A stretch of 64,000 nt of DNA from positions 62,001-126,000 of the forward strand of contig CANLND010000006.1 in NCBI GenBank assembly GCA_947492585.1. Direction: 5' to 3'. Below the pieces are notes generated by a model. It saw nothing but the letters and a program-made list of their open reading frames with translations, ran no database searches and had not been told where the DNA came from. Positions 1 through 64,000 of this stretch are shown here, one piece after another; positions within the stretch are counted from its first letter, which is position 1; each line of letters opens with the position of its first letter. The DNA comes from an uncultured Paracoccaceae bacterium. Its GTDB lineage: Bacteria; Pseudomonadota; Alphaproteobacteria; Rhodobacterales; Rhodobacteraceae. The position numbers were made by a program, and so were the translations under genes.

Positions 1-231
1 GAAGTTCGCGCTTGGCTTTTGTGAAACATCGCTGGTGTCGACCATCACGCCGCAAGCATTGCGCCGGATGCCACCACCCACTGAATGGAAAGACCAGGTA
101 AAAGGCGCGTTGGCCACGGTGCGGTTACAGATCCGCAACGTGTCCGTGATCGCTGCCAACTCTGACAGAACGAACCCTTCACACAGAAGAATGTCGATAT
201 GCCAAGACTTTTGCGATTCAAACACACCCAT
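1..231 (-). CDS. GlxA-family (DJ-1/PfpI + AraC) transcriptional regulator, partial
   Basis: Only the first 77 residues are in the window; the gene runs off the left edge, so it is missing from the ORF track. The reading frame opens with MGVFESQKSW and continues HIDILLCEGFVLSELAA, then TLRICNRTVA and WSFHSVGG. This is the N-terminal DJ-1/PfpI-like (class I amidotransferase-like) domain found in GlxA, CdhR, ArgR and GbdR type AraC activators. The AraC DNA-binding half lies outside the window. It starts 25 bp downstream of the dimethylglycine-dehydrogenase-like gene on the same strand and is probably co-transcribed. A role like that of GbdR, the glycine-betaine/dimethylglycine activator of Pseudomonas, is therefore attractive but is inference from position. 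Confidence 0.8.
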   Translation of the reverse strand, partial: MGVFESQKSWHIDILLCEGFVLSELAAITDTLRICNRTVANAPFTWSFHSVGGGIRRNACGVMVDTSDVSQKPSANF

Positions 232-256
232 TACCTTAACTCCCTATTCAGTACGA

Positions 257-2704
257 TTATGCGCGCAGGCGCTCGTTTTCCGGATCCCACAGGGGTGCGT
301 CTTCTTGCACCACGGCCTTGCATGTCTCACCGAAGATGTTGATCTCCAGCTCGGTGCCCGGCACAGCCAGATCCGCGCGAACAACACCCAAAGCGATCGA
401 GGCGTTTACACGGTAGCCATAGTTGCCCGATGTGGTTTCACCCACGATCTCGCCATCCTTGGAGATGGTCGACATGTAGGGCGCGTCTGAATTAGGCGCG
501 TCTACGATCAGGGTCACAAAGGTCTTCTTGCTGCCTGCCTCGGATTCGGCTGCCAGGGCGGCTTTGCCCGGGAAGTCCTGTTCCTTGTTCAGGCGTACAA
601 AGCGGCCCAGACCGGCTTCGAACATGGTGTAATCGGTGGACAGATCGCCCTTCCATGTCCGGTAGCCTTTTTCGATCCGCATCGAATCCAGCGCGTACAT
701 GCCAAACGGTGTTGCACCTGCTTCGCGGATTGCAGCATAGGCCGCCGCCGCGTTTGCGGTTGGTACGTGAACTTCCCAGCCCAGTTCGCCAACAAACGAC
801 ACACGTGCCAGCAGCGCAGGCTGACCAGCAACAGTGGCGTTTTGCAACGACAGCCAACCCGCCGACAGATCCGCGTCCGAGATACCCGCGAAGAGTTCGC
901 GCGATTTCGGGCCGGTGACCAGCAAGGTGGTGAAGTCTTTGGAGACGTCGGTCAGTTCCAGACCTGCGGGCAGGTTGCGCCACAAGAGTTCATAATCGTG
1001 CCACTGGGCCACGGCTGCAGTCATCAGGGTGAAATCATCATCACCATGACGGATGCAGGACATCTCTGTCACAACGCGGCCACGGGTGTCCGAGAAGTAC
1101 ACCAGATTCATGCGGCCCACTTTGGGCAGAGCACCGGCAACCTGCGTGCGCAGCCATTCCGCCGCACCTTCACCTTTCAGGGTGAAACGCGAGAAGCCAC
1201 ACATGTCGATGACGCCAACGCCGTCACGAACCGCTTCGACTTCGCGCTTAACCGCGGCTGTCCAGGACCCTTCGCGCAGCCATGTTTCTGTGCCCGCTTC
1301 CGATGTGTCTTCACCTTCGGCAGCAAACCAGCAGGCACGCTCCCACCCGTTGAAGGCACCCATTTGTGCGCCATCCGCGACCATACGCTCGTGGTTCGGC
1401 GACAGTTTCTTGTTCCGGCCTGCAGGCCACTGGTGGTGCGGGAAGTGCATGGCATATTCGTGGCCATAGGTTTCCAGCGCCTTGGCGTGGCAGAAGTCGG
1501 CATCCGCGTGGTCGGTGTAGCGGCGGCTGTCCACAGCCCACATGTCCCACTCGGTTTCGCCGTCGATGATCCATTCAGCCATACATTTACCGGCGCCGCC
1601 GGACTGTACGATACCAAAGGTAAAGCTGTGCGCTTCAAAGGCGTTCTTAACACCGGGCATTGGGCCCATCAGTGGCAGGCCATCGGGTGCATAAGGGATG
1701 GGGCCGTTGATGTTGCGGCCGACACCTGCGGTGCCCAGCTGCGGAACCCGCTCCATCGCATCTTCGATGTACCATTCCAGACGGTCCAAATCATCTGGGT
1801 ACAGCTGGAACGAGAAGTCTTCGGGCATTGGATCGTCTTCGGTGACCCAATGCGCTTTACAGTTGCGCTCATAGGGGCCGAGGTTCAGACCATGGGTGTC
1901 CTGACGCAGATAGTACGAGCTGTCCACGTCGCGAACCATCGGCAAGTGCTTACCGGTTTCCTCGGTGAACTTCGCAACGTCTTCGATCCGCTCGGTCAGG
2001 AAGTACTGGTGCGACATGACTGTCAAAGGCACATCACGGCCGCCGAAGGGCTTGAACCATTCGCCGATACGGGCTGCATAGTAGCCACCACAGTTCACAA
2101 CGTAGTCGGCGTGGATGTCGCCTTTGTCGGTGTGAACGATCCAGGTGTTGTCTTCGTTCTGCGTCACGCCGGTGGCAGGGCAGAAACGCTGGATGTTGGC
2201 ACCCAGATCACGCGCGCCTTTGGCCATCGCTTGGGTCAGCTGCGAAGGATCGATGTCGCCGTCAAGCGGATCCCACAGAACAGAATCCAGATCGTGGGTT
2301 TCCAGGAACGGGTAGTACTGCTTGGCCGCTTCTGGCTCCAGCATGTCCATTTGCAGACCCTGGTAACGCGCCATCGATGCTACGCGTTCAAATTCTTTGG
2401 TCCGCTCTTTGGTGTGACCCAAACGCAGAGCGCCTGTGACGTGGTAGTTGATTGGATAATCAACATCTTCCGCCAAGGTGCGGTACATTTCCAGAGAGTA
2501 CCGCTGCATGTTCATCACAGCCCAAGACGCAGAGAAGTTCGGGCAGTTGCCCGCTGCGTGCCAGGTCGAACCTGCTGTCAGCTCGTTCTTTTCGAGCAGA
2601 ACACAATCAGTCCAGCCTTTTTTGGCCAGGTGATACAGTGTGGAAACGCCAACCGCGCCGCCGCCGATAACGACGACCTTTGCGGTTGTGGGAAAATCAG
2701 ACAT
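257..2704 (-). CDS. FAD-dependent dimethylglycine/sarcosine dehydrogenase-like protein with C-terminal GcvT domain
   Basis: This 815-residue oxidoreductase has the two-part architecture of the DMGDH/sarcosine dehydrogenase family. Residues about 1-400 form a DAO-type FAD domain with the Rossmann motif VVVIGGGAVGVS at 10-21. GSTWHAAG at about 45-52 contains the histidine that carries covalent FAD in characterised family members. Residues about 430-800 form an aminomethyltransferase (GcvT/folate-binding) domain ending in a GcvT C-terminal barrel. The family oxidatively removes N-methyl groups from dimethylglycine or sarcosine and passes the one-carbon unit to tetrahydrofolate, or releases formaldehyde. 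Upstream on the same strand are a GFA-type formaldehyde-binding protein and an XRE-cupin regulator; downstream is a GlxA-type regulator. The exact substrate cannot be told from sequence, since Rhodobacterales carry many paralogues. Confidence 0.88.
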   Translation of the reverse strand: MSDFPTTAKVVVIGGGAVGVSTLYHLAKKGWTDCVLLEKNELTAGSTWHAAGNCPNFSASWAVMNMQRYSLEMYRTLAEDVDYPINYHVTGALRLGHTKERTKEFERVASMARYQGLQMDMLEPEAAKQYYPFLETHDLDSVLWDPLDGDIDPSQLTQAMAKGARDLGANIQRFCPATGVTQNEDNTWIVHTDKGDIHADYVVNCGGYYAARIGEWFKPFGGRDVPLTVMSHQYFLTERIEDVAKFTEETGKHLPMVRDVDSSYYLRQDTHGLNLGPYERNCKAHWVTEDDPMPEDFSFQLYPDDLDRLEWYIEDAMERVPQLGTAGVGRNINGPIPYAPDGLPLMGPMPGVKNAFEAHSFTFGIVQSGGAGKCMAEWIIDGETEWDMWAVDSRRYTDHADADFCHAKALETYGHEYAMHFPHHQWPAGRNKKLSPNHERMVADGAQMGAFNGWERACWFAAEGEDTSEAGTETWLREGSWTAAVKREVEAVRDGVGVIDMCGFSRFTLKGEGAAEWLRTQVAGALPKVGRMNLVYFSDTRGRVVTEMSCIRHGDDDFTLMTAAVAQWHDYELLWRNLPAGLELTDVSKDFTTLLVTGPKSRELFAGISDADLSAGWLSLQNATVAGQPALLARVSFVGELGWEVHVPTANAAAAYAAIREAGATPFGMYALDSMRIEKGYRTWKGDLSTDYTMFEAGLGRFVRLNKEQDFPGKAALAAESEAGSKKTFVTLIVDAPNSDAPYMSTISKDGEIVGETTSGNYGYRVNASIALGVVRADLAVPGTELEINIFGETCKAVVQEDAPLWDPENERLRA

Positions 2705-2718
2705 GGTAACTCCCTAGT

Positions 2719-3090
2719 TTAAGTCTGTTGCGGAACATCGTCCGCAATTTGGTAATAGTCGCCCTTGTCGGCGACAAAGATATGCTTGGTCAGCGTCAGG
2801 CCGGTGGGGCCATCAATTGAACCAAGCGAAAAACTGATCGTGTCTTCGTTCTGGGCCTTCCAAAACAGAAACGATCCACACCGTGCGCAGCTGCCGCGTT
2901 CAGCAGAGGCACTGGAGGAAAACCAATTTACAGGACCCGAAATTTTCAGATCCTGTTTGTGCACGTAAGCGGAGGACCAAACGCCACCGGACTGTTTTCG
3001 GCATTGCCCGCAATGGCACATGGATGCGCCCTGCGGCGCGGCCATGACTTCAAACGAGACATCCTGACACAGACAGCTTCCGGTGATCAT
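2719..3090 (-). CDS. GFA (glutathione-dependent formaldehyde-activating / CENP-V) family protein
   Basis: A small zinc protein of 123 residues with the GFA cysteine pattern: SCLC near the start, MCHCGQC at about 24-30 and GSCARCGSF near 72-80. The family includes Gfa of Paracoccus, which promotes S-hydroxymethylglutathione formation from formaldehyde, although many members have unknown substrates. I chose the ATG at 3090 (MITGSCLC) over the ORF-track ATG at 3108. GGAGGGGG lies 7-8 nt before it, and GFA proteins usually begin at this point. It lies between the XRE-cupin regulator and the methylamine dehydrogenase on one strand. That fits a role in dealing with formaldehyde from N-demethylation; this role is inferred from context. 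Confidence 0.82.
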   Translation of the reverse strand: MITGSCLCQDVSFEVMAAPQGASMCHCGQCRKQSGGVWSSAYVHKQDLKISGPVNWFSSSASAERGSCARCGSFLFWKAQNEDTISFSLGSIDGPTGLTLTKHIFVADKGDYYQIADDVPQQT

Positions 3091-3109
3091 GCGCGCCCCC
3101 TCCGTCATC

Positions 3110-3679
3110 TCAGTAAACCGGTGGCGCGATCACCCAGATCGCAACAGCAGGTTCATCGTAGGGGTTTGACCAGCGGTAGGTCTCACCGCGAATGCGGAAA
3201 CTGTCACCGGGGCCGACCGAAAATTGGCGGCCACCGATTTGCAGATCCAAACGGCCCGAAATCACATAGCCCACTTCCTGTGTTGGACGCACAGCGGTGT
3301 CCTGCATCTGTGAATTGGGCCGGAAGGTGGAATGCACCATCTCAAAATCATCGGTGAGATCCGGAGACAGCAATTCTTCGATCAGACCTTCTTCACCAGA
3401 CCCCATCGGGCGGCGCGATCCAGACCGGACAATGTATCCCTGCTCTTCTGCCGGAGCGACCGAATGTGAAAACAACATCGACACCGGCACCTCCAAACAA
3501 GAGGCGATTTTGCGCAGATCCGAGATAGACGGAGCGGACATATCGCGCTCGACCTGACTTAGCCAACCAACCGATCGCTGTAGCCGATCGGCCACCTCCG
3601 AAAGCGTCAACCCCCGTGCCTTTCGCAAAGCCCGAATGTCCACTCCCAGTGTTTCGCGTTGTCGATTGTGCAGATTCAC
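3110..3679 (-). CDS. XRE-family regulator with C-terminal cupin domain
   Basis: A 189-residue regulator. Residues about 14-68 are a helix-turn-helix of the HTH_3 type (LRKARGLTLSEVADRLQRSV, then LSQVERDMSAPSISDLRKIA). Residues about 110-185 are a small cupin (VGYVISGRLDLQIGGRQFSVGPGDSFRI). This layout is shared with PuuR and many amine/amino-acid catabolism repressors, where the cupin senses a small molecule. The start is a GTG at 3679. The stop is 1 bp from the longest possible GFA start, so the two genes are probably one transcript. Upstream are AT-rich palindromes (TGAAATTTTCA) that look like its own operators. Ligand unknown. Confidence 0.85.
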   Translation of the reverse strand: MNLHNRQRETLGVDIRALRKARGLTLSEVADRLQRSVGWLSQVERDMSAPSISDLRKIASCLEVPVSMLFSHSVAPAEEQGYIVRSGSRRPMGSGEEGLIEELLSPDLTDDFEMVHSTFRPNSQMQDTAVRPTQEVGYVISGRLDLQIGGRQFSVGPGDSFRIRGETYRWSNPYDEPAVAIWVIAPPVY

Positions 3680-3692
3680 CCGATTTATCCCG

Positions 3693-3703
3693 TGAAATTT
3701 TCA
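3693..3703. promoter_or_regulatory. Palindromic putative operator 1 for the XRE-cupin gene
   Basis: TGAAATTTTCA lies 14 bp upstream of the XRE-cupin start codon. It is the exact reverse complement of the second site at 3732-3742, centre-to-centre distance 39 bp. Their AT-rich sequence stands out from the GC-rich surroundings. Autoregulatory use is inferred. Confidence 0.5.
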
Positions 3704-3731
3704 GCTTGTTTTTCATCGTGCCTGACCGTCA

Positions 3732-3742
3732 TGAAAATTTCA
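3732..3742. promoter_or_regulatory. Palindromic putative operator 2 for the XRE-cupin gene
   Basis: TGAAAATTTCA, the reverse complement of the site at 3693-3703. A looser third copy (AATTTTTCA) follows near 3758-3766, just before the terminator of the neighbouring msrC gene. Confidence 0.5.
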
Positions 3743-3770
3743 AACTTTTTTTCACGTAATTTTTCAGCCA

Positions 3771-3795
3771 AAAAAAGAGGGGCCACCGGCCCCTC
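3771..3795 (-). terminator. Rho-independent terminator of msrC
   Basis: Read on the minus strand, GAGGGGCC-GGT-GGCCCCTC forms a perfect 8-bp stem with a 3-nt loop, followed by TTTTTT. It lies 27 bp after the msrC stop codon. Confidence 0.88.
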
Positions 3796-3821
3796 AGTCT
3801 CTTTCTATACGCTGTAACCCC

Positions 3822-4277
3822 TTACAGACGCTTGAAAATACGCTCCAGCAAAGAGGCCATTTCCGTCGCATCCTCTTGCGTAAACGCCGCCGGTTGGTCG
3901 CTATCGATGTCTAACACGCCAATAACGACATCAGCGCCGTTTCGCACCGGCAGCACAAGTTCGGATCGTGTGCTTGAAGAACAGGCAATATGCCCTGCAA
4001 ATGCCTCAACATCCTTCACAAGCTGCACATCACCCGTGCGTGCTGCAGCGCCGCATACTCCGCGTGAAAACGGAATTTTGAGGCATCCATGACCGCCTTG
4101 GTAGGGTCCGACCTTCAAAATCTCGGGTTCACTCACCCGATAGAATCCCGTCCAGTCGAATCGCGAATCACTGTGGTGAATTTCACAGGCCAGCGTGGCC
4201 ATCAGCGCCACCTCGTCCGTTTCCCCTTCGGTCAACGCATCAACTGTCTTGTTCAGCTCCACATAGTCCACACGCAT
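3822..4277 (-). CDS. msrC: Free methionine-(R)-sulfoxide reductase (GAF-type fRMsr)
   Basis: A single GAF-domain enzyme of 151 residues that reduces free L-methionine-(R)-sulfoxide in the cytoplasm with thioredoxin as electron donor. The family motifs are intact: GPYQGGHGCLKIPFSRGVCG and GHIACSS. The three redox cysteines fall at residues 65, 75 and 99, spacing 10 and 24, the same as Cys84/94/118 of the E. coli enzyme, so it should be catalytically competent. The gene is on the same strand as the thiolase upstream (80 bp gap with a long hairpin) and ends at a strong terminator. Confidence 0.92.
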   Translation of the reverse strand: MRVDYVELNKTVDALTEGETDEVALMATLACEIHHSDSRFDWTGFYRVSEPEILKVGPYQGGHGCLKIPFSRGVCGAAARTGDVQLVKDVEAFAGHIACSSSTRSELVLPVRNGADVVIGVLDIDSDQPAAFTQEDATEMASLLERIFKRL

Positions 4278-4303
4278 GGGACAGCCTTTCTATTGCATGG
4301 TAT

Positions 4304-4339
4304 CCTGGGTCGTGATCTATGCGTCCACCACGACCCAGG
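4304..4339. repeat. Perfect 11-bp inverted repeat between thiolase and msrC
   Basis: CCTGGGTCGTG (4304-4314) and CACGACCCAGG (4329-4339) are exact reverse complements with a 14-nt spacer. No T-run follows on either strand, so it is not a canonical terminator. It could be an mRNA-stabilising or processing hairpin at the 3' end of the thiolase message, or an operator for msrC. Confidence 0.7.
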
Positions 4340-4357
4340 TGCAAGAGCTGAGGCCTG

Positions 4358-5530
4358 TTAAACCCGCTCAATCGCGATGGCCGTTCCTTCACCACCGCCA
4401 ATGCAGATCGCCGCCACACCCCGTTTCAACCCGCGCTTTTCCAACGCGTTCAGCAAGGTGACCATAATCCGGGCCCCAGACGCGCCGATCGGGTGGCCCA
4501 AGGCGCAGGCGCCGCCGTTCACGTTGACCTTATCACGCGGGATGTTCAGCTCGTGCATAAAGGCCATGGGCACCACAGCAAAAGCCTCGTTCACTTCCCA
4601 AAGATCGACATCGTCAACACTCCAGCCGATCTGGTCCAGCAGCTTTTGTGCAGCAGGAACGGGCGCGGTGGTGAACAATCCCGGGGCCTGCGCGTGGCTG
4701 GCGTGCCCGGCAATGCGCGCGCGCACTGTCAAATCTTGTGCCTTGGCCGCATCAGCCGAGGCCAGAACCAAAGCCGCAGCGCCATCTGAAATAGACGAGG
4801 CATTGGCCGCAGTCACTGTGCCATCCTTGCGAAAGGCCGGACGCAGCTGTGGGATTTTGTCGGGACGGGCAGAACCGGGCTGCTCATCGATCTCTGTGAC
4901 CACATCGCCCTTGCGGGTCGACACAACCACAGGTGCAATTTCATCTGCAAACGCGCCACTCTCTTGGGCCGCTAATGCATTCGACAAAGAGCGCAACGCA
5001 TAGTCATCCTGCGCCTCACGGGTGAATTGGAATGTCTCTGCGCAATCTTCGGCAAAGGTGCCCATCAGGCGGCCCTTGTCATAGGCGTCTTCAAGACCAT
5101 CGAGGAACATATGGTCCACCACGGCGCCGTGTCCCAAACGTGCGCCACCGCGCATTTTAGGCAGCACATATGGTGCATTTGTCATGCTCTCCATACCGCC
5201 GGCAATCATCGTATCGGTGTGCCCCAAAGCAATTTGATCAAAGGCAATCATCGCCGCCTTCATCCCCGAGCCACACATTTTGCTCAATGTCGTGGCGGGG
5301 ACTGTTTCGTCCAGGCCTGCGGCGAATCCCGCCTGTCGTGCGGGAGCTTGTCCTTGCCCCGCAGGCAATACACACCCCATCAGCAGTTCATCTACTGTAT
5401 TTGTCTTCGCATTTTCCAATGCCGCACGAATCGCCACACCTCCCAAAGTGGCTGCGCTAACATCGCTAAATGTGCCCTGAAATCCACCCATTGGGGTTCT
5501 TGCAGCGCCACAGATTAGTACGTCTTTCAT
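4358..5530 (-). CDS. Acetyl-CoA acetyltransferase (thiolase)
   Basis: A 390-residue thiolase of normal family length. The nucleophilic cysteine is Cys86 in LSKMCGSGMKAAM. The GHPIGASGARI histidine motif and the C-terminal CIGGGEGTA loop with the second cysteine are both present. It either condenses two acetyl-CoA to acetoacetyl-CoA (biosynthetic, PhaA/AtoB-like) or cleaves 3-ketoacyl-CoA. The length and start (VLICGAARTPMGGFQGTF) favour the acetoacetyl-CoA type. No phaB or 3-ketoacid CoA-transferase gene is adjacent, so the pathway is open. It diverges from the STAS gene across a 93-bp gap. Confidence 0.88.
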   Translation of the reverse strand: MKDVLICGAARTPMGGFQGTFSDVSAATLGGVAIRAALENAKTNTVDELLMGCVLPAGQGQAPARQAGFAAGLDETVPATTLSKMCGSGMKAAMIAFDQIALGHTDTMIAGGMESMTNAPYVLPKMRGGARLGHGAVVDHMFLDGLEDAYDKGRLMGTFAEDCAETFQFTREAQDDYALRSLSNALAAQESGAFADEIAPVVVSTRKGDVVTEIDEQPGSARPDKIPQLRPAFRKDGTVTAANASSISDGAAALVLASADAAKAQDLTVRARIAGHASHAQAPGLFTTAPVPAAQKLLDQIGWSVDDVDLWEVNEAFAVVPMAFMHELNIPRDKVNVNGGACALGHPIGASGARIMVTLLNALEKRGLKRGVAAICIGGGEGTAIAIERV

Positions 5531-5582
5531 TTAGTTTCCTCCAAGTTTAAGCAATACTAATACCCAATAGTAAGCTTTCAGG

Positions 5583-5606
5583 TCTAGGCTTTGGGTCAAA
5601 CCTAGA
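5583..5606 (+). repeat. Hairpin in the 5' leader of the STAS gene
   Basis: TCTAGG-c-TTTG pairs with CAAACCTAGA around a GGT loop: ten base pairs with a one-base bulge. It ends 7 nt before the AGGAAG ribosome-binding site of the STAS gene. It may be an operator at the divergent promoter or a structure affecting translation of the STAS/kinase pair. Confidence 0.6.
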
Positions 5607-5623
5607 TAAACCAGGAAGAAAAC

Positions 5624-5971
5624 ATGAGCCTGACAAGCAGCAATATCGATGGCGCGCAAATCGTAGCCGTCAATTCTGAACGCATCGATGCGGCAATGGC
5701 AATTCAATTCAAAGAAGACATGCGCGTCCAAACGGAAACCGGTCCCGCCCGTGTCATTCTGGATCTGTCGCAGGTGAAATTCATCGATTCCAGCGGACTG
5801 GGCGCCATTGTCGCGGCCATGAAACAGCTGGGCGGCGCGCGGCGTTTGGATCTGGCCGGCCTGACCCCAGTGGTTGAAAAAGTATTTCGCCTCACACGCA
5901 TGGATACGGTTTTTCAACTATATGCGACGCTAGATGAGGCAACAAACGCCACCGCCGAAACCGGAACCTAA
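5624..5971 (+). CDS. STAS-domain anti-anti-sigma factor
   Basis: A 115-residue single-domain STAS protein of the SpoIIAA/RsbV type. The signature VKFIDSSGLGAIVAAMK carries the serine (DSSG) that is phosphorylated by the partner kinase in characterised systems. It is followed 32 bp later by a HATPase_c kinase-like gene, the usual partner-switch pairing. In such systems unphosphorylated STAS binds the kinase and frees its target. No sigma factor, PP2C phosphatase or sensor gene is next to the pair, so the output is unknown. A good ribosome-binding site (AGGAAG) precedes the ATG. Confidence 0.9.
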   Translation: MSLTSSNIDGAQIVAVNSERIDAAMAIQFKEDMRVQTETGPARVILDLSQVKFIDSSGLGAIVAAMKQLGGARRLDLAGLTPVVEKVFRLTRMDTVFQLYATLDEATNATAETGT

Positions 5972-6003
5972 CTCCATCCGCTCCTATCTCTAAGAGAATC
6001 TCT

Positions 6004-6441
6004 ATGGTTGAAACATTCGCCTGTTCGTTCACGGCCACGGAACTGGAAGCCCGATCCGGGATTTCCGCCGTTGTGGACCAACTAAGGGGGCTTGGCCTCC
6101 CGACCGGGCGTGTCGACGAAGTTCAGATTGTTCTTGCCGAAGCGGTAAACAACGTTGTCGAGCACGCCTATGCAGGGCACACACCCGGCGACGTCAATAT
6201 CCATTGCAATCTAGCCTCAGACCGCCTGACAATCTATGTGCAGGATGCCGGTGCGCCGCTCCCGGACCACCAGCTGCCCATGGGCGCGCCCCAGGACCTG
6301 ACCGGCCCCGTCGAAGACCTGCCCGAAGGTGGATTTGGCTGGTTCCTGATTCACGAGCTGACAAGTGACATTCATTACGAGCGCAGCGAAGGACACAACA
6401 ATCTTCAACTGAGCTTTGAAATTCAAGTCACTCACAACTGA
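6004..6441 (+). CDS. RsbW/SpoIIAB-type anti-sigma serine kinase (HATPase_c)
   Basis: A 145-residue GHKL-fold ATP-binding protein. The N-box is LAEAVNNVVEHAYAG, the G1 box VQDAGAPLP and the G2 box EGGFGWFLIHELTSD. These are typical of RsbW/SpoIIAB family kinases, which phosphorylate a STAS partner and sequester a sigma factor or another target. It lies directly downstream of the STAS gene on the same strand and is presumably co-expressed with it. It converges on hspQ. Confidence 0.88.
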   Translation: MVETFACSFTATELEARSGISAVVDQLRGLGLPTGRVDEVQIVLAEAVNNVVEHAYAGHTPGDVNIHCNLASDRLTIYVQDAGAPLPDHQLPMGAPQDLTGPVEDLPEGGFGWFLIHELTSDIHYERSEGHNNLQLSFEIQVTHN

Positions 6442-6637
6442 CACAGGCGCCGTCAGTCCGGTGATCCTGCGTCCCAGTCTAGCCAGCGGCAGGATCTGGG
6501 CGATCAGGTGTGCATCCCCGAAGCCGCAGGGCCGCGCACAGACGTTTCGAATTCATGACAGCGGCGTTCTGGACGAAGCCAGTGACCCCCGCAAAGTCGG
6601 ATATGCGTGGGGTATCAATGCCCTGTACAGGGCAGCA

Positions 6638-6985
6638 TCAATTCATCTGAAATTGCAGCCCATAGGCCGCACCGTCGAAGGTACCGAACATATCTTTTAC
6701 GTCTGGGTGTTCAACGGGTTCGCCGGAATAATCCGCAACAAGATTTTGCTCTGAGACATAAGCGACATAAAAGCTTTTGTCGTTTTCCGCCAACAGGTGA
6801 TAAAACGGCTGTTCCTTTGGGGGACGGCTGTTTTCAGGAATGGCCTGATACCATTCTTCGGAATTGGAAAACTGCGGATCCACATCAAATACAACGCCCC
6901 GAAAGGGGTGATTGCGGTGGCGCACGACCTGGCCCAATTTGTATTTTGCATGTGTTCTGAGCATATGATCTCTACTTTCGTGCAT
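6638..6985 (-). CDS. hspQ: Heat shock protein HspQ
   Basis: A 115-residue HspQ/YccV-type protein. Diagnostic blocks are KYKLGQVVRHRNHPFRGVVFDVDPQF, QPFYHLLAEND and VAYVSEQNLVADYSGEP. In E. coli HspQ binds hemimethylated oriC DNA and acts as a Lon protease specificity enhancer. The first ATG (6985) and a second in-frame ATG (6964, MLRTHAKYKLG) are both possible; relatives often start near the latter. No terminator is obvious in the 195 bp between it and the convergent kinase gene. Confidence 0.92.
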   Translation of the reverse strand: MHESRDHMLRTHAKYKLGQVVRHRNHPFRGVVFDVDPQFSNSEEWYQAIPENSRPPKEQPFYHLLAENDKSFYVAYVSEQNLVADYSGEPVEHPDVKDMFGTFDGAAYGLQFQMN

Positions 6986-7171
6986 CTACCCTACCGCAAA
7001 TCACCCGATAAAGTCCAATTCTAGACATATTTTTACAAGGAAACAGACTGTGTATTTCAGCGGGACAGTGCCGATTGGCCCCCGCATTCGGCGACTTCCG
7101 CATTGAGGTGTGAAAAATGGTTCCTATCTCAATCCGATCTTGTAAACTAAGACAAAACAAAAGGCAGGCAG

Positions 7172-7759
7172 ATGAGCAGAGTTTTTTGCGCCATGATCGT
7201 GGTGCTGCTGGTGGCGTCCTGTGGTGGTGGCGGAAGCACACCGCCGCGCAATCTGGACAATGCCTGTAGTATTGTGTCTCAGCGCCCCGAATACCTGAAG
7301 GCGTTTCGCGCCACTGAACGCAAATGGGGCGTCCCCGTGCATGTTCAGATGGCAACCATCCATCAAGAGAGCAAATTCAGGTCGGACGCCCGTACCCCAC
7401 ATAAATACCTGTTAGGGGTCATTCCTAACGGCCGCCAATCCAGTGCCTTTGGGTACAGTCAGGCGTTAGATGGCACTTGGGACGATTACAAACGTGCCAC
7501 CGGTCGCAATTTCGCCCGGCGGGATCGGATCAAAGACGCGACGGATTTTATGGGCTGGTACATGTCCCAATCCAAAGAGCGCAACGGCATTTCGCTTTAT
7601 GATGCCCGCAACCAATATCTGGCTTACCACGAAGGGCACAGCGGCTATGCCCGTGGGTCTTATCGTTCAAAATCCTGGCTGTTGCGCGTGGCCGGTCAGG
7701 TGGAGAGCAGATCACAACGGTATCAGACCCAGCTGACAACCTGCCGACGCTTCAGATAA
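7172..7759 (+). CDS. Lytic transglycosylase-like lipoprotein
   Basis: A 195-residue exported protein. The N-terminus has a lipoprotein signal with lipobox LLVASC (Cys at about 16), followed by a glycine-rich linker. The rest resembles a soluble lytic transglycosylase (lysozyme-like) domain: VQMATIHQESKF supplies the expected catalytic glutamate, and SSAFGYSQALDGTWDDYK matches the second SLT motif. It should sit in the outer membrane facing peptidoglycan and cleave or bind glycan strands. It is a stand-alone gene ending at a shared bidirectional terminator with lolA. Confidence 0.85.
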   Translation: MSRVFCAMIVVLLVASCGGGGSTPPRNLDNACSIVSQRPEYLKAFRATERKWGVPVHVQMATIHQESKFRSDARTPHKYLLGVIPNGRQSSAFGYSQALDGTWDDYKRATGRNFARRDRIKDATDFMGWYMSQSKERNGISLYDARNQYLAYHEGHSGYARGSYRSKSWLLRVAGQVESRSQRYQTQLTTCRRFR

Positions 7760-7761
7760 AC

Positions 7762-7792
7762 AAAAAAGCCCGCCTCTTCGGCGGGCTTTGTC
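7762..7792. terminator. Bidirectional terminator between lytic transglycosylase-like gene and lolA
   Basis: GCCCGCC-TCTTC-GGCGGGC is a perfect 7-bp GC stem flanked by AAAAAA on the left and TTTG on the right. It can stop transcription from both convergent genes; its right edge abuts the lolA stop codon. Confidence 0.9.
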
Positions 7793-7793
7793 C

Positions 7794-8384
7794 TTATCGA
7801 TCCCGTTCCGGGCGAGAGGTGCTAAACAAGCTGCGTTTGAATGTCATTCCGGTTTGCAACGGGTCCAGTACAGTGCGCGTTTGCCCGCCCACCTCATCGT
7901 AGATGATCCATTCCCGCAAACGCACCGGATCATCGGAAAACAGGAATTCGATGCTACCATACTGCGGGTTCTTGGGATCTTGTGCCCGCACCCGCGTATG
8001 GGTGCCATCAAAGGAATGCCCCACCACCATTTTGGCCCCCTGCAAATCAACCTTACGTGCCAGCAAAACCGACAGCGGCGTACGGCGCAGCGGGTAGGTT
8101 TCGGGCGCTTGGTTTGATTTGGGGTCCACAATCACCACCGCACCATTGCCTGCGATGACGATGCCGGAATGCGGCGCGTCATATTCAAACCGCATCTTGC
8201 CCGGACGCGACAACAACAGCCGCCCGGTGGCCTCGCTGCCATCTTCATTGACTTGAACAAACCGGGTAGCGGCCGTTTTGAGGCCATTCAAATAACCGGA
8301 AACTTCAGACAGGCTCAGCTGTTCCGCTGCGGAAATCGCAGGGGCACAGACCGCAAACGCAATTGCATAGACAAAATGTTTCAT
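7794..8384 (-). CDS. lolA: Outer-membrane lipoprotein carrier protein LolA
   Basis: A 196-residue periplasmic protein with a signal peptide (MKHFVYAIAFAVCAPAISA). It has the LolA-like chaperone body, including GRLLLSRPGKMRFEYDAP and FLFSDDPVRLREW. LolA accepts lipoproteins released by LolCDE and ferries them to the outer membrane. The gene follows ftsK by 45 bp on the same strand, a common order in Rhodobacterales. Confidence 0.88.
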   Translation of the reverse strand: MKHFVYAIAFAVCAPAISAAEQLSLSEVSGYLNGLKTAATRFVQVNEDGSEATGRLLLSRPGKMRFEYDAPHSGIVIAGNGAVVIVDPKSNQAPETYPLRRTPLSVLLARKVDLQGAKMVVGHSFDGTHTRVRAQDPKNPQYGSIEFLFSDDPVRLREWIIYDEVGGQTRTVLDPLQTGMTFKRSLFSTSRPERDR

Positions 8385-8429
8385 ACCAACCTACATATGC
8401 AACCACGCCGGAATTAAAAGCCGGTCGGC

Positions 8430-11414
8430 TTATTCCTGCTCAGGCACCAAAATCTCACGTTTGCCCACATGGTTTGCCGCAGACACCAGACCTTCGTCTT
8501 CCATCTGCTCCACCAGACGCGCAGCTTTGTTATAGCCGATTGCCAGCTTGCGCTGAATGTATGAGGTCGAGCATTTGCGATCCTTGATCACAATGGCCAC
8601 CGCAGAATCATACAAAGCATCTTCGCCGTTGGTATTGCCGCCCGTGTTCAGCCCCAGCACCGCATCGATATTGCTGGCATTTTCATCTGCGGGGCCATCC
8701 ACAACGCCGCCCACATAATCAGGTGGGCCAAATTGTTTCAGATGGTTCACCACCTCTTCGACTTCTTCATCCGACACAAACGGGCCGTGGCAGCGAGTGA
8801 TTTTACCGCCGCCGGCCATGTACAGCATATCCCCCATGCCCAAGAGCTGTTCAGCCCCCATTTCACCCAGAATGGTGCGGCTGTCGATTTTTGAGGTCAC
8901 CTGAAATGAAATTCGCGTGGGGAAGTTTGCCTTGATCGTGCCGGTGATCACATCCACGGAGGGACGCTGTGTGGCCATGATCAGGTGGATCCCAGAGGCC
9001 CGTGCCATCTGCGCCAGACGCTGAATGCAGGCTTCGATCTCTTTGCCCGCCACCATCATCAGATCCGCCATTTCATCGACGATCACCACGATATAGGGCA
9101 GCGCTTCGGGCGCGAATTCTTCGGTCTCAAACACCGGTTCACCCGTATCGTCATCAAAACCGGTCTGCACCGTGCGGCTGAACATCTCACCTTTGGACAG
9201 CGCATCCTTCACCCGACCATTATAGCCGCCGATGTTGCGCACGCCCATTTTGGACATCTTGCGATAGCGATCTTCCATTTCACCGACGACCCATTTCAGG
9301 GCGACAACCGCCTTCTTGGGGTCGGTTACAACCGGGGACAACAGATGAGGAATGCCATCATAGACCGACAGTTCCAGCATCTTGGGGTCGATCATGATCA
9401 GGCGGCATTCGTCCGGCGTCAGTTTATAAAGCAGCGACAAAATCATGGTGTTGATCGCTACAGATTTACCCGACCCGGTGGTCCCCGCGATCAGCAGGTG
9501 GGGCATCTTGGCCAGATTGGCGACAACAGAATCTCCGCCGATGTCCTTCCCCAGCGCCAAGGGCAACGACTGATTGCCATCGCCAAAATCACGGCTGCTC
9601 AGAATTTCGCGCAGCACCACAGTTTCGCGCTTTTCGTTGGGCAGTTCGATCCCGATCACCGAGCGTCCAGGCACCGTCGAAACCCGCGCCGACAAAGCCG
9701 ACATCGAACGTGCAATATCATCCGCCAAACCAATCACCCGGCTGGCTTTTAGACCCGGCGCAGGCTCGAGTTCGTACAGTGTCACCACGGGGCCGGGACG
9801 GACCGAAACGATTTCACCTTTGACGCCATAATCATCCAGCACACTTTCCAACATGCGAGCGTTTTCTTCCAAGGCATCGTCGCTGAGATGAAAGCGCTCA
9901 ATGCTTTCAGGACTGGTCAACAGGCTATGGGGGGGCAGCTCGAACCCGTCGTCGCCGTCAACAAAGCTCTGGTTGCTCCGGGCTTCAGCCTTGGCGCGCT
10001 CTGACGGCTCAGGCAATGTGCGCACATTGTTTTCAACCACAACTTTGCGCGGCTCGGACACCGGTGTCGGAGCAACAGGCGTGACGATACGCAGAGTTGG
10101 TTGCGCCGCGACAGGCGCGGCAACCTCGGGATCACTGTCGAGGTCCGGTTCGCTGTAATATCCGTGGTCGTCCAGGTCATCCCCTTCCGACTCTGCGTGA
10201 TATGATGTCGGCTCCCACTGCGCCGCTTGAGGCATCGCTAGTTCTGGCGCGGACGGCACATCCACGGCACGCGGTGCCGCAATAACAGGTTCCGCAGGCA
10301 GATCTGAAAAATCCGAGGTCAGAGGAGGTTCCGCGCGCAGTTCAGCGTCCGAGCGTGGGTTCAAGATCAAGGGGGCAGGACGACGTCCACGCCCCTTGGT
10401 CAGTGGCAGATTTGGATCGTTTTCAGGGGTCACATTGGCCGCGCGGCGCACCCGAACGGCATTGGCAATCTTGGCTGAGATCCGATCATCTCCGTCCAAC
10501 GTGTCAAACTCATCCGCGGGCGCATCGACACCCGTTTCGGGCTCTTCCACAACAGGCTCCGCCCGCCGGATCAGGCCCGGCACACGTGACAGCAATCCGC
10601 CCTTGGCCTCCGGCACATCGGGCTCGGTCTCATAATAAGGTTCATCATCAAAAACCTCGGCCTCTTCGGCCAAGGCACGCTCCGCAGCCTCGGCTTTTTC
10701 AGCTGCTGCGCGCTCCAGCCGTTGGGCATGATAGGCCTTGGCGGCCTGCACACTGCTGGAGGCTCCGCGTCCCAACAGGCTGGCGATGGTGGCATAAGTC
10801 ATGATCACACCAACCAGCAAAAAGCGGCCATAGCGCTTTAGGTCAGCCATGGTAAAGCCGAGCACAAACGCACCCAGCCCCAGCATGCCAAAGGCCAACG
10901 CCACCGACAGGGTTTTCAACGCAACATGCGAGCCAATCGGCAAGAGATTCAGCAAAACTCCCAGAACCGTATCGCCAAACAACCCTCCCAAACCAAAACT
11001 ATGGGTGGCGCGCCACTCCGCCCCTGGGATCAGTGTCGAGGCATAGACAGAACAGACAGCCACCCCGATGGGTGCAATCGCGGCCCGAGGAAAGGCGCGT
11101 TCCGCGCCCCAATGCAGTAAAAACCGCAGCCCCCATACAAAAAAGGTCGCAGCGATCGCCCAGCCACCCCAGCCAGCCACCATAAACAGAGGGGCAGCAA
11201 TCGACGCACCCGTGCGACCCAGCCAGTTTTGTACCGGTGCATCGGTCGAAACCATCCAATTGGGGTCATCCGGCGTATAAGACGCGATCATGGCAGCGGC
11301 CAACAGGCCCAGTCCAATCAGGACCAGTCCCAACAATTCCTTGCCCCGCTTTTCGATGGCCGCCTGCGTGTTGCTGTCCAACAACGGATTACGGCTTCTC
11401 GACTGAAACGCCAT
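8430..11414 (-). CDS. ftsK: DNA translocase FtsK
   Basis: A 994-residue FtsK/SpoIIIE translocase. The N-terminus has about four membrane helices ([21 protein letters not shown] onward). A long acidic, proline-rich linker follows (about 240-480), then the motor with Walker [17 protein letters not shown] and Walker [15 protein letters not shown]. The C-terminal gamma winged helix ([20 protein letters not shown]) reads KOPS polarity signals. It pumps chromosome dimers through the closing septum and activates XerCD. I moved the start from 11528 to the ATG at 11414 ([12 protein letters not shown]). GAGG lies about 8 nt upstream of it, and the extra 38 residues are not family-like. Confidence 0.95.
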
Positions 11415-11524
11415 GCCTACCTCGATTTTTCTGTTCCGAAACCAGCGCGCCTCTGCGGGCGTGTCTGGCCTCCAATGCTCTTGTTCTTTATTGGCCCCAG
11501 CCCGTGGTGGGCTGGGCGCGGTGT

Positions 11525-12703
11525 TCAATACAAACAGCTGCGCACGGACATCAACGCCGCGCGCGTCTGTTCAGCAGGCGCAACAAGCGCCAAACGAATA
11601 TACCCTTTACCCGAATTTTCGGCCCCTTCGCCCTGCGCCAGATACGCACCGGGCAACACACGGACACCGGTTTCCTGCCACAGTTTCAGCGCAGCCTGTT
11701 CGCCATCGGGAACCGGCAACCACAGGAAAAATCCAGCCTCTGGTGACACATAGCCCTCAACCCCTGCAAACACTTCATCTGCGATCTCGAACTTTTCACG
11801 ATAAAGCGCGCGGTTTTCCGCCACATGCGCCTCATCGGCCCAGACCTTGGCCGCCGCCGCCTGCAATGGCGCGGGCAGAGGCGCGCCGGAATAGGAGCGC
11901 AACTGTTTGATTCGGCGAATGGTGTCAGGGCCGCCCGCCACCAACCCCGAGCGCAGCCCGGCCAGATTGGAGCGTTTGGACAAGGAATTGAACAGCGTCA
12001 CCCGCTCGGGATCAGCCCCCATTTCTTGTGCCACCGTCAGCGCCCCCACGGGCGCGGCATCACGGTAGATCTCGGAATAGCACTCATCTGCAAAGATGCG
12101 GAAATCATGTTTTTCGGCCAGCGCGATCAGCTCCTGCCAATAAGCACGCGACGCGACAGCGCCCTGCGGATTGGCCGGTGAACAGATATACGTAATCGCC
12201 GTACGGTCGAGCACCTCCGCCGGCAGGCTGGCATAATCGGGCAAATGACCGGTCTCGGCCGTGGCGGGCACAAATACCGGTTCGGCAGCAACCGACAGGG
12301 CTGCAACCATATAGACCTGATAAAACGGATTGGGGATCAGCACGACCGGCGTGGCGCCGTTCTTGGTTTCCGGGCACAAGGCCATGGCCGCATTATACAG
12401 ACCTTCACGGGTGCCGTTCAGCGCCATCACCTGCGTTGCAGGATCCAGCGGCACATCATAGCGCCGTTTGATCCAATCGGTCATCGCACCGCGCAGCACA
12501 TCGCTGCCCTCGTTCACTGGATAACCTTTGAAACCATCGGCATTGGCAATGATCTCGTCCACCACCCAGCTTGGGAAATCATGCTGCGGTGCGCCAATGG
12601 TCAGATGCACCACCTCGCCACCGGGCGTATGATGGTCCAACAGCTCACGCAGGCGTGGGAACGCATATGAGGGCAGGTTCGAAAACCGCTCAGGAGTATT
12701 CAT
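11525..12703 (-). CDS. Class I/II PLP aminotransferase (DapC-like)
   Basis: A 392-residue fold-type I aminotransferase. The PLP lysine is in [15 protein letters not shown] and the substrate/phosphate-binding blocks include [12 protein letters not shown] and [11 protein letters not shown]. The sequence pattern resembles the succinyldiaminopimelate aminotransferase/DapC-like group, but substrate cannot be fixed from sequence. The ATG at 12703 ([18 protein letters not shown]) was preferred because AGAGG lies 8 nt upstream; a GTG at 12733 is also possible. It lies 110 bp upstream of ftsK on the same strand. Confidence 0.85.
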
Positions 12704-12771
12704 TGCAAAGGCCTCTGGTTCGGGGTCGTTCACGCCCCGTTCCCCCCTAGGCTACAGAGGCCACAGGCAGA

Positions 12772-12801
12772 AATCCAGCATCCCGTGACTCAGGACGCTG
12801 G
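12772..12801 (-). terminator. Terminator-like hairpin downstream of the amidase
   Basis: On the minus strand CCAGCGTCC pairs with GGATGCTGG (9 bp with one G-U) around a 9-nt loop, then ATTTC. The T-run is weak. It lies 12 nt after the amidase stop codon. Confidence 0.45.
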
Positions 12802-12812
12802 AAATGTGTTTT

Positions 12813-14141
12813 TCACGCCAAAGCAGTCTCTATCGCGGCGCCCACACGTAGCAAAGCGGCCTCGCCGTCACGTTTGCCCAAGATCTGTACTCCACAGCTG
12901 GCAACTCCGGTCGGCAGGCTCAATGCAGACACGCCCATCATATTGCCAATACGGGTGTTGCGCAGCGCGAGAATATTGGATTTGACGTAATACTCGTGGT
13001 CCAACTGCAACCGCGCCACATTGGGCGGCAGAATTGGGGCCGTCGGGCACAGCACCCCATCAAATGGCGCCACAGCCTGCTCCCAGACCCGGCGCAGGTG
13101 CTCCAATTTGGCCCAAGCCGCCACATAATCAGCGCCCGCGTGATTGCGCCCCGACCGGAAGCGCTCCAGAATTTCCGGGAACATACGATCCGGGGCCGCT
13201 TCGATCACGTCCTTCCACAACCCATAGGCCTCGGTGGTAAATAGGATCGCGCTCAGCGCCATTGCCTCTTGCACCTGTGGTACATCTATCGGGGTGATCT
13301 TGGCACCTGCGGCACGCAGTCGGGTCAATGTCGCCTCATGGGCGGCCGCAACCTCGGGCGCTAGATCGTCCCGCGCCACTGTCTGAAGATCGGCAAACTG
13401 CATGCCCTCCAGAGTGGCACCACGCAAATCCACAGGCTTAGACCCATCCAGCGCCGCCAAATACAGCGCCGCATCCTCAACCGAGCGCGCCAAGGGACCG
13501 ATGGTGTCAAACTTCAGGCACAAGGGCACCACGCCATCCAAACTGATCCGCCCCGACGTGGTTTTCAACCCCACCAAATCATTCCACGCAGACGGGATTC
13601 GCACCGACCCCCCCGTATCAGAGCCTATCCCGCACACCGCCAGATCAAACGCCACCGAGGCCCCAGCCCCCGAAGACGACCCCCCCGGAACCGCATCGAT
13701 ATCGTTGACACAGGGGGGGGTGGCTTTGACCGGGTTCAGACCCAGACCAGAAAACGCCAGCTCGCTCATGTGGGTTTTTCCCAGACACACAGCGCCCATG
13801 GCCGAGGCCGCTTGCAGCGCCTGTGCATCATGGTCTGGCACACGTCCCCGCAGCAAATCAGACCCGGCTTCGGTCACGGTGCCCGCGCTGTCAAACAGAT
13901 CCTTCCAGCTGATCGGAACACCGTCTACCAGCGACAGGCGCAGGCCCAGTTTCGCCCGCGCCTCTGCCGCCTCAGCCTCGGCTAGGGCACGTTTGGTCGT
14001 CACCACCGTATAAATACGATCCCGCAGGGGATGGGCGGCAATCGCATCCAAATAGGTCTGCGTCAGCGCAACCGGCGAGATCTCTCCAGCGGCAATGCCA
14101 CGGCCCAGATCCCCCGCGCTCATTTTCAGCCAATTGCTCAT
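12813..14141 (-). CDS. Amidase-signature family hydrolase
   Basis: A 442-residue amidase-signature (AS) enzyme with an intact Ser-cisSer-Lys triad: Lys80 in VPISWKDLFD, the cis-Ser in VPGGSSSGAGAS (about 155) and the nucleophile in GIGSDTGGSVRIPSAW (about 179). Members hydrolyse amides or form Glu-tRNA amidotransferase subunit A. Without gatB/gatC nearby, a stand-alone catabolic amidase is more likely; the substrate is unknown. The ATG at 14141 (MSNWLKMSAGDLGRG, preceded by AAGGGAAG) replaces the longer ORF-track start, which would run into the divergent hydroxylase gene. Confidence 0.87.
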   Translation of the reverse strand: MSNWLKMSAGDLGRGIAAGEISPVALTQTYLDAIAAHPLRDRIYTVVTTKRALAEAEAAEARAKLGLRLSLVDGVPISWKDLFDSAGTVTEAGSDLLRGRVPDHDAQALQAASAMGAVCLGKTHMSELAFSGLGLNPVKATPPCVNDIDAVPGGSSSGAGASVAFDLAVCGIGSDTGGSVRIPSAWNDLVGLKTTSGRISLDGVVPLCLKFDTIGPLARSVEDAALYLAALDGSKPVDLRGATLEGMQFADLQTVARDDLAPEVAAAHEATLTRLRAAGAKITPIDVPQVQEAMALSAILFTTEAYGLWKDVIEAAPDRMFPEILERFRSGRNHAGADYVAAWAKLEHLRRVWEQAVAPFDGVLCPTAPILPPNVARLQLDHEYYVKSNILALRNTRIGNMMGVSALSLPTGVASCGVQILGKRDGEAALLRVGAAIETALA

Positions 14142-14226
14142 CAAGTCTTCCCTTTTTGGTCTCAATCCGTGCCTAGCGTCACCTTGGCTCATGGACAATC
14201 CCGGCCACAACCGCATAGTGCACAGC

Positions 14227-15453
14227 ATGACCCAAACATCTGACATTCTGATCGTAGGCGGCGGGCTGAATGGCCCGGTTCTGGCATTGGCTCTGGCACA
14301 GACCGGGCACAGCGTAACCGTGGTGGACGCCTTGCCGCGCGCGACCCGCGATGCCGCGGATTTTGACGGGCGCGGCTATGCCTTGGCGCTGGCCTCGCAA
14401 CGCATGCTGGCACAGATCGGCCTGTGGCAGGATCTTGCGGACCACAGCCAGCCCATGAACGAAATCAAAGTCACCGACGGCGAAGTCGGACGCGGCCCCT
14501 CGCCGTTTTTCCTGCACTTTGACCATGCTGAGATCGAAACAGGCCCGATGGGCTATATGGTCCAAGACCGCCACCTGCGCCGGGTGCTGCTGGACGCTCT
14601 GGACGCGACGCCAACAATCACCGTGATCAATGACCGCCACGTTGTGGCACAATCCGTGACCGCCACCCATGCAAGCGTGACCTTGGACACCGGCGACACG
14701 TTACAGGCCGGCCTGCTGGTCGGCGCCGATGGTCGACGCAGCGGCACCGCACAGCGTGCAGGCATCAAACGCACGGGATGGGACTATGATCAAACCGCGC
14801 TGGTCTGCGCAATTGAGCATGACCTGCCCCACAACGGCATCGCACATCAGTTTTTTATGCCCTCCGGCCCTTTGGCGATTTTGCCGCTGCCGGGAAATCG
14901 GTCATCAATCGTCTGGAGTGAACGCACAAAAACCGCCCAAGATATCCAGAATCTGGACGACGCCGGATACCTCGCGGCTCTGCGCCCGCGTTTTGGCGAT
15001 TTTTTGGGTGATATCCGTCTGGCTGGCACCCGCTTTACCTATCCGCTGGGCCTGACAGTCGCGCACAGCTTTGTCGCGCCGCGCGTCGCCCTAGTCGGGG
15101 ATGCCGCCCACGGCATGCACCCGATTGCCGGTCAGGGGCTGAACGCTGGCCTGCGCGACGTAGGAGCCTTGGCCGAGGTACTGACCGACGCCACCCGGCG
15201 CGGCGAAGATCTCGGGTCCCAACTGGTGCTAGAGCGCTACCAACAATGGCGGCGCTTTGACACCGCAACGCTGGTGGCTGCGACAGATGTGTTCAACAAA
15301 CTGTTTTCCAACAGCAATCCAATGCTGCGGTTGGCCCGAGATCTGGGAATGGGGGTGGTCAATGCCATGCCAGGCCTGCGCCGCACATTCATGCGCGAAG
15401 CCGCCGGCCTGACCGGCGACTTGCCCAAACTGTTACAAGGGAAACCCCTGTAA
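14227..15453 (+). CDS. UbiH/UbiF-family FAD-dependent hydroxylase
   Basis: A 408-residue flavoprotein monooxygenase of the UbiH/UbiF/VisC group. It has an N-terminal GxGxxG motif (DILIVGGGLNGPVLALALA), the GADGRRS loop and the family signature GDAAHGMHPIAGQGLNAGLRD. These enzymes hydroxylate the ubiquinone ring in the membrane. Which ring position cannot be decided by eye; alphaproteobacterial UbiL-type enzymes are another possibility. I start it at ATG 14227 (MTQTSDILIVGGG) instead of the ORF-track start at 14095, which overlaps the divergent amidase. Confidence 0.85.
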   Translation: MTQTSDILIVGGGLNGPVLALALAQTGHSVTVVDALPRATRDAADFDGRGYALALASQRMLAQIGLWQDLADHSQPMNEIKVTDGEVGRGPSPFFLHFDHAEIETGPMGYMVQDRHLRRVLLDALDATPTITVINDRHVVAQSVTATHASVTLDTGDTLQAGLLVGADGRRSGTAQRAGIKRTGWDYDQTALVCAIEHDLPHNGIAHQFFMPSGPLAILPLPGNRSSIVWSERTKTAQDIQNLDDAGYLAALRPRFGDFLGDIRLAGTRFTYPLGLTVAHSFVAPRVALVGDAAHGMHPIAGQGLNAGLRDVGALAEVLTDATRRGEDLGSQLVLERYQQWRRFDTATLVAATDVFNKLFSNSNPMLRLARDLGMGVVNAMPGLRRTFMREAAGLTGDLPKLLQGKPL

Positions 15454-15463
15454 GCGCCGCGCC

Positions 15464-15652
15464 TTACTCCAGCGGGCGGGCCTCATCCACCAGCATCACT
15501 GGAATGCCATTGCGGATCGGAAAGGCCAGATTGGCCGCTTTTGACACCAATTCCTGCGCCGCTGCATCATACTCCAGCAGACCTTGGGTCTGCGGGCACA
15601 CCAGAACCTCTAGCATGCGGCGGTCAAAGGACGGGGTGGTCTCGGCGCTCAT
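15464..15652 (-). CDS. Trm112/UPF0434 family small zinc-ribbon-like protein
   Basis: A 62-residue protein of the Trm112p/YcaR type: [19 protein letters not shown] and [20 protein letters not shown]. Eukaryotic and archaeal Trm112 activates methyltransferases; the bacterial role is unclear. Only one of the usual zinc cysteines (VCPQTQG) is visible, so metal binding is doubtful. Its ATG overlaps the stop of the LonN gene by 4 bp (ATGA), indicating translational coupling. Confidence 0.87.
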
Positions 15653-16287
15653 TGCAGCGTCTCCTCATCTGATCCACCGCATAGGGCGAATTCGATCAAT
15701 GTGGTCAGGGTCTCCCGCCTTGTGGCAAGGCATGGCGCTTCAAGCAAGGCCTGTTTGTCCTCGGGGGGGAAATCCAGCAGCATCGACAAAGAATTAATCA
15801 ACAGCTCGTCCTCCGCCTCCTGCAACGTATCCCAATCTGTCGACAGGTTCTGCGACGTCAAAAACCGTTCCAGCAAGACCATAAAGCGCGCGCGCTCAAA
15901 TTCTGTATCCGCTTCACACCGCCCCAAATCGCGATCAAACCCTGCCCAATTGACCTGACAGCGACGATAGGGTGTAAACCCATTGACCTCGGCGCGAATA
16001 CGAAACCGCGACACGCCAGACAGCGTCACCATATATCGTCCGTCTTCGGTCTCGGAAAACTGCGTCACCCGCCCGGCACAGCCGATGGCATGCAGTGCTT
16101 CGTCCTGCTTGCGGGCACAGGGCTGCACCATGCCGATCAGACGCTCGGGCGTTTTCAGCGCATCTTCAAGCATTTGCAAATACCGCGGCTCAAAAATATG
16201 CAGTGGCAACCGCGCCCGAGGCAGCAAAAGCGCCCCGGGCAACGGAAAGACAGCAATCGTGTCTGGAAGATCAGCAGCCTTTATCAT
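15649..16287 (-). CDS. LON N-terminal (substrate-binding) domain protein
   Basis: A 212-residue protein consisting only of the Lon N-terminal (PUA-like) domain: [34 protein letters not shown] is the hallmark. It lacks the AAA+ and protease parts, which is normal for this stand-alone family. It lies 30 bp downstream of the CnoX-like thioredoxin gene and is coupled to the Trm112-like gene. The three genes form a compact operon suggesting protein quality control, though the molecular role is not established. Confidence 0.88.
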
Positions 16288-16317
16288 GATGCCATGAACT
16301 GTAGCGCGCCAGGCGCA

Positions 16318-17253
16318 TTAGGCAAATATCAACGAGCTCAGCTTTCGACGGCCATTCAAAACCACCGGGTCATTTGCCTTGAGTGCTTCAAAGATTGTGA
16401 ACAACTGCGCCTTAGCGGCTCCCTCGTTCCACTCTCGATCGCGACGGAACAGCTCCAGCAGCTCATCGACCGCGGCCTCAGCCTCTCCCGCTGCATGCAA
16501 CGCCTGTGCCAGATCAAACCGTGCCTGATGGTCCGCCGGGTCCGCATCGACCTTGGCACGCAGTTCACCCACTGGGCCTGCATTTTCCGCCTGTCGGGCC
16601 AGCTCAATCTGCGCACGGGCGGCTTCGATCTCAGCCGCATCAGAAATCTCAGCGGGGGCACCATTCAGCACCGCTTCGGCCTGATCCACATCTCCCAGCG
16701 CGATCTGCGCCTGCGCAAGACCGGCATAAGCCGCCGCGCATTTGTCGTCTTCGCCAATGATCGCCGCATAGGTCTGCGCCGCGTCTTCAACGTCGCCGTC
16801 AGTCAGCATCTGCTCAGCCGCTTCCAGCGCGTCTCCCAGACCACCGTCAGCCGTGCCCCCCGCAGCGTCGATCAGCTTTGCAATGAAGGCATCAATTTCT
16901 GACGCAGGCTTGGCCCCCTGGAACAGATCAACGGGACGCCCCTGATAAAAGCCGACAACCGTTGGAATGGACTGCAGCGGCAGACCCTGCTGCGCCAGCG
17001 CTGCCGCCAGCTGCTGATTCTCGTCCACATTGATCTTGGCCATGGTCACTGCGCCCTTGGCCTTAACCACCGCCGCTTCCAGCATCGGGATCAGCGTCTT
17101 ACACGGGCCACACCAAGGTGCCCAGAAATCCACGATCACCGGCGCCTGCATCGAGGCGTCCACAACATCCTGCATAAAGGTCGCTTCGGTCACGTCCTTG
17201 ATCAGGTCTCCCGCCGGGGCTGCAGCGCCCGCACCGCCCAGAATATCCATCAT
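16318..17253 (-). CDS. CnoX/YbbN-type thioredoxin-TPR co-chaperone
   Basis: A 311-residue protein: residues about 20-125 are a thioredoxin fold with a complete WCGPC active site (Cys48, Cys51), and residues about 135-305 are helical TPR-like repeats rich in alanine (AYAGLAQAQIALGDVDQAEAVL). This is the YbbN/CnoX layout; E. coli CnoX protects GroEL clients from oxidation but has lost the CXXC motif, which is retained here. The ATG at 17253 (MMDILGGAG, with GGGAG about 9 nt upstream) was chosen over the ORF-track start. It heads the CnoX-LonN-Trm112 operon and diverges from the DUF6653 gene. Confidence 0.88.
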   Translation of the reverse strand: MMDILGGAGAAAPAGDLIKDVTEATFMQDVVDASMQAPVIVDFWAPWCGPCKTLIPMLEAAVVKAKGAVTMAKINVDENQQLAAALAQQGLPLQSIPTVVGFYQGRPVDLFQGAKPASEIDAFIAKLIDAAGGTADGGLGDALEAAEQMLTDGDVEDAAQTYAAIIGEDDKCAAAYAGLAQAQIALGDVDQAEAVLNGAPAEISDAAEIEAARAQIELARQAENAGPVGELRAKVDADPADHQARFDLAQALHAAGEAEAAVDELLELFRRDREWNEGAAKAQLFTIFEALKANDPVVLNGRRKLSSLIFA

Positions 17254-17327
17254 CTCACTGTTCTCCCTTTGGAACTTGCTTCCTATATGAAATGGGAACG
17301 GCCAGAAACCAAGAGGGAGTTCCACAA

Positions 17328-17849
17328 ATGACCCGATCTCGTTGGGATATCTTTGCCCTGTCGGAACGGATGATGCAGATGGACGAAGACAGCTGGGCGC
17401 GGCACGCCAATCCGCTCAGCGTGCTGTCCCGCATGACCATCCTGCCCCTGTTCACGCTCGCTATCCTGTCGCGTGCCTGGTGGGGGTGGGGAGCGCTGGT
17501 GCCTGTTGGGCTGGTTGTCGTGTGGGTCTGGTGGAATCCACGCGCGTTTGGAAAGCCACGAAACAAACGCAGCTGGGCGGCGCATGGCACCTTTGGGGAA
17601 CGCCTATTTCTCAACCGCAACACCGTGCGAATTCCGCCCCATCATCGCGTCTGGGCACTGGCTCTGGCCAGCATCAGCGGTATCGGGCTGGCCCCGTGGA
17701 TTTATGGCCTGTGGAACGTAGATTTCGGCTTTATTTTAACAGGGCTCACGCTGATGATTGGCGGCAAGCTGTGGTTTGTCGATCGGATGGTCTGGCTGTA
17801 TCAGGACATGAAAACCACCCATCCAACCTACGCCACATGGGAAGAGTAG
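17328..17849 (+). CDS. DUF6653-like membrane protein
   Basis: A 173-residue protein with about four hydrophobic segments (MTILPLFTLAILSRAWWGWGALVPVG..., VWALALASISGIGLAPWIYGLW, FGFILTGLTLMIGGKLWFVDRMVWL). Tryptophan-rich stretches such as NPRAFGKPRNKRSWAAHGTFGERLFL recall DUF6653 proteins. Function unknown. The ATG at 17328 follows AGAGGGAG by 8 nt, so the ORF-track start at 17292 is too long. It is divergent from the CnoX gene and ends near a GC hairpin. Confidence 0.75.
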   Translation: MTRSRWDIFALSERMMQMDEDSWARHANPLSVLSRMTILPLFTLAILSRAWWGWGALVPVGLVVVWVWWNPRAFGKPRNKRSWAAHGTFGERLFLNRNTVRIPPHHRVWALALASISGIGLAPWIYGLWNVDFGFILTGLTLMIGGKLWFVDRMVWLYQDMKTTHPTYATWEE

Positions 17850-17907
17850 CGCCCGCCGCGCACCCGCGCGGCGCCACGCCCAACCGGGCAAGCCCAAAGG
17901 GCTGAGC

Positions 17908-17933
17908 GGGCGGGAGTGCCCCCGCCCCCTCTT
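17908..17933 (+). terminator. Probable terminator of the DUF6653-like gene
   Basis: GGGCGGG-AGTGCC-CCCGCCC is a 7-bp GC stem followed by CCTCTTT just before the convergent xthA stop. The T-run is short. Confidence 0.5.
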
Positions 17934-17935
17934 TA

Positions 17936-18724
17936 TTACAGATCAAATGTCGCAAAAACCGGCGCGTGGTCGCTGGGTTTTTCCCAGCCCCGCACATCGC
18001 GCAATACCCGGCTGGAATGGGCCGAACCCGCAATATCTGCCGTGGCCCAAACATGATCCAGCCGGCGGCCTTTGTCGGCGGCATCCCAATCTTTGGCGCG
18101 ATAGCTCCACCAGCTGTACAACTTGCCCTCAGGAATGTCTGCCCGCGTCACATCCACCCAATTGCCCGCCTTCTGAACAGCGGCCAGGTGCTCTACTTCA
18201 ATTGGAGTATGGCTGACGATCTTCAGCAATTTCTTGTGATCCCACACATCGTCTTCCCGCGGTGCGATGTTCAGATCCCCAACCAAAATCGACTTTTCAG
18301 GGGCATTGGTTGTGAACCAATCCCGCATCTCGGTAAGATAATCCAGCTTCTGGCCGAACTTTTCGTTCTTGTCCCGGTCCGGCACATCCCCGCCCGCAGG
18401 CACATAGAAATTGTGGATGGTCACGCCATTTTGCAATCGCCCGGCAATGTGGCGGGCATGGCCAAGGCTGGCGAAATCCTCGCTTGCCACTTCTTCAATC
18501 GGCAGACGCGAAAAGATCGCCACACCGTTGTATCCCTTCTGCCCGCGCGCCACCATGTGGGTGTAGCCAAGCTCTGCAAACCCCTCGAGCGGGATTTTAT
18601 CAACGGGTGATTTGGTTTCCTGAAGACACAGCACATCCGGTGCTTCGTCTTTCATCAATTGCTGCACAATCGGCTCGCGCAGGCGGACCGAATTGATATT
18701 CCAGGTGGCCAGAGTGAAGGTCAT
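17936..18724 (-). CDS. xthA: Exodeoxyribonuclease III
   Basis: A 262-residue endonuclease/exonuclease/phosphatase-fold AP endonuclease. Family motifs are LATWNINSVRLR, DVLCLQETKSP, ILVGDLNIAP and the C-terminal SDHAPVFATFDL. It incises abasic sites and degrades duplex DNA 3' to 5' in base-excision repair. The start at 18724 (MTFTLATWNINS) matches the family; the ORF-track start adds 18 unrelated residues. Confidence 0.93.
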   Translation of the reverse strand: MTFTLATWNINSVRLREPIVQQLMKDEAPDVLCLQETKSPVDKIPLEGFAELGYTHMVARGQKGYNGVAIFSRLPIEEVASEDFASLGHARHIAGRLQNGVTIHNFYVPAGGDVPDRDKNEKFGQKLDYLTEMRDWFTTNAPEKSILVGDLNIAPREDDVWDHKKLLKIVSHTPIEVEHLAAVQKAGNWVDVTRADIPEGKLYSWWSYRAKDWDAADKGRRLDHVWATADIAGSAHSSRVLRDVRGWEKPSDHAPVFATFDL

Positions 18725-19013
18725 CAGAACTCTCATAATTGATGGAAACTGGGCAGATACTGCCTGCCCCCCACCCAATTCACCAGCCCCACATCACCGC
18801 AGATGGTCATTTTTCGCATACGCCACGGCGTCACCTGCACCAAAACCCCACTGGCCCCTGATCCAAAGGCACGTCACGAAAAAGGTCGGACCGCAAAGCC
18901 CGACCAAATCCAACAGAGAGATACATTTCAGACCCCGGATAGACGCGGGACCTCTGTCAGCCAGCCGACCTATAGTAAGGGCCCCTGCCCCCACCAGATC
19001 GCCAAGCCCAAAT
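18725..19013. other. 289-bp intergenic region between xthA and the response regulator
   Basis: No convincing coding sequence on either strand. It holds the probable terminator of the response-regulator gene (18879-18905) and the xthA leader. Nothing else is recognisable by eye. Confidence 0.6.
18879..18905 (-). terminator. Probable terminator of the response-regulator gene
   Basis: On the minus strand GGTCGG and CCGACC form a 6-bp stem around a 10-nt loop and are followed by TTTTT. It lies about 110 bp after the stop codon, so a sizeable 3' UTR would result. Confidence 0.6.
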
Positions 19014-19700
19014 TCATGACACCAAACGGTATCCACCTGATTCTGTCACCAGCAACCGTGCATTCGACGGATCCGGTTCAATCTTTTGACGCAGGCGATA
19101 GATATGGGTCTCTAATGTGTGCGTGGTCACCCCTGCATTGTAGCCCCACACCTCATGCAACAACACATCGCGCGGCACCACACCATCGGTCGAACGGTAC
19201 AGGAATTTGAGGATATTGGTTTCCTTCTCCGTCAGCCTGATCTTGCGATCATCTTCGGTGGTCAACAGTTTCATTGCCGGCTTAAAGGTGTACGGCCCCA
19301 ACGCAAATACCGCGTCTTCTGATTGTTCGTGCTGGCGCAACTGGGCGCGAATTCGGGCCAAAAAGACGGGGAATTTAAATGGCTTGGTGACGTAATCATT
19401 GGCGCCGGCATCCAGCCCCAGAATGGTATCGGCATCACTGTCATGTCCGGTCAGCATCAGGATTGGAGATTTCACCCCCTGCTTGCGCATCAACCGGCAC
19501 AGCTCTCGCCCATCCGTATCCGGCAAACCGACATCCAGAATGATCAGATCATACAGCGCTTCCTTGACCCGCTCCATCGCGCTGGCCCCGGAATCAGCCT
19601 CAAAGACATCAAAGTCTTCGGTCATGATCATTTGTTCGCTCAGCGCTTCACGCAGGTCTTCGTCATCGTCGACCAGCAGAATTTTCTTCAATTGAGCCAT
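19014..19700 (-). CDS. OmpR-family response regulator, CenR-like
   Basis: A 228-residue response regulator. The receiver (residues 1-120) has acidic pocket DDDED, phospho-acceptor Asp in DLIILDVGLPDTDG, and the conserved ANDYVTKPF lysine. The OmpR-type winged helix follows (about 130-225; IRLTEKETNILKFLYR, HTLETHIYRLRQKIE, ESGGYRL). The blocks LGLDAGANDYVTKPFKF and LRQHEQSEDAVF closely resemble CenR, the essential envelope-homeostasis regulator of Caulobacter, Rhodobacter and Brucella; I recall this from family knowledge. No histidine kinase is adjacent, as expected for an orphan. The ATG at 19700 has AGGAGGG 8 nt upstream. Confidence 0.85.
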   Translation of the reverse strand: MAQLKKILLVDDDEDLREALSEQMIMTEDFDVFEADSGASAMERVKEALYDLIILDVGLPDTDGRELCRLMRKQGVKSPILMLTGHDSDADTILGLDAGANDYVTKPFKFPVFLARIRAQLRQHEQSEDAVFALGPYTFKPAMKLLTTEDDRKIRLTEKETNILKFLYRSTDGVVPRDVLLHEVWGYNAGVTTHTLETHIYRLRQKIEPDPSNARLLVTESGGYRLVS

Positions 19701-19871
19701 CGGCCAACCCTCCTGTTTCGTTCTAAACACATGTGCCCCCCACGAGCATTCAACAAGGTTTCAATCACCTGTCTCACGTCGACGTGTCCCCAGTGTGGGA
19801 AATGTTTCACTTTCCTTGCAATTCATCGTATCCACTGCCAGCTAATGTTTCATAAAACTACGGACACCCGC

Positions 19872-20960
19872 ATGAGCCTAATGCCCACAATGATCGAACT
19901 ATTGGCCCGCGCCAGGGTTGATCTGCGCATGGGCCTGCCCGTGGTCCTGCGCGGCACCGCATCGGCTGCTCTGGCGATTTCAGCGGAAACATTGACCGCC
20001 GCGCGCTTACAAGATCTGCGTGCACTTGGCTCCCTGTCTTTGGCTCTGACCGGGCGACGCGCCACCACGCTCAAGGCCCGTATCTATGATCAGGATATGG
20101 CCCGTATTGCGATTCCCTCAGATGTGGATCTCAAATGGATTGAAGCTCAGGCAAATCCCGCAGATGATCTGAAACACCCCATGAAAGGCCCACTCCAAAG
20201 CCTGCGCGGCGGCGATTCGAGCCTGCATCAGCTGGCCATCGATCTGACAAAATCCGCCCGCCTGCTGCCCTCGGCCGTTTTGGTCGATCTGCCCGACGCC
20301 GCAGAGTTTGCCGCCTCCCATGGCCTGACGATGATCCAACAATCCGCCGCCGCCCCCTTGCTGCACAAAAGCTCCCCACTGCATCCCGTCGCCGCCGCCC
20401 GCCTTCCGATCGAAGCCGCCGAAGCAGGTCGCCTGCATATTTTCCGCCCCGAAGACGGCAACGAAGAACATTACGCCATCGAAATTGGCCGCCCGGATCG
20501 CAGTCAGCCGGTGCTAGCGCGCCTGCATTCAGCCTGTTTCACCGGGGATGTCCTCGGCTCGCTCAAATGTGATTGCGGCCCCCAACTGCGCGGCGCATTG
20601 GCCCAAATGGGTCAAGACGGCGCTGGTGTCTTACTCTACTTAAATCAAGAGGGGCGCGGCATCGGCCTGGCCAACAAGATGCGCGCCTATTCCCTACAAG
20701 ATCAAGGGTTTGACACAGTTGAAGCCAACCACAGGCTTGGATTTGAGGATGATGAACGTGATTTTAGGTTGGGCGCCTCCATCTTAAAAGAGCTGGGTTT
20801 TCACTCCGTGCGCCTGCTCACCAACAATCCAAATAAGATCGCGATGATGGAGAAAACCGGCATTTCGGTTGCTGAACGCGTGGCGCTGAAAGTGGGCAAA
20901 AACCCGTTCAATCAAAACTATCTCGCGACCAAAGCTGCAAAATCCGGACATCTTCTATGA
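19872..20960 (+). CDS. ribA: GTP cyclohydrolase II
   Basis: A 362-residue enzyme for the first step of riboflavin synthesis, GTP to 2,5-diamino-6-ribosylamino-4(3H)-pyrimidinone phosphate. The zinc ligands are in HSACFTGDVLGSLKCDCGPQL, and YLNQEGRGIGLANKMRAY is the catalytic block, all at about 210-300. The first ~150 residues resemble a degenerate partner domain seen in alphaproteobacterial RibA; no DHBP-synthase motifs are visible. The start at 19872 (MSLMPTMIELLARA) is the best family match, although three in-frame ATGs (19872, 19881, 19890) cluster there and none has a strong Shine-Dalgarno. It overlaps the next gene by 4 bp (ATGA). Confidence 0.9.
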   Translation: MSLMPTMIELLARARVDLRMGLPVVLRGTASAALAISAETLTAARLQDLRALGSLSLALTGRRATTLKARIYDQDMARIAIPSDVDLKWIEAQANPADDLKHPMKGPLQSLRGGDSSLHQLAIDLTKSARLLPSAVLVDLPDAAEFAASHGLTMIQQSAAAPLLHKSSPLHPVAAARLPIEAAEAGRLHIFRPEDGNEEHYAIEIGRPDRSQPVLARLHSACFTGDVLGSLKCDCGPQLRGALAQMGQDGAGVLLYLNQEGRGIGLANKMRAYSLQDQGFDTVEANHRLGFEDDERDFRLGASILKELGFHSVRLLTNNPNKIAMMEKTGISVAERVALKVGKNPFNQNYLATKAAKSGHLL

Positions 20961-21454
20961 CTCCACAAGATCTGGTGTTCACCCCGCAAGGCGTGCGCTT
21001 TCGCGGCCGTCGTTTCCCCTGCACGATTGGCAAAGGCGGACGAACCACCGACAAATGCGAAGGCGACGGCGCCACCCCCGTAGGCATCTGGCACATCGAA
21101 TCGGTGCTCTACCGCCCCGACCGCATCGCGCGTCCCTGTGACTGGGCCGAACCGATTTTGCCGGGCGATCTATGGTCAGACGCTCCCGATGATGACGCCT
21201 ATAACACCCAGGTGCGCGCGCCCTATACGCCCAGCCATGAACAGCTGCGCCGCGCCGATCCTTTGTACGATCTGGTCTTGATCAGTGATTGGAACTGGCC
21301 GGTTGCGGAACCGGGGCGCGGCTCGGCGATCTTTCTGCATCAATGGCGCAGACCGGGCTATGGTACTGAAGGGTGCATTGCCTTTCGCCGCGACCATCTG
21401 CGCTGGATCACCCGGCATTTGGTGCCCGGCAACCGGGTGATTGTGCGCGCCTGA
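20957..21454 (+). CDS. L,D-transpeptidase (YkuD-type) family protein
   Basis: A 165-residue protein with the YkuD catalytic arrangement: a histidine in SAIFLHQWRRPGYG followed by GTEGCIAFRRDHL, the cysteine nucleophile motif. Family members form 3-3 cross-links or attach lipoproteins to peptidoglycan. No signal peptide is evident (TPQDLVFTPQGVRFRGRRFP), so export would need another route, or the start is misassigned. It is coupled to ribA by ATGA overlap and converges on the YggS gene with stop codons abutting. Confidence 0.83.
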   Translation: MTPQDLVFTPQGVRFRGRRFPCTIGKGGRTTDKCEGDGATPVGIWHIESVLYRPDRIARPCDWAEPILPGDLWSDAPDDDAYNTQVRAPYTPSHEQLRRADPLYDLVLISDWNWPVAEPGRGSAIFLHQWRRPGYGTEGCIAFRRDHLRWITRHLVPGNRVIVRA

Positions 21455-22126
21455 TCAGCCCTCGTTTCCAGCCACGGGTTTGACCCGTTCACCAAAGATG
21501 GCGGATCCCACCCGCACATGGGTCGCCCCCAAAGCGATGGCTTTTTCGAAATCGCCGCTCATCCCCATAGACAGTCCAGATAGGTCATTGCGCTTAGCGA
21601 TCTTGGCAAGCAGCGCAAAATGCAGGCTGGATTCTTCATCGACAGGCGGGATGCACATCAAACCTTTGACCGGCAGATCCAACGCCCGGCACTCGGCAAT
21701 AAAACCGTCGGCATCACCGGGCAAAATACCGGCTTTCTGCGCTTCTTCGCCGGTGTTTACCTGTACAAACAGGTCCGGGCAGCGCCCCAATTCCTGCGCC
21801 AACCGCGCCAAAGTTTGCGCCAGTTTTGGACGGTCCACCGATTGAATGCTGTCAAACAGCTCCATCGCCTGGCGCGCCTTGTTCGATTGCAACCGGCCGA
21901 TCAGATGTAGATCAACGCCTTCAAACTGCTTGATAAATTCGGGCCACTTTCCAGCAGCCTCCTGCACGCGATTCTCACCAAAACAGCGTTGCCCTTGTAC
22001 GAGCACCTCCGCCACACGTTCATTGGGCTGGACCTTGGAAACCGCCACCAACTGGACAGATCCAGCCGCACGGCCAGCAGCAACCTCAGCCGCCGCAATT
22101 CGGGATGTGATGTCAGACAAAGACAT
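21455..22126 (-). CDS. YggS/PLPBP family pyridoxal-phosphate homeostasis protein
   Basis: A 223-residue single-domain PLP-binding protein of the YggS/PROSC family. The Schiff-base lysine is Lys31 in QLVAVSKVQPNERV; other signatures are CFGENRVQEA, HLIGRLQSNKA and LSMGMSGDFEKAIALG. Members buffer free PLP and affect amino-acid pools rather than catalyse a known reaction. The ATG at 22126 (MSLSDITSRIAAAE, with GAGGTG 5 nt upstream) replaces the ORF-track start. Confidence 0.92.
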   Translation of the reverse strand: MSLSDITSRIAAAEVAAGRAAGSVQLVAVSKVQPNERVAEVLVQGQRCFGENRVQEAAGKWPEFIKQFEGVDLHLIGRLQSNKARQAMELFDSIQSVDRPKLAQTLARLAQELGRCPDLFVQVNTGEEAQKAGILPGDADGFIAECRALDLPVKGLMCIPPVDEESSLHFALLAKIAKRNDLSGLSMGMSGDFEKAIALGATHVRVGSAIFGERVKPVAGNEG

Positions 22127-22172
22127 GGTGCACCTCATGAAACTTTTAGCTGAGAGAAACACTGTTTCGCCG

Positions 22173-22208
22173 CAAAAGAAAAGGGCGCACTCCCGAAAGA
22201 GTACGCCC
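22173..22208 (-). terminator. Terminator of the porin gene
   Basis: On the minus strand GGGCGTACTC-TTTCGG-GAGTGCGCCC forms a 10-bp stem with one G-U pair, followed by TTTTCTTTT. It lies 26 bp after the porin stop codon. Confidence 0.88.
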
Positions 22209-22233
22209 CAAGAACCGTGTGGTTCAGCTTAAC

Positions 22234-23178
22234 TTAGAAGTTGAAGCGAACACCAAAGTCAGCAGCCGTAATGGCATTAGAAGCAGAAGTCGGTTTAATG
22301 GAACCGATGCCACCACGCAGCGATACACCGCCACCCAGATCGTGGACTGCACCAAAGCCAACGTGACGCGTGTCACCATCGCCGGAACCGTCGCCGTAAG
22401 CGAAGTTCAAAGTGGTCGCTGAGCTCAGCTCATATTCAGCCGAAATACCGTAGAAGGTGTCGGATACTGCCGCGTTGTTGCCAACACTTTCGTCACCAAC
22501 AAACAGAGTCGCGTTAACCGGACCAAGATTACCGTTCAGGGTCAGAACAGTCATGTCATCGTCGGTTGCGTTGTCCGTTTGACCGTGTGCCAAAGCAGCA
22601 GTGATATTGCCGAAGGTATATGCGGCATGGATATCCCACCGGTCTGCGCCTGTCAGCGAGCTATCGTATGATGCTGCAACTGCAAAATCACCAATTTCGT
22701 AACGTGCGTAAACGGCGTTCGCACCAGTTGCGCCAGTTGCATAGCCTAGGAAGGAATAGTCATTGCCTGAGTACTGACCCAAGAAGTTTTGCAGGCCAGG
22801 CTCTGCGCCGTAGTAGTTAGGCGCGTTGTCGATTGCACCAGCAGTGTTGCCAACGTCAACACGCAGACCACTGTACTCAACAGAGAAACGAGCACCGTTC
22901 AAAGCAGCGGAATTGGCTTCGCCGTCTTCGCTGTCGTCAGCTTGCATACGAATACGTGCAGAGAACGTTGCACCGCTATCGCTTTCAACAGACGCATCGA
23001 TGTTAATACGGAACCGTGAGACAATAACAGTGTCGGAAGCGTTGGGGGTGCGAGTGTTTACATCACGGTCTTCAACGTAACCGAGACCAAAGCGACCGTA
23101 GCCACCAAATGTTACGTCTGCAGCTGCAACACCTGCGGTGGCGATCAGCGCGGTAGTAGCGAAGAGAATCTTTTTCAT
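22234..23178 (-). CDS. Porin (Rhodobacter-type general porin)
   Basis: A 314-residue outer-membrane beta-barrel. A typical signal peptide (MKKILFATTALIATAGVAAA) is followed by DVTFGGYGRFGLGYVED, alternating amphipathic strands, acidic loops and a C-terminal phenylalanine (FGVRFNF) needed for barrel insertion. It forms a diffusion channel for small hydrophilic solutes. The leader has GAGGGA before the ATG and a strong terminator after the stop, as expected for a highly expressed monocistronic gene. Confidence 0.93.
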   Translation of the reverse strand: MKKILFATTALIATAGVAAADVTFGGYGRFGLGYVEDRDVNTRTPNASDTVIVSRFRINIDASVESDSGATFSARIRMQADDSEDGEANSAALNGARFSVEYSGLRVDVGNTAGAIDNAPNYYGAEPGLQNFLGQYSGNDYSFLGYATGATGANAVYARYEIGDFAVAASYDSSLTGADRWDIHAAYTFGNITAALAHGQTDNATDDDMTVLTLNGNLGPVNATLFVGDESVGNNAAVSDTFYGISAEYELSSATTLNFAYGDGSGDGDTRHVGFGAVHDLGGGVSLRGGIGSIKPTSASNAITAADFGVRFNF

Positions 23179-23457
23179 GATTATCCCTCGGGGTTTTTAG
23201 ATTTCATTTTCAAACTGCGCTGACTGCGCTGTCTGAGTACGCTCTTCGTTTCGCTCGTTTTGGGGGAGTCGCGCAAGCGTGCCAGCCAATGCTCAATCCT
23301 TTCGCAACCATGTTGATGCATCGATGCCACACATCAACCACCCTTCCAGCCCCGTTCCCTCGCAAGCGCGCGAGTCTTATAAAGAATACACTTGTTGCCT
23401 GAGAAACCGTTGTTTAGGACTTGTCAGCGACCACAACAGGAACGGACTGAGCCCATA
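23179..23457. other. 279-bp intergenic region between the porin and DUF3576 genes
   Basis: Divergent promoter region. It has the porin leader at the left end and a short AT-richer stretch (cttataaagaatacact near 23374) that may contain the promoter for the DUF3576-leuS operon. No coding sequence is evident. Confidence 0.55.
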
Positions 23458-23997
23458 ATGCGTGTGTTGTTGAATATCACTTTAGTTGCCGCTTTGGCCG
23501 TCACTGCTGGCTGTGGTGCGTCGGGCAGCGGCCCAAAAGACCGAGATCAAAGAATCGCGGACCGCGAAGCCGCCCGCGAAGCAGTGCTCCAGCGTCGCGC
23601 GAGCAGGATCAACCGCTCCGGGCGGCAGGAAGATGATCTCGATAACCCAAATCGGACCACCATATGGGACGCCTTCAAGCGTCAGGAAACGGAAACATCG
23701 GTTCAGGTGAATCGTTATATCTGGACAGCTGCGCTGGATGTGCTTGATTTTCTACCTGTGCAATCCGTGGATCCCTTTACCGGTATTATCCTGACTGGCT
23801 ATGGCACGCCCCCCGGTGGCAACCGCGCGTATCGGGCGACTGTGCACGTCAAAGACCCGGCACTGGACGCACGGGCTTTGAATGTGGCGCTGCAAACCCG
23901 CGATGGCCGCGCTGTCAGCGCCGCAACCGCCCGCGCCGTCGAAGACGCGATTCTGTCGCGCGCGCGACAGCTGCGGATTGCGGACAAACGGCTCTGA
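23458..23997 (+). CDS. DUF3576 lipoprotein
   Basis: A 179-residue exported protein with a lipoprotein signal: MRVLLNITLVAALAVTAGC, lipobox VTAGC, Cys19. After a charged linker comes the DUF3576 core: NPNRTTIWDAFKR, YIWTAALDVLDFLPVQSVDPFTGIILTGYG and VKDPALDARALNVALQTRDG. Function unknown, but the gene consistently precedes leuS and lptE in alphaproteobacteria, suggesting an outer-membrane assembly role. The start was moved to 23458; the ORF-track ORF begins at an upstream TTG. Confidence 0.88.
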   Translation: MRVLLNITLVAALAVTAGCGASGSGPKDRDQRIADREAAREAVLQRRASRINRSGRQEDDLDNPNRTTIWDAFKRQETETSVQVNRYIWTAALDVLDFLPVQSVDPFTGIILTGYGTPPGGNRAYRATVHVKDPALDARALNVALQTRDGRAVSAATARAVEDAILSRARQLRIADKRL

Positions 23998-24096
23998 CCT
24001 GACATCCGTCAGCCCCCACTGGCCTCGCTCTGAAAAGACACGTATTACACACGCCGGGCCCTGATCCCGGCGTTTTCATGTAAAAGGACCGCTCTG

Positions 24097-26655
24097 ATGT
24101 CGCGCTACGAAGCCTCAGAAATCGAAATGAAATGGCAAAAGGCCTGGGATCAGGCTGAAATTTTCCAGGCCAAACCACCCAGCGACAAGCCCAAGTATTA
24201 TGTGCTTGAGATGTTCCCCTATCCGTCGGGCAAACTGCACATGGGGCATGTGCGCAACTACACGATGGGCGACGTGATCGCGCGCTATAAGCTGTCAACC
24301 GGCCACAACGTGCTGCACCCCATGGGATTTGACGCCTTTGGCATGCCCGCTGAAAACGCCGCCATGGCCATTGGTGGCCACCCCAAAACCTGGACTTATG
24401 ACAACATCGACACGATGGTTGAGCAGATGAAGCCTCTGGGCCTGTCGCTTGACTGGTCGCGCATGTTTGCCACATGTGATGTGGATTACTATGGCCAGCA
24501 ACAAGCCTTGTTCCTTGATTTCCTTGAAAAAGATCTAGTCTACCGCAAAAACGCTGTGGTCAACTGGGACCCCGTAGACATGACCGTTCTGGCCAATGAA
24601 CAGGTCGAAGGCGGCCGCGGCTGGCGCTCGGGGGCTTTGGTGGAACGGCGCGAACTGACGCAATGGTTCTTCAAGATCTCCGACTACTCGGATGAGCTGT
24701 TGAACGCGCTGGACACGCTGGAAAACTGGCCCGCCAAGGTCCGCCTGATGCAGGAAAACTGGATCGGAAAATCGCGCGGTCTGCAGTTTGGCTTTGAACG
24801 TGTGGACGGACAGGAGCCGATTACCGTCTATACGACCCGCCCCGACACCCTGAACGGCGCGTCGTTTGTTGGCATCTCGCCCGACCACCCAATCGCCAAA
24901 GAACTGGAAGCCGCAGATCCCAAAGTGGCGGAATTTGTGGCCGAGTGCCGCAAGGGCGGCACCACCGAAGAAGCCATTGAAACCGCTGAAAAGCTGGGGC
25001 TCGACACTGGCATCCGCGTGAAACACCCGCTGGATCCCAACTGGGAGCTGCCGGTCTGGATCGCCAACTTCATCCTGATGGATTACGGCACCGGCGCGAT
25101 CTTTGCCTGCCCGGCGCATGACCAGCGCGACTTTGAATTTGCCACCAAATACGATCTGCCGATCATTCCTGTCTTCCAGGATCCGGCAATCGATGCGCCC
25201 CTGACCGAGGCCTATGTGCCGACCAAGTCCGAGAAGGTCCGCTATGTAAACGGCTTCTGCGGTGCAGAAGAGCAAACCGGCGAACAGGGTGTGGATGCAG
25301 CAGTTGATGCCGCCGAAGCTGCGGGTTGGGGCGAAGGCGTCACCAAATTCCGCCTGCGGGACTGGGGTCTTTCCCGTCAGCGCTATTGGGGTTGCCCAAT
25401 CCCGGTCGTTCACTGCGACGATTGTGGCGTGGTTCCCGAAAAGAAAGAGAATCTACCGATCGAGCTGCCCGATGACGTGACATTTGATCAACCCGGCAAT
25501 CCGCTGGACCGTCACCCAACCTGGCGCAACTGTGCCTGCCCATCCTGTGGCAAACCTGCGCAGCGCGAAACCGACACGATGGACACCTTTGTGGATTCGT
25601 CGTGGTATTTCGCCCGCTTCACCGCGCCCAAAGCCGACACCCCTACCGATCTGGCCACCGCTGATTACTGGATGAACGTCGACCAATATATCGGCGGCGT
25701 CGAACACGCGATTCTGCACCTGCTGTATTCGCGCTTCTTTGCCCGCGCCATGCAGATCTGTGGCCACCTGCCCGAATCCGCGGCGGAACCCTTTGATGCG
25801 CTGTTCACCCAAGGCATGGTCACCCACGCGATCTTTGAAAACGCCGAACGCAAAGCCGACAATGGCCGCGCGCTGTACCACTACCCCGCCGAAGTCGAAG
25901 AGCGCGATGGCGCCACCTTCGTCAAAGAGACCGGCGAAAAGGTCAAAGTGATCCCCTCGGCCAAAATGTCAAAGTCCAAAAACAACGTGGTCGACCCGCT
26001 GGCGATCATTTCCGCCTATGGCGCTGACACCGCACGTTGGTTTGTTCTGTCCGATTCTCCCCCCGAACGGGATGTAGAGTGGACCGCATCGGGCGCCGAA
26101 GCTGCATTCAAACACCTGAACCGTGTCTGGAACCTCTGCGACAAGATCGCCAAAATGGATCCCAACGCCAAAGGGCAAGGCGACGAAGACCTCCTGCGCG
26201 AAATGCACAAGGCCATCCGCGATGTGACTTTGGGGATCGATTCCTTTGGCTTCAACGCCTCCATCGCCAAACTCTATGGCTTCACCAACGCTTTGGCGAA
26301 ATCCAAGGCGGGGGCCGCAGCTCAGAAACAGGCGATCATGACATTGGCACAGCTGATGTCGCCAATGACACCGCACCTGGCCGAAGACATCTGGGCGCAT
26401 CAGGGCGGCGAAGGCCTGATCGCGACAGCGCCGTGGCCCGTTGCTGATGCCGCGATGCTGGTGGAAAACACCGTCACCCTGCCGATCCAGATCAACGGCA
26501 AACGCAAAGGCGAGATCGAGGTCGCCAAAGATCTTGATAAATCCGAGGTTGAAAAACTGGCGCTGGCCCACGAAGCTGTCCAAAAGGCGCTGAATGGCAG
26601 CGCGCCAAAGAAAGTCATCGTGGTGCCGGGTCGTATCGTCAATGTCGTTGCTTAA
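24097..26655 (+). CDS. leuS: Leucyl-tRNA synthetase
   Basis: An 852-residue class I aminoacyl-tRNA synthetase. It has the HIGH-type motif [17 protein letters not shown] at about 44-60, the CP1 editing domain ([20 protein letters not shown], about 245-265), zinc-like clusters (CDDCG, CACPSCG), and KMSKS in [16 protein letters not shown] at about 625. The DALR-like C-terminal domain follows. It charges tRNA-Leu. A clear AAAAGGA ribosome-binding site precedes it. Its stop overlaps lptE by 14 bp. Confidence 0.97.
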
Positions 26656-27160
26656 CCGCAGAAACACACTTCTCGCAGCCTGCGCCTTTGGGGCGTTTGG
26701 CTGCGGCTTTACCCCGGTCTATGCCCCGGGGCAAAACGGCGCAGCCCTGTATGGAGAGGTCGCGATTGTGGCCCCCCAAGACATATCAACTCGCGACACC
26801 GTCGCCGCCTATGAATTGGTGCGCACCCTAGAAGAGCGACTGGGACGCGGCGGCAGCACCTACCATCTTGATCTAACGCTCAGCCAGCGCCGCGAAGGTC
26901 AGGCGATCACCGCCGAAAACGAAATCACCCGCTTCTCAATCGAAGCCACAGCCGGTTACACGCTGACCCGCTCCAGCGATGGCATGGTCGTCAGCAGCGG
27001 CACGGTGCGCAACTTTACCGGATATTCGGCGACCGGCTCCACGGTGGAAACTTTGGCAGGCGAACGCGATGCCGAACGCCGCCTAATGGTGATTCTGGCA
27101 GACCAGATCAACATTCGCCTCTTGTCCTCCGATCTTCCCCCCCGGGCCTCAGCCGAATGA
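26642..27160 (+). CDS. lptE: LPS-assembly lipoprotein LptE
   Basis: A 172-residue outer-membrane lipoprotein. The signal [21 protein letters not shown] ends at the lipidated cysteine, followed by GFTPVYAPG, a hallmark of alphaproteobacterial LptE. It plugs the LptD barrel that inserts lipopolysaccharide. The ATG at 26642 lies inside the end of leuS; the operon continues into holA through an ATGA overlap. The gene order leuS-lptE-holA is conserved across proteobacteria and supports the call. Confidence 0.9.
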
Positions 27161-28185
27161 AACTGGGCGCACGCGACGCCGAGGGCTATTTCGCCAAACC
27201 GGATCCACAAAAAACCGGCATCCTGATTTACGGTGGCGATTCCATGCGGGTGGCGCTGAAACGCCAGCAACTGCTCGCGGCCCTTCTGGGCGCAACCGCC
27301 GAAGAAGAAATGCGCCTGACCCGCATGCCCGGCAGCGATTTGCGCAAAGATCCCGCGCAATTGCTTGATGCGGTCAAAGCGGTGGGTTTTTTCCCCGGCC
27401 CCCGCGCAGTCTTTGTCGAAGAGACCAACGACACCGCAACGCCTGCCATTGTCGCAGCCCTCCAGGAATGGGCCCCCGGTGACGCCCAGATTGTGATCAC
27501 CGCAGGCCAGCTCAAAGCCACGTCAAAACTGCGCAAAGCCTTTGAAAATCACCGCAACGCCTATGCGGTCGGCATCTATGATGACCCTCCCTCCCGGGCT
27601 GAAATCGAACGGATTTTGATCGCCTCCAACATCCGCGACATCCCCCAAGACAGCATGTCCGCGCTCAGCGACATCGCCAATGACATCGGCCCCGGCGATT
27701 TTTCCCGCATGATCGAGAAACTCGCGCTCTACAAATTTCAGGACCTCAGCCCGCTCACACTCGACGACATCGATGCCGTCGCGCCACAATCCACCGAAGC
27801 CGCGCTGGATGATCTGCTGAATGTTGTCGCCGAAGGGCGCAGCACCGAGATTGGGCCTGTTCTCAGCCGCTTACAGGCACAGGGGACACAGGCCGTGACC
27901 CTATGCATCGGGGCTACGCGCCATTTCCGCACCCTTTATAACATCGCGGCAGACCCCGGTGGGCCGGCGCAGGGCATTGGGCGCCTGCGCCCGCCCCTTT
28001 ATGGCAAACGCCGGGATCGCATGTTGCGCCAGGCACAGACTTGGGGTGCGGTGCGACTGGAAACGGCGTTGACCTTGCTCACCGATACCGACCTCTTATT
28101 GCGCTCAGCCGGGCAGACCGCCCCGGCTCTGGCCCTGATGGAACGTGCAATGATCCGCCTGGCAATGCTCAGCCGCAAACGCTAA
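27157..28185 (+). CDS. holA: DNA polymerase III delta subunit
   Basis: A 342-residue clamp-loader delta subunit. Characteristic pieces are ILIYGGDSMRVALKRQQL near the N-terminus, the diverged AAA+ core (VFVEETNDTATPAIVAAL, AGQLKATSKLRKAFE) and the C-terminal collar helix block (ALDDLLNVVAEGRSTEIGPVLSRLQAQG). It opens the beta clamp for loading. Position after lptE, coupled by ATGA, is the usual one. Confidence 0.92.
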   Translation: MKLGARDAEGYFAKPDPQKTGILIYGGDSMRVALKRQQLLAALLGATAEEEMRLTRMPGSDLRKDPAQLLDAVKAVGFFPGPRAVFVEETNDTATPAIVAALQEWAPGDAQIVITAGQLKATSKLRKAFENHRNAYAVGIYDDPPSRAEIERILIASNIRDIPQDSMSALSDIANDIGPGDFSRMIEKLALYKFQDLSPLTLDDIDAVAPQSTEAALDDLLNVVAEGRSTEIGPVLSRLQAQGTQAVTLCIGATRHFRTLYNIAADPGGPAQGIGRLRPPLYGKRRDRMLRQAQTWGAVRLETALTLLTDTDLLLRSAGQTAPALALMERAMIRLAMLSRKR

Positions 28186-28348
28186 CTCGCCTCTTGGTCA
28201 CACACCCTTTGCCTCTTTTTGGCCCTTAAATACCCCGTCCCCCCGGCCCCCACGCATGTTACCTCACGGCCCTTGCGCTGGATCCATATTGCAGCCCGCC
28301 GCCGCGCTCCCCATAGTGGACCCGCACGCAATTGGGAGACCACCACAT

Positions 28349-28939
28349 ATGTACACAGTCGCTGGCTTCGCCCTGACCCGCACATACCGGGTGCTTTGGA
28401 CATTAGAAGAGCTGGGTCTACCATACACCCATAACCCGCTACGCCCCGGCAGCGCGGAAATGAAGGCAATCAACCCATCGGGCAAAGTGCCGGCCTTGCT
28501 TGTTGATGATGAGGTTCTGACAGATTCAGTCGCCATCATGACCTATCTGGCCGACAAGCACGGTCAACTTTTGGACCCTCCCGGCTCCCTACATCGCGCC
28601 AAACAAGACGCGATGATCCACCAGGTACTGGATGAGGTCGACGCACTGTTGTGGCTTGCGGCACGACACAAATTTGTTCTGCCGCCAGAACGCCGCGTGC
28701 CAGAAATCCGCGACAGCTTGATCTGGGAAATCAACCGCAATCTGGACAATATCGCCGAAGGATTCGCCACGCCATTTCTGGTTGGAGACACGTTCAGTCT
28801 GGCCGATATCATGCTGGAACACTGCGTTGGCTGGGCCAAGAGTTTAAGTATCCCGATCAGCAACCGTAAGGTTCTGGACCACGTCAAAACCCTACGCGCA
28901 CGTTCCGCCTTTCAGCGTATCCGGCCACTTTTGGCTTAA
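28349..28939 (+). CDS. Glutathione S-transferase family protein
   Basis: A 196-residue GST. The N-terminal thioredoxin-like domain runs YTVAGFALTRTYRVLWTLEELGLPY to INPSGKVPALLVDDEVLTDSVAIMTYLADKHG, where the DS pair binds glutathione. The helical C-terminal domain includes TPFLVGDTFSLADIMLEHCVGWA. The substrate is unknown. The ATG at 28349 (MYTVAGFALTRTYR) is the family start; the ORF-track start adds unrelated residues. The 163-bp leader shows no recognisable element. Confidence 0.92.
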   Translation: MYTVAGFALTRTYRVLWTLEELGLPYTHNPLRPGSAEMKAINPSGKVPALLVDDEVLTDSVAIMTYLADKHGQLLDPPGSLHRAKQDAMIHQVLDEVDALLWLAARHKFVLPPERRVPEIRDSLIWEINRNLDNIAEGFATPFLVGDTFSLADIMLEHCVGWAKSLSIPISNRKVLDHVKTLRARSAFQRIRPLLA

Positions 28940-29011
28940 CGGAACATCCAAAAGGGGGGGGCGCTGCACAGATGGTGCACCAAAGGTGTACGGGTTTCAC
29001 CCCCTCGAATG

Positions 29012-30202
29012 TCACAGATTATCCAAATACGCCGCCGCTGCACGCCCGGCCCAGCGCCCGGTGGCCAGACAGGCCGTCAGCAAATATCCCCCGGTCGGAG
29101 CCTCCCAATCCAGCATTTCCCCGGCGCAAAATGTGCCCGGTCGGCAGGTCAGCATCAAGCCGTTGTCCACCGCGTTTTGCGAAACGCCGCCCGCTGTTGA
29201 AATGGCCTCATCCAGCGGGCGCAGGCCAGCATGCGCCACCGGCAGTGCCTTGATCACTTGCGCCAATGCTTTGGGCTGTTGCGGCAGAGGGCGCGCGAAC
29301 TCTTGCAACAACGCCAGCTGGGCTGGTGTCAATTTCAACGCCTTGCGCAGATGATTGGAAAATGAGGCCTTCCCCCGAGGACGCATCAACCGGTTCGCGA
29401 TCTCATCCACGCTACGATCAGGGCACAAATCCAGCGTCAGCGCCGCGCCCTCCCGCACGGCAGCTGACACGGAATAGATGCCGCCACCCTCAAGCCCACG
29501 CGCGGAAATCACCGCCTCACCGCGCGATGACAGGGTGCCTGCATGCAGCGCAATCCCTTTTAGAGGCTGACCAAAATGGCGCGTCATGTGATCTGACCAT
29601 GTCAGCACCAACCCGGCATTCGCCGGAGCAAAGGGGGCCAAGGGCACCCCAGCCTGTGCCAGCACATCGGCCCAGGCCCCATCCGACCCCAGCCGTGCCC
29701 AACTGCCCCCCCCCATGGCCAATACCGTCACTTTTGGCGATAGCTTTTGTGGGCCCTCTGGGGTGTCAAACTGCAAGGTGTCCTGCTGCCAGCCGCCCCA
29801 ACGCCAACGGGTGCGCGTCTCAACGCCATGGGTTTGCAAATCAGCAAGCCAGGCGCGCAGCAAAGGAGAGGCTTTCATTTCTTTGGGAAACACCCGGTCC
29901 GTCGAACCAGTGAACACTTCACGTCCCAGCCCCTGTGCCCAGCCTTGCACATCTGCCGGGCCAAAAGCACGAATCATAGGCTCTAACCAATTGGATGCCT
30001 GACCGAAGTTCGACAGGAAGGGTTCAATCTCTTCGTCTTTGGTCAGGTTCAGGCCAGATTTTCCCGCCATCAACAGCTTGCGCGCAACCGAGGGTTTGGC
30101 CTCGGCGATCAGGACGGAATGCCCCTGCTGTGCCAGCGCATCGGCCGCCATCAATCCCGCGGGACCCGCGCCAACAACCACTGCATCCCATGTCTGTGCC
30201 AT
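29012..30202 (-). CDS. BaiN/HI0933-type NAD(P)/FAD-dependent flavoprotein
   Basis: A 396-residue flavoprotein of the BaiN/RdsA (HI0933-like, TIGR03862) family. It has an N-terminal dinucleotide fold (AVVVGAGPAGLMAADALAQQGH), the KLLMAGKSGLNLTKDE block, VLAMGGGSWARLGSDG in the middle and a C-terminal CAGEMLDWEAPTGGYLLTACLATG FAD motif. Its biochemical role in most bacteria is unclear. It is monocistronic between the convergent GST and the upstream cyclase gene. Confidence 0.87.
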   Translation of the reverse strand: MAQTWDAVVVGAGPAGLMAADALAQQGHSVLIAEAKPSVARKLLMAGKSGLNLTKDEEIEPFLSNFGQASNWLEPMIRAFGPADVQGWAQGLGREVFTGSTDRVFPKEMKASPLLRAWLADLQTHGVETRTRWRWGGWQQDTLQFDTPEGPQKLSPKVTVLAMGGGSWARLGSDGAWADVLAQAGVPLAPFAPANAGLVLTWSDHMTRHFGQPLKGIALHAGTLSSRGEAVISARGLEGGGIYSVSAAVREGAALTLDLCPDRSVDEIANRLMRPRGKASFSNHLRKALKLTPAQLALLQEFARPLPQQPKALAQVIKALPVAHAGLRPLDEAISTAGGVSQNAVDNGLMLTCRPGTFCAGEMLDWEAPTGGYLLTACLATGRWAGRAAAAYLDNL

Positions 30203-30344
30203 ACCGCCCTCTTGCGCCGATTGCCCCGGTTAGCCTCTACTGGAATTGCATCCATATTGCGAGCGCTGTGGCGCAACTGCCGACCCGGCGCGGCTCACGA
30301 ACTGACGTACCCGCCCCCGCGCGCCCGGCAGGCCTCACCCCGGA

Positions 30345-31949
30345 TCAGACGGCAGAGCCTTTTTGCACCGTCGCCCCCGGCACGGGGGCACTGATGGTTT
30401 CAGTGACCGGGATGGCGTAGCTGGTTACGGGTGTGGACACATTGTGCAGCGCTAACGCCCCCAAAGGTGTTGCAGTACAGGTTTGGCAAAGGCTTTTGTC
30501 GTCAACAACGATCTGTTCACCAATGGTTTTTCCGTAATCGCCCAACCGCGCCGCGATGTTGGCGGCCTGACCGATGACCGTAAAATCCAACCGTTCGCGC
30601 GAACCGATATTACCATAGGTCACACTGCCAAAGGCGATACCGATGGCGCAATCCAGATCTGGGGTTTCACACTCCGCACCCATCGGACCCAGAGCCTGTA
30701 CGATAAAACGGGCCGAACGCAGTGCCTGTTCACGCGCCCGATCAGCATCGGCCCCCGCCGGAAAAACCGCCAGAACCGCATCGCCGATAAATTTCAACAC
30801 CTCGCCGCCATTATCTTCGATGATGTCAGACACGCCTTCGAAAAATGTATTGAGCAACGAAATATAGGCCCGTCTGCCCAATGTCTCTTCGAGCAGGGTA
30901 GAGCCGCGCAGGTCGCAGAACATGATAGCAGCATCGATTTCATCACCATCCCCACGGCGAATTTCACCTCCCAAGACCCGCGCACCCGACCGTTTTCCGA
31001 CATAAGTTTCCAACAGGGATTTGGCGTTTTCACGCTGCATAAAGACTTCGTAATAACGGGCGATCACCGCCGAGCATTCAAAGATCAGCCCTAAATTTTC
31101 GGTGGTGAACCCATCAGGGTGATCTGACGCGACGGTCATGACATTGATACGGCCATCCGAAAATGGCAGGGGCATGGCCACATAGTCGGTGGCGCCTGCG
31201 CGTTGCAGATCCTCTAGAATAGGAAATGCGCCGATTTCATTGCCTTTGGTAAGGCGATGACGCACGCCACCCAGCCCTTTTGAAACATGGCGCATTGGGC
31301 TGTCGCGATATTTGGGTTCATCATAGATTTCATAGGACGGCGCGCGCACCTGCAATTCAGATTCGCCTTTGGTCCAAATAAAATTGCGCCCGGCAATCAT
31401 TGGGTGCAAAGACCAGACCAGAACCGACATGCGGGAGAGGGCGATGCCCTGTTCGATGAACTTTTCAACCAGCGCCTCGGTAAAGGCGTCCGGCGTGGCG
31501 ATATAGGCCGCATCACGCAGCAACCAGTCGATCAGTGGGCCAGAAATGTTGCGATATGTCGGATTCGCGAGATCATTGTCCCCAGGGTCGACCTCCAGAT
31601 CTTCATGCGGCCCAAAACAAATGTGATTGCAGATTTCATGGGCTTCGCTGAAGGCGCAATCATATTGCCACGCAATGTTCGGCACTGTGCCTGCCGGAGA
31701 CTGTAGATCCCGATAGGTTGCGGTACCTTTGAAGGGGCAAAAGGTCTTGAGCGCAGTGGGAGCCGACAGGGGCGCGATCAGATCTGCGGTCGGGATATAA
31801 ATGGCCGGCGGCAGACGCGTTTCATACATCACTTTGGCGCGGCTGCTTTGCGCGATGAGCTGCCCTTTGTGGCGGACATAGATCGGCTTGTTTAACTGTT
31901 CGACCAGTATGCCGTAACCCGGGCGAGAGGGAGGGGCCTGCACATTCAT
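30345..31949 (-). CDS. DUF427 - sensory domain - class III adenylyl/guanylyl cyclase fusion
   Basis: A 534-residue soluble protein with three parts. Residues about 15-120 match DUF427: IYVRHKGQLIAQSSRAKVMYE, then IYIPTADLIAPL and the hallmark TFCPFKGTATYRDL. Residues about 130-300 resemble the N-terminal domain of rhizobial-type cyclases (EKFIEQGIALSRMSVLVWSLHPMIAGRNFIWT). Residues about 335-510 are a class III cyclase domain with metal-binding aspartates in IMFCDLRGSTLLEE and GEVLKFIGDAVLAVF. It should make cAMP (or cGMP) in response to an unknown signal. No membrane segment is visible. The gene follows a membrane winged-helix gene by about 100 bp on the same strand. Confidence 0.88.
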   Translation of the reverse strand: MNVQAPPSRPGYGILVEQLNKPIYVRHKGQLIAQSSRAKVMYETRLPPAIYIPTADLIAPLSAPTALKTFCPFKGTATYRDLQSPAGTVPNIAWQYDCAFSEAHEICNHICFGPHEDLEVDPGDNDLANPTYRNISGPLIDWLLRDAAYIATPDAFTEALVEKFIEQGIALSRMSVLVWSLHPMIAGRNFIWTKGESELQVRAPSYEIYDEPKYRDSPMRHVSKGLGGVRHRLTKGNEIGAFPILEDLQRAGATDYVAMPLPFSDGRINVMTVASDHPDGFTTENLGLIFECSAVIARYYEVFMQRENAKSLLETYVGKRSGARVLGGEIRRGDGDEIDAAIMFCDLRGSTLLEETLGRRAYISLLNTFFEGVSDIIEDNGGEVLKFIGDAVLAVFPAGADADRAREQALRSARFIVQALGPMGAECETPDLDCAIGIAFGSVTYGNIGSRERLDFTVIGQAANIAARLGDYGKTIGEQIVVDDKSLCQTCTATPLGALALHNVSTPVTSYAIPVTETISAPVPGATVQKGSAV

Positions 31950-32050
31950 CCGTCAGTTCCTTTTAAAGGCGTTATCCTCTGTCCCACAATATGGGGTGGT
32001 TGCCTTAAGATTCCAGAACCGCCCCCAGAGGCGAGGATGTATTGATGTGA

Positions 32051-32752
32051 TCAGATCATGCGGATCACATCTTTATTGATCGACAGGACATATCCGCGTT
32101 TGGCAATATTTTTGACCAGCAGTTCACTGACCAGCTGATTGCCCAAGGTATCGCGCAGACGCTTGATCCGGGTGGCCCCTGCGGCTTCCTCGCAGTCGGT
32201 TGCGTTGCGGCCTGAAATCACCGCCTCAATTTCGACACCAGACAGGACGTCATCATCCAGACGCGCCTCGGCCAAAACAGCCAGCGTTTCCATCGCCGCC
32301 GGGGTCAGCTTGAACCCCATATTGTTCAGATAGACGGTGTTTTCATCACGGCTGATCAGCAACTCTGTCACTTGGATTCCGGCCCGTTCAATCTGTGCCA
32401 TGCGCCGGTTCAGCGTTACCAACATCGCCAGGACGCCAAGCGCTGCAATCATCATGGCCGTGGCAAATACCAGCAAGACAAAGATCACCATCCGATAGCT
32501 GCCCAGCGTATCCGCAAAGGCGGTGCCCGACTGGGCAAGGATCTCAAGCAGCTTGATTTCGGCCTGTGTGGTCAGATCATTTTCAACAAACAACTGCTCA
32601 ACCTGTGCGTTAAACGCATTGGCATCTGGCAGAGTCAGTAACAGCACCGTTCCCGCAACCGCCAATAGCGCAACGATAGACACGATACCAATTGTGATAA
32701 TGCGGCTTCCAACCGCGCGGGCCTCAGAAACGGAGATAATAGGGTCCGGCAT
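32051..32752 (-). CDS. Two-TM protein with C-terminal OmpR-like winged helix
   Basis: A 233-residue protein of unrecognised family. TM1 is about 18-41 (IITIGIVSIVALLAVAGTVLLLTL), a ~45-residue loop follows (FNAQVEQLFVENDLTTQAEI), and TM2 is about 88-112 (MVIFVLLVFATAMMIAALGVLAML). Residues about 150-225 read like an OmpR-type winged helix: FKLTPAAMETLAVLAEARL, ATRIKRLRDTLGN, VKNIAKRGYVLSI. This would place a DNA-binding domain in the cytoplasm at the C-terminus of a membrane anchor. The ATG at 32752 has a very good ribosome-binding site (AAGGAAGGG) and overlaps the upstream gene by 29 bp. Function unknown; a membrane-tethered regulator is inference. Confidence 0.7.
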   Translation of the reverse strand: MPDPIISVSEARAVGSRIITIGIVSIVALLAVAGTVLLLTLPDANAFNAQVEQLFVENDLTTQAEIKLLEILAQSGTAFADTLGSYRMVIFVLLVFATAMMIAALGVLAMLVTLNRRMAQIERAGIQVTELLISRDENTVYLNNMGFKLTPAAMETLAVLAEARLDDDVLSGVEIEAVISGRNATDCEEAAGATRIKRLRDTLGNQLVSELLVKNIAKRGYVLSINKDVIRMI

Positions 32753-33017
32753 TGCCCTTCCTTTGCTTCAATCCTTCGGGTCCAAAGACCGACATCACGT
32801 TTAGCAAGGTCCAGCCCTGAGCGGAAATGCGTGCCGCGATTTCGCCCTTGGCCGCCTGTTTCTTGCAGACCCCGCGCAACTGCACAACGCCATAGTGAAG
32901 GCGCAGGGGGTTGTCCTTTTTGGCTTTGTAGTCGGCATAGCAATCTGCGGCCGAAACCGGAGCAGACAGGCCAAGTACAAGCACGACGCTGAGCGGAAGA
33001 AGGGTTTTGTACATCAT
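32724..33017 (-). CDS. Small exported protein of unknown function
   Basis: A 97-residue protein with a signal peptide (MMYKTLLPLSVVLVLGLSAPVSA) and a mature part beginning ADCYADYKAKKDNPLRLHYG, with LRGVCKKQAAKGEIAARISAQGW and the end NAGPYYLRF. Two cysteines could form a disulphide. I do not recognise a named family, although similar small proteins occur in Rhodobacterales. The start at 33017 has CAGGA 7 nt upstream and gives a clean signal peptide; the ORF-track start at 33167 adds a proline-rich leader with no support. It overlaps the winged-helix gene by 29 bp, so the two are likely coupled. Confidence 0.7.
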   Translation of the reverse strand: MMYKTLLPLSVVLVLGLSAPVSAADCYADYKAKKDNPLRLHYGVVQLRGVCKKQAAKGEIAARISAQGWTLLNVMSVFGPEGLKQRKGNAGPYYLRF

Positions 33018-33195
33018 AGGGTCATCCTGCGCGGAACCACCGCGATATTCAATAACCACAGGGGGTTGATCACGCTGATATTCGATAACAGGGGGCTGAT
33101 ATTGCCTGTCTGACGGGGCTGGCCGCAATTTGGGACCAGCACAAGACTTGTTCAACACAGGTCGCATGAACCCACCGATTGGAAAGGCCCCTTAG

Positions 33196-33666
33196 ATGAC
33201 ACGCACCGCTTCTGCAAAACCCCACCGGAAATTCATCGCCTTAGTTCTGGCCGCCTCATTGGTCATCAGCGGCTTTTCAGCCGCCCCGGCCCGCGCTGGA
33301 GACGACGTCGCCAAATTCATAGCCGGGGCTGCCCTGCTTGGTATTTTGGGCGCTGCGATCAATGATGCAAAACAGGATCGTCGCGACCGCCACAAACAGA
33401 CAACCCATCGCCCGTACAAACAACACCATCCCAAACCCATTCCACCACGAGTTGCGCGTTATGACTTACCGGCAAAATGTGTGCGTAACTTTCACGGGCA
33501 TGGCCCACGCAGCATACTGTCGCGTGGATGCCTGAAACGGAACTACACTCAGGTTCAGAATTTGCCACGCTCGTGCCGGATCTCTTACTGGAATGGCGAC
33601 CGCCAGCGCAAAGGCTACGGCACCCGGTGTCTGCACAAACATGGATACCGCCTGGTACACCGCTAA
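33196..33666 (+). CDS. Exported basic histidine-rich protein of unknown function
   Basis: A 156-residue protein. The N-terminus is a signal peptide (FIALVLAASLVISGFSAAPARA). It is followed by a glycine/alanine-rich hydrophobic stretch (VAKFIAGAALLGILGAAI) that could be a membrane or RcnB-like segment. A basic, histidine-rich linker (KQTTHRPYKQHHPKPIPP) and a C-terminal part with four cysteines follow (AKCVRNFHGHG, RGCLKRNY, RSCRISYWNGDRQRKGYGTRCLHKHGY). Function unknown; metal or envelope binding is only a guess from composition. It is divergent from the small exported protein gene and ends at a strong terminator. Confidence 0.7.
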   Translation: MTRTASAKPHRKFIALVLAASLVISGFSAAPARAGDDVAKFIAGAALLGILGAAINDAKQDRRDRHKQTTHRPYKQHHPKPIPPRVARYDLPAKCVRNFHGHGPRSILSRGCLKRNYTQVQNLPRSCRISYWNGDRQRKGYGTRCLHKHGYRLVHR

Positions 33667-33689
33667 ACCGTCAAAGTTTAGAGCAGGAC

Positions 33690-33714
33690 GGGAGGGGGAG
33701 ACCCCTCCCATTTT
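33690..33714 (+). terminator. Terminator of the histidine-rich exported protein gene
   Basis: GGGAGGGG-GAGA-CCCCTCCC is a perfect 8-bp stem with a GNRA loop, followed by ATTTTG. It begins 23 bp after the stop codon. Confidence 0.85.
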
Positions 33715-33759
33715 GCGTGTTGTCTTGTCAGGCCCGGGGTTTTGTCGCATTCGAAGGGA

Positions 33760-34377
33760 ATGGAACAACCTGATTATAGCCTTGAGTTGGCCGCCCACGC
33801 GCGCGGCTATGTACGTATCGCCGGAGTGGATGAGGTCGGGCGCGGCCCGCTCGCGGGACCAGTTACTGCGGCAGCGGTGGTTTTGAACCCCAAAGACATC
33901 CCCGACGGGCTGAATGATTCTAAAAAGCTGAGCGCCAAAAAACGAATTTCTCTGAACGAAGTGATTCTGCTAAAGGCCGATGTATCGATCGCGCATGCGA
34001 CTGTTTCCGAAATCGACGAAATCAACATCCTGCGCGCGTCTCATCTGGCGATGGAACGGGCTGTCGCGGGTCTGTCAGAGGCTCCAGATTACCTGTTGAT
34101 CGATGGAAACCTGATACCCAAAGGGTTGTTTTTACCATCCGAAGCGGTCGTAAAAGGGGACGCTCGGTCGGTGTCTATTTCTGCCGCCTCTATTGTGGCC
34201 AAGCAGGCGCGCGACGAAATCATGAGTGATTTGGCGCAACAGTTCCCGGGCTATGGTTGGGAAACCAACGCAGGATACCCGTCTAAGGCGCATCGCGAGG
34301 CGTTAACCACATTGGGGGTGACACCACATCATCGCGTTTCCTTCAAGCCCGTACACAAGATATTGTATCAAGAGTAA
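33760..34377 (+). CDS. rnhB: Ribonuclease HII
   Basis: A 205-residue RNase HII that nicks RNA in RNA-DNA hybrids and removes single ribonucleotides. Active-site motifs are present: RIAGVDEVGRGPLAGPVTAAAV (DEXGRG), LLIDGN, and ISAASIVAKQARDEIM. The C-terminal GYPSKAHREAL and HHRVSFKPV blocks are also typical. The ATG at 33760 has its Shine-Dalgarno (GAAGGG) unusually close, so the TTG at 33742 cannot be excluded. It lies just upstream of ccrM, a recurring alphaproteobacterial arrangement. Confidence 0.93.
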   Translation: MEQPDYSLELAAHARGYVRIAGVDEVGRGPLAGPVTAAAVVLNPKDIPDGLNDSKKLSAKKRISLNEVILLKADVSIAHATVSEIDEINILRASHLAMERAVAGLSEAPDYLLIDGNLIPKGLFLPSEAVVKGDARSVSISAASIVAKQARDEIMSDLAQQFPGYGWETNAGYPSKAHREALTTLGVTPHHRVSFKPVHKILYQE

Positions 34378-34381
34378 AGCG

Positions 34382-34429
34382 CTAACCATCTGTGCAAAAA
34401 ACGAATTGACCTCGAATCCCGGATGACTC
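34382..34429 (+). promoter_or_regulatory. Putative ccrM promoter: CtrA-like half box and two GANTC sites
   Basis: CTAACCAT at 34382-34389 is one base from the TTAACCAT form of a CtrA half site. GAATC (34414-34418) and GACTC (34425-34429) are two CcrM recognition sites 11 bp apart, 59-74 bp before the ccrM start. In Caulobacter, ccrM transcription is driven by CtrA and dampened by methylation of GANTC sites in its leader, so the same logic is inferred here. Confidence 0.5.
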
Positions 34430-34475
34430 ATCCTGTGGACAACCAAAATGAGCGTCAAAAGGCGCCGTGGTTTGA

Positions 34476-35591
<1,116 letters not shown>

Positions 35592-35619
35592 ACCTGCCCG
35601 TCCTACCAACTCGATCAAT

Positions 35620-35646
35620 GCGCCTCCCCTTTAGTGGGGAGGAGCG
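35620..35646. repeat. Stable hairpin downstream of ccrM without a T-run
   Basis: CCTCCCC-TTTAGT-GGGGAGG, a 7-bp GC stem within gcgcctcc...ggaggagc, lies about 35 bp after the ccrM stop. A canonical terminator follows 30 bp later, so this may be a 3'-UTR stabilising structure. Confidence 0.6.
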
Positions 35647-35677
35647 TAAATCTAGAGTCAAATAGGACACTAAACTT

Positions 35678-35704
35678 CCCCGCCTTTCTCAGGCGGGGCT
35701 TTTT
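35678..35704 (+). terminator. Terminator of ccrM
   Basis: CCCCGCCT-TTCTC-AGGCGGGG forms a perfect 8-bp stem followed by CTTTTT. Confidence 0.9.
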
Positions 35705-35773
35705 CCCCTTGGGACAGGGATGCAGTATTGGGGCATCGCCCCTATATTTGTTCCTGCGAGAGAGGGACACATC

Positions 35774-37165
35774 ATGACCGATACGGTGCTGGATCCAGCA
35801 AAGTCACGTGAATTGGCAGCACAGCCGGATCGTTTGGGCGACAGCGATGTGGCTGACAATGATCACGCGCTACAGTCGCTAATGGAACACAAACGGCGCG
35901 GGCTGGAATTGGCCGTGCGGGCCCGTTGGGTGGCCATGATTGTGACCTCAGTGTTTTTGCTGTTTGTGTACCCCGATTGGGGCGTGGTGTACTATTGGGC
36001 GCTGTCAGGCCTGTTGTGCCTGAACGGGTATTTCATCCAGAGAATAGGCCGGGTGGGGCAATCCCCCCGCGAGTTGTCTTTGATCTTTGTTGATCTGGCC
36101 ATCCTGACTTTTGCCATTGTGATGCCCAACCCCTTTGCGAGCGTCGAACTGCCTGTCGCCTTCCAATATCGTTTTGACAATTTCATGTATTTCTACGTGA
36201 TTCTGGCAACCGGGACCCTCGCCTATTCCTGGCGCACGGTGATCACCATCGGCACCTGGACCACGGTAATCTGGTTTGTGGGTCTTTTTCTGGCCTGGTC
36301 CCTGTCAACTCCGGACGACCAGTTGCAGGCCTTGGTCTATGACGCCTATGTCGAATACCCACGTATTCTGGAACTCTTTGATCCCAACAGTTTCATGTTT
36401 TCCTTCCGGGTGCAGGAAGTCATGGTGTTTTTGCTGACTGCCGTGATTTTGGGGTTTTCGATCCGCAGGTTTGACAGGTTGCTGCTGTCCAACGCGGCCC
36501 TGACGCGCGAACGGGTGAACCTGTCGCGGTACTTTTCACCCAATGTTGTGGATCAGCTGTCCAAGAACGATGAACCCTTGAAGCAGGTAAAGCGCCAAAA
36601 GGTCGCGATCCTGTTTGTCGACATCGTCGGTTTCACCCAGATCTCAGAGGATCAAAACCCCTACGAGGTGATCACACTCCTGCGTGAATTTCATGCCCGT
36701 ATGGAGCGGGAGGTGTTCCGACACAGCGGGACATTAGACAAATATCTGGGCGACGGATTGATGGCGACCTTTGGCACTCCAATTGCCGGTGAGCAAGACG
36801 CCGCAAACGCGCTTGCCTGCGCCCGAGCGATGCAAGAGACCATGGCGCGCTGGAACCAAGAGCGCAAACGCCGGGGGGAAACGCCAATCCACATTGGGGT
36901 TGGGGTGCACTATGGCGACACGCTGCTCGGCGACATTGGCGCAAACCGTCTGGAATTTGCGGTGATTGGCACCGCTGTCAACGTGGCCTCGCGACTTGAA
37001 GGCCTGACCCGCACGCTAGAGGCGCGGATTGTCATCAGCAAAGTAGCGTTTGATCGGGCCAGAACGGTTGCGGTTGATCCCGCGCTGTTCAACGATTTTG
37101 TCCCAAAAGACAATCAAGCCGTACGCGGGCTCAGAGACCCCATATCGATTTACTACCTGCCCTGA
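35774..37165 (+). CDS. Membrane-bound class III adenylyl/guanylyl cyclase
   Basis: A 463-residue protein. Residues about 40-245 hold roughly six hydrophobic segments (WVAMIVTSVFLLFVYPDWG, LIFVDLAILTFAIVMP, VMVFLLTAVILGFSI). A short linker follows (SRYFSPNVVDQLSKNDEP), then a cyclase catalytic domain at about 265-440 with metal aspartates in AILFVDIVGFTQISED and DKYLGDGLMATFG, and the transition-state region EFAVIGTAVNVASRLEGL. It makes cAMP or cGMP, with the membrane part as probable sensor. It is a second cyclase within 6 kb of the DUF427 fusion but has an unrelated N-terminus. The start is ATG 35774 (MTDTVLDPAKS). Confidence 0.9.
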   Translation: MTDTVLDPAKSRELAAQPDRLGDSDVADNDHALQSLMEHKRRGLELAVRARWVAMIVTSVFLLFVYPDWGVVYYWALSGLLCLNGYFIQRIGRVGQSPRELSLIFVDLAILTFAIVMPNPFASVELPVAFQYRFDNFMYFYVILATGTLAYSWRTVITIGTWTTVIWFVGLFLAWSLSTPDDQLQALVYDAYVEYPRILELFDPNSFMFSFRVQEVMVFLLTAVILGFSIRRFDRLLLSNAALTRERVNLSRYFSPNVVDQLSKNDEPLKQVKRQKVAILFVDIVGFTQISEDQNPYEVITLLREFHARMEREVFRHSGTLDKYLGDGLMATFGTPIAGEQDAANALACARAMQETMARWNQERKRRGETPIHIGVGVHYGDTLLGDIGANRLEFAVIGTAVNVASRLEGLTRTLEARIVISKVAFDRARTVAVDPALFNDFVPKDNQAVRGLRDPISIYYLP

Positions 37166-37200
37166 TCAGGTCACGTCGGACCATCTATCTGGCCCTATGA

Positions 37201-38331
37201 TCACAGGTCAGGGCGTTCGCCTCGATTGTAGGCGCTCCAGTCGGTGATGTCCGGATAATAGGTCTGCCGCCATGCCCGGACTTTTGGGTTCATGATCCGG
37301 CGCCACAGCGGAGGTATCATAGCGGCAAAGGTCATCATGGGGTACCCGTGCGGCAATTGTGGCGCGTCTGCTTTACTGTGATTTTGCAACAGCGGAAATT
37401 GACGATCCGGTTTGTAATGGTGATCTGAATGGCGCTGAAGATTGATCAACAACCAGTTCGACGCCTTATGTGCAGCGTTCCACGAATGTCGCGGTTGGAC
37501 GTGTTCGTATTTCCCCTGCCCCAGATACCGGCGGGTCAGCCCGTAGTGCTCGACATAGTTGACCAGCTCCAGCTGCCAGATCGCAACACCAGCCTGCACC
37601 AGCAACAACAGTACTCCCGTGCCACCACCACAGAAAAACGCCCCGCACAAAACCAAGAGTTGCAGCCCCCAATACCGAAAAAACGGGTTTCTGCGATCGT
37701 TCCACGGCAGGTTTTTGCGCGCTAGTTTCGCCTGTTCGGCTCTCAAAGCAGACAACAGGCTTTGTCGGAGCACCCGTGGATAAAACCGGTGAAACCCTTC
37801 GTTATAGCGTGCGGTGACTGGATCGTTAGGCGTGCCCACATGGCGATGGTGAACCAACAGATGTTCGGACCGAAAATGCGAATAGAGCACCATTGCCAGC
37901 AAGACGTCCCCCAACCAGCGGTCCAATCGCGGCTTTTGGTGCATCAGCTCGTGGCTATAATTGATGCCAATGGTGCCACTGATCACCCCCATACCAAACA
38001 ACACGCCGAACTTTTCCAGCGATGACAGGTGATCGGCGGGGGCGACATAGGCAATCAGCCCAAACAGGCTGATCATTTGCACCGGCACCCAAACCTTGGT
38101 CAGCGCGGAATACAGCCGCAGATCATGGTCGGAGCGCAAGGGATCGGCGTTGCCCAGTTCCAGCCCTAACAGCCCATCAAGTGCGGCGAACAGATACCAC
38201 GTGATGACGGGTGTGAGCAAAATCCACCAGCCCCCCGCAAGGGCACCGATCCACACCAAGGGCAGCAGCAAAAACGACAGCCAAAAGGGCAGCGCATTGC
38301 GCCAGTTTAAAGGACGAGGATCCGAGGCCAT
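37201..38331 (-). CDS. alkB: AlkB-type alkane 1-monooxygenase
   Basis: A 376-residue integral-membrane di-iron hydroxylase. The three histidine boxes are present: HELMH (NYSHELMHQKPRLD), HLLVHHRHVGTPND and LQRHSDHHYKPDRQFP, with the extra NYVEHYGL motif. These are the signatures of alkane/fatty-acid omega hydroxylases, which need rubredoxin and rubredoxin reductase; neither gene is nearby. The ATG at 38331 (MASDPRPLNWRNALP) has AGGAG 7 nt upstream. It converges with the membrane cyclase gene. Confidence 0.9.
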   Translation of the reverse strand: MASDPRPLNWRNALPFWLSFLLLPLVWIGALAGGWWILLTPVITWYLFAALDGLLGLELGNADPLRSDHDLRLYSALTKVWVPVQMISLFGLIAYVAPADHLSSLEKFGVLFGMGVISGTIGINYSHELMHQKPRLDRWLGDVLLAMVLYSHFRSEHLLVHHRHVGTPNDPVTARYNEGFHRFYPRVLRQSLLSALRAEQAKLARKNLPWNDRRNPFFRYWGLQLLVLCGAFFCGGGTGVLLLLVQAGVAIWQLELVNYVEHYGLTRRYLGQGKYEHVQPRHSWNAAHKASNWLLINLQRHSDHHYKPDRQFPLLQNHSKADAPQLPHGYPMMTFAAMIPPLWRRIMNPKVRAWRQTYYPDITDWSAYNRGERPDL

Positions 38332-38387
38332 GCATCTCTCCTGCAATCAGCGCGCGTTTCGTCCCGAAACTTACGCGCCTTTTGAAA

Positions 38388-39464
38388 TCAGCCCAAGCCC
38401 TGATTGTCCTGAAACAATGAAAAAGCTTTGCGCATAACGGTAGGTAAATCCTTGGCGCGAAATGCATCTTTTGTCAGCACCAGCTGGCCTTCGCGCGCAT
38501 TAAACCCTTTGGGCAATTCTGCGACCTCGACGCGCAGATGCAGGTGGAAATGGGTAAAGGTATGGCGCACCTCGCCCCCGATGTCCTGCCAGTCCGCTGA
38601 AAACGGAGGCGCGGCCGTGGGCACATCAGCCCAATCACTGCCGGGCCAGCCCAGCATCCCCCCCAACAACCCCTTGTCGGGGCGACGCTCCAGCAGCCAG
38701 TCGCCGGTTTCTGACCGCGCCAGATAGGCTATGCCGTGACGGGTGGGTTTTGGGGCCTTTGGGGTTTTCTTGGGCAGTTCTGCTGCCGTGCCGTTGATGC
38801 GGGCCTGGCACGGGGTCCGCCATGGGCAAATACCACACGCCGGAGATTTGGGCGTGCACAGGGTGGCCCCAAGATCCATCACCGCCTGCGCGTAATCGCC
38901 GGGACGCATGGGCGGTGTCAAAGCCGCGGCAAAGTCCTTGAGCGCGGGCCTTGATCCCGGCAATGGCGCGTGATGATCATGCAACCGCGCCATGACGCGT
39001 TCGACATTGCCGTCCAAAACCGTTTCCGACAGATCAAACGCGATTGAGGCGATTGCAGCCGCTGTATAAGGGCCGACACCAGGCAATTTCAGTAGTGTTT
39101 CAAGGGTATTTGGAAACACCCCGCCATGATCGTGATGCACAACCCGGGCACATTTCAACAGGTTGCGGGCGCGCGCATAATAGCCAAGCCCAGCCCATTC
39201 CGCCATCACATCGCCATCTTCCGCTTCGGCCAATGCAGCCACCGTAGGCCAGCGGGTGGTGAAACGAGTGAAGTATTCTTTTACGGCTGCGACCGTGGTT
39301 TGCTGTAACATGACCTCGCTCATCCAGACGCGATAAGGATCTGGTCTCATGCCCGCCTTGCGGTCCGCAGGACTGGTGCGCCACGGCATGGTGCGGGCGT
39401 GCGAGTCGTACCAATCAAGCAGTTCTAACGAGAGCGCTGGCGATGTCGGGGTCTGGTCACGCAT
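38388..39464 (-). CDS. mutY: A/G-specific adenine glycosylase MutY
   Basis: A 358-residue HhH-GPD glycosylase removing adenine mispaired with 8-oxoguanine. Motifs are WMSEVMLQQTTVAAVKEYF (with the catalytic Glu), LPGVGPYTAAAIASIAF and the downstream Asp in VLDGNVERVMAR. The 4Fe-4S ligands CTPKSPACGICPWRTPC show the C-X6-C-X2-C-X5-C pattern. A C-terminal NUDIX-like 8-oxoG recognition domain follows (about 235-350). It pairs functionally with mutM at 58.9 kb. It is divergent from the DUF721 gene. Confidence 0.95.
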   Translation of the reverse strand: MRDQTPTSPALSLELLDWYDSHARTMPWRTSPADRKAGMRPDPYRVWMSEVMLQQTTVAAVKEYFTRFTTRWPTVAALAEAEDGDVMAEWAGLGYYARARNLLKCARVVHHDHGGVFPNTLETLLKLPGVGPYTAAAIASIAFDLSETVLDGNVERVMARLHDHHAPLPGSRPALKDFAAALTPPMRPGDYAQAVMDLGATLCTPKSPACGICPWRTPCQARINGTAAELPKKTPKAPKPTRHGIAYLARSETGDWLLERRPDKGLLGGMLGWPGSDWADVPTAAPPFSADWQDIGGEVRHTFTHFHLHLRVEVAELPKGFNAREGQLVLTKDAFRAKDLPTVMRKAFSLFQDNQGLG

Positions 39465-39548
39465 TGTTTATCCTTTGACGGTGGGTTTTAGTGGTTCTGC
39501 CCACGCGGCTCTTTACAATAGGGCGAGAGGTCACGCAAAACCACACTC

Positions 39549-40070
39549 ATGGCATTTCGACGTTCATCCACACGCGGTTTCAAACGCACCGGCTCAGTTC
39601 TGAATGAGCAGATCCGTAAAGCGGGCGAAACGCGCGGCTTTGCGGTCTCGCGATTGCTGACCCATTGGGAAGAAACCGTAGGCGCAGACATCGCCGCCGT
39701 CGCGCGTCCGGTCAATATTGGCTATGGACGCGGGTCGTTTGGCGCGACGTTGACGGTGCTGACCACGGGCGCACAGGCGCCGATGTTGGAAATGCAAAAG
39801 GAACAGCTGCGGGAAAAGGTGAATGCGGTTTATGGCTACAATGCCATCTCCAAGGTCCGCATCACCCAGACTGCCCCAACCGGCTTTGCCGATGGGCAAG
39901 TGGCCTTTAAATACGCGCCCAAGGTGCAGACGCCAGTGGCGCCTGATCCGCAGGTACAAACCGAAGCCACGGAAGTGGCCGATGGGGCCGAAAACGACGA
40001 ATTGCGCGCGGCATTGGAAAACCTTGCGCGCAATTTTCTCAGCAAGCAAAAAACACAAAGGAAGGGGTAG
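39549..40070 (+). CDS. DUF721/DciA-like protein
   Basis: A 173-residue protein with the DUF721 core: FAVSRLLTHWEETVGADIAAVARPVNI and TLTVLTTGAQAPMLEMQKEQLREKVNAVYG. DUF721 includes DciA, the ancestral loader of replicative helicase DnaB in bacteria that lack DnaC, so a role in replication initiation is plausible. It is followed 2 bp later by the DsbA-like gene. Confidence 0.85.
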   Translation: MAFRRSSTRGFKRTGSVLNEQIRKAGETRGFAVSRLLTHWEETVGADIAAVARPVNIGYGRGSFGATLTVLTTGAQAPMLEMQKEQLREKVNAVYGYNAISKVRITQTAPTGFADGQVAFKYAPKVQTPVAPDPQVQTEATEVADGAENDELRAALENLARNFLSKQKTQRKG

Positions 40071-40072
40071 AA

Positions 40073-40732
40073 ATGACCCGTCTCATGTCTGGTGTTCTGG
40101 CGGCCATCGCCGTCACCGCGGGCGCTTTTGCGCTATCAGGTGCGCAGGGCGCCAACACGTCGTTGATTTCGGCAGCCTCGGCACAAGAAGCCGAAGTTGA
40201 CACCTCGACCATCGTTGAAATGGTACAGGGTGCCGAAGATGCCCCAGTGACGCTGATCGAATATGCGTCCTATACCTGCCCGCATTGCGCCAGCTTTCAC
40301 GCCGACGGCTACAAAAAGCTAAAGGCGGATTTCATCGATACCGGCAAGGTCAAGTTCATCTACCGTGAGGTCTATTTTGATCGTTACGGTCTGTGGGCGT
40401 CGATGATTGCGCGTTGTGCTGGGCCAGAAAAATTCTTTGGTATCACTGATTTGCTATTCACCGATCAATCCCACTGGGCTCGTGCAGGTGATGCTGGCGC
40501 AATCGTGGACGAACTTCGTAAAATCGGCAAGCTGGCCGGTCTGGGCGCTGACCAGCTGGAAGCCTGCCTGCAAGACGGCACCAAGGCACAGACATTGGTG
40601 ACATGGTATCAGGAAAATGCCACCCGTGACGACGTGCGGTCGACGCCGTCCTTTTTGCTAAACGGTGCCAAACTGGACAACCAGCCATATGCTGACATGA
40701 AAGAGCTGATCAAAGCCGAATTGGGCAGCTGA
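40073..40732 (+). CDS. DsbA-family thiol:disulfide oxidoreductase
   Basis: A 219-residue periplasmic protein. An N-terminal hydrophobic signal (LMSGVLAAIAVTAGAFALSGA) is followed by a thioredoxin-like domain with CPHC active site (Cys69-Cys72 in ASYTCPHCASFHADGYK) and an inserted helical domain. The DsbA-like cis-Pro loop is VRSTPSFLLNG. It probably introduces or isomerises disulphides in exported proteins. It lies immediately after the DUF721 gene and has a strong terminator whose stem extends into the end of convergent lpxK. Confidence 0.9.
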   Translation: MTRLMSGVLAAIAVTAGAFALSGAQGANTSLISAASAQEAEVDTSTIVEMVQGAEDAPVTLIEYASYTCPHCASFHADGYKKLKADFIDTGKVKFIYREVYFDRYGLWASMIARCAGPEKFFGITDLLFTDQSHWARAGDAGAIVDELRKIGKLAGLGADQLEACLQDGTKAQTLVTWYQENATRDDVRSTPSFLLNGAKLDNQPYADMKELIKAELGS

Positions 40733-40751
40733 TCTGCATCACACCCACGTT

Positions 40752-40793
40752 TCGCGCCGTCTCAGTTATCCCGGAGGCGGCGCGATTTTTTTT
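40752..40793 (+). terminator. Terminator of the DsbA-like gene, overlapping the lpxK 3' end
   Basis: TCGCGCCG pairs with CGGCGCGA, extended by CTC/GAG past a one-base mismatch, followed by TTTTTTTT. The right half lies within the last codons of lpxK on the other strand. Confidence 0.88.
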
Positions 40794-41770
40794 AGTTCCG
40801 ACACCAAGGCCTCGGGCGCGTCGATCTGTAAACGCACCGGCAGCGTGATCACCTTGAACCGGAAATCAACGGGCAGGCGCACCGCGTCTTTTTCCGTTGT
40901 GACCAGCTGCGCGTTTTGTTGCGCTGCGTCCTGTTCCAAACGTGCCAACAGCGTTTTGGACAACGGCTGATGATCATCCAGCGGCTCAGCGCGCACGATC
41001 TCGGCCCCAAGGTTGCGCAGGGTCGCAAAAAATTTCTCTGGATGCCCAATGCCTGCAAAGGCCAACACCCGCGCTCCTGCCCAGGGCATGCCTGTTTGCA
41101 AGGGGGTGACCACGCCTGCGTAATGCGGCACCGCAGACACAGCCGCGGACCAATGTTGTGTAAAGTGGCTTTGCGCGGCGTCCGCACCCAAAGACAGCAC
41201 CACATCAGCGCGCGTTAGCCCCACATCAACGGGTTCGCGCAATGGGCCCGCGGGCATACAGCGCCCATTTCCAAAACCCTTGGCCGCGTCGACCACAATG
41301 ATGGAAAAGTCTTTGTGGAGGCTGGGGTTTTGAAACCCGTCATCCATTACAATCACCGTGGCCCCCCCTGCGACGGCAGCCTCGGCCCCCGCAGCGCGGT
41401 CTTTGGCGACCCAGACTTCGGCAAAGGCCGAGATTAGCAGCGGTTCATCCCCCACAGCGTCCGCCTTGTGCAGCGCAGGGTCTACGCAAAGCGGCCCCTG
41501 AACCGTTCCGCCATACCCACGGGACACCACATGCGGTTCATGCCCCATGTTGCGCAAGGTCTCGATCAACCAGATGACTGTCGGCGTTTTTCCGGTGCCG
41601 CCGGCATTCAAATTCCCCACGCAGATCACCGGAACCCCGACCTGCTTTGGCGTTCCTTTGGCCAGGCGCTTGCGGGTTGCGGCTGCATAAAGTGCGCCCA
41701 ACGGTGACAGGGCCACGGCACGCCAATCAAACTGCGACGCCGGCGTATCCCAAAACTCAGGCGGTCTCAT
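40766..41770 (-). CDS. lpxK: Tetraacyldisaccharide 4'-kinase LpxK
   Basis: A 334-residue inner-membrane-associated kinase adding the 4'-phosphate of lipid A. The P-loop is [27 protein letters not shown] and [16 protein letters not shown] are further family blocks. The ATG at 41770 ([19 protein letters not shown]) matches LpxK N-termini and overlaps the upstream KdtA-like gene by 14 bp. Confidence 0.94.
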
Positions 41771-42950
41771 GTTCGACCTCTTGCACGTCCAGCAACTCCT
41801 GTGCCACCTCAAGCAGGTGGTCGGTGGCTTCTGCCCCTTCTGTCACGATCCGCCACCCCGCCAAAGCCATTTCCGCAGCTTTATCAGAGGCCGAAAGACG
41901 CAAGACTTCATCCGCCAATTCGCCCATGGAGCGCACCTGCACGGCGGCTCCGGCTTGGGTCAGCTGCCGATACAGATCCGCATGGCCCCGGTTGCCCTTA
42001 CCGTACATGATAGCAGACCCCAATGCCGCAGCATCAAGCGGATTGTGCCCGACAAACCGGCGCTCTAACGATCCAGCCATCAGGCACACCGGCGCCAGCC
42101 GATACCACAGACCAAGATCATCCGCATCACACAGCAAAACCTGCGTCAGCTCTTCGGGCTCTTCGCCAGTGTCCCAATCCGCCATGTTCAACCCACATCC
42201 ACGAATGATCGCCCGGGCGGCTTCCAGATCGGACCAATTGTCGAGCGACACGATCAGAAGCAAACGGTGCAGCAATTTCAATGCCTTGCGGTGTGCATTC
42301 AGAATGCTGGTCAGCTCTTCCAGCCGGGTATGCGTGGTCAGCCAGACAGGCCGGCCGCCCAGCTGTTTCTGCATCTGGTTGAGGTCTTCTTCGGAGTAGG
42401 TCGGTGGGCAAGTCGACCCGCGCAACGGTCCGGTATGAGAGATCTTGGATGTATCAACCCCAGCGCGGACCAACTGATCATAGACCTCGGCGGCTGGGGT
42501 CATGATTGTGTTGAACGCGCTAAGCAGACGCTGGCGTTGATCCGGCAACCAGCGCGACGCCCGTGCGGGCAATTCATCTGTTGTCAGGTCCACCAAAACT
42601 GATGGAATATTGGCGTCCCGCAACCCCCGCATCAACGTCCGTCGCGGAACACCACTGCCCCAGATGCAAAGATCTGGACGCCAGTGATCCAGAAACTGCC
42701 TGACGTCACCGGGGGCCTCGGTGGGAGCCTGTTCCAGATCAATTTGCCCGTCTTGAAACGGCGCGGGTATTTGCTCGGCCAGATCACTACTGATCAGCAG
42801 CGTCAGGTCAGGACGATGTTGACGCAGACGTGCGCCCAAATCACACAAGGCAAGATAACGATCTATGCTGTTCACATGGGCCCAGATCAGCTCCCCTTCG
42901 GGGCGAGCCTGTCCGGGACGCGTGGCAGACAAAGGGGGGCGCCAGTTCAT
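41757..42950 (-). CDS. Kdo transferase-like glycosyltransferase (KdtA/WaaA-related)
   Basis: A 397-residue protein related to 3-deoxy-D-manno-octulosonic acid transferase. The C-terminal GT-B half fits: [22 protein letters not shown] corresponds to the GGHNPLEPA donor motif of WaaA. The N-terminal half lacks the usual membrane anchor and the catalytic Glu motif: canonical IWIHAVSVGE reads [12 protein letters not shown] here. It overlaps lpxK, consistent with lipid A-Kdo assembly, but it may be a diverged or non-catalytic paralogue. A canonical kdtA would then be expected elsewhere. Confidence 0.75.
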
Positions 42951-42984
42951 AAAATGCGGGATCCTTGTGGGACAACGGACTGAT

Positions 42985-43002
42985 TTAGGGTCTGCACCCT
43001 AA
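42985..43002. repeat. Short perfect inverted repeat between cysQ-like and KdtA-like genes
   Basis: TTAGGGT-CTGC-ACCCTAA, a 7-bp palindrome with a 4-nt loop, lies 34 bp upstream of the KdtA-like start codon. No T-run follows; it may be an operator or a leader hairpin. Confidence 0.5.
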
Positions 43003-43035
43003 GGGATTGAAACTATAGGTCAAGATCTGCCCAGG

Positions 43036-43833
43036 TCAGCTTTGAGCCTGATCAACAGGGGCCAAAGCCTGCCACAGAGACTGATGCAATGGTTGATTTG
43101 CCGCCAAAACACCGTTCAGTTTGGCCTGCGGCGAGTTAAACCGCAAAGCCTGCCCTGTACGATCTGAACAATACCCGCCCGCCTCACGGATCAGCAAATC
43201 GCCAGCCGCGATGTCCCACTCCCAGCTGGCGCGTAAAGTCATCATGGCATCAAAGCGACCCGAGGCCACTGTGGCCATGCGATAGGCCAATGAGGGGCGA
43301 AAATGACGCTGAAAGCTGGGGCTTTGAGCCGCACGCCAATGCTGCGGCTCCAGATTAGGTTTGGGAGCAAGAACGCTGGCAGTGGTCCAATCGTGATGCG
43401 AAGACACCTGAAGAGCGCTGCCATTGCAAAAGGCGCCGCCCCCTGCGCTGGCGGTGAACATCAAATCGCGTTGCGGCAGGTAGATCACCGCCTGGGTCAC
43501 AATCCCCTTGGAGGCAATGGCAAAGGAATGCGCCCAGGTGCGCGAGCCTTCGGCAAAACTTCGGGTGCCATCAATGGGATCGATGATAAACACCTGATCC
43601 CGATCCAGCCGATCTGACGTGTCTTCGGTTTCTTCCGACAGCCAGCCGTAGTCAGGCCTCGCCTGTTGCAGGTGCTCTTCCAAATAGGCGTTTACCGCAA
43701 GGTCGGCTTCGGTCACCGGGCCTGCCCCATCGGGTTTGTCCCAACGTTTTGCGGTGGGTCCGGTGTACCGACAGGCAATATCACCCGCGTGCTCTGCGGC
43801 CCGGACCAGTAGATCTAGATCAGGTACCAGCAA
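43036..43833 (-). CDS. cysQ: Inositol-monophosphatase-family 3'(2'),5'-bisphosphate nucleotidase
   Basis: A 265-residue Mg-dependent, lithium-sensitive phosphatase-fold enzyme. Metal-site motifs are GWLSEETEDTSDRLDRDQVFIIDPIDGTRSFAEG and the C-terminal SWEWDIAAGDLLIREAGG. The pattern fits CysQ, which removes pAp made during sulfate assimilation and acyl-carrier-protein synthesis; an inositol monophosphatase role cannot be excluded. It overlaps pmbA by 14 bp on the same strand. Confidence 0.8.
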   Translation of the reverse strand: MLVPDLDLLVRAAEHAGDIACRYTGPTAKRWDKPDGAGPVTEADLAVNAYLEEHLQQARPDYGWLSEETEDTSDRLDRDQVFIIDPIDGTRSFAEGSRTWAHSFAIASKGIVTQAVIYLPQRDLMFTASAGGGAFCNGSALQVSSHHDWTTASVLAPKPNLEPQHWRAAQSPSFQRHFRPSLAYRMATVASGRFDAMMTLRASWEWDIAAGDLLIREAGGYCSDRTGQALRFNSPQAKLNGVLAANQPLHQSLWQALAPVDQAQS

Positions 43834-45166
43834 CAGTCATTCCTTCGACCAGCAAAGAGGGCACCACGCGGGAAAGATAAGCCCGCGCGTCATTGGCAGC
43901 GATCATATTGCGCAGCATGTCTTTGAGATTTCCCGCGATGGTGCATTCATTGACAGGGTGCATGATTTCACCGTTTTCCACCCAGAACCCGGAGGCTCCA
44001 CGAGAATAATCCCCAGTGTTGGGGTTGATTGTGGACCCGATCATCGAGGTGACCAACAGTCCAGTGCCCATATCGCGGATCAAATCGGCGCGGCTGCTGG
44101 AGCCCGGTGTCAGCGTCACGTTCCAGTTGGCCGGCCCCGGCACCGAGCCGATGCCGCGCACAGCATTGCCGGTGCTTGTCAGACCCAGTTTACGCGCCGA
44201 AGACAAATCCAATGTCCAACCGGTCAGCACGCCATCTTGGATGATGGCACGGCGCTGGGTGGCCAGACCTTCGCCATCAAAGGGGCGCGATCCGGCAGTG
44301 CGCGGGCGCAGCGGGTCTTCGATCAGGGACATCTGCGCGGGCAACACCTGTTCGCCCATCGAATCTTTGAGCCACGACGCTCCACGCGCAATGGCGCCAC
44401 CGTTGGACGCGGACAGCAGATGCCCAATCAATGACGCCGCGACGCGCTCGTCAAAGAGGATCGGAAAACTACCAGTATCCGGCTTGCGGGCCCCAAACCG
44501 GGCGACCGCGCGTTCACCTGCGGTGCGACCGATTTCAAGCCCCCCCCGCAGGTCCCCCTGAAACGTACGGGAATCGCCGTCGTAATCGCGTTCCATATCC
44601 GTGCCGGTTCCGGCAATGGCGGTGGCCGACAGGGACCGGCTGGTGCGGGCGTACCCGCCAGAAAAGCCATTGCTGGCAGCCAAATGCACCACTTGGCGGC
44701 CATAACCTGCGCCTGTGCCTTGCACCTGCGTGACGCCCTGCACACCACGCGCTGCGGCCTCCGCCTCAAGAGCGTCTGATTTGAGGGCATCGGGCGAGGG
44801 TTCCGCAGCGTGATCCGCCAGCTCCAGCGCCGCAATATCCCAATTTTGAGCCAGCTGGTCAGGTTCTGCCAAACCCGCATAGGGGTCTTCGGGGGCTTCT
44901 TTTGCCATAGCAACGGCGCGTTCTGCCATGGCCGTCAGCGTCTCGGCACGCGCGTCAGACGAAGAAACCAGCGCCTGACGTTGACCAATCAGCACCCGCA
45001 ACCCCAGATCCTGACCTTCCGAACGCTCAGCATGCTCTAATTTACCCTCGCGCACTTCGATCGACAGGGCTTGCCCCTGGGCGACCATGGCATCGGCAGC
45101 CTCCGCGCCGGCGGCTTTGGCGGCAGACAAAAGGGCATGGCATAAAGCTTCGGGAGACTGGGTCAT
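43820..45166 (-). CDS. pmbA: TldD/PmbA-family metalloprotease subunit
   Basis: A 448-residue protein of the TldE/PmbA type. Recognisable blocks are LSIEVREGKLEHAERSEGQDLGLRVLIGQRQ near the N-terminus, SNGGAIARGASWLKDSMGEQVLP in the middle and TGDYSRGASGFWVENGEIMHPVNECTIAGNL at the C-terminus. With TldD it forms a protease that degrades unfolded peptides; PmbA lacks the zinc HExxxH motif, as here. tldD is not in the window. The ATG at 45166 (MTQSPEALCHALL) has CAGGTG just upstream. Confidence 0.9.
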   Translation of the reverse strand: MTQSPEALCHALLSAAKAAGAEAADAMVAQGQALSIEVREGKLEHAERSEGQDLGLRVLIGQRQALVSSSDARAETLTAMAERAVAMAKEAPEDPYAGLAEPDQLAQNWDIAALELADHAAEPSPDALKSDALEAEAAARGVQGVTQVQGTGAGYGRQVVHLAASNGFSGGYARTSRSLSATAIAGTGTDMERDYDGDSRTFQGDLRGGLEIGRTAGERAVARFGARKPDTGSFPILFDERVAASLIGHLLSASNGGAIARGASWLKDSMGEQVLPAQMSLIEDPLRPRTAGSRPFDGEGLATQRRAIIQDGVLTGWTLDLSSARKLGLTSTGNAVRGIGSVPGPANWNVTLTPGSSSRADLIRDMGTGLLVTSMIGSTINPNTGDYSRGASGFWVENGEIMHPVNECTIAGNLKDMLRNMIAANDARAYLSRVVPSLLVEGMTVAGT

Positions 45167-45237
45167 GGGCACCTGCTGTTGTTTTCTGTTGTTCCAGAGC
45201 TATCCAGCCCCAGCGCCCCGTGCAAGGGCGACGGCGT

Positions 45238-45269
45238 AAAAAGGGGCCACACTGTGCGGCAGCCCCTTT
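45238..45269 (-). terminator. Terminator of the DUF2125 gene
   Basis: On the minus strand AAAGGGGC and GCCCCTTT flank a 14-nt loop that can pair further; the stem runs into TTTTT. It lies 22 bp after the stop codon. Confidence 0.75.
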
Positions 45270-45290
45270 GGTATGTGTCGCCAATTTGGC

Positions 45291-46814
45291 TTATTTGATG
45301 CGTTGGCCGTTGGCGCGAATTTGACCGTCTTCGCTGATCTCGATCTTTGACTTCAGAGAATCGTCGCCATCCGCAGGAACCGCCAGAAGACCCATCATCA
45401 AACGCGCGCCAGTGGCGTCGCCTTCGCTCAGGATGCCCATCTTGATCAGATTGTCGAGCAAAGCGTTGGCACCTGTCAGTTGCAGGTTGGCCACGCCAGA
45501 AGGAGCAGGCAGACCATCAAAGGTTTCAACATCATCATTGTTAAAGGTGAAATCACCAGTGCCACTCAGCGCCGCACCCGCCGCAGAAACCAGCAGTTCT
45601 TTGACTGTCAGAGCGGTCAGCTCACCGGGTTCTTTCTCTTCCACAATCAGCGCGGCCATCGCATCATCTGCCAGAAGATCGGTCAAAAGCTTACCCTTGC
45701 CCGCCAGATCCAGAACAATTGTGGCCGGATCACGTGGCAAAACACCCGACGGGTCCACCATGCCCCAGACAAGGTCGGGCAGTTTGAAATCACGCAAGGA
45801 GACCCCAAAGGCAAAATCCTGCTCTTCGTCAGAAGCAGACACAGGCATCAGGAGTTTCAAACCAGCTTCAGCCAGCGACAGATCCAGCGGGAAAGGCACA
45901 TCCGAACTGGTGATGCTCAGGTTGGTGGCATTCTGCGTCAGCGCATAGTCCAGCGTATTTTCGTCAAACGTAAATGCAAACTGCCCGCCGTCAGAGCGGC
46001 TTTCCAAGCCAAAATTGTCGGATCCATCAACACCAACAATCTCACTATTGCCGCTGTCATATGACATGGCAACTTTGCCGCTGATACCACCTAGGAGGTT
46101 TTTCGAAGAATCGGTTTCGCCAGCACCCAAAGGCACAACGCTTTCGCCCTCGAACGCCAGTTTGTTCAATGTCCCCTTGAAGGCCCCCTGTTCGTTGGCA
46201 TCAGGGTCCTTGAAAAACACATTATAGGACAATGCGCCAATGGAGCCGTCTTGTACGTAATTGCGCAGCGCGTTCAGCGTCATTTCAGTTTTGCTGGTGA
46301 CATCATCTAGTGTCACCGAAACGCCAAACAGATCATCAGACAGCGGCGCGCCATCAACGGTCAAGGAGACCAGCGACATGACAACCTGCGAAGAATTGAA
46401 ATCATACCGCATGTTGTCCGGCGTACCCGAAACCACCATCGCATTATGGTCCTGACGGTACATCAGCTCACCAGCCACCGGTTCTTTTGCGTCGTTGATG
46501 GTAAACCCTATGGGGAATTCACCCGGCATATCGACCACAACGGTGCCGTCGCCGTTTTCGGTAAAGGTGATCTCGGGCCAGGTGAGCGCCAAGCCCGCGT
46601 CTGCGTCATCCAAATAAATCTGCATCGCAATGTCGCGGACAGTCAAAGTGCCCCCAGACGTGGATTCGGTCGCCGTGATTTCATAGCCAGTGCTGACCAT
46701 ATAGGCTTTCCAGTCGCTCCAGACATCCTGCGCGCTGACATCCGCCACTGCCATTTGTGTTGAAAACGCCAGCAGCGCTGCGGCGCTGCAGCTCTGTTTA
46801 AATGTTACCGACAT
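45291..46814 (-). CDS. DUF2125-like exported protein
   Basis: A 507-residue exported protein. A signal peptide (KQSCSAAALLAFSTQMAVA) is followed by a long beta-rich body, with SAQDVWSDWKAYMVSTGYEIT at its start and repeats of amphipathic strands. The DUF2125 family is common in alphaproteobacteria and of unknown function; it may be a periplasmic or outer-membrane-associated protein. Aspartate- and glycine-rich stretches (SDNFGLESRSDGGQF) are acidic. The start was moved to 46814 (MSVTFKQSC); the ORF-track ORF begins 20 codons earlier without support. Confidence 0.78.
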   Translation of the reverse strand: MSVTFKQSCSAAALLAFSTQMAVADVSAQDVWSDWKAYMVSTGYEITATESTSGGTLTVRDIAMQIYLDDADAGLALTWPEITFTENGDGTVVVDMPGEFPIGFTINDAKEPVAGELMYRQDHNAMVVSGTPDNMRYDFNSSQVVMSLVSLTVDGAPLSDDLFGVSVTLDDVTSKTEMTLNALRNYVQDGSIGALSYNVFFKDPDANEQGAFKGTLNKLAFEGESVVPLGAGETDSSKNLLGGISGKVAMSYDSGNSEIVGVDGSDNFGLESRSDGGQFAFTFDENTLDYALTQNATNLSITSSDVPFPLDLSLAEAGLKLLMPVSASDEEQDFAFGVSLRDFKLPDLVWGMVDPSGVLPRDPATIVLDLAGKGKLLTDLLADDAMAALIVEEKEPGELTALTVKELLVSAAGAALSGTGDFTFNNDDVETFDGLPAPSGVANLQLTGANALLDNLIKMGILSEGDATGARLMMGLLAVPADGDDSLKSKIEISEDGQIRANGQRIK

Positions 46815-46947
46815 AGAAATACCTTTCGTGGTGATCGCAAAGATCAGGTTTCGCGAAGCAAGGAAGCGCGTCAAGGTGCCAGAGACTGGACCGCTCCCCT
46901 TCGCCAGTTTATCACAGTTATACGTGTGAGATTTGGAGATTTACCCC

Positions 46948-47697
46948 ATGGATTTCAATAATAAATCTGTCGTCATTACGGGAGCAAGTCGCGGAATTGG
47001 CGCTGCAGCTGCGCGACTTTTTGCCGAGGCAGGCGCACGCGTCGCTTTATTGGCGCGTGACGGAGACGCATTATTGGCCTTGGCTGACGAAATCGGCGGC
47101 AACGTGCTGCCCTTGCCCTGTGATGTCTCGGACTATGCTTCTGTGGCGCGCGCGATTGATCACGTTCATGACGAATGGGGCGGCGTGGATATCCTGATCA
47201 ACAATGCCGGCGTAATCGACCCGATTGCACGCCTGTCCGATGCTGATCCCGCCGCATGGTCCAAACTGATCGACGTGAATATCTCCGGCGTGTTCAATGG
47301 GATGCGGGCGGTTTTACCCGCAATGAAACAGGCCGGTGCCGGCACGATTATCACGGTGTCCTCGGGGGCAGCCCATCGCCCGCTGGAGGGGTGGAGCGCC
47401 TATTGCACCTCCAAAGCGGGTGCAGCCATGCTGACGCAAGCGCTTGATCTGGAAGAGCGCTCCAATGGTTTGCGCGTTCTCGGGCTGTCCCCCGGAACCG
47501 TCGCCACCCAGATGCAACGTGACATCAAAGCAAGCGGCCTCAATCCGGTCAGCACATTAGAGTGGGAAGACCACATTCCCCCTGACTGGCCGGCCCGCGC
47601 CCTGATGTGGATGTGCACCCGCGATGCGGACGCATTCATCGGGACTGAAATTTCACTGCGGGACGACGCCATCCGTGCACGGGTGGGTCTGATATGA
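46948..47697 (+). CDS. SDR-family oxidoreductase
   Basis: A 249-residue short-chain dehydrogenase/reductase. The NAD(P)-binding motif is VVITGASRGIGAAAARLFAEAG, the structural NNAG is INNAGVIDP, and the catalytic Ser-Tyr-Lys are in TVSSGAAHRPLEGWSAYCTSKAG. The substrate is unknown. The ATG at 46948 has GGAG 9 nt upstream. Its last codon overlaps the start of the crotonase gene (ATGA), so the two proteins probably act together, perhaps on a CoA ester. Confidence 0.9.
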   Translation: MDFNNKSVVITGASRGIGAAAARLFAEAGARVALLARDGDALLALADEIGGNVLPLPCDVSDYASVARAIDHVHDEWGGVDILINNAGVIDPIARLSDADPAAWSKLIDVNISGVFNGMRAVLPAMKQAGAGTIITVSSGAAHRPLEGWSAYCTSKAGAAMLTQALDLEERSNGLRVLGLSPGTVATQMQRDIKASGLNPVSTLEWEDHIPPDWPARALMWMCTRDADAFIGTEISLRDDAIRARVGLI

Positions 47698-48305
47698 TTA
47701 CGGTCAACACAGACGCAAATGACGTGTGGACCGTCACCTTGAATCGCCCCGACAAAGCCAATGCCTTGACGGCGGCAATGCTGCAGGAATTGGTCGAGGT
47801 TTTTCAACGGGCGCAAACGGCGCGCGGCGTTATCCTCACTGGTACAGGCAAAGTCTTCAGCGCAGGCGCCGATTTAGACGAAGCCCGCGCGGGACTGGCA
47901 ATTTCTCCCCTTTGGGAGCAGCTGTCCGCGGCTGTTGCCGCACTGCCCTGCCTGTGTATTGCAGCGCTGAATGGCACATTGGCGGGCGGCGCCAACGGCA
48001 TGGCGCTGGCCTGTGATCTGCGCCTTACAGTTCCAGAGGCTAAGGTATTCTACCCGGTAATGAAATTAGGGTACCTTCCGCAACCATCTGACGCAAAACG
48101 TTTAAAATCCCTAGTCGGTCCAGCACGAGCAAAAATGATACTGGCCGCCGGTCAAAAAATCCCAGCCAGCGAAGCCTTGGCGTGGGGATTGGTGGATCGC
48201 ATTGTGCCCGAAAAAGATCTTCTGACAACCGCACATACGCTGCTTGCAGATTCTGTTGCTGCGGATCCAACGCTTGCCCACAAGATCATCACCGACTGCG
48301 ATTGA
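47694..48305 (+). CDS. Short crotonase-family protein lacking both catalytic glutamates
   Basis: A 203-residue crotonase-fold protein, about 55 residues shorter than usual (around 260). The oxyanion-hole blocks remain (FSAGADLDEARAGL; ALNGTLAGGANGMALACDLRL). The two catalytic glutamates of enoyl-CoA hydratase are replaced: GGANGMAL stands where GGGCELAM is usual, and FYPVMKLGYLP where FGQPEINLG is usual. The C-terminal trimerisation helices are truncated. It may act as another crotonase-type enzyme or be inactive. It is translationally coupled to the SDR gene. Confidence 0.82.
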   Translation: MITVNTDANDVWTVTLNRPDKANALTAAMLQELVEVFQRAQTARGVILTGTGKVFSAGADLDEARAGLAISPLWEQLSAAVAALPCLCIAALNGTLAGGANGMALACDLRLTVPEAKVFYPVMKLGYLPQPSDAKRLKSLVGPARAKMILAAGQKIPASEALAWGLVDRIVPEKDLLTTAHTLLADSVAADPTLAHKIITDCD

Positions 48306-48504
48306 CGCCCGGCGTTTCCCAGAAGATCTTAGTGGGATGCGGGTGGCACGTCAGCACGTTCGTTTGGGCTGAACCTGCCCGACGTGCGGTCTCTGTCGAG
48401 GTCCGTCATAGTGCTCAAGCAGCAGAAAGCGACGTGAGGCAGCTCGGATCAATTAGGCGAAACGAGCTGCCCGAGAGCAAAGTTATGCGTGATTCTACAG
48501 TGAA
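48306..48504. other. 199-bp non-coding region between the crotonase gene and gyrB
   Basis: Both flanking genes end here. No gene is evident. It holds a perfect 9-bp inverted repeat, GGCAGCTCG (48438-48446) and CGAGCTGCC (48463-48471), spacer 16 nt, without a T-run. A plus-strand frame (CGWHVSTFVWAEPARRAV) is open across it but has no start or recognised family; a decayed gene or element edge is possible. Confidence 0.5.
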
Positions 48505-51601
<3,097 letters not shown>

Positions 51602-51623
51602 AAGATACTCCAAACCGATAAAT

Positions 51624-51635
51624 TGACCTCGGTCA
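51624..51635. promoter_or_regulatory. Putative TetR operator 1 (TGACCTCGGTCA)
   Basis: First of three 12-bp near-identical palindromes of the form TGACC-N2-GGTCA in the divergent TetR/NQO promoter region; 23 bp upstream of the NQO start. Confidence 0.75.
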
Positions 51636-51653
51636 CGTTTTAAAATCAAAAAG

Positions 51654-51665
51654 TGACTACGGTCA
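51654..51665. promoter_or_regulatory. Putative TetR operator 2 (TGACTACGGTCA)
   Basis: Second copy, 30 bp from the first, with one mismatch in the left half (TGACT). Confidence 0.7.
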
Positions 51666-51675
51666 ATTGCAAATT

Positions 51676-51687
51676 TGACCGCGGTCA
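51676..51687. promoter_or_regulatory. Putative TetR operator 3 (TGACCGCGGTCA)
   Basis: Third copy, a perfect 12-bp palindrome, 22 bp from the second and 22 bp before the TetR start codon. Flanking bases (TTGACC...GGTCAC) are shared with copy 1. Confidence 0.75.
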
Positions 51688-51708
51688 CTAAATAATTGTG
51701 AGAACCAA

Positions 51709-52296
51709 ATGGTACGCGCACCACAGCAACGCAGGTTAGAAACACGGGCCAAGCTGCTCGCCGTCGCCGCAGACATTATTGCCTCTGAGGGCATTGGAAA
51801 CCTTCGGGTTGAGGACGTGGTGCAGCGCGCGGGCGTGGCCAAAGGCACGCTCTTTTCCCACTTCAAGGACAAGGATGGCCTGCTGGCGATTCTGGTCGGC
51901 GCGCAGGTCATGCAATATCTGGATGACATGGACGCACTTGGCGCCCCCAGCAGTATCGACAGCCTGCTGAACCGGATCGAACCGTTGTTAAACTATATCG
52001 CGGCAGACCGGGTGATTTTTGACCTGCTCCTGCGCTATTCCGGTTCGATCAGCGATCATAGCGACGAAGTGATCACTGCAGGTTTTTATCGCCAGATCGA
52101 ACTATGGGCCAATTGGGTCGCGGTGCTACAGGCGCAGGGACATGTGCGCAACAATCACCCGCCTGCCCTGCTTGCCGAAGGGGTCCAGGCCTTTATGAAC
52201 CAGGTTCTGGCCCTTCGATTTTGCCAAAAAACACCAGCAGATGTGCCCGCGATGTCAGCCTTGCGTCCGTTTGTGATGGCGTGGTTAGCGCCCTAA
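51709..52296 (+). CDS. TetR/AcrR-family transcriptional regulator
   Basis: A 195-residue repressor-type protein. The N-terminal TetR helix-turn-helix is LLAVAADIIASEGIGNLRVEDVVQRAGVAKGTLFSHFKDKDGLLAIL (residues about 14-60); the rest is a helical ligand-binding domain. It is divergent from the flavodoxin-like reductase gene, with three palindromes between them that it most likely binds. Ligand unknown. Its stop overlaps the convergent nucleotidyltransferase stop by 4 bp. Confidence 0.92.
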   Translation: MVRAPQQRRLETRAKLLAVAADIIASEGIGNLRVEDVVQRAGVAKGTLFSHFKDKDGLLAILVGAQVMQYLDDMDALGAPSSIDSLLNRIEPLLNYIAADRVIFDLLLRYSGSISDHSDEVITAGFYRQIELWANWVAVLQAQGHVRNNHPPALLAEGVQAFMNQVLALRFCQKTPADVPAMSALRPFVMAWLAP

Positions 52297-53090
52297 ACGC
52301 AGCTTAGCCGTTGGTGCAGGGCATTTGCACGGCTCCAGTCCTGTCTCTGAGGCCGCGCCGCTTCGGATGCTAGCCAGATCTTTGCTCTGTCTTCTTCGTC
52401 TGCCACCAACTGATCCAGAAGGGGAACGGTCGCTCTTGCCTCAAACCCTTCGCGAACCTGTTTTTTCTGCTCGGTTAGCTGTGCAATCTCACTGCTAAGC
52501 ACCGGGTTCAACTCGCAGCCCGCCAGCAACCCCTGCATATGCATCGGCGCCATTGCCTGCTCGTTCAGACGCATCCATCGCAGCGCAAGCGCGGGGCGCA
52601 GCATGTAAAAATAGCGTTTCAGCCGGGGGTGGCCATCTGGACCAATCAGTTTGGTCCGCTGACGTTTTATCAGGTTCAGATAATGCCACGTCACCGCGCG
52701 CCGATCCAAAATGTCTGCACAAAACGACGTCAGCTGTGCCAGAGCGTCTGGCGTTTGAACATAACAGATTGGAGATTGCAGCCATTCTGCAATCACGGCG
52801 TTTGATCCCATCGCAAGCGTCAACGCCTTACCCAGCTCCCAGCCGGACACATCCAGTTCGTCATCAATGGGGCGCTCAATCACGTCCCGCCGCGAATCCA
52901 AGCGAAAATGCCAATCCATTGGGCGTGCATAGACAAATCGAACGTCATAATCACTATCAGGCGAGTGAAACCCCCACGCCCGCGATCCAGATTCAATGGC
53001 GAAAAGAATGCGGACGCCCTCGTCGCGCTCAATATCACGCAGTTGTGCCACAATGCGCGCATGCATCATCTGATTGACTGGCTCATCCAT
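52293..53090 (-). CDS. Predicted nucleotidyltransferase (YcgL / RlaP-like, DNA polymerase beta superfamily)
   Basis: A 265-residue protein. The polymerase-beta-like signature is at the N-terminus: FAIESGSRAWGFHSPDSDYDVRFVYARP carries the GS...DxD metal motif. It continues with the YcgL-type body (PIDDELDVSGWELGKALTLAMGSNAVIAEWLQSPI; WHYLNLIKRQRTKL). The family (COG3541) is predicted to transfer nucleotides and is linked to RNA repair or antiphage contexts elsewhere; its substrate is unknown. The ATG at 53090 overlaps the recF stop, so it is probably co-transcribed with recF. Confidence 0.85.
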   Translation of the reverse strand: MDEPVNQMMHARIVAQLRDIERDEGVRILFAIESGSRAWGFHSPDSDYDVRFVYARPMDWHFRLDSRRDVIERPIDDELDVSGWELGKALTLAMGSNAVIAEWLQSPICYVQTPDALAQLTSFCADILDRRAVTWHYLNLIKRQRTKLIGPDGHPRLKRYFYMLRPALALRWMRLNEQAMAPMHMQGLLAGCELNPVLSSEIAQLTEQKKQVREGFEARATVPLLDQLVADEEDRAKIWLASEAARPQRQDWSRANALHQRLSCV

Positions 53091-54201
53091 CGCGTTCGCC
53101 GACCTCAGAGATGCCGTTTGCGTCTGTGACCTCAAACCTCTGTGCCCTCTGTCCCAGGTCGGTGAACAATTCAGGACCGGTCCCCGTCATCCACGCCTGA
53201 ACCCCAAGCGCACAGATCTCATCATACAGCGCGGCGCGGCGGGCGGCGTCCAGATGGGCGGAGACCTCATCCAGCAGCAGTATAGGTGGCGCGCCTTCGC
53301 GCGCTTTCAACGCACGGGCATTGGCCAAAATCAGCGAGACCAGCAGGGCCTTTTGTTCGCCAGTTGAGCAGTCTCGCGCCGGCACGCCTTTGGCCCGGAA
53401 TGTGCCCAGAAGGTCACTGCGGTGCGGCCCAACCAAGGTACGCCCGGCGGCCAGATCGCGAAACCGGCTTTCCTCCAGGGCGGCACGAAAGTCTTCGCTA
53501 CTGTCTGGCATAGCCCCGTCGGCTTGGATCAGTTCCAATTCCGCAACTGGAAACCCCGTTTCAACGTCGCTCTGGGCCGCATGCAATACATCTACCGCCT
53601 GCACCCGGGCCTGATGAATGCGGTGGCCGACTTCGCTCATCTGCGATTCGATCACGCGATACCAAGCCGGATCGCGCACCTGTTCCTTGAGCAGCTTGTT
53701 GCGCTCCCGCATGGTTTTTTCATAGATTAGGCTGGCCTCGGCATGGGCAGGTTCCAACGTCAGCGCAATGCGGTCCAAAAACCGGCGACGCCCCTCGGCG
53801 GCCTCTATCCATAGCCGGTCCATTGCAGGCACCAGCCAGACCACACGGCACATCTGTCCCAAACTGGTTTGATTGCTGGCCTTGTTGTCCACACGCACCT
53901 GACGCGCGGCACCATTTTCGGACCAGGTTTCGATTTCATAAATCTGATCACGGGCCTTCAACTGCCCCTTTAGCTTCCACCCCAACTCTTCGGGGCGGCG
54001 GGTCATGTCGGCGGCACTGGCGCGGCGAATGCCGCGACCGGGTGAAAACAGCGACACAGCTTCCAAAATATTGGTTTTGCCCGCGCCATTGTCACCAAAC
54101 AAGGCAACTGGACGACCATCCAAAAGCAATTCCGCCCGCAAATGCGAGCGAAAATGAGAGAGCATCAAGGAAGTAAGGGCCAACACGCCGCGCGCTCCCA
54201 T
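53083..54201 (-). CDS. recF: DNA replication and repair protein RecF
   Basis: A 372-residue SMC-like ABC ATPase. Walker A is ALFGDNGAGKTNILEAVSLFSPGRG (about 36-43); the signature and Walker B are DCSTGEQKALLVSLILANARALK and ILLLDEVSAHLDAARRAALYDEI. It loads RecA at gaps. Following dnaN in the canonical dnaA-dnaN-recF order supports the call. A GTG at 54186, with GGGAG 6 nt upstream, may be the true start and would give 367 residues. Confidence 0.95.
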   Translation of the reverse strand: MGARGVLALTSLMLSHFRSHLRAELLLDGRPVALFGDNGAGKTNILEAVSLFSPGRGIRRASAADMTRRPEELGWKLKGQLKARDQIYEIETWSENGAARQVRVDNKASNQTSLGQMCRVVWLVPAMDRLWIEAAEGRRRFLDRIALTLEPAHAEASLIYEKTMRERNKLLKEQVRDPAWYRVIESQMSEVGHRIHQARVQAVDVLHAAQSDVETGFPVAELELIQADGAMPDSSEDFRAALEESRFRDLAAGRTLVGPHRSDLLGTFRAKGVPARDCSTGEQKALLVSLILANARALKAREGAPPILLLDEVSAHLDAARRAALYDEICALGVQAWMTGTGPELFTDLGQRAQRFEVTDANGISEVGERDG

Positions 54202-54242
54202 GTCATCTTGTAAAAAATACGACCACCAAAAGGAATGGGCGT

Positions 54243-55364
54243 TTAGACGCGCATCGGCATCACAACATAGACCGCGCTTTGATCATTTCCTTCGCGCATC
54301 AATGTCGGATCCCCGGACGAGTTGAACATGAACACCGCGTTTTCGCGGTCCACCTGATTGGCGATTTCCAACAGATATTTGGCGTTGAACCCGATATCCA
54401 GACGTTCATCGCTATAGGCGACGGCCAGCTCTTCTTCGGCGGCACCACTGTCGGGCGCGTTGACTGACAGGATCAGGCGATCTTCGTCCAGCTGCAGTTT
54501 CACCGCGCGTGAACGTTCCGAGGACACCGTTGCAACCCGGTCAACAGCCTTGGCAAATTCCGACGCATCCACTTCCAGACGACGGGTGTTGCCGGCCGGA
54601 ATAACCCGTGTGTAATCGGGGAACGTACCGTCGATCACTTTGGAGGTCAGGGTGATGGTAGGGGTGGCAAAGCGCACTTTGGTTTCGCTGACGGAAACCG
54701 AAATTTCCATTTCGTCATCATCCAGAAGCTTGCGCAATTCACCAACTGTTTTACGTGGAACAATGACACCCGGCATATCCGCGGCACCAGCGGGCAGATC
54801 CGCATCAATGCGCGCCAGACGGTGGCCATCAGTGGCAACACAGCGCAGAGCTTGGCCGTTTTCGGCGCCCTCCGCCACATGCATGTAGACACCATTCAGG
54901 TAATAACGCGTCTCTTCGGTAGAAATTGCAAATTTCGACTTATCGAACAAACGACGCAAAACGGCAGCATTGGCAGTAAAGTTCGATTGGTATTCGGATG
55001 TCGCCATCACCGGAAAATCTTCGCGCGGCAAAGTCGCCAGCGAGAAATTTGAGCGCCCAGCCTCAACCGTCAGACGTCCCGAAGCAGCATCCGCCGTCAG
55101 CGTGACCAATGCACCATCGGGCAACTTGCGGACAATTTCATGCAGCGTGGTTGCAGCCACGGTGGTAGCACCAGCCCGCTCAACCTGCGCTGTGGCTTTG
55201 TCGACCACCTCAATATCCAGATCGGTAGCGCGGAATTGAACCGTTTCACCTTCGGCTTCAATCAGAACATTTGCCAGAATCGGAATGGTATTGCGTCGCT
55301 CGACGACCGATTGGGCCTGAGAGACCGCTTTCAGAAGTGTTGCGCGTTCGATGCTGATCTTCAT
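54243..55364 (-). CDS. dnaN: DNA polymerase III beta clamp
   Basis: A 373-residue sliding clamp made of three similar domains: MKISIERATLLKAVSQAQSVVERRNTIPILANVLIEA at the start, the central RRLFDKSKFAISTEETRYYLNGVYMH, and the C-terminal IGFNAKYLLEI and VYVVMPMRV. It tethers the replicase to DNA. It lies between dnaA and recF. The ATG at 55364 is the usual family start; ATG 55370 (MDMKIS) is also in range of AAAAGGA. Confidence 0.96.
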   Translation of the reverse strand: MKISIERATLLKAVSQAQSVVERRNTIPILANVLIEAEGETVQFRATDLDIEVVDKATAQVERAGATTVAATTLHEIVRKLPDGALVTLTADAASGRLTVEAGRSNFSLATLPREDFPVMATSEYQSNFTANAAVLRRLFDKSKFAISTEETRYYLNGVYMHVAEGAENGQALRCVATDGHRLARIDADLPAGAADMPGVIVPRKTVGELRKLLDDDEMEISVSVSETKVRFATPTITLTSKVIDGTFPDYTRVIPAGNTRRLEVDASEFAKAVDRVATVSSERSRAVKLQLDEDRLILSVNAPDSGAAEEELAVAYSDERLDIGFNAKYLLEIANQVDRENAVFMFNSSGDPTLMREGNDQSAVYVVMPMRV

Positions 55365-55554
55365 GTCCATCAATCCTTTTCGTCAGGCCAAGCCAATGAC
55401 CAAGCGTCTGGCCGGAAGAGCAAACTAACGGTTTACCCCTGTGACACAAGACTTTTGTCATTTTCTCCGATTGTAGAGCCTGAGCGTCAAGAGGCCAAAA
55501 GCCTCAAATGACCAGTTGACGGGTGACCGTTGCTGCCAGACCCCCAAACCCATG

Positions 55555-55585
55555 AAAAAGCGGCCTCGATTTACATCGAGACCGC
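55555..55585 (-). terminator. Terminator of dnaA
   Basis: On the minus strand GCGGTCTCGAT-GTAA-ATCGAGGCCGC forms an 11-bp stem with one G-U pair, followed by TTTTT. It lies 39 bp after the dnaA stop, so dnaN probably has its own promoter in the following ~190 bp. Confidence 0.88.
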
Positions 55586-55623
55586 AAAGTCTGTGATAGA
55601 TAGGCAAAGGGTTGAGCCTGAGA

Positions 55624-57045
55624 TTACGCCTCAAGCGCGCGGCGCAGCATCTCCACGTCTTCGGCGATTTGACCATCAACCGATTTCAGCTCTTCAATAC
55701 GTTTGACGCCGTGCATCACCGTGGTGTGGTCACGCCCCCCAAACCGGCGGCCAATTTCAGGCAAGCTGCGGCTGGTCAGCTGCTTGCACAGATACATCGC
55801 AACCTGACGCGGGCGCGCATAAGAGCGCAGGCGCTTGGGGCCAATGATGTCGGACATACGAATATTGTAATATTCCGAAACCTTACGCTGGATCTCTTCG
55901 ACGGTGATCTTGCGCTCGGAGGCACGCAGGACATCAGCAAGACAGTCCTGGGTCAGTTCCATGTCGATTTCACGACCAACAAGAGAGGCAAAGGCGAACA
56001 GACGGGTCAACGCACCTTCGAGCACACGCACGTTGGTTGAAATCCGATGTGCCAGAAATTCAAGAACACCATCGGCGATTTGCAGATCAGGATACGTTTG
56101 ACGCTGATGCTGTACTTTGGTCTGCAAGATACCAAGGCGCAGTTCATAATCCGTGGGGTGCAGGTCGACGACCAGACCACACTGCAAACGCGATTTCACG
56201 CGCTCTTCCAGCTCTTTGATCTCACCGGGTGCACGATCGGCCGAGATAATGATCTGTTTGTTCTGATCAACCAGCGCGTTGAAAGTATGAAAGAACTCTT
56301 CCTGTGTGGAATCTTTCCCTGCGATGAATTGGACGTCATCCACCATCAAAACGTCGACCGACCGGAACAAGTGTTTGAAATCCATCATCTTGCGTTCGCG
56401 CAAAGCTTGCACAAAGCGGTACATGAATTGTTCCGCGGACAGATACAGTACGTTCAGATCCGGATTTGACTGTGTCAGCTCCCAGGCAATGGCGTGCATC
56501 AGGTGGGTTTTACCCAGACCAACGCCCCCGTACAGAACCAACGGATTAAACGTAACAGGGCCGCCTTCGGCGACACGACGGGCGGCGGCATGCGCCAGTT
56601 CGTTGGGTTTCCCCACAACAAAGCTGTCAAACGTAAACCTTGGATCCAAAGGCGCAGCCTGCAGCGTTTCCAAAGGCTCTTTGCCCGCAGCGGGTGCGGA
56701 GCTGGCTGCGGATGTCACAGGGGCAGCGGTTGCCACTGGCGCGTCATCCTGCATCACCTCAAACAAGGGAGCGGGCGCATCACCAAGAGCTGACGCCGGA
56801 GCCTTTACAGCCACCTTGAACGCCAGACGCTGAACTTGTTCGCCAGCCAAATTGAATTCGTGCAAGATGAGGTCAGAGAAATTCTGCCCTACATAGTTGC
56901 CCATGAAGTTCGTCGGCACTGTGAACACAGCGATACCAGAATCCATGGCTTGCAGCTCTAGTGGTTCAATCCACGTCTTAAAGTTGTTTTGTCCAACCGC
57001 GCCCAGCAAACGTTGCTGGACATGATCCCATGTCTCTTCATTCAT
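55624..57045 (-). CDS. dnaA: Chromosomal replication initiator DnaA
   Basis: A 473-residue DnaA. Domain I starts MNEETWDHVQQRLLGAVGQNNFKTWIEPLE; an alanine/proline-rich domain II linker follows. Domain III carries Walker A LVLYGGVGLGKTHLMHAIAWE, Walker B DVLMVDDVQFIAGKDSTQEEFFHTFNAL and the arginine finger region. Domain IV ends with FGGRDHTTVMHGVKRIEEL, the DnaA-box binding helix. The ATG at 57045 with GAGGGG 7 nt upstream replaces the ORF-track start. It heads dnaA-dnaN-recF. Confidence 0.97.
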   Translation of the reverse strand: MNEETWDHVQQRLLGAVGQNNFKTWIEPLELQAMDSGIAVFTVPTNFMGNYVGQNFSDLILHEFNLAGEQVQRLAFKVAVKAPASALGDAPAPLFEVMQDDAPVATAAPVTSAASSAPAAGKEPLETLQAAPLDPRFTFDSFVVGKPNELAHAAARRVAEGGPVTFNPLVLYGGVGLGKTHLMHAIAWELTQSNPDLNVLYLSAEQFMYRFVQALRERKMMDFKHLFRSVDVLMVDDVQFIAGKDSTQEEFFHTFNALVDQNKQIIISADRAPGEIKELEERVKSRLQCGLVVDLHPTDYELRLGILQTKVQHQRQTYPDLQIADGVLEFLAHRISTNVRVLEGALTRLFAFASLVGREIDMELTQDCLADVLRASERKITVEEIQRKVSEYYNIRMSDIIGPKRLRSYARPRQVAMYLCKQLTSRSLPEIGRRFGGRDHTTVMHGVKRIEELKSVDGQIAEDVEMLRRALEA

Positions 57046-57596
57046 ATTTTGCCCCTCGCGTGCCCAAAAAGCAGTGGCCATTTTTGGCCTTTTTGTTTCG
57101 TCCCGTTCCCAGAAAACCCTGGAGGGCCTGAGCAATAACAATTGAATAGCCAGCCCTATCACCAGCTGACTTTACCCCGTGGGGAATGCGCTCAAACGCC
57201 ATTAATTTTACCAATAACACCCAGCGGCTCTCACCGCGGCCGCAACAACACCCAGATAGGAAACACCACATCGCCCCATACAGAACCTGTACAAGTCGAC
57301 TAAGCAGACGCACGGCAGATCGCGCGTCTTATGTGATGATGGTCGTCTCAATAATTGGTGGCACCAATCTGATCAGCCCGTCCCCCAGCGAGTGGAATCG
57401 CTGGATCAGTGGTAGCAATTTGGCAGGGGCATCAGCAACGAAACTATGATGTTGACTCTACCTTTGACGCCAAAGAATCTCTCGCAATTGCAGTAAGGTT
57501 TTGTCCTGTTGGAAAAAAAACGAAGCGCCGCAAAATGCGACGCTTCGGTTCATTTTTTTCTTGTGAAAAGGTCTTTTTCAGACCTTGGTGCTGGAA
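57046..57596. other. 551-bp intergenic region between rpsT and dnaA
   Basis: Contains the rpsT terminator (57513-57547) and three GANTC sites (57395-57399, 57454-57458, 57475-57479). The rest is presumably the long dnaA leader and promoter. I find no TTATCCACA-like DnaA box, no AT-rich unwinding block and no gene, so I do not call it oriC. Confidence 0.6.
57513..57547 (-). terminator. Terminator of rpsT
   Basis: On the minus strand CGAAGCGTCGC-ATTTT-GCGGCGCTTCG forms an 11-bp stem with one G-U pair and is followed by eight T residues. Confidence 0.93.
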
Positions 57597-57860
57597 TCAG
57601 CCCAGAACCTTAACACGTGCAGCAAGACGCGACATTTTGCGCGAAGCGGTGTTCTTGTGGTAAACGCCTTTGGTCACGCCACGCATCAGTTCAGGCTGTG
57701 CCAAACGCAGAGCAGCAGTTGCTGCTTCTTTGTCGCCAGTCTCGATCGCTTCTTCAACTTTACGCAGGTAGGTGCGGATGCGCGAACGACGGGCTTTGTT
57801 TACCGCAGCGCGCTTTTCGTTCTGACGGGCGCGTTTTTTTGCTTGGGGCGTATTTGCCAT
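57597..57860 (-). CDS. rpsT: 30S ribosomal protein S20
   Basis: An 87-residue basic helical protein: [39 protein letters not shown] and [22 protein letters not shown] are the S20 signature. It binds 16S rRNA in the small subunit. The ATG at 57860 is the family start; the ORF-track form adds 15 residues from the leader. Position upstream of dnaA is common in alphaproteobacteria. Confidence 0.96.
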
Positions 57861-58031
57861 GGTGATGGACCTTATAAGTTCGAGTTTTCTAAGCGCATAT
57901 CGCAAGCCAACCCGGATCTGTCACCGGTGTGATTCTAGCCTGAGCGGGCTGCACGCGCATGTATAGCGGCGGTGATTAGCTCCATTGGCGCTCAAATGCA
58001 AGCCCAAGTGACGCCGCACCGCCACAATGAC

Positions 58032-58054
58032 AAAGGCAGGCCAATAGGCCTGCC
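58032..58054 (-). terminator. Probable terminator of the enoyl-CoA hydratase gene
   Basis: On the minus strand GGCAGGCC-TATT-GGCCTGCC is a perfect 8-bp stem followed by TTTG. The T-run is short; it lies 25 bp after the stop codon. Confidence 0.6.
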
Positions 58055-58079
58055 CCGAACCGCTCAAATCAGCGTAAGT

Positions 58080-58856
58080 TTACTTGTCGCGGAACTGCGC
58101 TTCGCGCTTTTCCAAAAACGCGGCCATGCCTTCCTTTTGATCCTCGGTGGCAAACATCGAATGGAACAGGCGGCGTTCAAACAGCATACCTTCGGCCAAG
58201 GGCAGCTCATAGCTGCGATTCACCGCCTCTTTGGCAGCCAAAGCAGTCAGTTGTGATTTTTCCGCAATCTTCTGCGCCGCAGAGGTGGCTTCTTCCAGCA
58301 GTTTCTTGGCCGGCACAACACGAGACACCAGCCCCGAGCGTTCAGCCTCTTCAGCTCCCATAAAGCGACCTGTCAGGTTCATGTCCATCGCTTTGGACTT
58401 CCCAACAAAACGCGTCAGACGTTGGCTTCCGCCCATGCCCGCGATGACCCCCAGATTGATTTCGGGTTGGCCGAACTTGGCGTTATCGGCCGCAATGATG
58501 AAATCACACATCATCGCCAGCTCACAACCACCGCCCAGCGCATAGCCCCCGACAGCGGCAATCACTGGCTTGCGGATTGCCGAAATACGATCATTGGCTT
58601 GCGCAAGAAGGTTCTCGCTATAAACCTCCACAAAGCTCTTTTCCGACATTTCCTTGATATCGGCGCCGGCCGCAAAAGCCTTGTCTGATCCGGTGATCAC
58701 GATGCTGCGCACTTTGTCGCTGGCATCCGCCTCTTCTAGGGCCGTACAAAGTTCTGACAGAAGCTCAGTATTTAGAGCGTTCAGCGCATCAGGGCGGTTC
58801 AGTTTAATAAGACAAACGTGGTCCTGCACATCAACGTTGATCGTCTCAAAGGCCAT
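58080..58856 (-). CDS. Enoyl-CoA hydratase
   Basis: A 258-residue crotonase with full active site: oxyanion loop [12 protein letters not shown], Glu in [18 protein letters not shown] and Glu in [20 protein letters not shown], plus the normal C-terminal [12 protein letters not shown]. It hydrates trans-2-enoyl-CoA in beta-oxidation or aromatic/amino-acid catabolism. It is a useful contrast with the short crotonase at 47.7 kb. It is transcribed on the same strand as mutM upstream but separated by 64 bp. Confidence 0.93.
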
Positions 58857-58920
58857 GGTGCATTGCTTTCATTGTTTCTTTCAAGAGTGAGTCATTAACA
58901 TGCACTCTACATTGATCAAG

Positions 58921-59772
58921 CTATCTTTGACACTTGCCACAATAGAAGGACGAGCGTCCTGATTGTGTAATTCTCAAAACAACCCCATCACACCCGGACC
59001 GCCTACAGGCGGCACCTTCACGCCCGTAAACATCGAAAGAATGCTGAAAATATCCAAGTTCTCCATTGGCTTGCCGGAAATCTTTTAGTGATGACCCACC
59101 GGCGTCTATGGCCTCTTGCAACACGGTTTTGATGATCGGAATCAGGGCCGAAACACGTGATTTGGAAATCTGCCCTGCTTTGCGTTTTGGAGATATTTCG
59201 CTACGGAACAAAGTTTCGCAAACATAGATATTTCCCAAACCTGCAATGATTCTCTGATCCAGCAGCGCCGTTTTGACCGGCGTATTCCGCCCCTCAAACG
59301 CGGCGATCAGATGGGTTTCGTTGAAATCATTGCCCAACGGTTCGGGCCCCAGAACCCGCATCAGCTTGTGCTCTTCCAGACCCTCAGTGGCGATCAGATC
59401 CATCGCACCAAACCGGCGTGGGTCGTTGAACGTAATGCGCGCGCCGTTGTCCATGTCAAACACCACATGGTCATGTTTCTGCGCCTGCGGGTGGTCGTGT
59501 ACGAATTGCCCCAGAGGATCCCCCGAAACCGTCATACGACCGGACATGCCCAAGTGTACCAGCAGGGTTTCGCCGCGATCCAGATCCGCCAGCAGGTATT
59601 TCGAACGCCGCCGCAATCCGACGATGCGCGCGCCGGTCAGGCGTTCCGCCATGTTTTCCGGGAACGGCCAACGCAGGTCTGGCCGGTTCACTTGCGCTTT
59701 TGTGATCACTGCCCCCTCCATAGAAGGAGCCAATCCACGCCGCACGGTCTCGACCTCGGGCAATTCAGGCAT
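58921..59772 (-). CDS. mutM: Formamidopyrimidine-DNA glycosylase
   Basis: A 283-residue Fpg/MutM. The N-terminal [13 protein letters not shown] provides the catalytic proline after Met removal and the essential Glu. [17 protein letters not shown] is the helix-two-turn-helix, and the C-terminal zinc finger is CRRSGC...SFYCGKC. It removes 8-oxoguanine opposite C, complementing MutY. The ATG at 59772 is certain because Pro must be residue 2; the ORF-track start is 50 codons too long. It is divergent from ubiE. Confidence 0.97.
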
Positions 59773-59865
59773 TACATCCCTCCTGAAACAGATGACGTTG
59801 GGCCGCATTGTGCGCGGCGAATTGCGCTCTATAACTGGAGCGAACCTGAGGAAACGGCAAGCCCC

Positions 59866-60618
59866 ATGACCGAAACACAAGAAACCACCACGCACTTTGG
59901 CTTTGAAACGGTACCCGAGCACGAAAAAGCCGGACGTGTGCAGGGGGTATTCAACTCCGTTGCTTCAAAATACGACATCATGAACGACGTCATGTCGATG
60001 GGCATCCACCGCGTGTGGAAAGACGCGATGATGGATTGGCTGGCACCGCGGCCGGGCCAGAAGCTGCTGGATGTGGCGGGCGGCACGGGCGATATTTCGT
60101 TCCGCTTTTTGAAACGGGCTGGCCAAGGGCATTCAACAGTGTTCGACCTGACCCGCCCGATGCTGGAAGAGGGTCGCAAACGCGCCGACGCTGAACACAT
60201 GCAGGACAGTCTGGACTGGGTCACTGGCGACGCCATGGCCCTGCCGTTCAAGGACAACACATTCGACGTTTACACAATCTCCTTTGGGATCAGAAACGTC
60301 ACCCGGCCACAAGAAGCCCTGAACGAGGCGTACCGTGTGCTGAAACCCGGTGGTCGGCTGATGGTGCTGGAGTTCTCGCAACTGCCCAACGAGGGCATGC
60401 AAATGCTCTATGACCTTTATTCCTTCAACGTGATCCCGCGCATGGGTCAGCTGATCGCTGATGATTACGACAGCTATCAGTATCTGGTGGAATCCATCCG
60501 CAACTTCCCCGATCAGGAAACCTTCCTTGGCATGGTGAAACAGGCTGGGTTTGAAAACGCCAAATACCGCAACCTGTCGATGGGCATCGCTGCCCTGCAT
60601 TCTGGCTGGAAGATCTGA
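59866..60618 (+). CDS. ubiE: Ubiquinone/menaquinone C-methyltransferase UbiE
   Basis: A 250-residue AdoMet methyltransferase: [32 protein letters not shown] is the family N-terminal signature, [17 protein letters not shown] the AdoMet motif, [32 protein letters not shown] the second signature. It methylates the ring carbon in ubiquinone synthesis. It is followed 3 bp later by ubiB. The start at 59866 ([17 protein letters not shown]) corrects the ORF-track ORF, which runs back through antisense mutM. Confidence 0.97.
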
Positions 60619-60621
60619 TCG

Positions 60622-62151
60622 ATGCGGGGCCCCCACAACATCATCCGCCTGATCCGTACAGGCGCTACATTTGAACGCTCTGGCGCGATGAATCTGGTGC
60701 TGGATGCCTTTGAAACCCCTGCCCCCTTACGTGCAGTTGCCCATGCCTTGGGTTGGCCGTTCAAATGGTTGGGCTACAAGGGGGACCTGAATATGCCCCC
60801 CGCCACCCGGGCGCTGACGGCATTGGGACCCGCCTATATCAAATTTGGCCAGGTGCTTTCGACCCGACCCGATGTGGTGGGCAATGAACTGGCGCAACAG
60901 CTGCGCGTTTTGCAGGATCAGCTACCGCCGTTTTCACGCGAAGAAGCGCTGGCACAGGTGGAGCAAGAGCTGGGCCAGCCCTGGCAGGAGATCTTTACCG
61001 AATTCAGCGAGCCAATCGCCGCCGCATCCATCGCGCAGGTGCATCGGGCCAAGCTGGTCAAAGACGGCAGCGATGTCGCGGTCAAAATCCTGCGCCCCGG
61101 TATTGAGCGCGCTTTTAACAAAGACGTGGATGCATTTTACCTGGCAGCCCGCATTGCCGATCTTTTTGCCCCCGGTGCGCGCCGTTTGCGCCCGATGGAA
61201 GTGATCGAACACTTTGACGGCGTGGTGCAGGGCGAGCTGGATCTGCGCCTTGAAAGCGCGGCCGCCTCGGAATTTGCCGCCAACACCAAAGACGACAAAG
61301 GTTTTCAGCTGCCGCAAATCCGCTGGGCGCATTCCGCGCGCCGGGTGATGACGTTGGACTGGGCCGATGGTACCGCTCTGGGCGACAACGCCGCGCTGGA
61401 TGTCGCAGGCCACAACCGGCGCGAGCTGGGTGAACGTGTGTTGTCCCTGTTTTTGCGCCACGCGCTGCGCGATGGGTTTTTCCACGCAGACATGCATCAG
61501 GGCAACCTGAAGGTCGCTGCCAATGGTGACATCATCGCGTATGATTTTGGCATTATGGGCCACATCGATGAATACACCCGCCGGGTCTATGCCGAGATCC
61601 TGTATGGCTTTATCAAACGTGACTATAAACGCGTGGCTGAGGTGCACTTTGAAGCAGGCTATGTCCCCGCTCACCAAGACGTGGATGAATTCGCCCGCGC
61701 CCTGCGCGCGGTCGGTGAGCCGATCTTTGGTATGGACGCCACACAGATTTCCATGGGCCGCCTGCTGAACTACCTGTTCGAAGTCACCGAACGGTTTGGC
61801 ATGGAAACTCGAACCGAGCTGATCTTGCTGCAACGCACCATGGTGGTTGTCGAAGGCGTGGCCCGCTCACTTGATCCCCATATCAACATATGGGAAGTCG
61901 CGCATCCGGTGGTCGAAGACTACATCAAACGCTCTATCGGCCCCAAAGCCATGATCAGCGACCTGGGCAAAACAGCGCTTGTACTGGCCCGCTTTGGCCC
62001 TCGATTGCCCGGTCTCGTTGAAAAAGCCCTGATTGCACAAACCACCGAAACTGCCCCCAAGAACTCAGGTTGGCGCGCCTGGGTGAAGCCAGGTGGCGTG
62101 GGTCTTGCGCTTGGCGCCTTTCTGACTCTTGGTGCCAGCTGGCTGTTCTAA
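60622..62151 (+). CDS. ubiB: Ubiquinone biosynthesis protein UbiB (ADCK/ABC1 family)
   Basis: A 509-residue atypical kinase-like protein. The KxGQ motif is in GPAYIKFGQVLSTRPDVV, the alanine-rich loop is EPIAAASIAQVHRAKL, and the catalytic-like segment is FHADMHQGNLKVAANGDIIAYDFGIMGHID. A C-terminal hydrophobic helix (GGVGLALGAFLTLGASWLF) anchors it in the membrane. It is needed for ubiquinone biosynthesis as an ATPase supporting the Ubi complex. It is in an operon with ubiE. Confidence 0.95.
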   Translation: MRGPHNIIRLIRTGATFERSGAMNLVLDAFETPAPLRAVAHALGWPFKWLGYKGDLNMPPATRALTALGPAYIKFGQVLSTRPDVVGNELAQQLRVLQDQLPPFSREEALAQVEQELGQPWQEIFTEFSEPIAAASIAQVHRAKLVKDGSDVAVKILRPGIERAFNKDVDAFYLAARIADLFAPGARRLRPMEVIEHFDGVVQGELDLRLESAAASEFAANTKDDKGFQLPQIRWAHSARRVMTLDWADGTALGDNAALDVAGHNRRELGERVLSLFLRHALRDGFFHADMHQGNLKVAANGDIIAYDFGIMGHIDEYTRRVYAEILYGFIKRDYKRVAEVHFEAGYVPAHQDVDEFARALRAVGEPIFGMDATQISMGRLLNYLFEVTERFGMETRTELILLQRTMVVVEGVARSLDPHINIWEVAHPVVEDYIKRSIGPKAMISDLGKTALVLARFGPRLPGLVEKALIAQTTETAPKNSGWRAWVKPGGVGLALGAFLTLGASWLF

Positions 62152-62284
62152 TACCAAATTTACAGCCCCGGTTTAGTGTGGAAAATGGCGGTTCGGAGTG
62201 CGTAGTTCGTAGGTCAAGAGGGGCAGATACCCCGCCAGTGCAGCGCAGGCTGGATTGACAAGACACCCTGTGTTGCACAAAGAC

Positions 62285-62298
62285 TCCGTTATGACGGA
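62285..62298. promoter_or_regulatory. Putative XRE operator over the start codon of the regulator gene
   Basis: TCCGT-TATG-ACGGA is a perfect 5+5 palindrome spanning the regulator's own ATG (62291). A GANTC site (GACTC, 62282-62286) overlaps its left edge, and a TTGACA hexamer lies at 62255-62260. The palindrome recurs upstream of kbl. Confidence 0.7.
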
Positions 62299-62857
62299 AC
62301 ATAGCACAGACATCCTCACCCTCTTGCCTGCCCGCCTCAAAGAGGCGCGGCGTGCCCAAGGTCTTTCCTTAGAGGCCGTGGCCAACCTTTCCGGGGTCAG
62401 CCGATCCATGGTCAGCCAGATTGAACGCGGTGAATCCTCGCCCACCATTGCCACACTCTGGAACCTGACCCGCGCCTTACAAGTGGATTTTGCCGGCCTA
62501 TTAGAGGCCGGAGATGCTGCCGATCATATCGATGTCCTGTTGGCTGCGGATGTGCCCAAGATAGAAAACATGGGCCAAGGCTGCCGTATTCGTATCCTGT
62601 CGCCTCCCGAAGACGTCGGCGGCCATGAGGTCTATGATATCCGTTTTGATGCCGGTGGCGCGCTGGACAGCCAACCACATGGGCGTGGCACCCGTGAGCA
62701 ACTGACGGTGTTGGAGGGACAGGTACAGCTGATCTCGGGCGCAGCCAAATCGCACCTGGATCGCGACGATTCTGCCCGCTATGCAGCTGACGTTCCGCAC
62801 ATGATTACCGCCATCAACGGCCCTGCCCGCGTTTTTTTGATTGTAAAGAACAGTTAA
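62291..62857 (+). CDS. XRE-cupin regulator, probable regulator of kbl (threonine catabolism)
   Basis: A 188-residue protein. The helix-turn-helix is residues about 12-65 (LKEARRAQGLSLEAVANLSGVSRSMVSQIERGESSPTIATLWNLTRAL); the small cupin is about 105-185 (HEVYDIRFDAGGALDSQPHG, LTVLEGQVQLISG). It is distinct in sequence from the XRE-cupin protein at 3.1 kb. It lies 108 bp upstream of kbl, and palindromes shared by the two leaders suggest control of itself and kbl. The start is ATG 62291 (MTEHSTDILTLLPARLKEA), embedded in an operator. Confidence 0.88.
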   Translation: MTEHSTDILTLLPARLKEARRAQGLSLEAVANLSGVSRSMVSQIERGESSPTIATLWNLTRALQVDFAGLLEAGDAADHIDVLLAADVPKIENMGQGCRIRILSPPEDVGGHEVYDIRFDAGGALDSQPHGRGTREQLTVLEGQVQLISGAAKSHLDRDDSARYAADVPHMITAINGPARVFLIVKNS

Positions 62858-62865
62858 GAGAAAAA

Positions 62866-62879
62866 TCCGTATTGACGGA
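62866..62879. promoter_or_regulatory. Putative XRE operator 1 upstream of kbl
   Basis: TCCGT-ATTG-ACGGA, a perfect 5+5 palindrome with the same half-sites as the one at 62285-62298; 87 bp before the kbl GTG. Confidence 0.7.
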
Positions 62880-62885
62880 AATTTG

Positions 62886-62915
62886 TCCCAAATAACTGAT
62901 TTCCCCTATTTGGGA
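62886..62915. repeat. 9-bp inverted repeat in the kbl leader
   Basis: TCCCAAATA (62886-62894) and TATTTGGGA (62907-62915) are exact reverse complements with a 12-nt spacer. They lie between the two TCCGT sites. No T-run follows; this may be a second factor's operator or an mRNA hairpin. Confidence 0.6.
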
Positions 62916-62921
62916 AAATAA

Positions 62922-62935
62922 TCCGTTATGATAGA
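62922..62935. promoter_or_regulatory. Putative imperfect XRE operator 2 upstream of kbl
   Basis: TCCGT-TATG-ATAGA: the left half and spacer are identical to the site at 62285 but the right half is degenerate (ATAGA for ACGGA). It is 56 bp centre-to-centre from operator 1. Confidence 0.5.
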
Positions 62936-62965
62936 ACTCTCGCAAATGACCGAGGGAGTTTTATC

Positions 62966-64000
62966 GTGTCCACTGCATTTCTGACCCACGTTTCGCAAAC
63001 CCTGTCCCAGATTGATGCGGATGGCCTGTATAAGCGCGAGCGTATGATCACTTCGCCGCAACGCGGCGAAATTGCGGTTGGCGACCATAAGGTGATCAAC
63101 CTGTGCGCCAATAATTATCTTGGTCTTGCGGATCACCCAGACCTGATCAAAGCAGCCTGCGACGCAATGGAACCCAAAGGGTTCGGCATGGCCTCGGTAC
63201 GCTTCATTTGTGGCACGCAAGATCTGCACCGTAAGTTAGAGCAGCGGCTGGCCCGTTTTTTAGGGAAAGATGATTCCATCCTTTTTGCTGCGTGCTTTGA
63301 TGCCAATGGCGGTCTGTTTGAACCCCTGCTTGGCCCCGAAGACGCAATCATTTCCGACAGTCTGAACCATGCATCCATCATCGATGGCATTCGCCTCTGC
63401 AAGGCCAAGCGCTATCGATATATGAACAACGACATGATCGATTTGGAGGCGTGGCTGCAACAAGCCCGTGCAGATGGCGCGCGTCATATCATGATTGCCA
63501 CCGACGGCGTGTTCTCGATGGATGGCTATCTGGCGAAACTTCCCGAAATCCGGGCTCTGGCCGACAAATACGATGCCGTGGTAATGGTGGATGATTGCCA
63601 CGCGACAGGCTTCATGGGACCCAACGGTGCCGGTACACCTGACCACTTCGGCGTCGACGTCGATATTGTCAGCGGCACTCTTGGCAAGGCCCTGGGTGGT
63701 GCCATTGGTGGATACATCGCCGGCCCTCAGCCGGTGATAGATCTGCTGCGCCAACGCGCGCGACCTTATCTGTTTTCAAACTCCTTGCCCCCGGCCATCG
63801 TCGCCGCAGGAATCGAGGCGCTGCGCCTTGTTGAAGAAGGTGCAGAACAGCGGGCACAGCTGTTTGAAAACACAAAATTCTGGCGTGCAGGGCTGACCAA
63901 GCTTGGCTTTGACCTATTGCCCGGAGAACACCCGATTGTGCCGGTGATGTTAGGAGAGGCCAAACTGGCGCAAGCCATGGCCAATCAGCTGTTTGACGAA
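62966..64000 (+). CDS. kbl: 2-amino-3-ketobutyrate CoA ligase (glycine C-acetyltransferase), partial
   Basis: The first 345 of about 395 residues; the gene runs off the right edge and is not in the ORF track. It starts at GTG 62966 ([16 protein letters not shown]) with GAGGGAG 7 nt upstream. Alpha-oxoamine synthase motifs are present: [47 protein letters not shown] and the PLP lysine in [19 protein letters not shown]. It converts 2-amino-3-ketobutyrate and CoA to glycine and acetyl-CoA, the second step of threonine degradation. tdh would be expected downstream. An XRE-cupin regulator sits upstream. Confidence 0.95.

Follow-up and report, generated by a model that had tools for sequence, protein, structure and literature searches.

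What does a membrane protein that carries its DNA-binding domain at the C-terminus do, and with which partner does it do it? The stretch of 64,000 nucleotides analysed here (the window), from the genome of an uncultured Paracoccaceae bacterium, encodes such a protein: two predicted transmembrane (TM) helices are followed by a predicted OmpR-type winged helix (wHTH). Based on comparisons of the locus across related genomes, we suggest, with a probability of about 0.68, that this protein is a membrane-tethered one-component regulator with the reversed ToxR/CadC order, that it has a secreted partner, and that it is autoregulated and linked to complex I.

The regulator gene is present in one copy in the window's genome, and the open reading frame has exactly the boundaries listed in Table 1. 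By Kyte-Doolittle hydropathy, the window protein has two TM segments, and so do the most distant of the homologues checked. The two segments enclose a predicted periplasmic loop of ~40 residues with the sequence pattern LPDANAFNA.VE.LFVENDLT..AEIKLLEILAQSGTAF. A spread of 25 homologues shows 58-87% identity with the window protein; the putative recognition helix of the C-terminal domain and a large part of the loop are nearly invariant, and a nearly invariant stretch of the family reads EAAGATRIKRLRD-LGNQ. Because of this identity and these nearly invariant stretches, the reading frame is not a product of chance. The mean numbers of K+R and D+E are 2.7/1.7 before TM1, 3.6/7.1 in the loop and 4.1/1.2 after TM2. 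This charge pattern favours an N-in/C-in topology and, by the positive-inside rule, the C-terminal domain is thus most likely cytoplasmic.

Table 1. Features of the regulator locus, in positions of the window; residue numbers refer to the regulator.
Feature	Position	Strand	Basis and remarks
Membrane-anchored regulator, 2 TM + predicted C-terminal OmpR-type wHTH	32051..32752	(-)	233 aa, ATG start; ORF, Pfam, hhalign, alignments
TM helix 1, about residues 19-41	32630..32698	(-)	hydropathy
Conserved acidic periplasmic loop (predicted), about residues 42-81	32510..32629	(-)	conservation and charge
TM helix 2, about residues 86-112	32417..32497	(-)	hydropathy
OmpR-type winged helix (predicted), about residues 130-225	32078..32365	(-)	Pfam Trans_reg_C 148-223; hhalign with controls
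Putative recognition helix, residues 190-205, nearly invariant AAGATRIKRLRD-LGN	32138..32185	(-)	alignments; register from hhalign
Small secreted protein, 96 aa, upstream partner	32724..33014	(-)	signal peptide, two conserved Cys, GWTLLNV...LRF
Overlap of secreted-protein and regulator genes, 29 nt, conserved	32724..32752	(-)	locus comparison
Putative promoter TTGAAT-17-CAGGAT, ends just before the start codon (leaderless?)	33024..33052	(-)	-35 conservation
Predicted operator 3, GTTATTGAATATC, covers the conserved -35	33044..33056	(-)	upstream-region comparison
Predicted operator 2, GTTATCGAATATC, 33 bp upstream of operator 3	33077..33089	(-)	upstream-region comparison
Predicted operator 1, partial, GACAGGCAATATC, 21 bp upstream of operator 2	33098..33110	(-)	upstream-region comparison

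The Pfam model Trans_reg_C matches residues 148-223 of the 233 residues of the window protein (E = 4e-4) with 20.8 bits, which is below the curated cut-off of 26.2 bits. The same model matches 43 of 43 regulator homologues (best E 4e-6) and is the sole Pfam family common to all 43; a receiver-domain family is absent from the Pfam matches of the regulator and these homologues. When the C-terminal profile was aligned by hhalign with six OmpR-type response regulators of the window's own genome, it scored 30.6 (P = 8.7e-5), as compared to a maximum of 19.8 for 100 column-shuffled profiles and 17.9 for the N-terminal half of the regulator. Together with the hydropathy data, these results uphold what an earlier note on this DNA had proposed from the letters, i.e. 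two TM segments with a C-terminal OmpR-like winged helix and a domain order that is the reverse of that in ToxR/CadC. The structure prediction for which that note had asked gave a divided answer. In an AlphaFold2 model built from 43 sequences with 71-92% identity, the order of elements in the C-terminal domain, two strands and then helices, fits an OmpR-type wHTH, but the fold itself is not confirmed, with a pLDDT of 56 overall and <50 across this domain. Sequence searches of the PDB gave no credible relative of the regulator or of its secreted partner. Altogether, the profile evidence supports that the C-terminal domain is a divergent OmpR-type winged helix.

The regulator is widespread in its family. 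A single-sequence search found one homologue each in 158 of the 199 family genomes sampled, and a profile search found one copy in 261 of 296 genomes of the order. In a class-wide sample (n=385), five genomes of the regulator's own family match, and there is only one match outside the family (E = 7e-4). Named relatives belong, among others, to Leisingera, Phaeobacter, Ruegeria, Tritonibacter, Roseovarius, Shimia and Thalassovita. By contrast, one genus (g24) has at least 12 genomes without the regulator and is not represented among the matches listed, which we read as a lineage-wide loss.

The constant partner of the regulator is a small secreted protein, the gene for which lies upstream and overlaps the regulator gene. 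This gene lies directly upstream of the regulator gene and on the same strand in 20 of 20 distant genomes, it accompanies the regulator in all 80 of 80 named close relatives, and it is missing from 38 of 38 tested genomes without the regulator, where the search used a profile that does find the gene in regulator-bearing genomes. Thus, the two genes are adjacent throughout and absent together. Their 29-nt overlap recurs in almost every locus (23 nt in two), and a Shine-Dalgarno-like sequence of the regulator, AAAGGAAGG, sits within the secreted-protein gene, the start of which may be one codon earlier, at 33017. The locus is near rnhB-ccrM, which is on the opposite strand, in 20/20 distant genomes. 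ccrM is kept in 31 of the 33 genomes searched among the 38 without the regulator, and an inspection of rnhB-ccrM in eight genomes that lack the pair revealed no remnant of it there. Following the signal peptide, the secreted protein has an invariant C25, a nearly invariant C50, the motifs YKAK, LHYGV and GW-LL, and a C-terminal LR[FY]. It matches no Pfam family; the idea that it is DUF4177-like, which came from a GW motif, found no support in Pfam. AlphaFold2 predicts a strand-strand-helix-strand-helix arrangement (pLDDT 77 overall, about 90 over the core), and a fold search of the PDB with this model gave nothing better than E = 0.3. In 11 of the 20 distant genomes, the region upstream of the pair is adjoined by a divergent gene (33196-33666 (+) in the window) for a small basic secreted protein, which also has no Pfam family.

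The region upstream of the pair holds a conserved array that reads, in order, GACAGGCAATAWC, GTTATCGRATAWC and GTTATTGAATAWC. Two of these predicted operators are inverted repeats of the form GTTAT-YGR-ATAWC, and the third site is partial. Among 101 upstream regions, 83 carry two sites that differ from GTTATYGRATAWC at no more than one position and 16 carry a single such site, so that 99/101 have at least one site; the last two operators are spaced by 33 or 32 bp in nearly all regions. A -35 element, TTGAAT, is inside the lower operator in 95 of 97 upstream regions and is followed, 17 nt on, by CA---T before the start codon. While a generic sigma-70 scan reported no promoter upstream of the pair, this putative element, TTGAAT-17-CAGGAT in the window, is the only promoter candidate seen there. 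An operator placed over the -35 implies control of the regulator's own promoter. In the window's own genome, the only exact matches to GWTATYSRATAWC are the two upstream of the pair, and 11 other regulator-bearing genomes have 2-5 sites each, with 20 of the 33 sites at the regulator operon. From the position of the sites and their co-occurrence with the regulator gene, we infer that the regulator is the protein that binds them. OmpR-family domains usually bind direct repeats, whereas the predicted sites are inverted repeats, and this counts against such a pairing.

A second probable target lies in the nuo (complex I) operon. In a one-mismatch scan of eight genomes, an orthologous site between nuoF and DUF5333-nuoG was common to six, and in a seventh (G730) a site is located 529 bp before nuoG; the other matches examined were coding or were not common to several genomes. 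The gene before nuoG is assigned to DUF5333 by Pfam with E = 3e-40, and no mention of DUF5333 was found in the literature searched. This gene lies between nuoF and nuoG, and in some genomes nuoF is followed by a small lipoprotein gene as well. We then compared 30 genomes, 15 with and 15 without the regulator, over the 1500 bp that precede nuoG, at a score of >=15.8 (99% of shuffled regions scored <14.6). A site was present in 9/15 regulator-bearing genomes vs 0/15 genomes without the regulator. Without the two discovery genomes, the numbers are 7/13 vs 0/15 (p = 0.0014) and, among genomes with DUF5333 before nuoG, 7/9 vs 0/8 (p = 0.0023), although these Fisher tests take related genomes as independent and hence overstate their independence. 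The regulator-less genomes with DUF5333 before nuoG represent six genera. A clear site is missing in six of the 15 regulator-bearing genomes, and four of these six are without DUF5333 at this position. These observations suggest that the DUF5333 gene is a second target of the regulator. One genome without the regulator (G637), the congeners of which have it, carries GACATTGCATGTC at the operator position, 547 bp before nuoG, and this sequence may be a decayed site.

The main rival to this assignment is that the predicted operators belong to another regulator, e.g. RSP_1663, which we take to be CceR, the LacI-type regulator of central carbon metabolism, and that the membrane protein does something else. 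The predicted RSP_1663 motif is [AGT]GTT N6-8 AAC[ACT], with many predicted metabolic targets including pdhAB (PMC4344238). It overlaps with the operators described here, which are inverted repeats that can likewise be written as GTT-N7-AAC, and a one-mismatch match in the window's genome, GTTAGTGGATAAC, is about 190 bp before the gene for pyruvate dehydrogenase E1 alpha (pdhA) and looks more like a CceR site. However, the conserved part of the operon sites is their centre, TAT-YGR-ATA, while the outer letters are free, with AAC replaced by ATC in 128 of 182 operon sites, and the nuo sites include GATATTGAATATC and GCTATTGAATAGC. Moreover, RSP_1663 has many predicted targets, whereas the operator motif is nearly unique in each genome, with almost no sites elsewhere, which does not fit the CceR regulon with its many central-metabolism targets. 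Finally, the presence of the sites tracks the presence of the membrane regulator. We therefore disfavour CceR as the owner of the predicted operators and consider it unlikely.

If the winged helix had ceased to bind DNA and instead mediated protein contacts, for example to the secreted partner or to complex I, its divergence from the Trans_reg_C model and its score below the cut-off would be accounted for. Such a role is hard to reconcile with the putative recognition helix, one of the best-conserved regions of the regulator, and with the matching set of predicted operators that co-occurs with the gene, and we regard this possibility as quite improbable. We give similarly little credence to the idea that the protein tethers DNA to the membrane, with few sites, mainly at its own locus, that anchor a chromosomal region instead of controlling transcription. 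The very small number of sites per genome and their clustering at the regulator gene agree with a tether, and DNA binding is reported to direct where the membrane-integrated regulator CadC localizes (PMC6320335); on the other hand, one operator falls exactly over the -35 and another site precedes a gene in an unrelated operon, as regulation predicts.

The other suggestion of the earlier note, that the regulator and the adjacent DUF427-cyclase make up a membrane-to-DNA signalling unit, is very improbable and did not hold up, because the cyclase gene, which is on the same strand in the window and is kept next door in 57 of 80 close relatives, adjoins the regulator in only 7 of 20 distant genomes, while the regulator with its secreted partner is almost universal in the family; the cyclase is thus a local neighbour and not part of a family-wide conserved neighbourhood. 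On either side of the locus is a class III cyclase gene, at 30345-31949 (-) and 35720-37165 (+). Both are near the locus in the same 7/20 distant genomes, which may point to their joint gain or joint retention in one subclade.

We return to the membrane-tethered, autoregulated one-component regulator as the preferred reading. In this model, the periplasmic loop would sense the state of the envelope, with the secreted protein acting as a co-regulator in a role similar to that of ToxS, and the cytoplasmic wHTH would bind the GTTAT-YGR-ATAWC inverted repeat as a dimer. With sites in the regulator's own promoter and one of them over the -35, binding would result in autoregulation of either sign, with the promoter repressed by occlusion or, as a weak promoter, activated in a PhoB-like manner. 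The single site before DUF5333-nuoG would place a small secreted protein of the complex I operon under the same switch. More tentatively, and with more doubt than confidence, we speculate that the pair could form a core Rhodobacteraceae switch from envelope to respiration, in which the secreted two-cysteine protein reports on the periplasm, either its redox state or its state of assembly, and DUF5333 in the nuo operon is adjusted. About 88% of the genomes sampled from a dominant marine bacterial order carry the gene pair. With the predicted operators and the short list of targets (the pair's own operon and the complex I operon), the function of the pair can be tested directly in laboratory strains of Ruegeria or Phaeobacter.

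In the literature searched, we found no description of this regulator family, the gene pair, the DNA targets or the reversed layout. ToxR-like membrane-integrated one-component regulators have an N-terminal cytoplasmic DNA-binding domain (PMC5936718). Similarly to the ToxR family (ToxR/TcpP/CadC/PsaE), the regulator described here couples a predicted OmpR-type wHTH directly with a membrane anchor and a periplasmic portion and has no phosphoacceptor (receiver) domain and, as in ToxR-ToxS, a periplasmic partner is encoded in the same operon. However, the wHTH is C-terminal here and N-terminal in ToxR; two TM helices with a short loop stand in place of one TM helix and a C-terminal periplasmic domain; and the partner gene is upstream, with a product that is predicted to be soluble and secreted. 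Because these features of the ToxR layout are absent, the regulator is not a member of the ToxR-like family by layout, but it probably works like one. With OmpR/PhoB response regulators it shares the C-terminal Trans_reg_C winged helix, predicted here, but its N-terminal half consists of two TM helices that replace the receiver domain with its phosphoacceptor Asp, and its predicted sites are inverted and not direct repeats; without a receiver domain, it is not a response regulator. Thus, the reversed layout would mean that OmpR-type DNA-binding domains are tethered to the membrane not only from the end used in ToxR but also from the other.

Follow-up and report, generated by a model that had tools for sequence, protein, structure and literature searches.

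A putative local XRE-cupin repressor of kbl-tdh with conserved sites upstream of kbl and at its own predicted leaderless start

Results

The regulator gene and its neighbours

The window, by which we mean the whole 64 kb stretch of DNA that was analysed, carries a gene for an XRE-cupin regulator upstream of kbl (Table 1). Genes ubiB, XRE, kbl and tdh follow one another in this order, and a serA-like gene lies farther on in the opposite strand; tdh follows kbl with a one-base overlap, and kbl and tdh are found in full at locus L114. At its N-terminus the regulator has an XRE/HTH_3 DNA-binding domain (HTH_3, 59.8 bits against a Pfam cut-off of 23). The cupin half lies under the Pfam cut-off (Cupin_2, 19.3 bits versus 27.2), and the C-terminal cupin domain was instead recognized in the predicted structure (pLDDT 78.8), which matches the XRE-cupin protein 1y9q over its full length (Foldseek E 1.1e-17) and 6b8w, an isolated XRE cupin domain, to 1.8 A across 94 columns. 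By sequence the best solved relative is again 1y9q (E 1.5e-20). PuuR, the putrescine utilisation regulator, also has an XRE-cupin layout; the best-scoring NCBIfam model, NF007408, gave 44.3 bits against a cut-off of 211 and we therefore do not regard the protein as PuuR. In the literature searched we found no description of the regulator, its operator or the circuit.

Two other start codons were rejected. A TTG 12 codons upstream (62255) falls on the -35 box, and the alignment of relatives begins at the ATG. The second, a TTG inside the gene (62324), for which TATGAC would be the -10 box, was dropped because the residues between the ATG and this codon are conserved as protein and because the -35/-10 spacing fits the ATG.

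Table 1. Features at the regulator-kbl locus, in window coordinates
Feature	Position	Strand	Basis or remark
-35 box TTGACA, regulator promoter	62255..62260	+	TTGAC conserved in relatives
-10 box CAAAGA, 17 nt past the -35 box	62278..62283	+	conserved C-A shifts with TTGAC
GANTC (GACTC), overlaps operator 1 by two bases	62282..62286		same place in 49/91 close relatives
Operator 1, TCCGTTATGACGGA	62285..62298		spans predicted transcription start (-6 to +8) and ATG (62291-62293)
XRE-cupin regulator, 188 aa, mRNA predicted leaderless	62291..62857	+	Pfam HTH_3; fold match 1y9q
kbl site 1, TCCGTATTGACGGA	62866..62879		aligned and conserved in 85 relatives; model score 16.4
kbl site 2, TCCCAAATAACTGA	62886..62899		weak in window; consensus TCCg..ATa.tG.A
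kbl site 3, TCCCCTATTTGGGA	62902..62915		relatives' alignment and weight matrix
kbl site 4, TCCGTTATGATAGA	62922..62935		consensus TCCGYTATGNTAGA in relatives
Candidate -10 box TATGAT, kbl promoter, within site 4	62927..62932	+	TATGNT conserved over symmetry
kbl Shine-Dalgarno GAGGGAG	62952..62958	+	sequence; relatives' consensus AAGGAG
kbl (glycine C-acetyltransferase), runs beyond window	62966..64000	+	NCBIfam 2am3keto_CoA above cut-off

Occurrence of the motif

An earlier note on this DNA had placed the inverted repeat TCCGT-N4-ACGGA over the regulator ATG and again upstream of kbl. Both copies were confirmed (62285-62298 and 62866-62879) and they are the only exact ones in the window, the second lying 86 nt before the kbl GTG (62966). 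The degenerate third copy that had been reported is present as well, with two mismatches, at site 4. The upstream kbl copies that had been seen are thus real, but the sites at 62886-62899 and 62902-62915 had been missed, which brings the number of sites before kbl to four rather than two. With up to two mismatches allowed there are 17 matches in the window against 25.3 expected, and in the whole genome the exact pattern occurs at three places versus four for a reversed control pattern; the third place is inside a 454-aa ORF, in coding frame. The count is no higher than chance, and what is non-chance is position and conservation. Since the exact pattern is not over-represented in either the window or the genome, chance was judged by conservation. 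Across 18 genomes of the genus the exact motif recurs systematically only at the regulator-kbl places, and exact matching in these genomes therefore gives no sign of a wider regulon.

Operator 1 and the start of the regulator gene

Eighty relatives from genome contigs were combined with further copies from the genus, giving 91 sequences after removal of duplicates, the window included. Operator 1 is kept in nearly all of them; the sequence from -6 to +8 is TCCGYYATGACGGA, with only occasional differences. Its right half forms codons 2-3 (ACG GA). Where residue 2 is threonine the codon is ACG in 87 of 88 cases, compared with 24% for threonines elsewhere in these genes (binomial p 2e-52, which is an indication only because the relatives are non-independent). 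This codon preference amounts to a silent constraint at Thr-2.

The promoter is conserved too. TTGAC is found 29-31 nt before the regulator ATG in 87/91 relatives. Among 65 further genera, 46 have it at a distance of 28-31 nt, where about 0.7% would be expected by chance. When relatives are split by the distance between TTGAC and the ATG (29, 30 or 31 nt), a C-A pair tracks TTGAC at a fixed 17-nt spacer, and for this reason we marked C-A as the -10 box; a non-T at the last -10 position is common in Alphaproteobacteria (PMC8407463). The window layout is TTGACA, 17 nt, CAAAGA, CTCCGTT, ATG, and the pattern TTGAC-N17-CA....-N6-8-ATG holds in nearly all relatives and is mostly kept where operator 1 is absent. 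By this geometry the -35 and -10 boxes put the transcript start at the ATG, and across the 91 relatives no Shine-Dalgarno occurs consistently before it. We therefore predict that transcription starts at the ATG or one base before and that the regulator mRNA should be leaderless. In about 16 of the 91 relatives AGGA lies near the ATG, and these might have a very short leader in which a Shine-Dalgarno is used weakly. As a separate observation, in relatives resembling Pseudophaeobacter and Tritonibacter (L092-L100, L019-L029) ACGTCCCGTCATTGACA is kept across the -35 box, some 30-45 nt upstream of the XRE start codon, a degree of conservation that exceeds what a -35 box needs.

A GANTC site had been described as overlapping the first operator. 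It is there (62282-62286) but is limited to one clade: it stands at exactly -9 of the XRE ATG in the close relatives that have it, in all three promoter registers, and in only 2 of 28 XRE promoters of other genera. GANTC also occurs in 69/84 kbl leaders of close relatives, mostly as GCGACTC placed 19 nt beyond the first base of site 4; in other genera GANTC near kbl is often merely the Shine-Dalgarno GGAG plus TC.

The four-site array upstream of kbl

Upstream of kbl are four phased sites of the form TCC-N8-(G)GA, spaced 20, 16 and 20 bp apart in the window. The array is present in 85/85 close relatives, and the alignment of these regions reads TCCg..tTcaCGGA-ttTTTT-TCCg..ATa.tG.A-..-TCccctATTtgGGA-..-TCCGtTATG.tAGA, with site 3 replaced by TCCACCTTTACGGA in Tritonibacter-like relatives. 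Site 4 departs from operator symmetry toward TATGNT, which would fit a kbl -10 box. In the window's clade there is no convincing -35 box in the kbl promoter, and the kbl transcript start is consequently one that we infer. Where 0.5-1.7 kb separates XRE from kbl the array stays beside kbl. The gap itself is 0.24-1.7 kb in about 30 relatives (L005-L029 and a few others) as against about 0.1 kb. In one further genome (G148, L192) site 4 and the Shine-Dalgarno stretch upstream of kbl occur in three near-identical tandem copies.

The kbl sites depend on the regulator

In six genomes the regulator and kbl are unlinked, and in all six the lone kbl elsewhere carries all four sites. We then considered 249 genomes of the family, one per genus, calling the regulator at E below 1e-50. 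The regulator is present in 83 genera and kbl in 136; kbl accompanies the regulator in 82 of the 83 genera that have it, compared with 54 of the 166 that do not (Fisher p about 1e-27, only indicative because genera are related). The one genus with the regulator and no kbl (G263) has an interrupted kbl ORF beside it. A weight matrix built from the close relatives was applied to the kbl upstream regions of other genera. All 63 further genera that carry the regulator reached 10.2 or higher, while 28 of the 29 genera with kbl and without the regulator stayed at or below 6.9 (Mann-Whitney p about 2e-14). The lone exception (L210, G175) scores 11.2; none of the other 28 has an XRE relative at E below 1e-18, whereas here one of 35% identity is encoded beside kbl in divergent orientation. 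In another genus (G257) kbl is 84% identical and neither regulator nor sites are present. The core promoter of the neighbouring gene, in short, holds conserved, regulator-dependent palindromic sites, which are putative binding sites. No relative that keeps the pair of genes was found without the motif upstream of kbl, and the proposal of joint control over kbl (and with it tdh) is strongly supported: the sites track the regulator, also when the two are unlinked, and are missing without it.

Related genes were also seen. Some other families of Alphaproteobacteria have XRE genes of about 36-44% identity beside kbl, and TCC-N8-GGA-like sites are found close to them. In one genome (G014, L102) an additional XRE gene is paired with another kbl, at 61% and 73% identity to their counterparts in the window; these two genes have a site of their own between them and look like a copy that has diverged or been acquired. 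Another genome (G161, L222, 3373-3951, minus strand) encodes a 41%-identical XRE paralog that has no kbl in its vicinity; the ATG of this paralog is covered by the identical operator, TCCGTCATGACGGA, and preceded by TTGAC at 30 nt. The overlapping downstream gene (318 aa) resembles a PLP-dependent cysteine synthase-type enzyme.

A clade without operator 1

A coherent clade of about 26 genera is missing operator 1 and keeps the kbl sites; on the tree, the labels change 6 times against a shuffled mean of 25. Many operator-1-less genera still show TTGAC 28-31 nt before the ATG, which argues that leaderlessness is independent of the operator. In this clade a kbl TTGACA lies within one site, and often a further site is fused with the kbl Shine-Dalgarno (TCCGTNAAACGGAGG; L177, L178, L184 and others). 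The sequence TCCGTNAAACGGAGG could form a short hairpin in RNA. Because these genera keep the kbl sites without a site at the ATG, autorepression is not essential to the system. The tight autorepression that had been predicted thus fits most of the family, where operator 1 and the silent constraint point to it, but not this clade. Comparison across the family indicates that kbl control is the widely kept function and that autorepression through the start codon is common and dispensable.

Discussion

We consider it probable that the regulator is an XRE-cupin protein acting locally to repress kbl-tdh and, in most cases, its own gene as well. The sites, their conservation, their dependence on the regulator and the promoter geometry come from comparison of relatives and genera; that this protein is the binder, and that it represses rather than activates, is what we infer. 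In our working model the 188-aa protein would bind inverted repeats of the TCC-N8-GGA type as a dimer, fill up to four phased sites over the kbl-tdh core promoter and shut the operon. Binding of a small molecule to the cupin domain would release it; metabolites of the threonine-glycine pathway are natural candidates, and the ligand would most likely be one of these. At its own gene a single strong site would be centred on the transcription start, where bound regulator would block RNA polymerase and so provide tight negative feedback. Operator 1 would sit on the start codon because the transcript is predicted to begin there; with a leaderless mRNA it would necessarily cover that codon, and since it spans the transcription start, the block would be on transcription. 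Given the analogy with known XRE-cupin regulators and the placement of sites over core promoters, repression is the most likely outcome at both promoters.

An alternative is that the regulator activates kbl-tdh, with sites 3 and 4 replacing the missing -35 box, and represses only itself. The kbl promoter in the window's clade does have no TTGAC-like -35 box, and sites lie upstream of the core promoter as well as across it. In the distant clade, however, the sites extend over a good TTGACA -35 box, and over the Shine-Dalgarno as well, which is a repressor layout, and all studied P. aeruginosa XRE-cupin regulators are repressors (PMC7901475). We therefore regard activation as unlikely. It is considerably less probable that the sites belong to a different protein, be it an XRE paralog or any other DNA binder. 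These genomes do have paralogs at 35-41% identity, one of them with the same operator over its own ATG, and the regulator is a predicted binder; yet the kbl sites come and go with it across 92 genera and the genes are usually neighbours. A role for the repeats at the RNA level, with hairpins or a riboswitch forming in the leaders, is highly improbable. TCCGT-N4-ACGGA could fold as a 5-bp hairpin, and in the distant clade a repeat overlaps the kbl Shine-Dalgarno, but the predicted leaderless mRNA would not include the left half of operator 1, sites 1-3 are upstream of the likely kbl start, their presence follows the protein, and an Rfam search gave no match. Equally hard to credit is start-codon occlusion as first suggested, in which a leadered mRNA would come from farther upstream and the protein would hide its start codon: operator 1 does cover the ATG, but a DNA-bound protein does not hide an mRNA start codon, the promoter spacing puts the start at the ATG and no Shine-Dalgarno recurs consistently, so that the claim has to be reworded as a block of RNA polymerase by an operator spanning the transcription start.

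A further elaboration of the repressor model concerns methylation. The strongest operator of this threonine-breakdown repressor would lie partly in its own codons 2-3 at a leaderless start, and in one marine clade both its own and the kbl promoter carry a CcrM-type (GANTC) methylation site beside an operator. Binding or promoter strength could then vary with methylation through the cell cycle, although we think this rather a long shot.

If the repressor model is right, a regulator uncharacterised so far, present in roughly one in three of the genera sampled from a large family of mainly marine bacteria, gains a target, an operator and a testable circuit, and kbl-tdh, a main route from threonine to glycine, gains a dedicated local switch in this family. 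The locus also offers (i) a clear case, seen by comparison, of one stretch serving both as operator and as the start codon plus codons 2-3 of a gene predicted to be leaderless and (ii) an example of a kbl site array gained and lost along with its regulator. An operator that extends into codons at a leaderless start is attractive as a detail and does not amount to a new mechanism.

There is precedent for several parts of this arrangement. MgxR (Bxe_B3018) of Burkholderia xenovorans is encoded near kbl-tdh and responds to methylglyoxal (PMC4349456). It is tied to glycine/threonine breakdown, so that the likeness is one of location and pathway; MgxR differs in that the operon it is shown to control is its own transporter operon (PMC4349456). 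The C proteins of restriction-modification systems, C.Csp231I and its relatives, are likewise small helix-turn-helix proteins with leaderless mRNA and palindromic self-operators in their own promoters (PMC4824078). They differ in that they regulate restriction genes and activate at low levels. To our knowledge, a cupin domain is not part of the C protein family. The best solved relative by sequence and fold, 1Y9Q, is an HTH_3 family regulator of Vibrio cholerae, likened by those two measures alone at about 30% identity. The closest parallel in action is with the XRE-cupin regulators of Pseudomonas, which are local repressors with palindromes in core promoters adjoining their own genes; PauR, PsdR, ErfA, PA1359 and others in P. 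aeruginosa share the two-domain layout, local action, palindromic core-promoter sites and metabolic targets (PMC7901475). That study does not mention kbl (PMC7901475). Compared with these repressors, in a likeness drawn apart from operator sequences, the present system is set off by its kbl-tdh target, its four phased sites and the operator at its own predicted leaderless start, and is otherwise an ordinary kind of local bacterial repressor.
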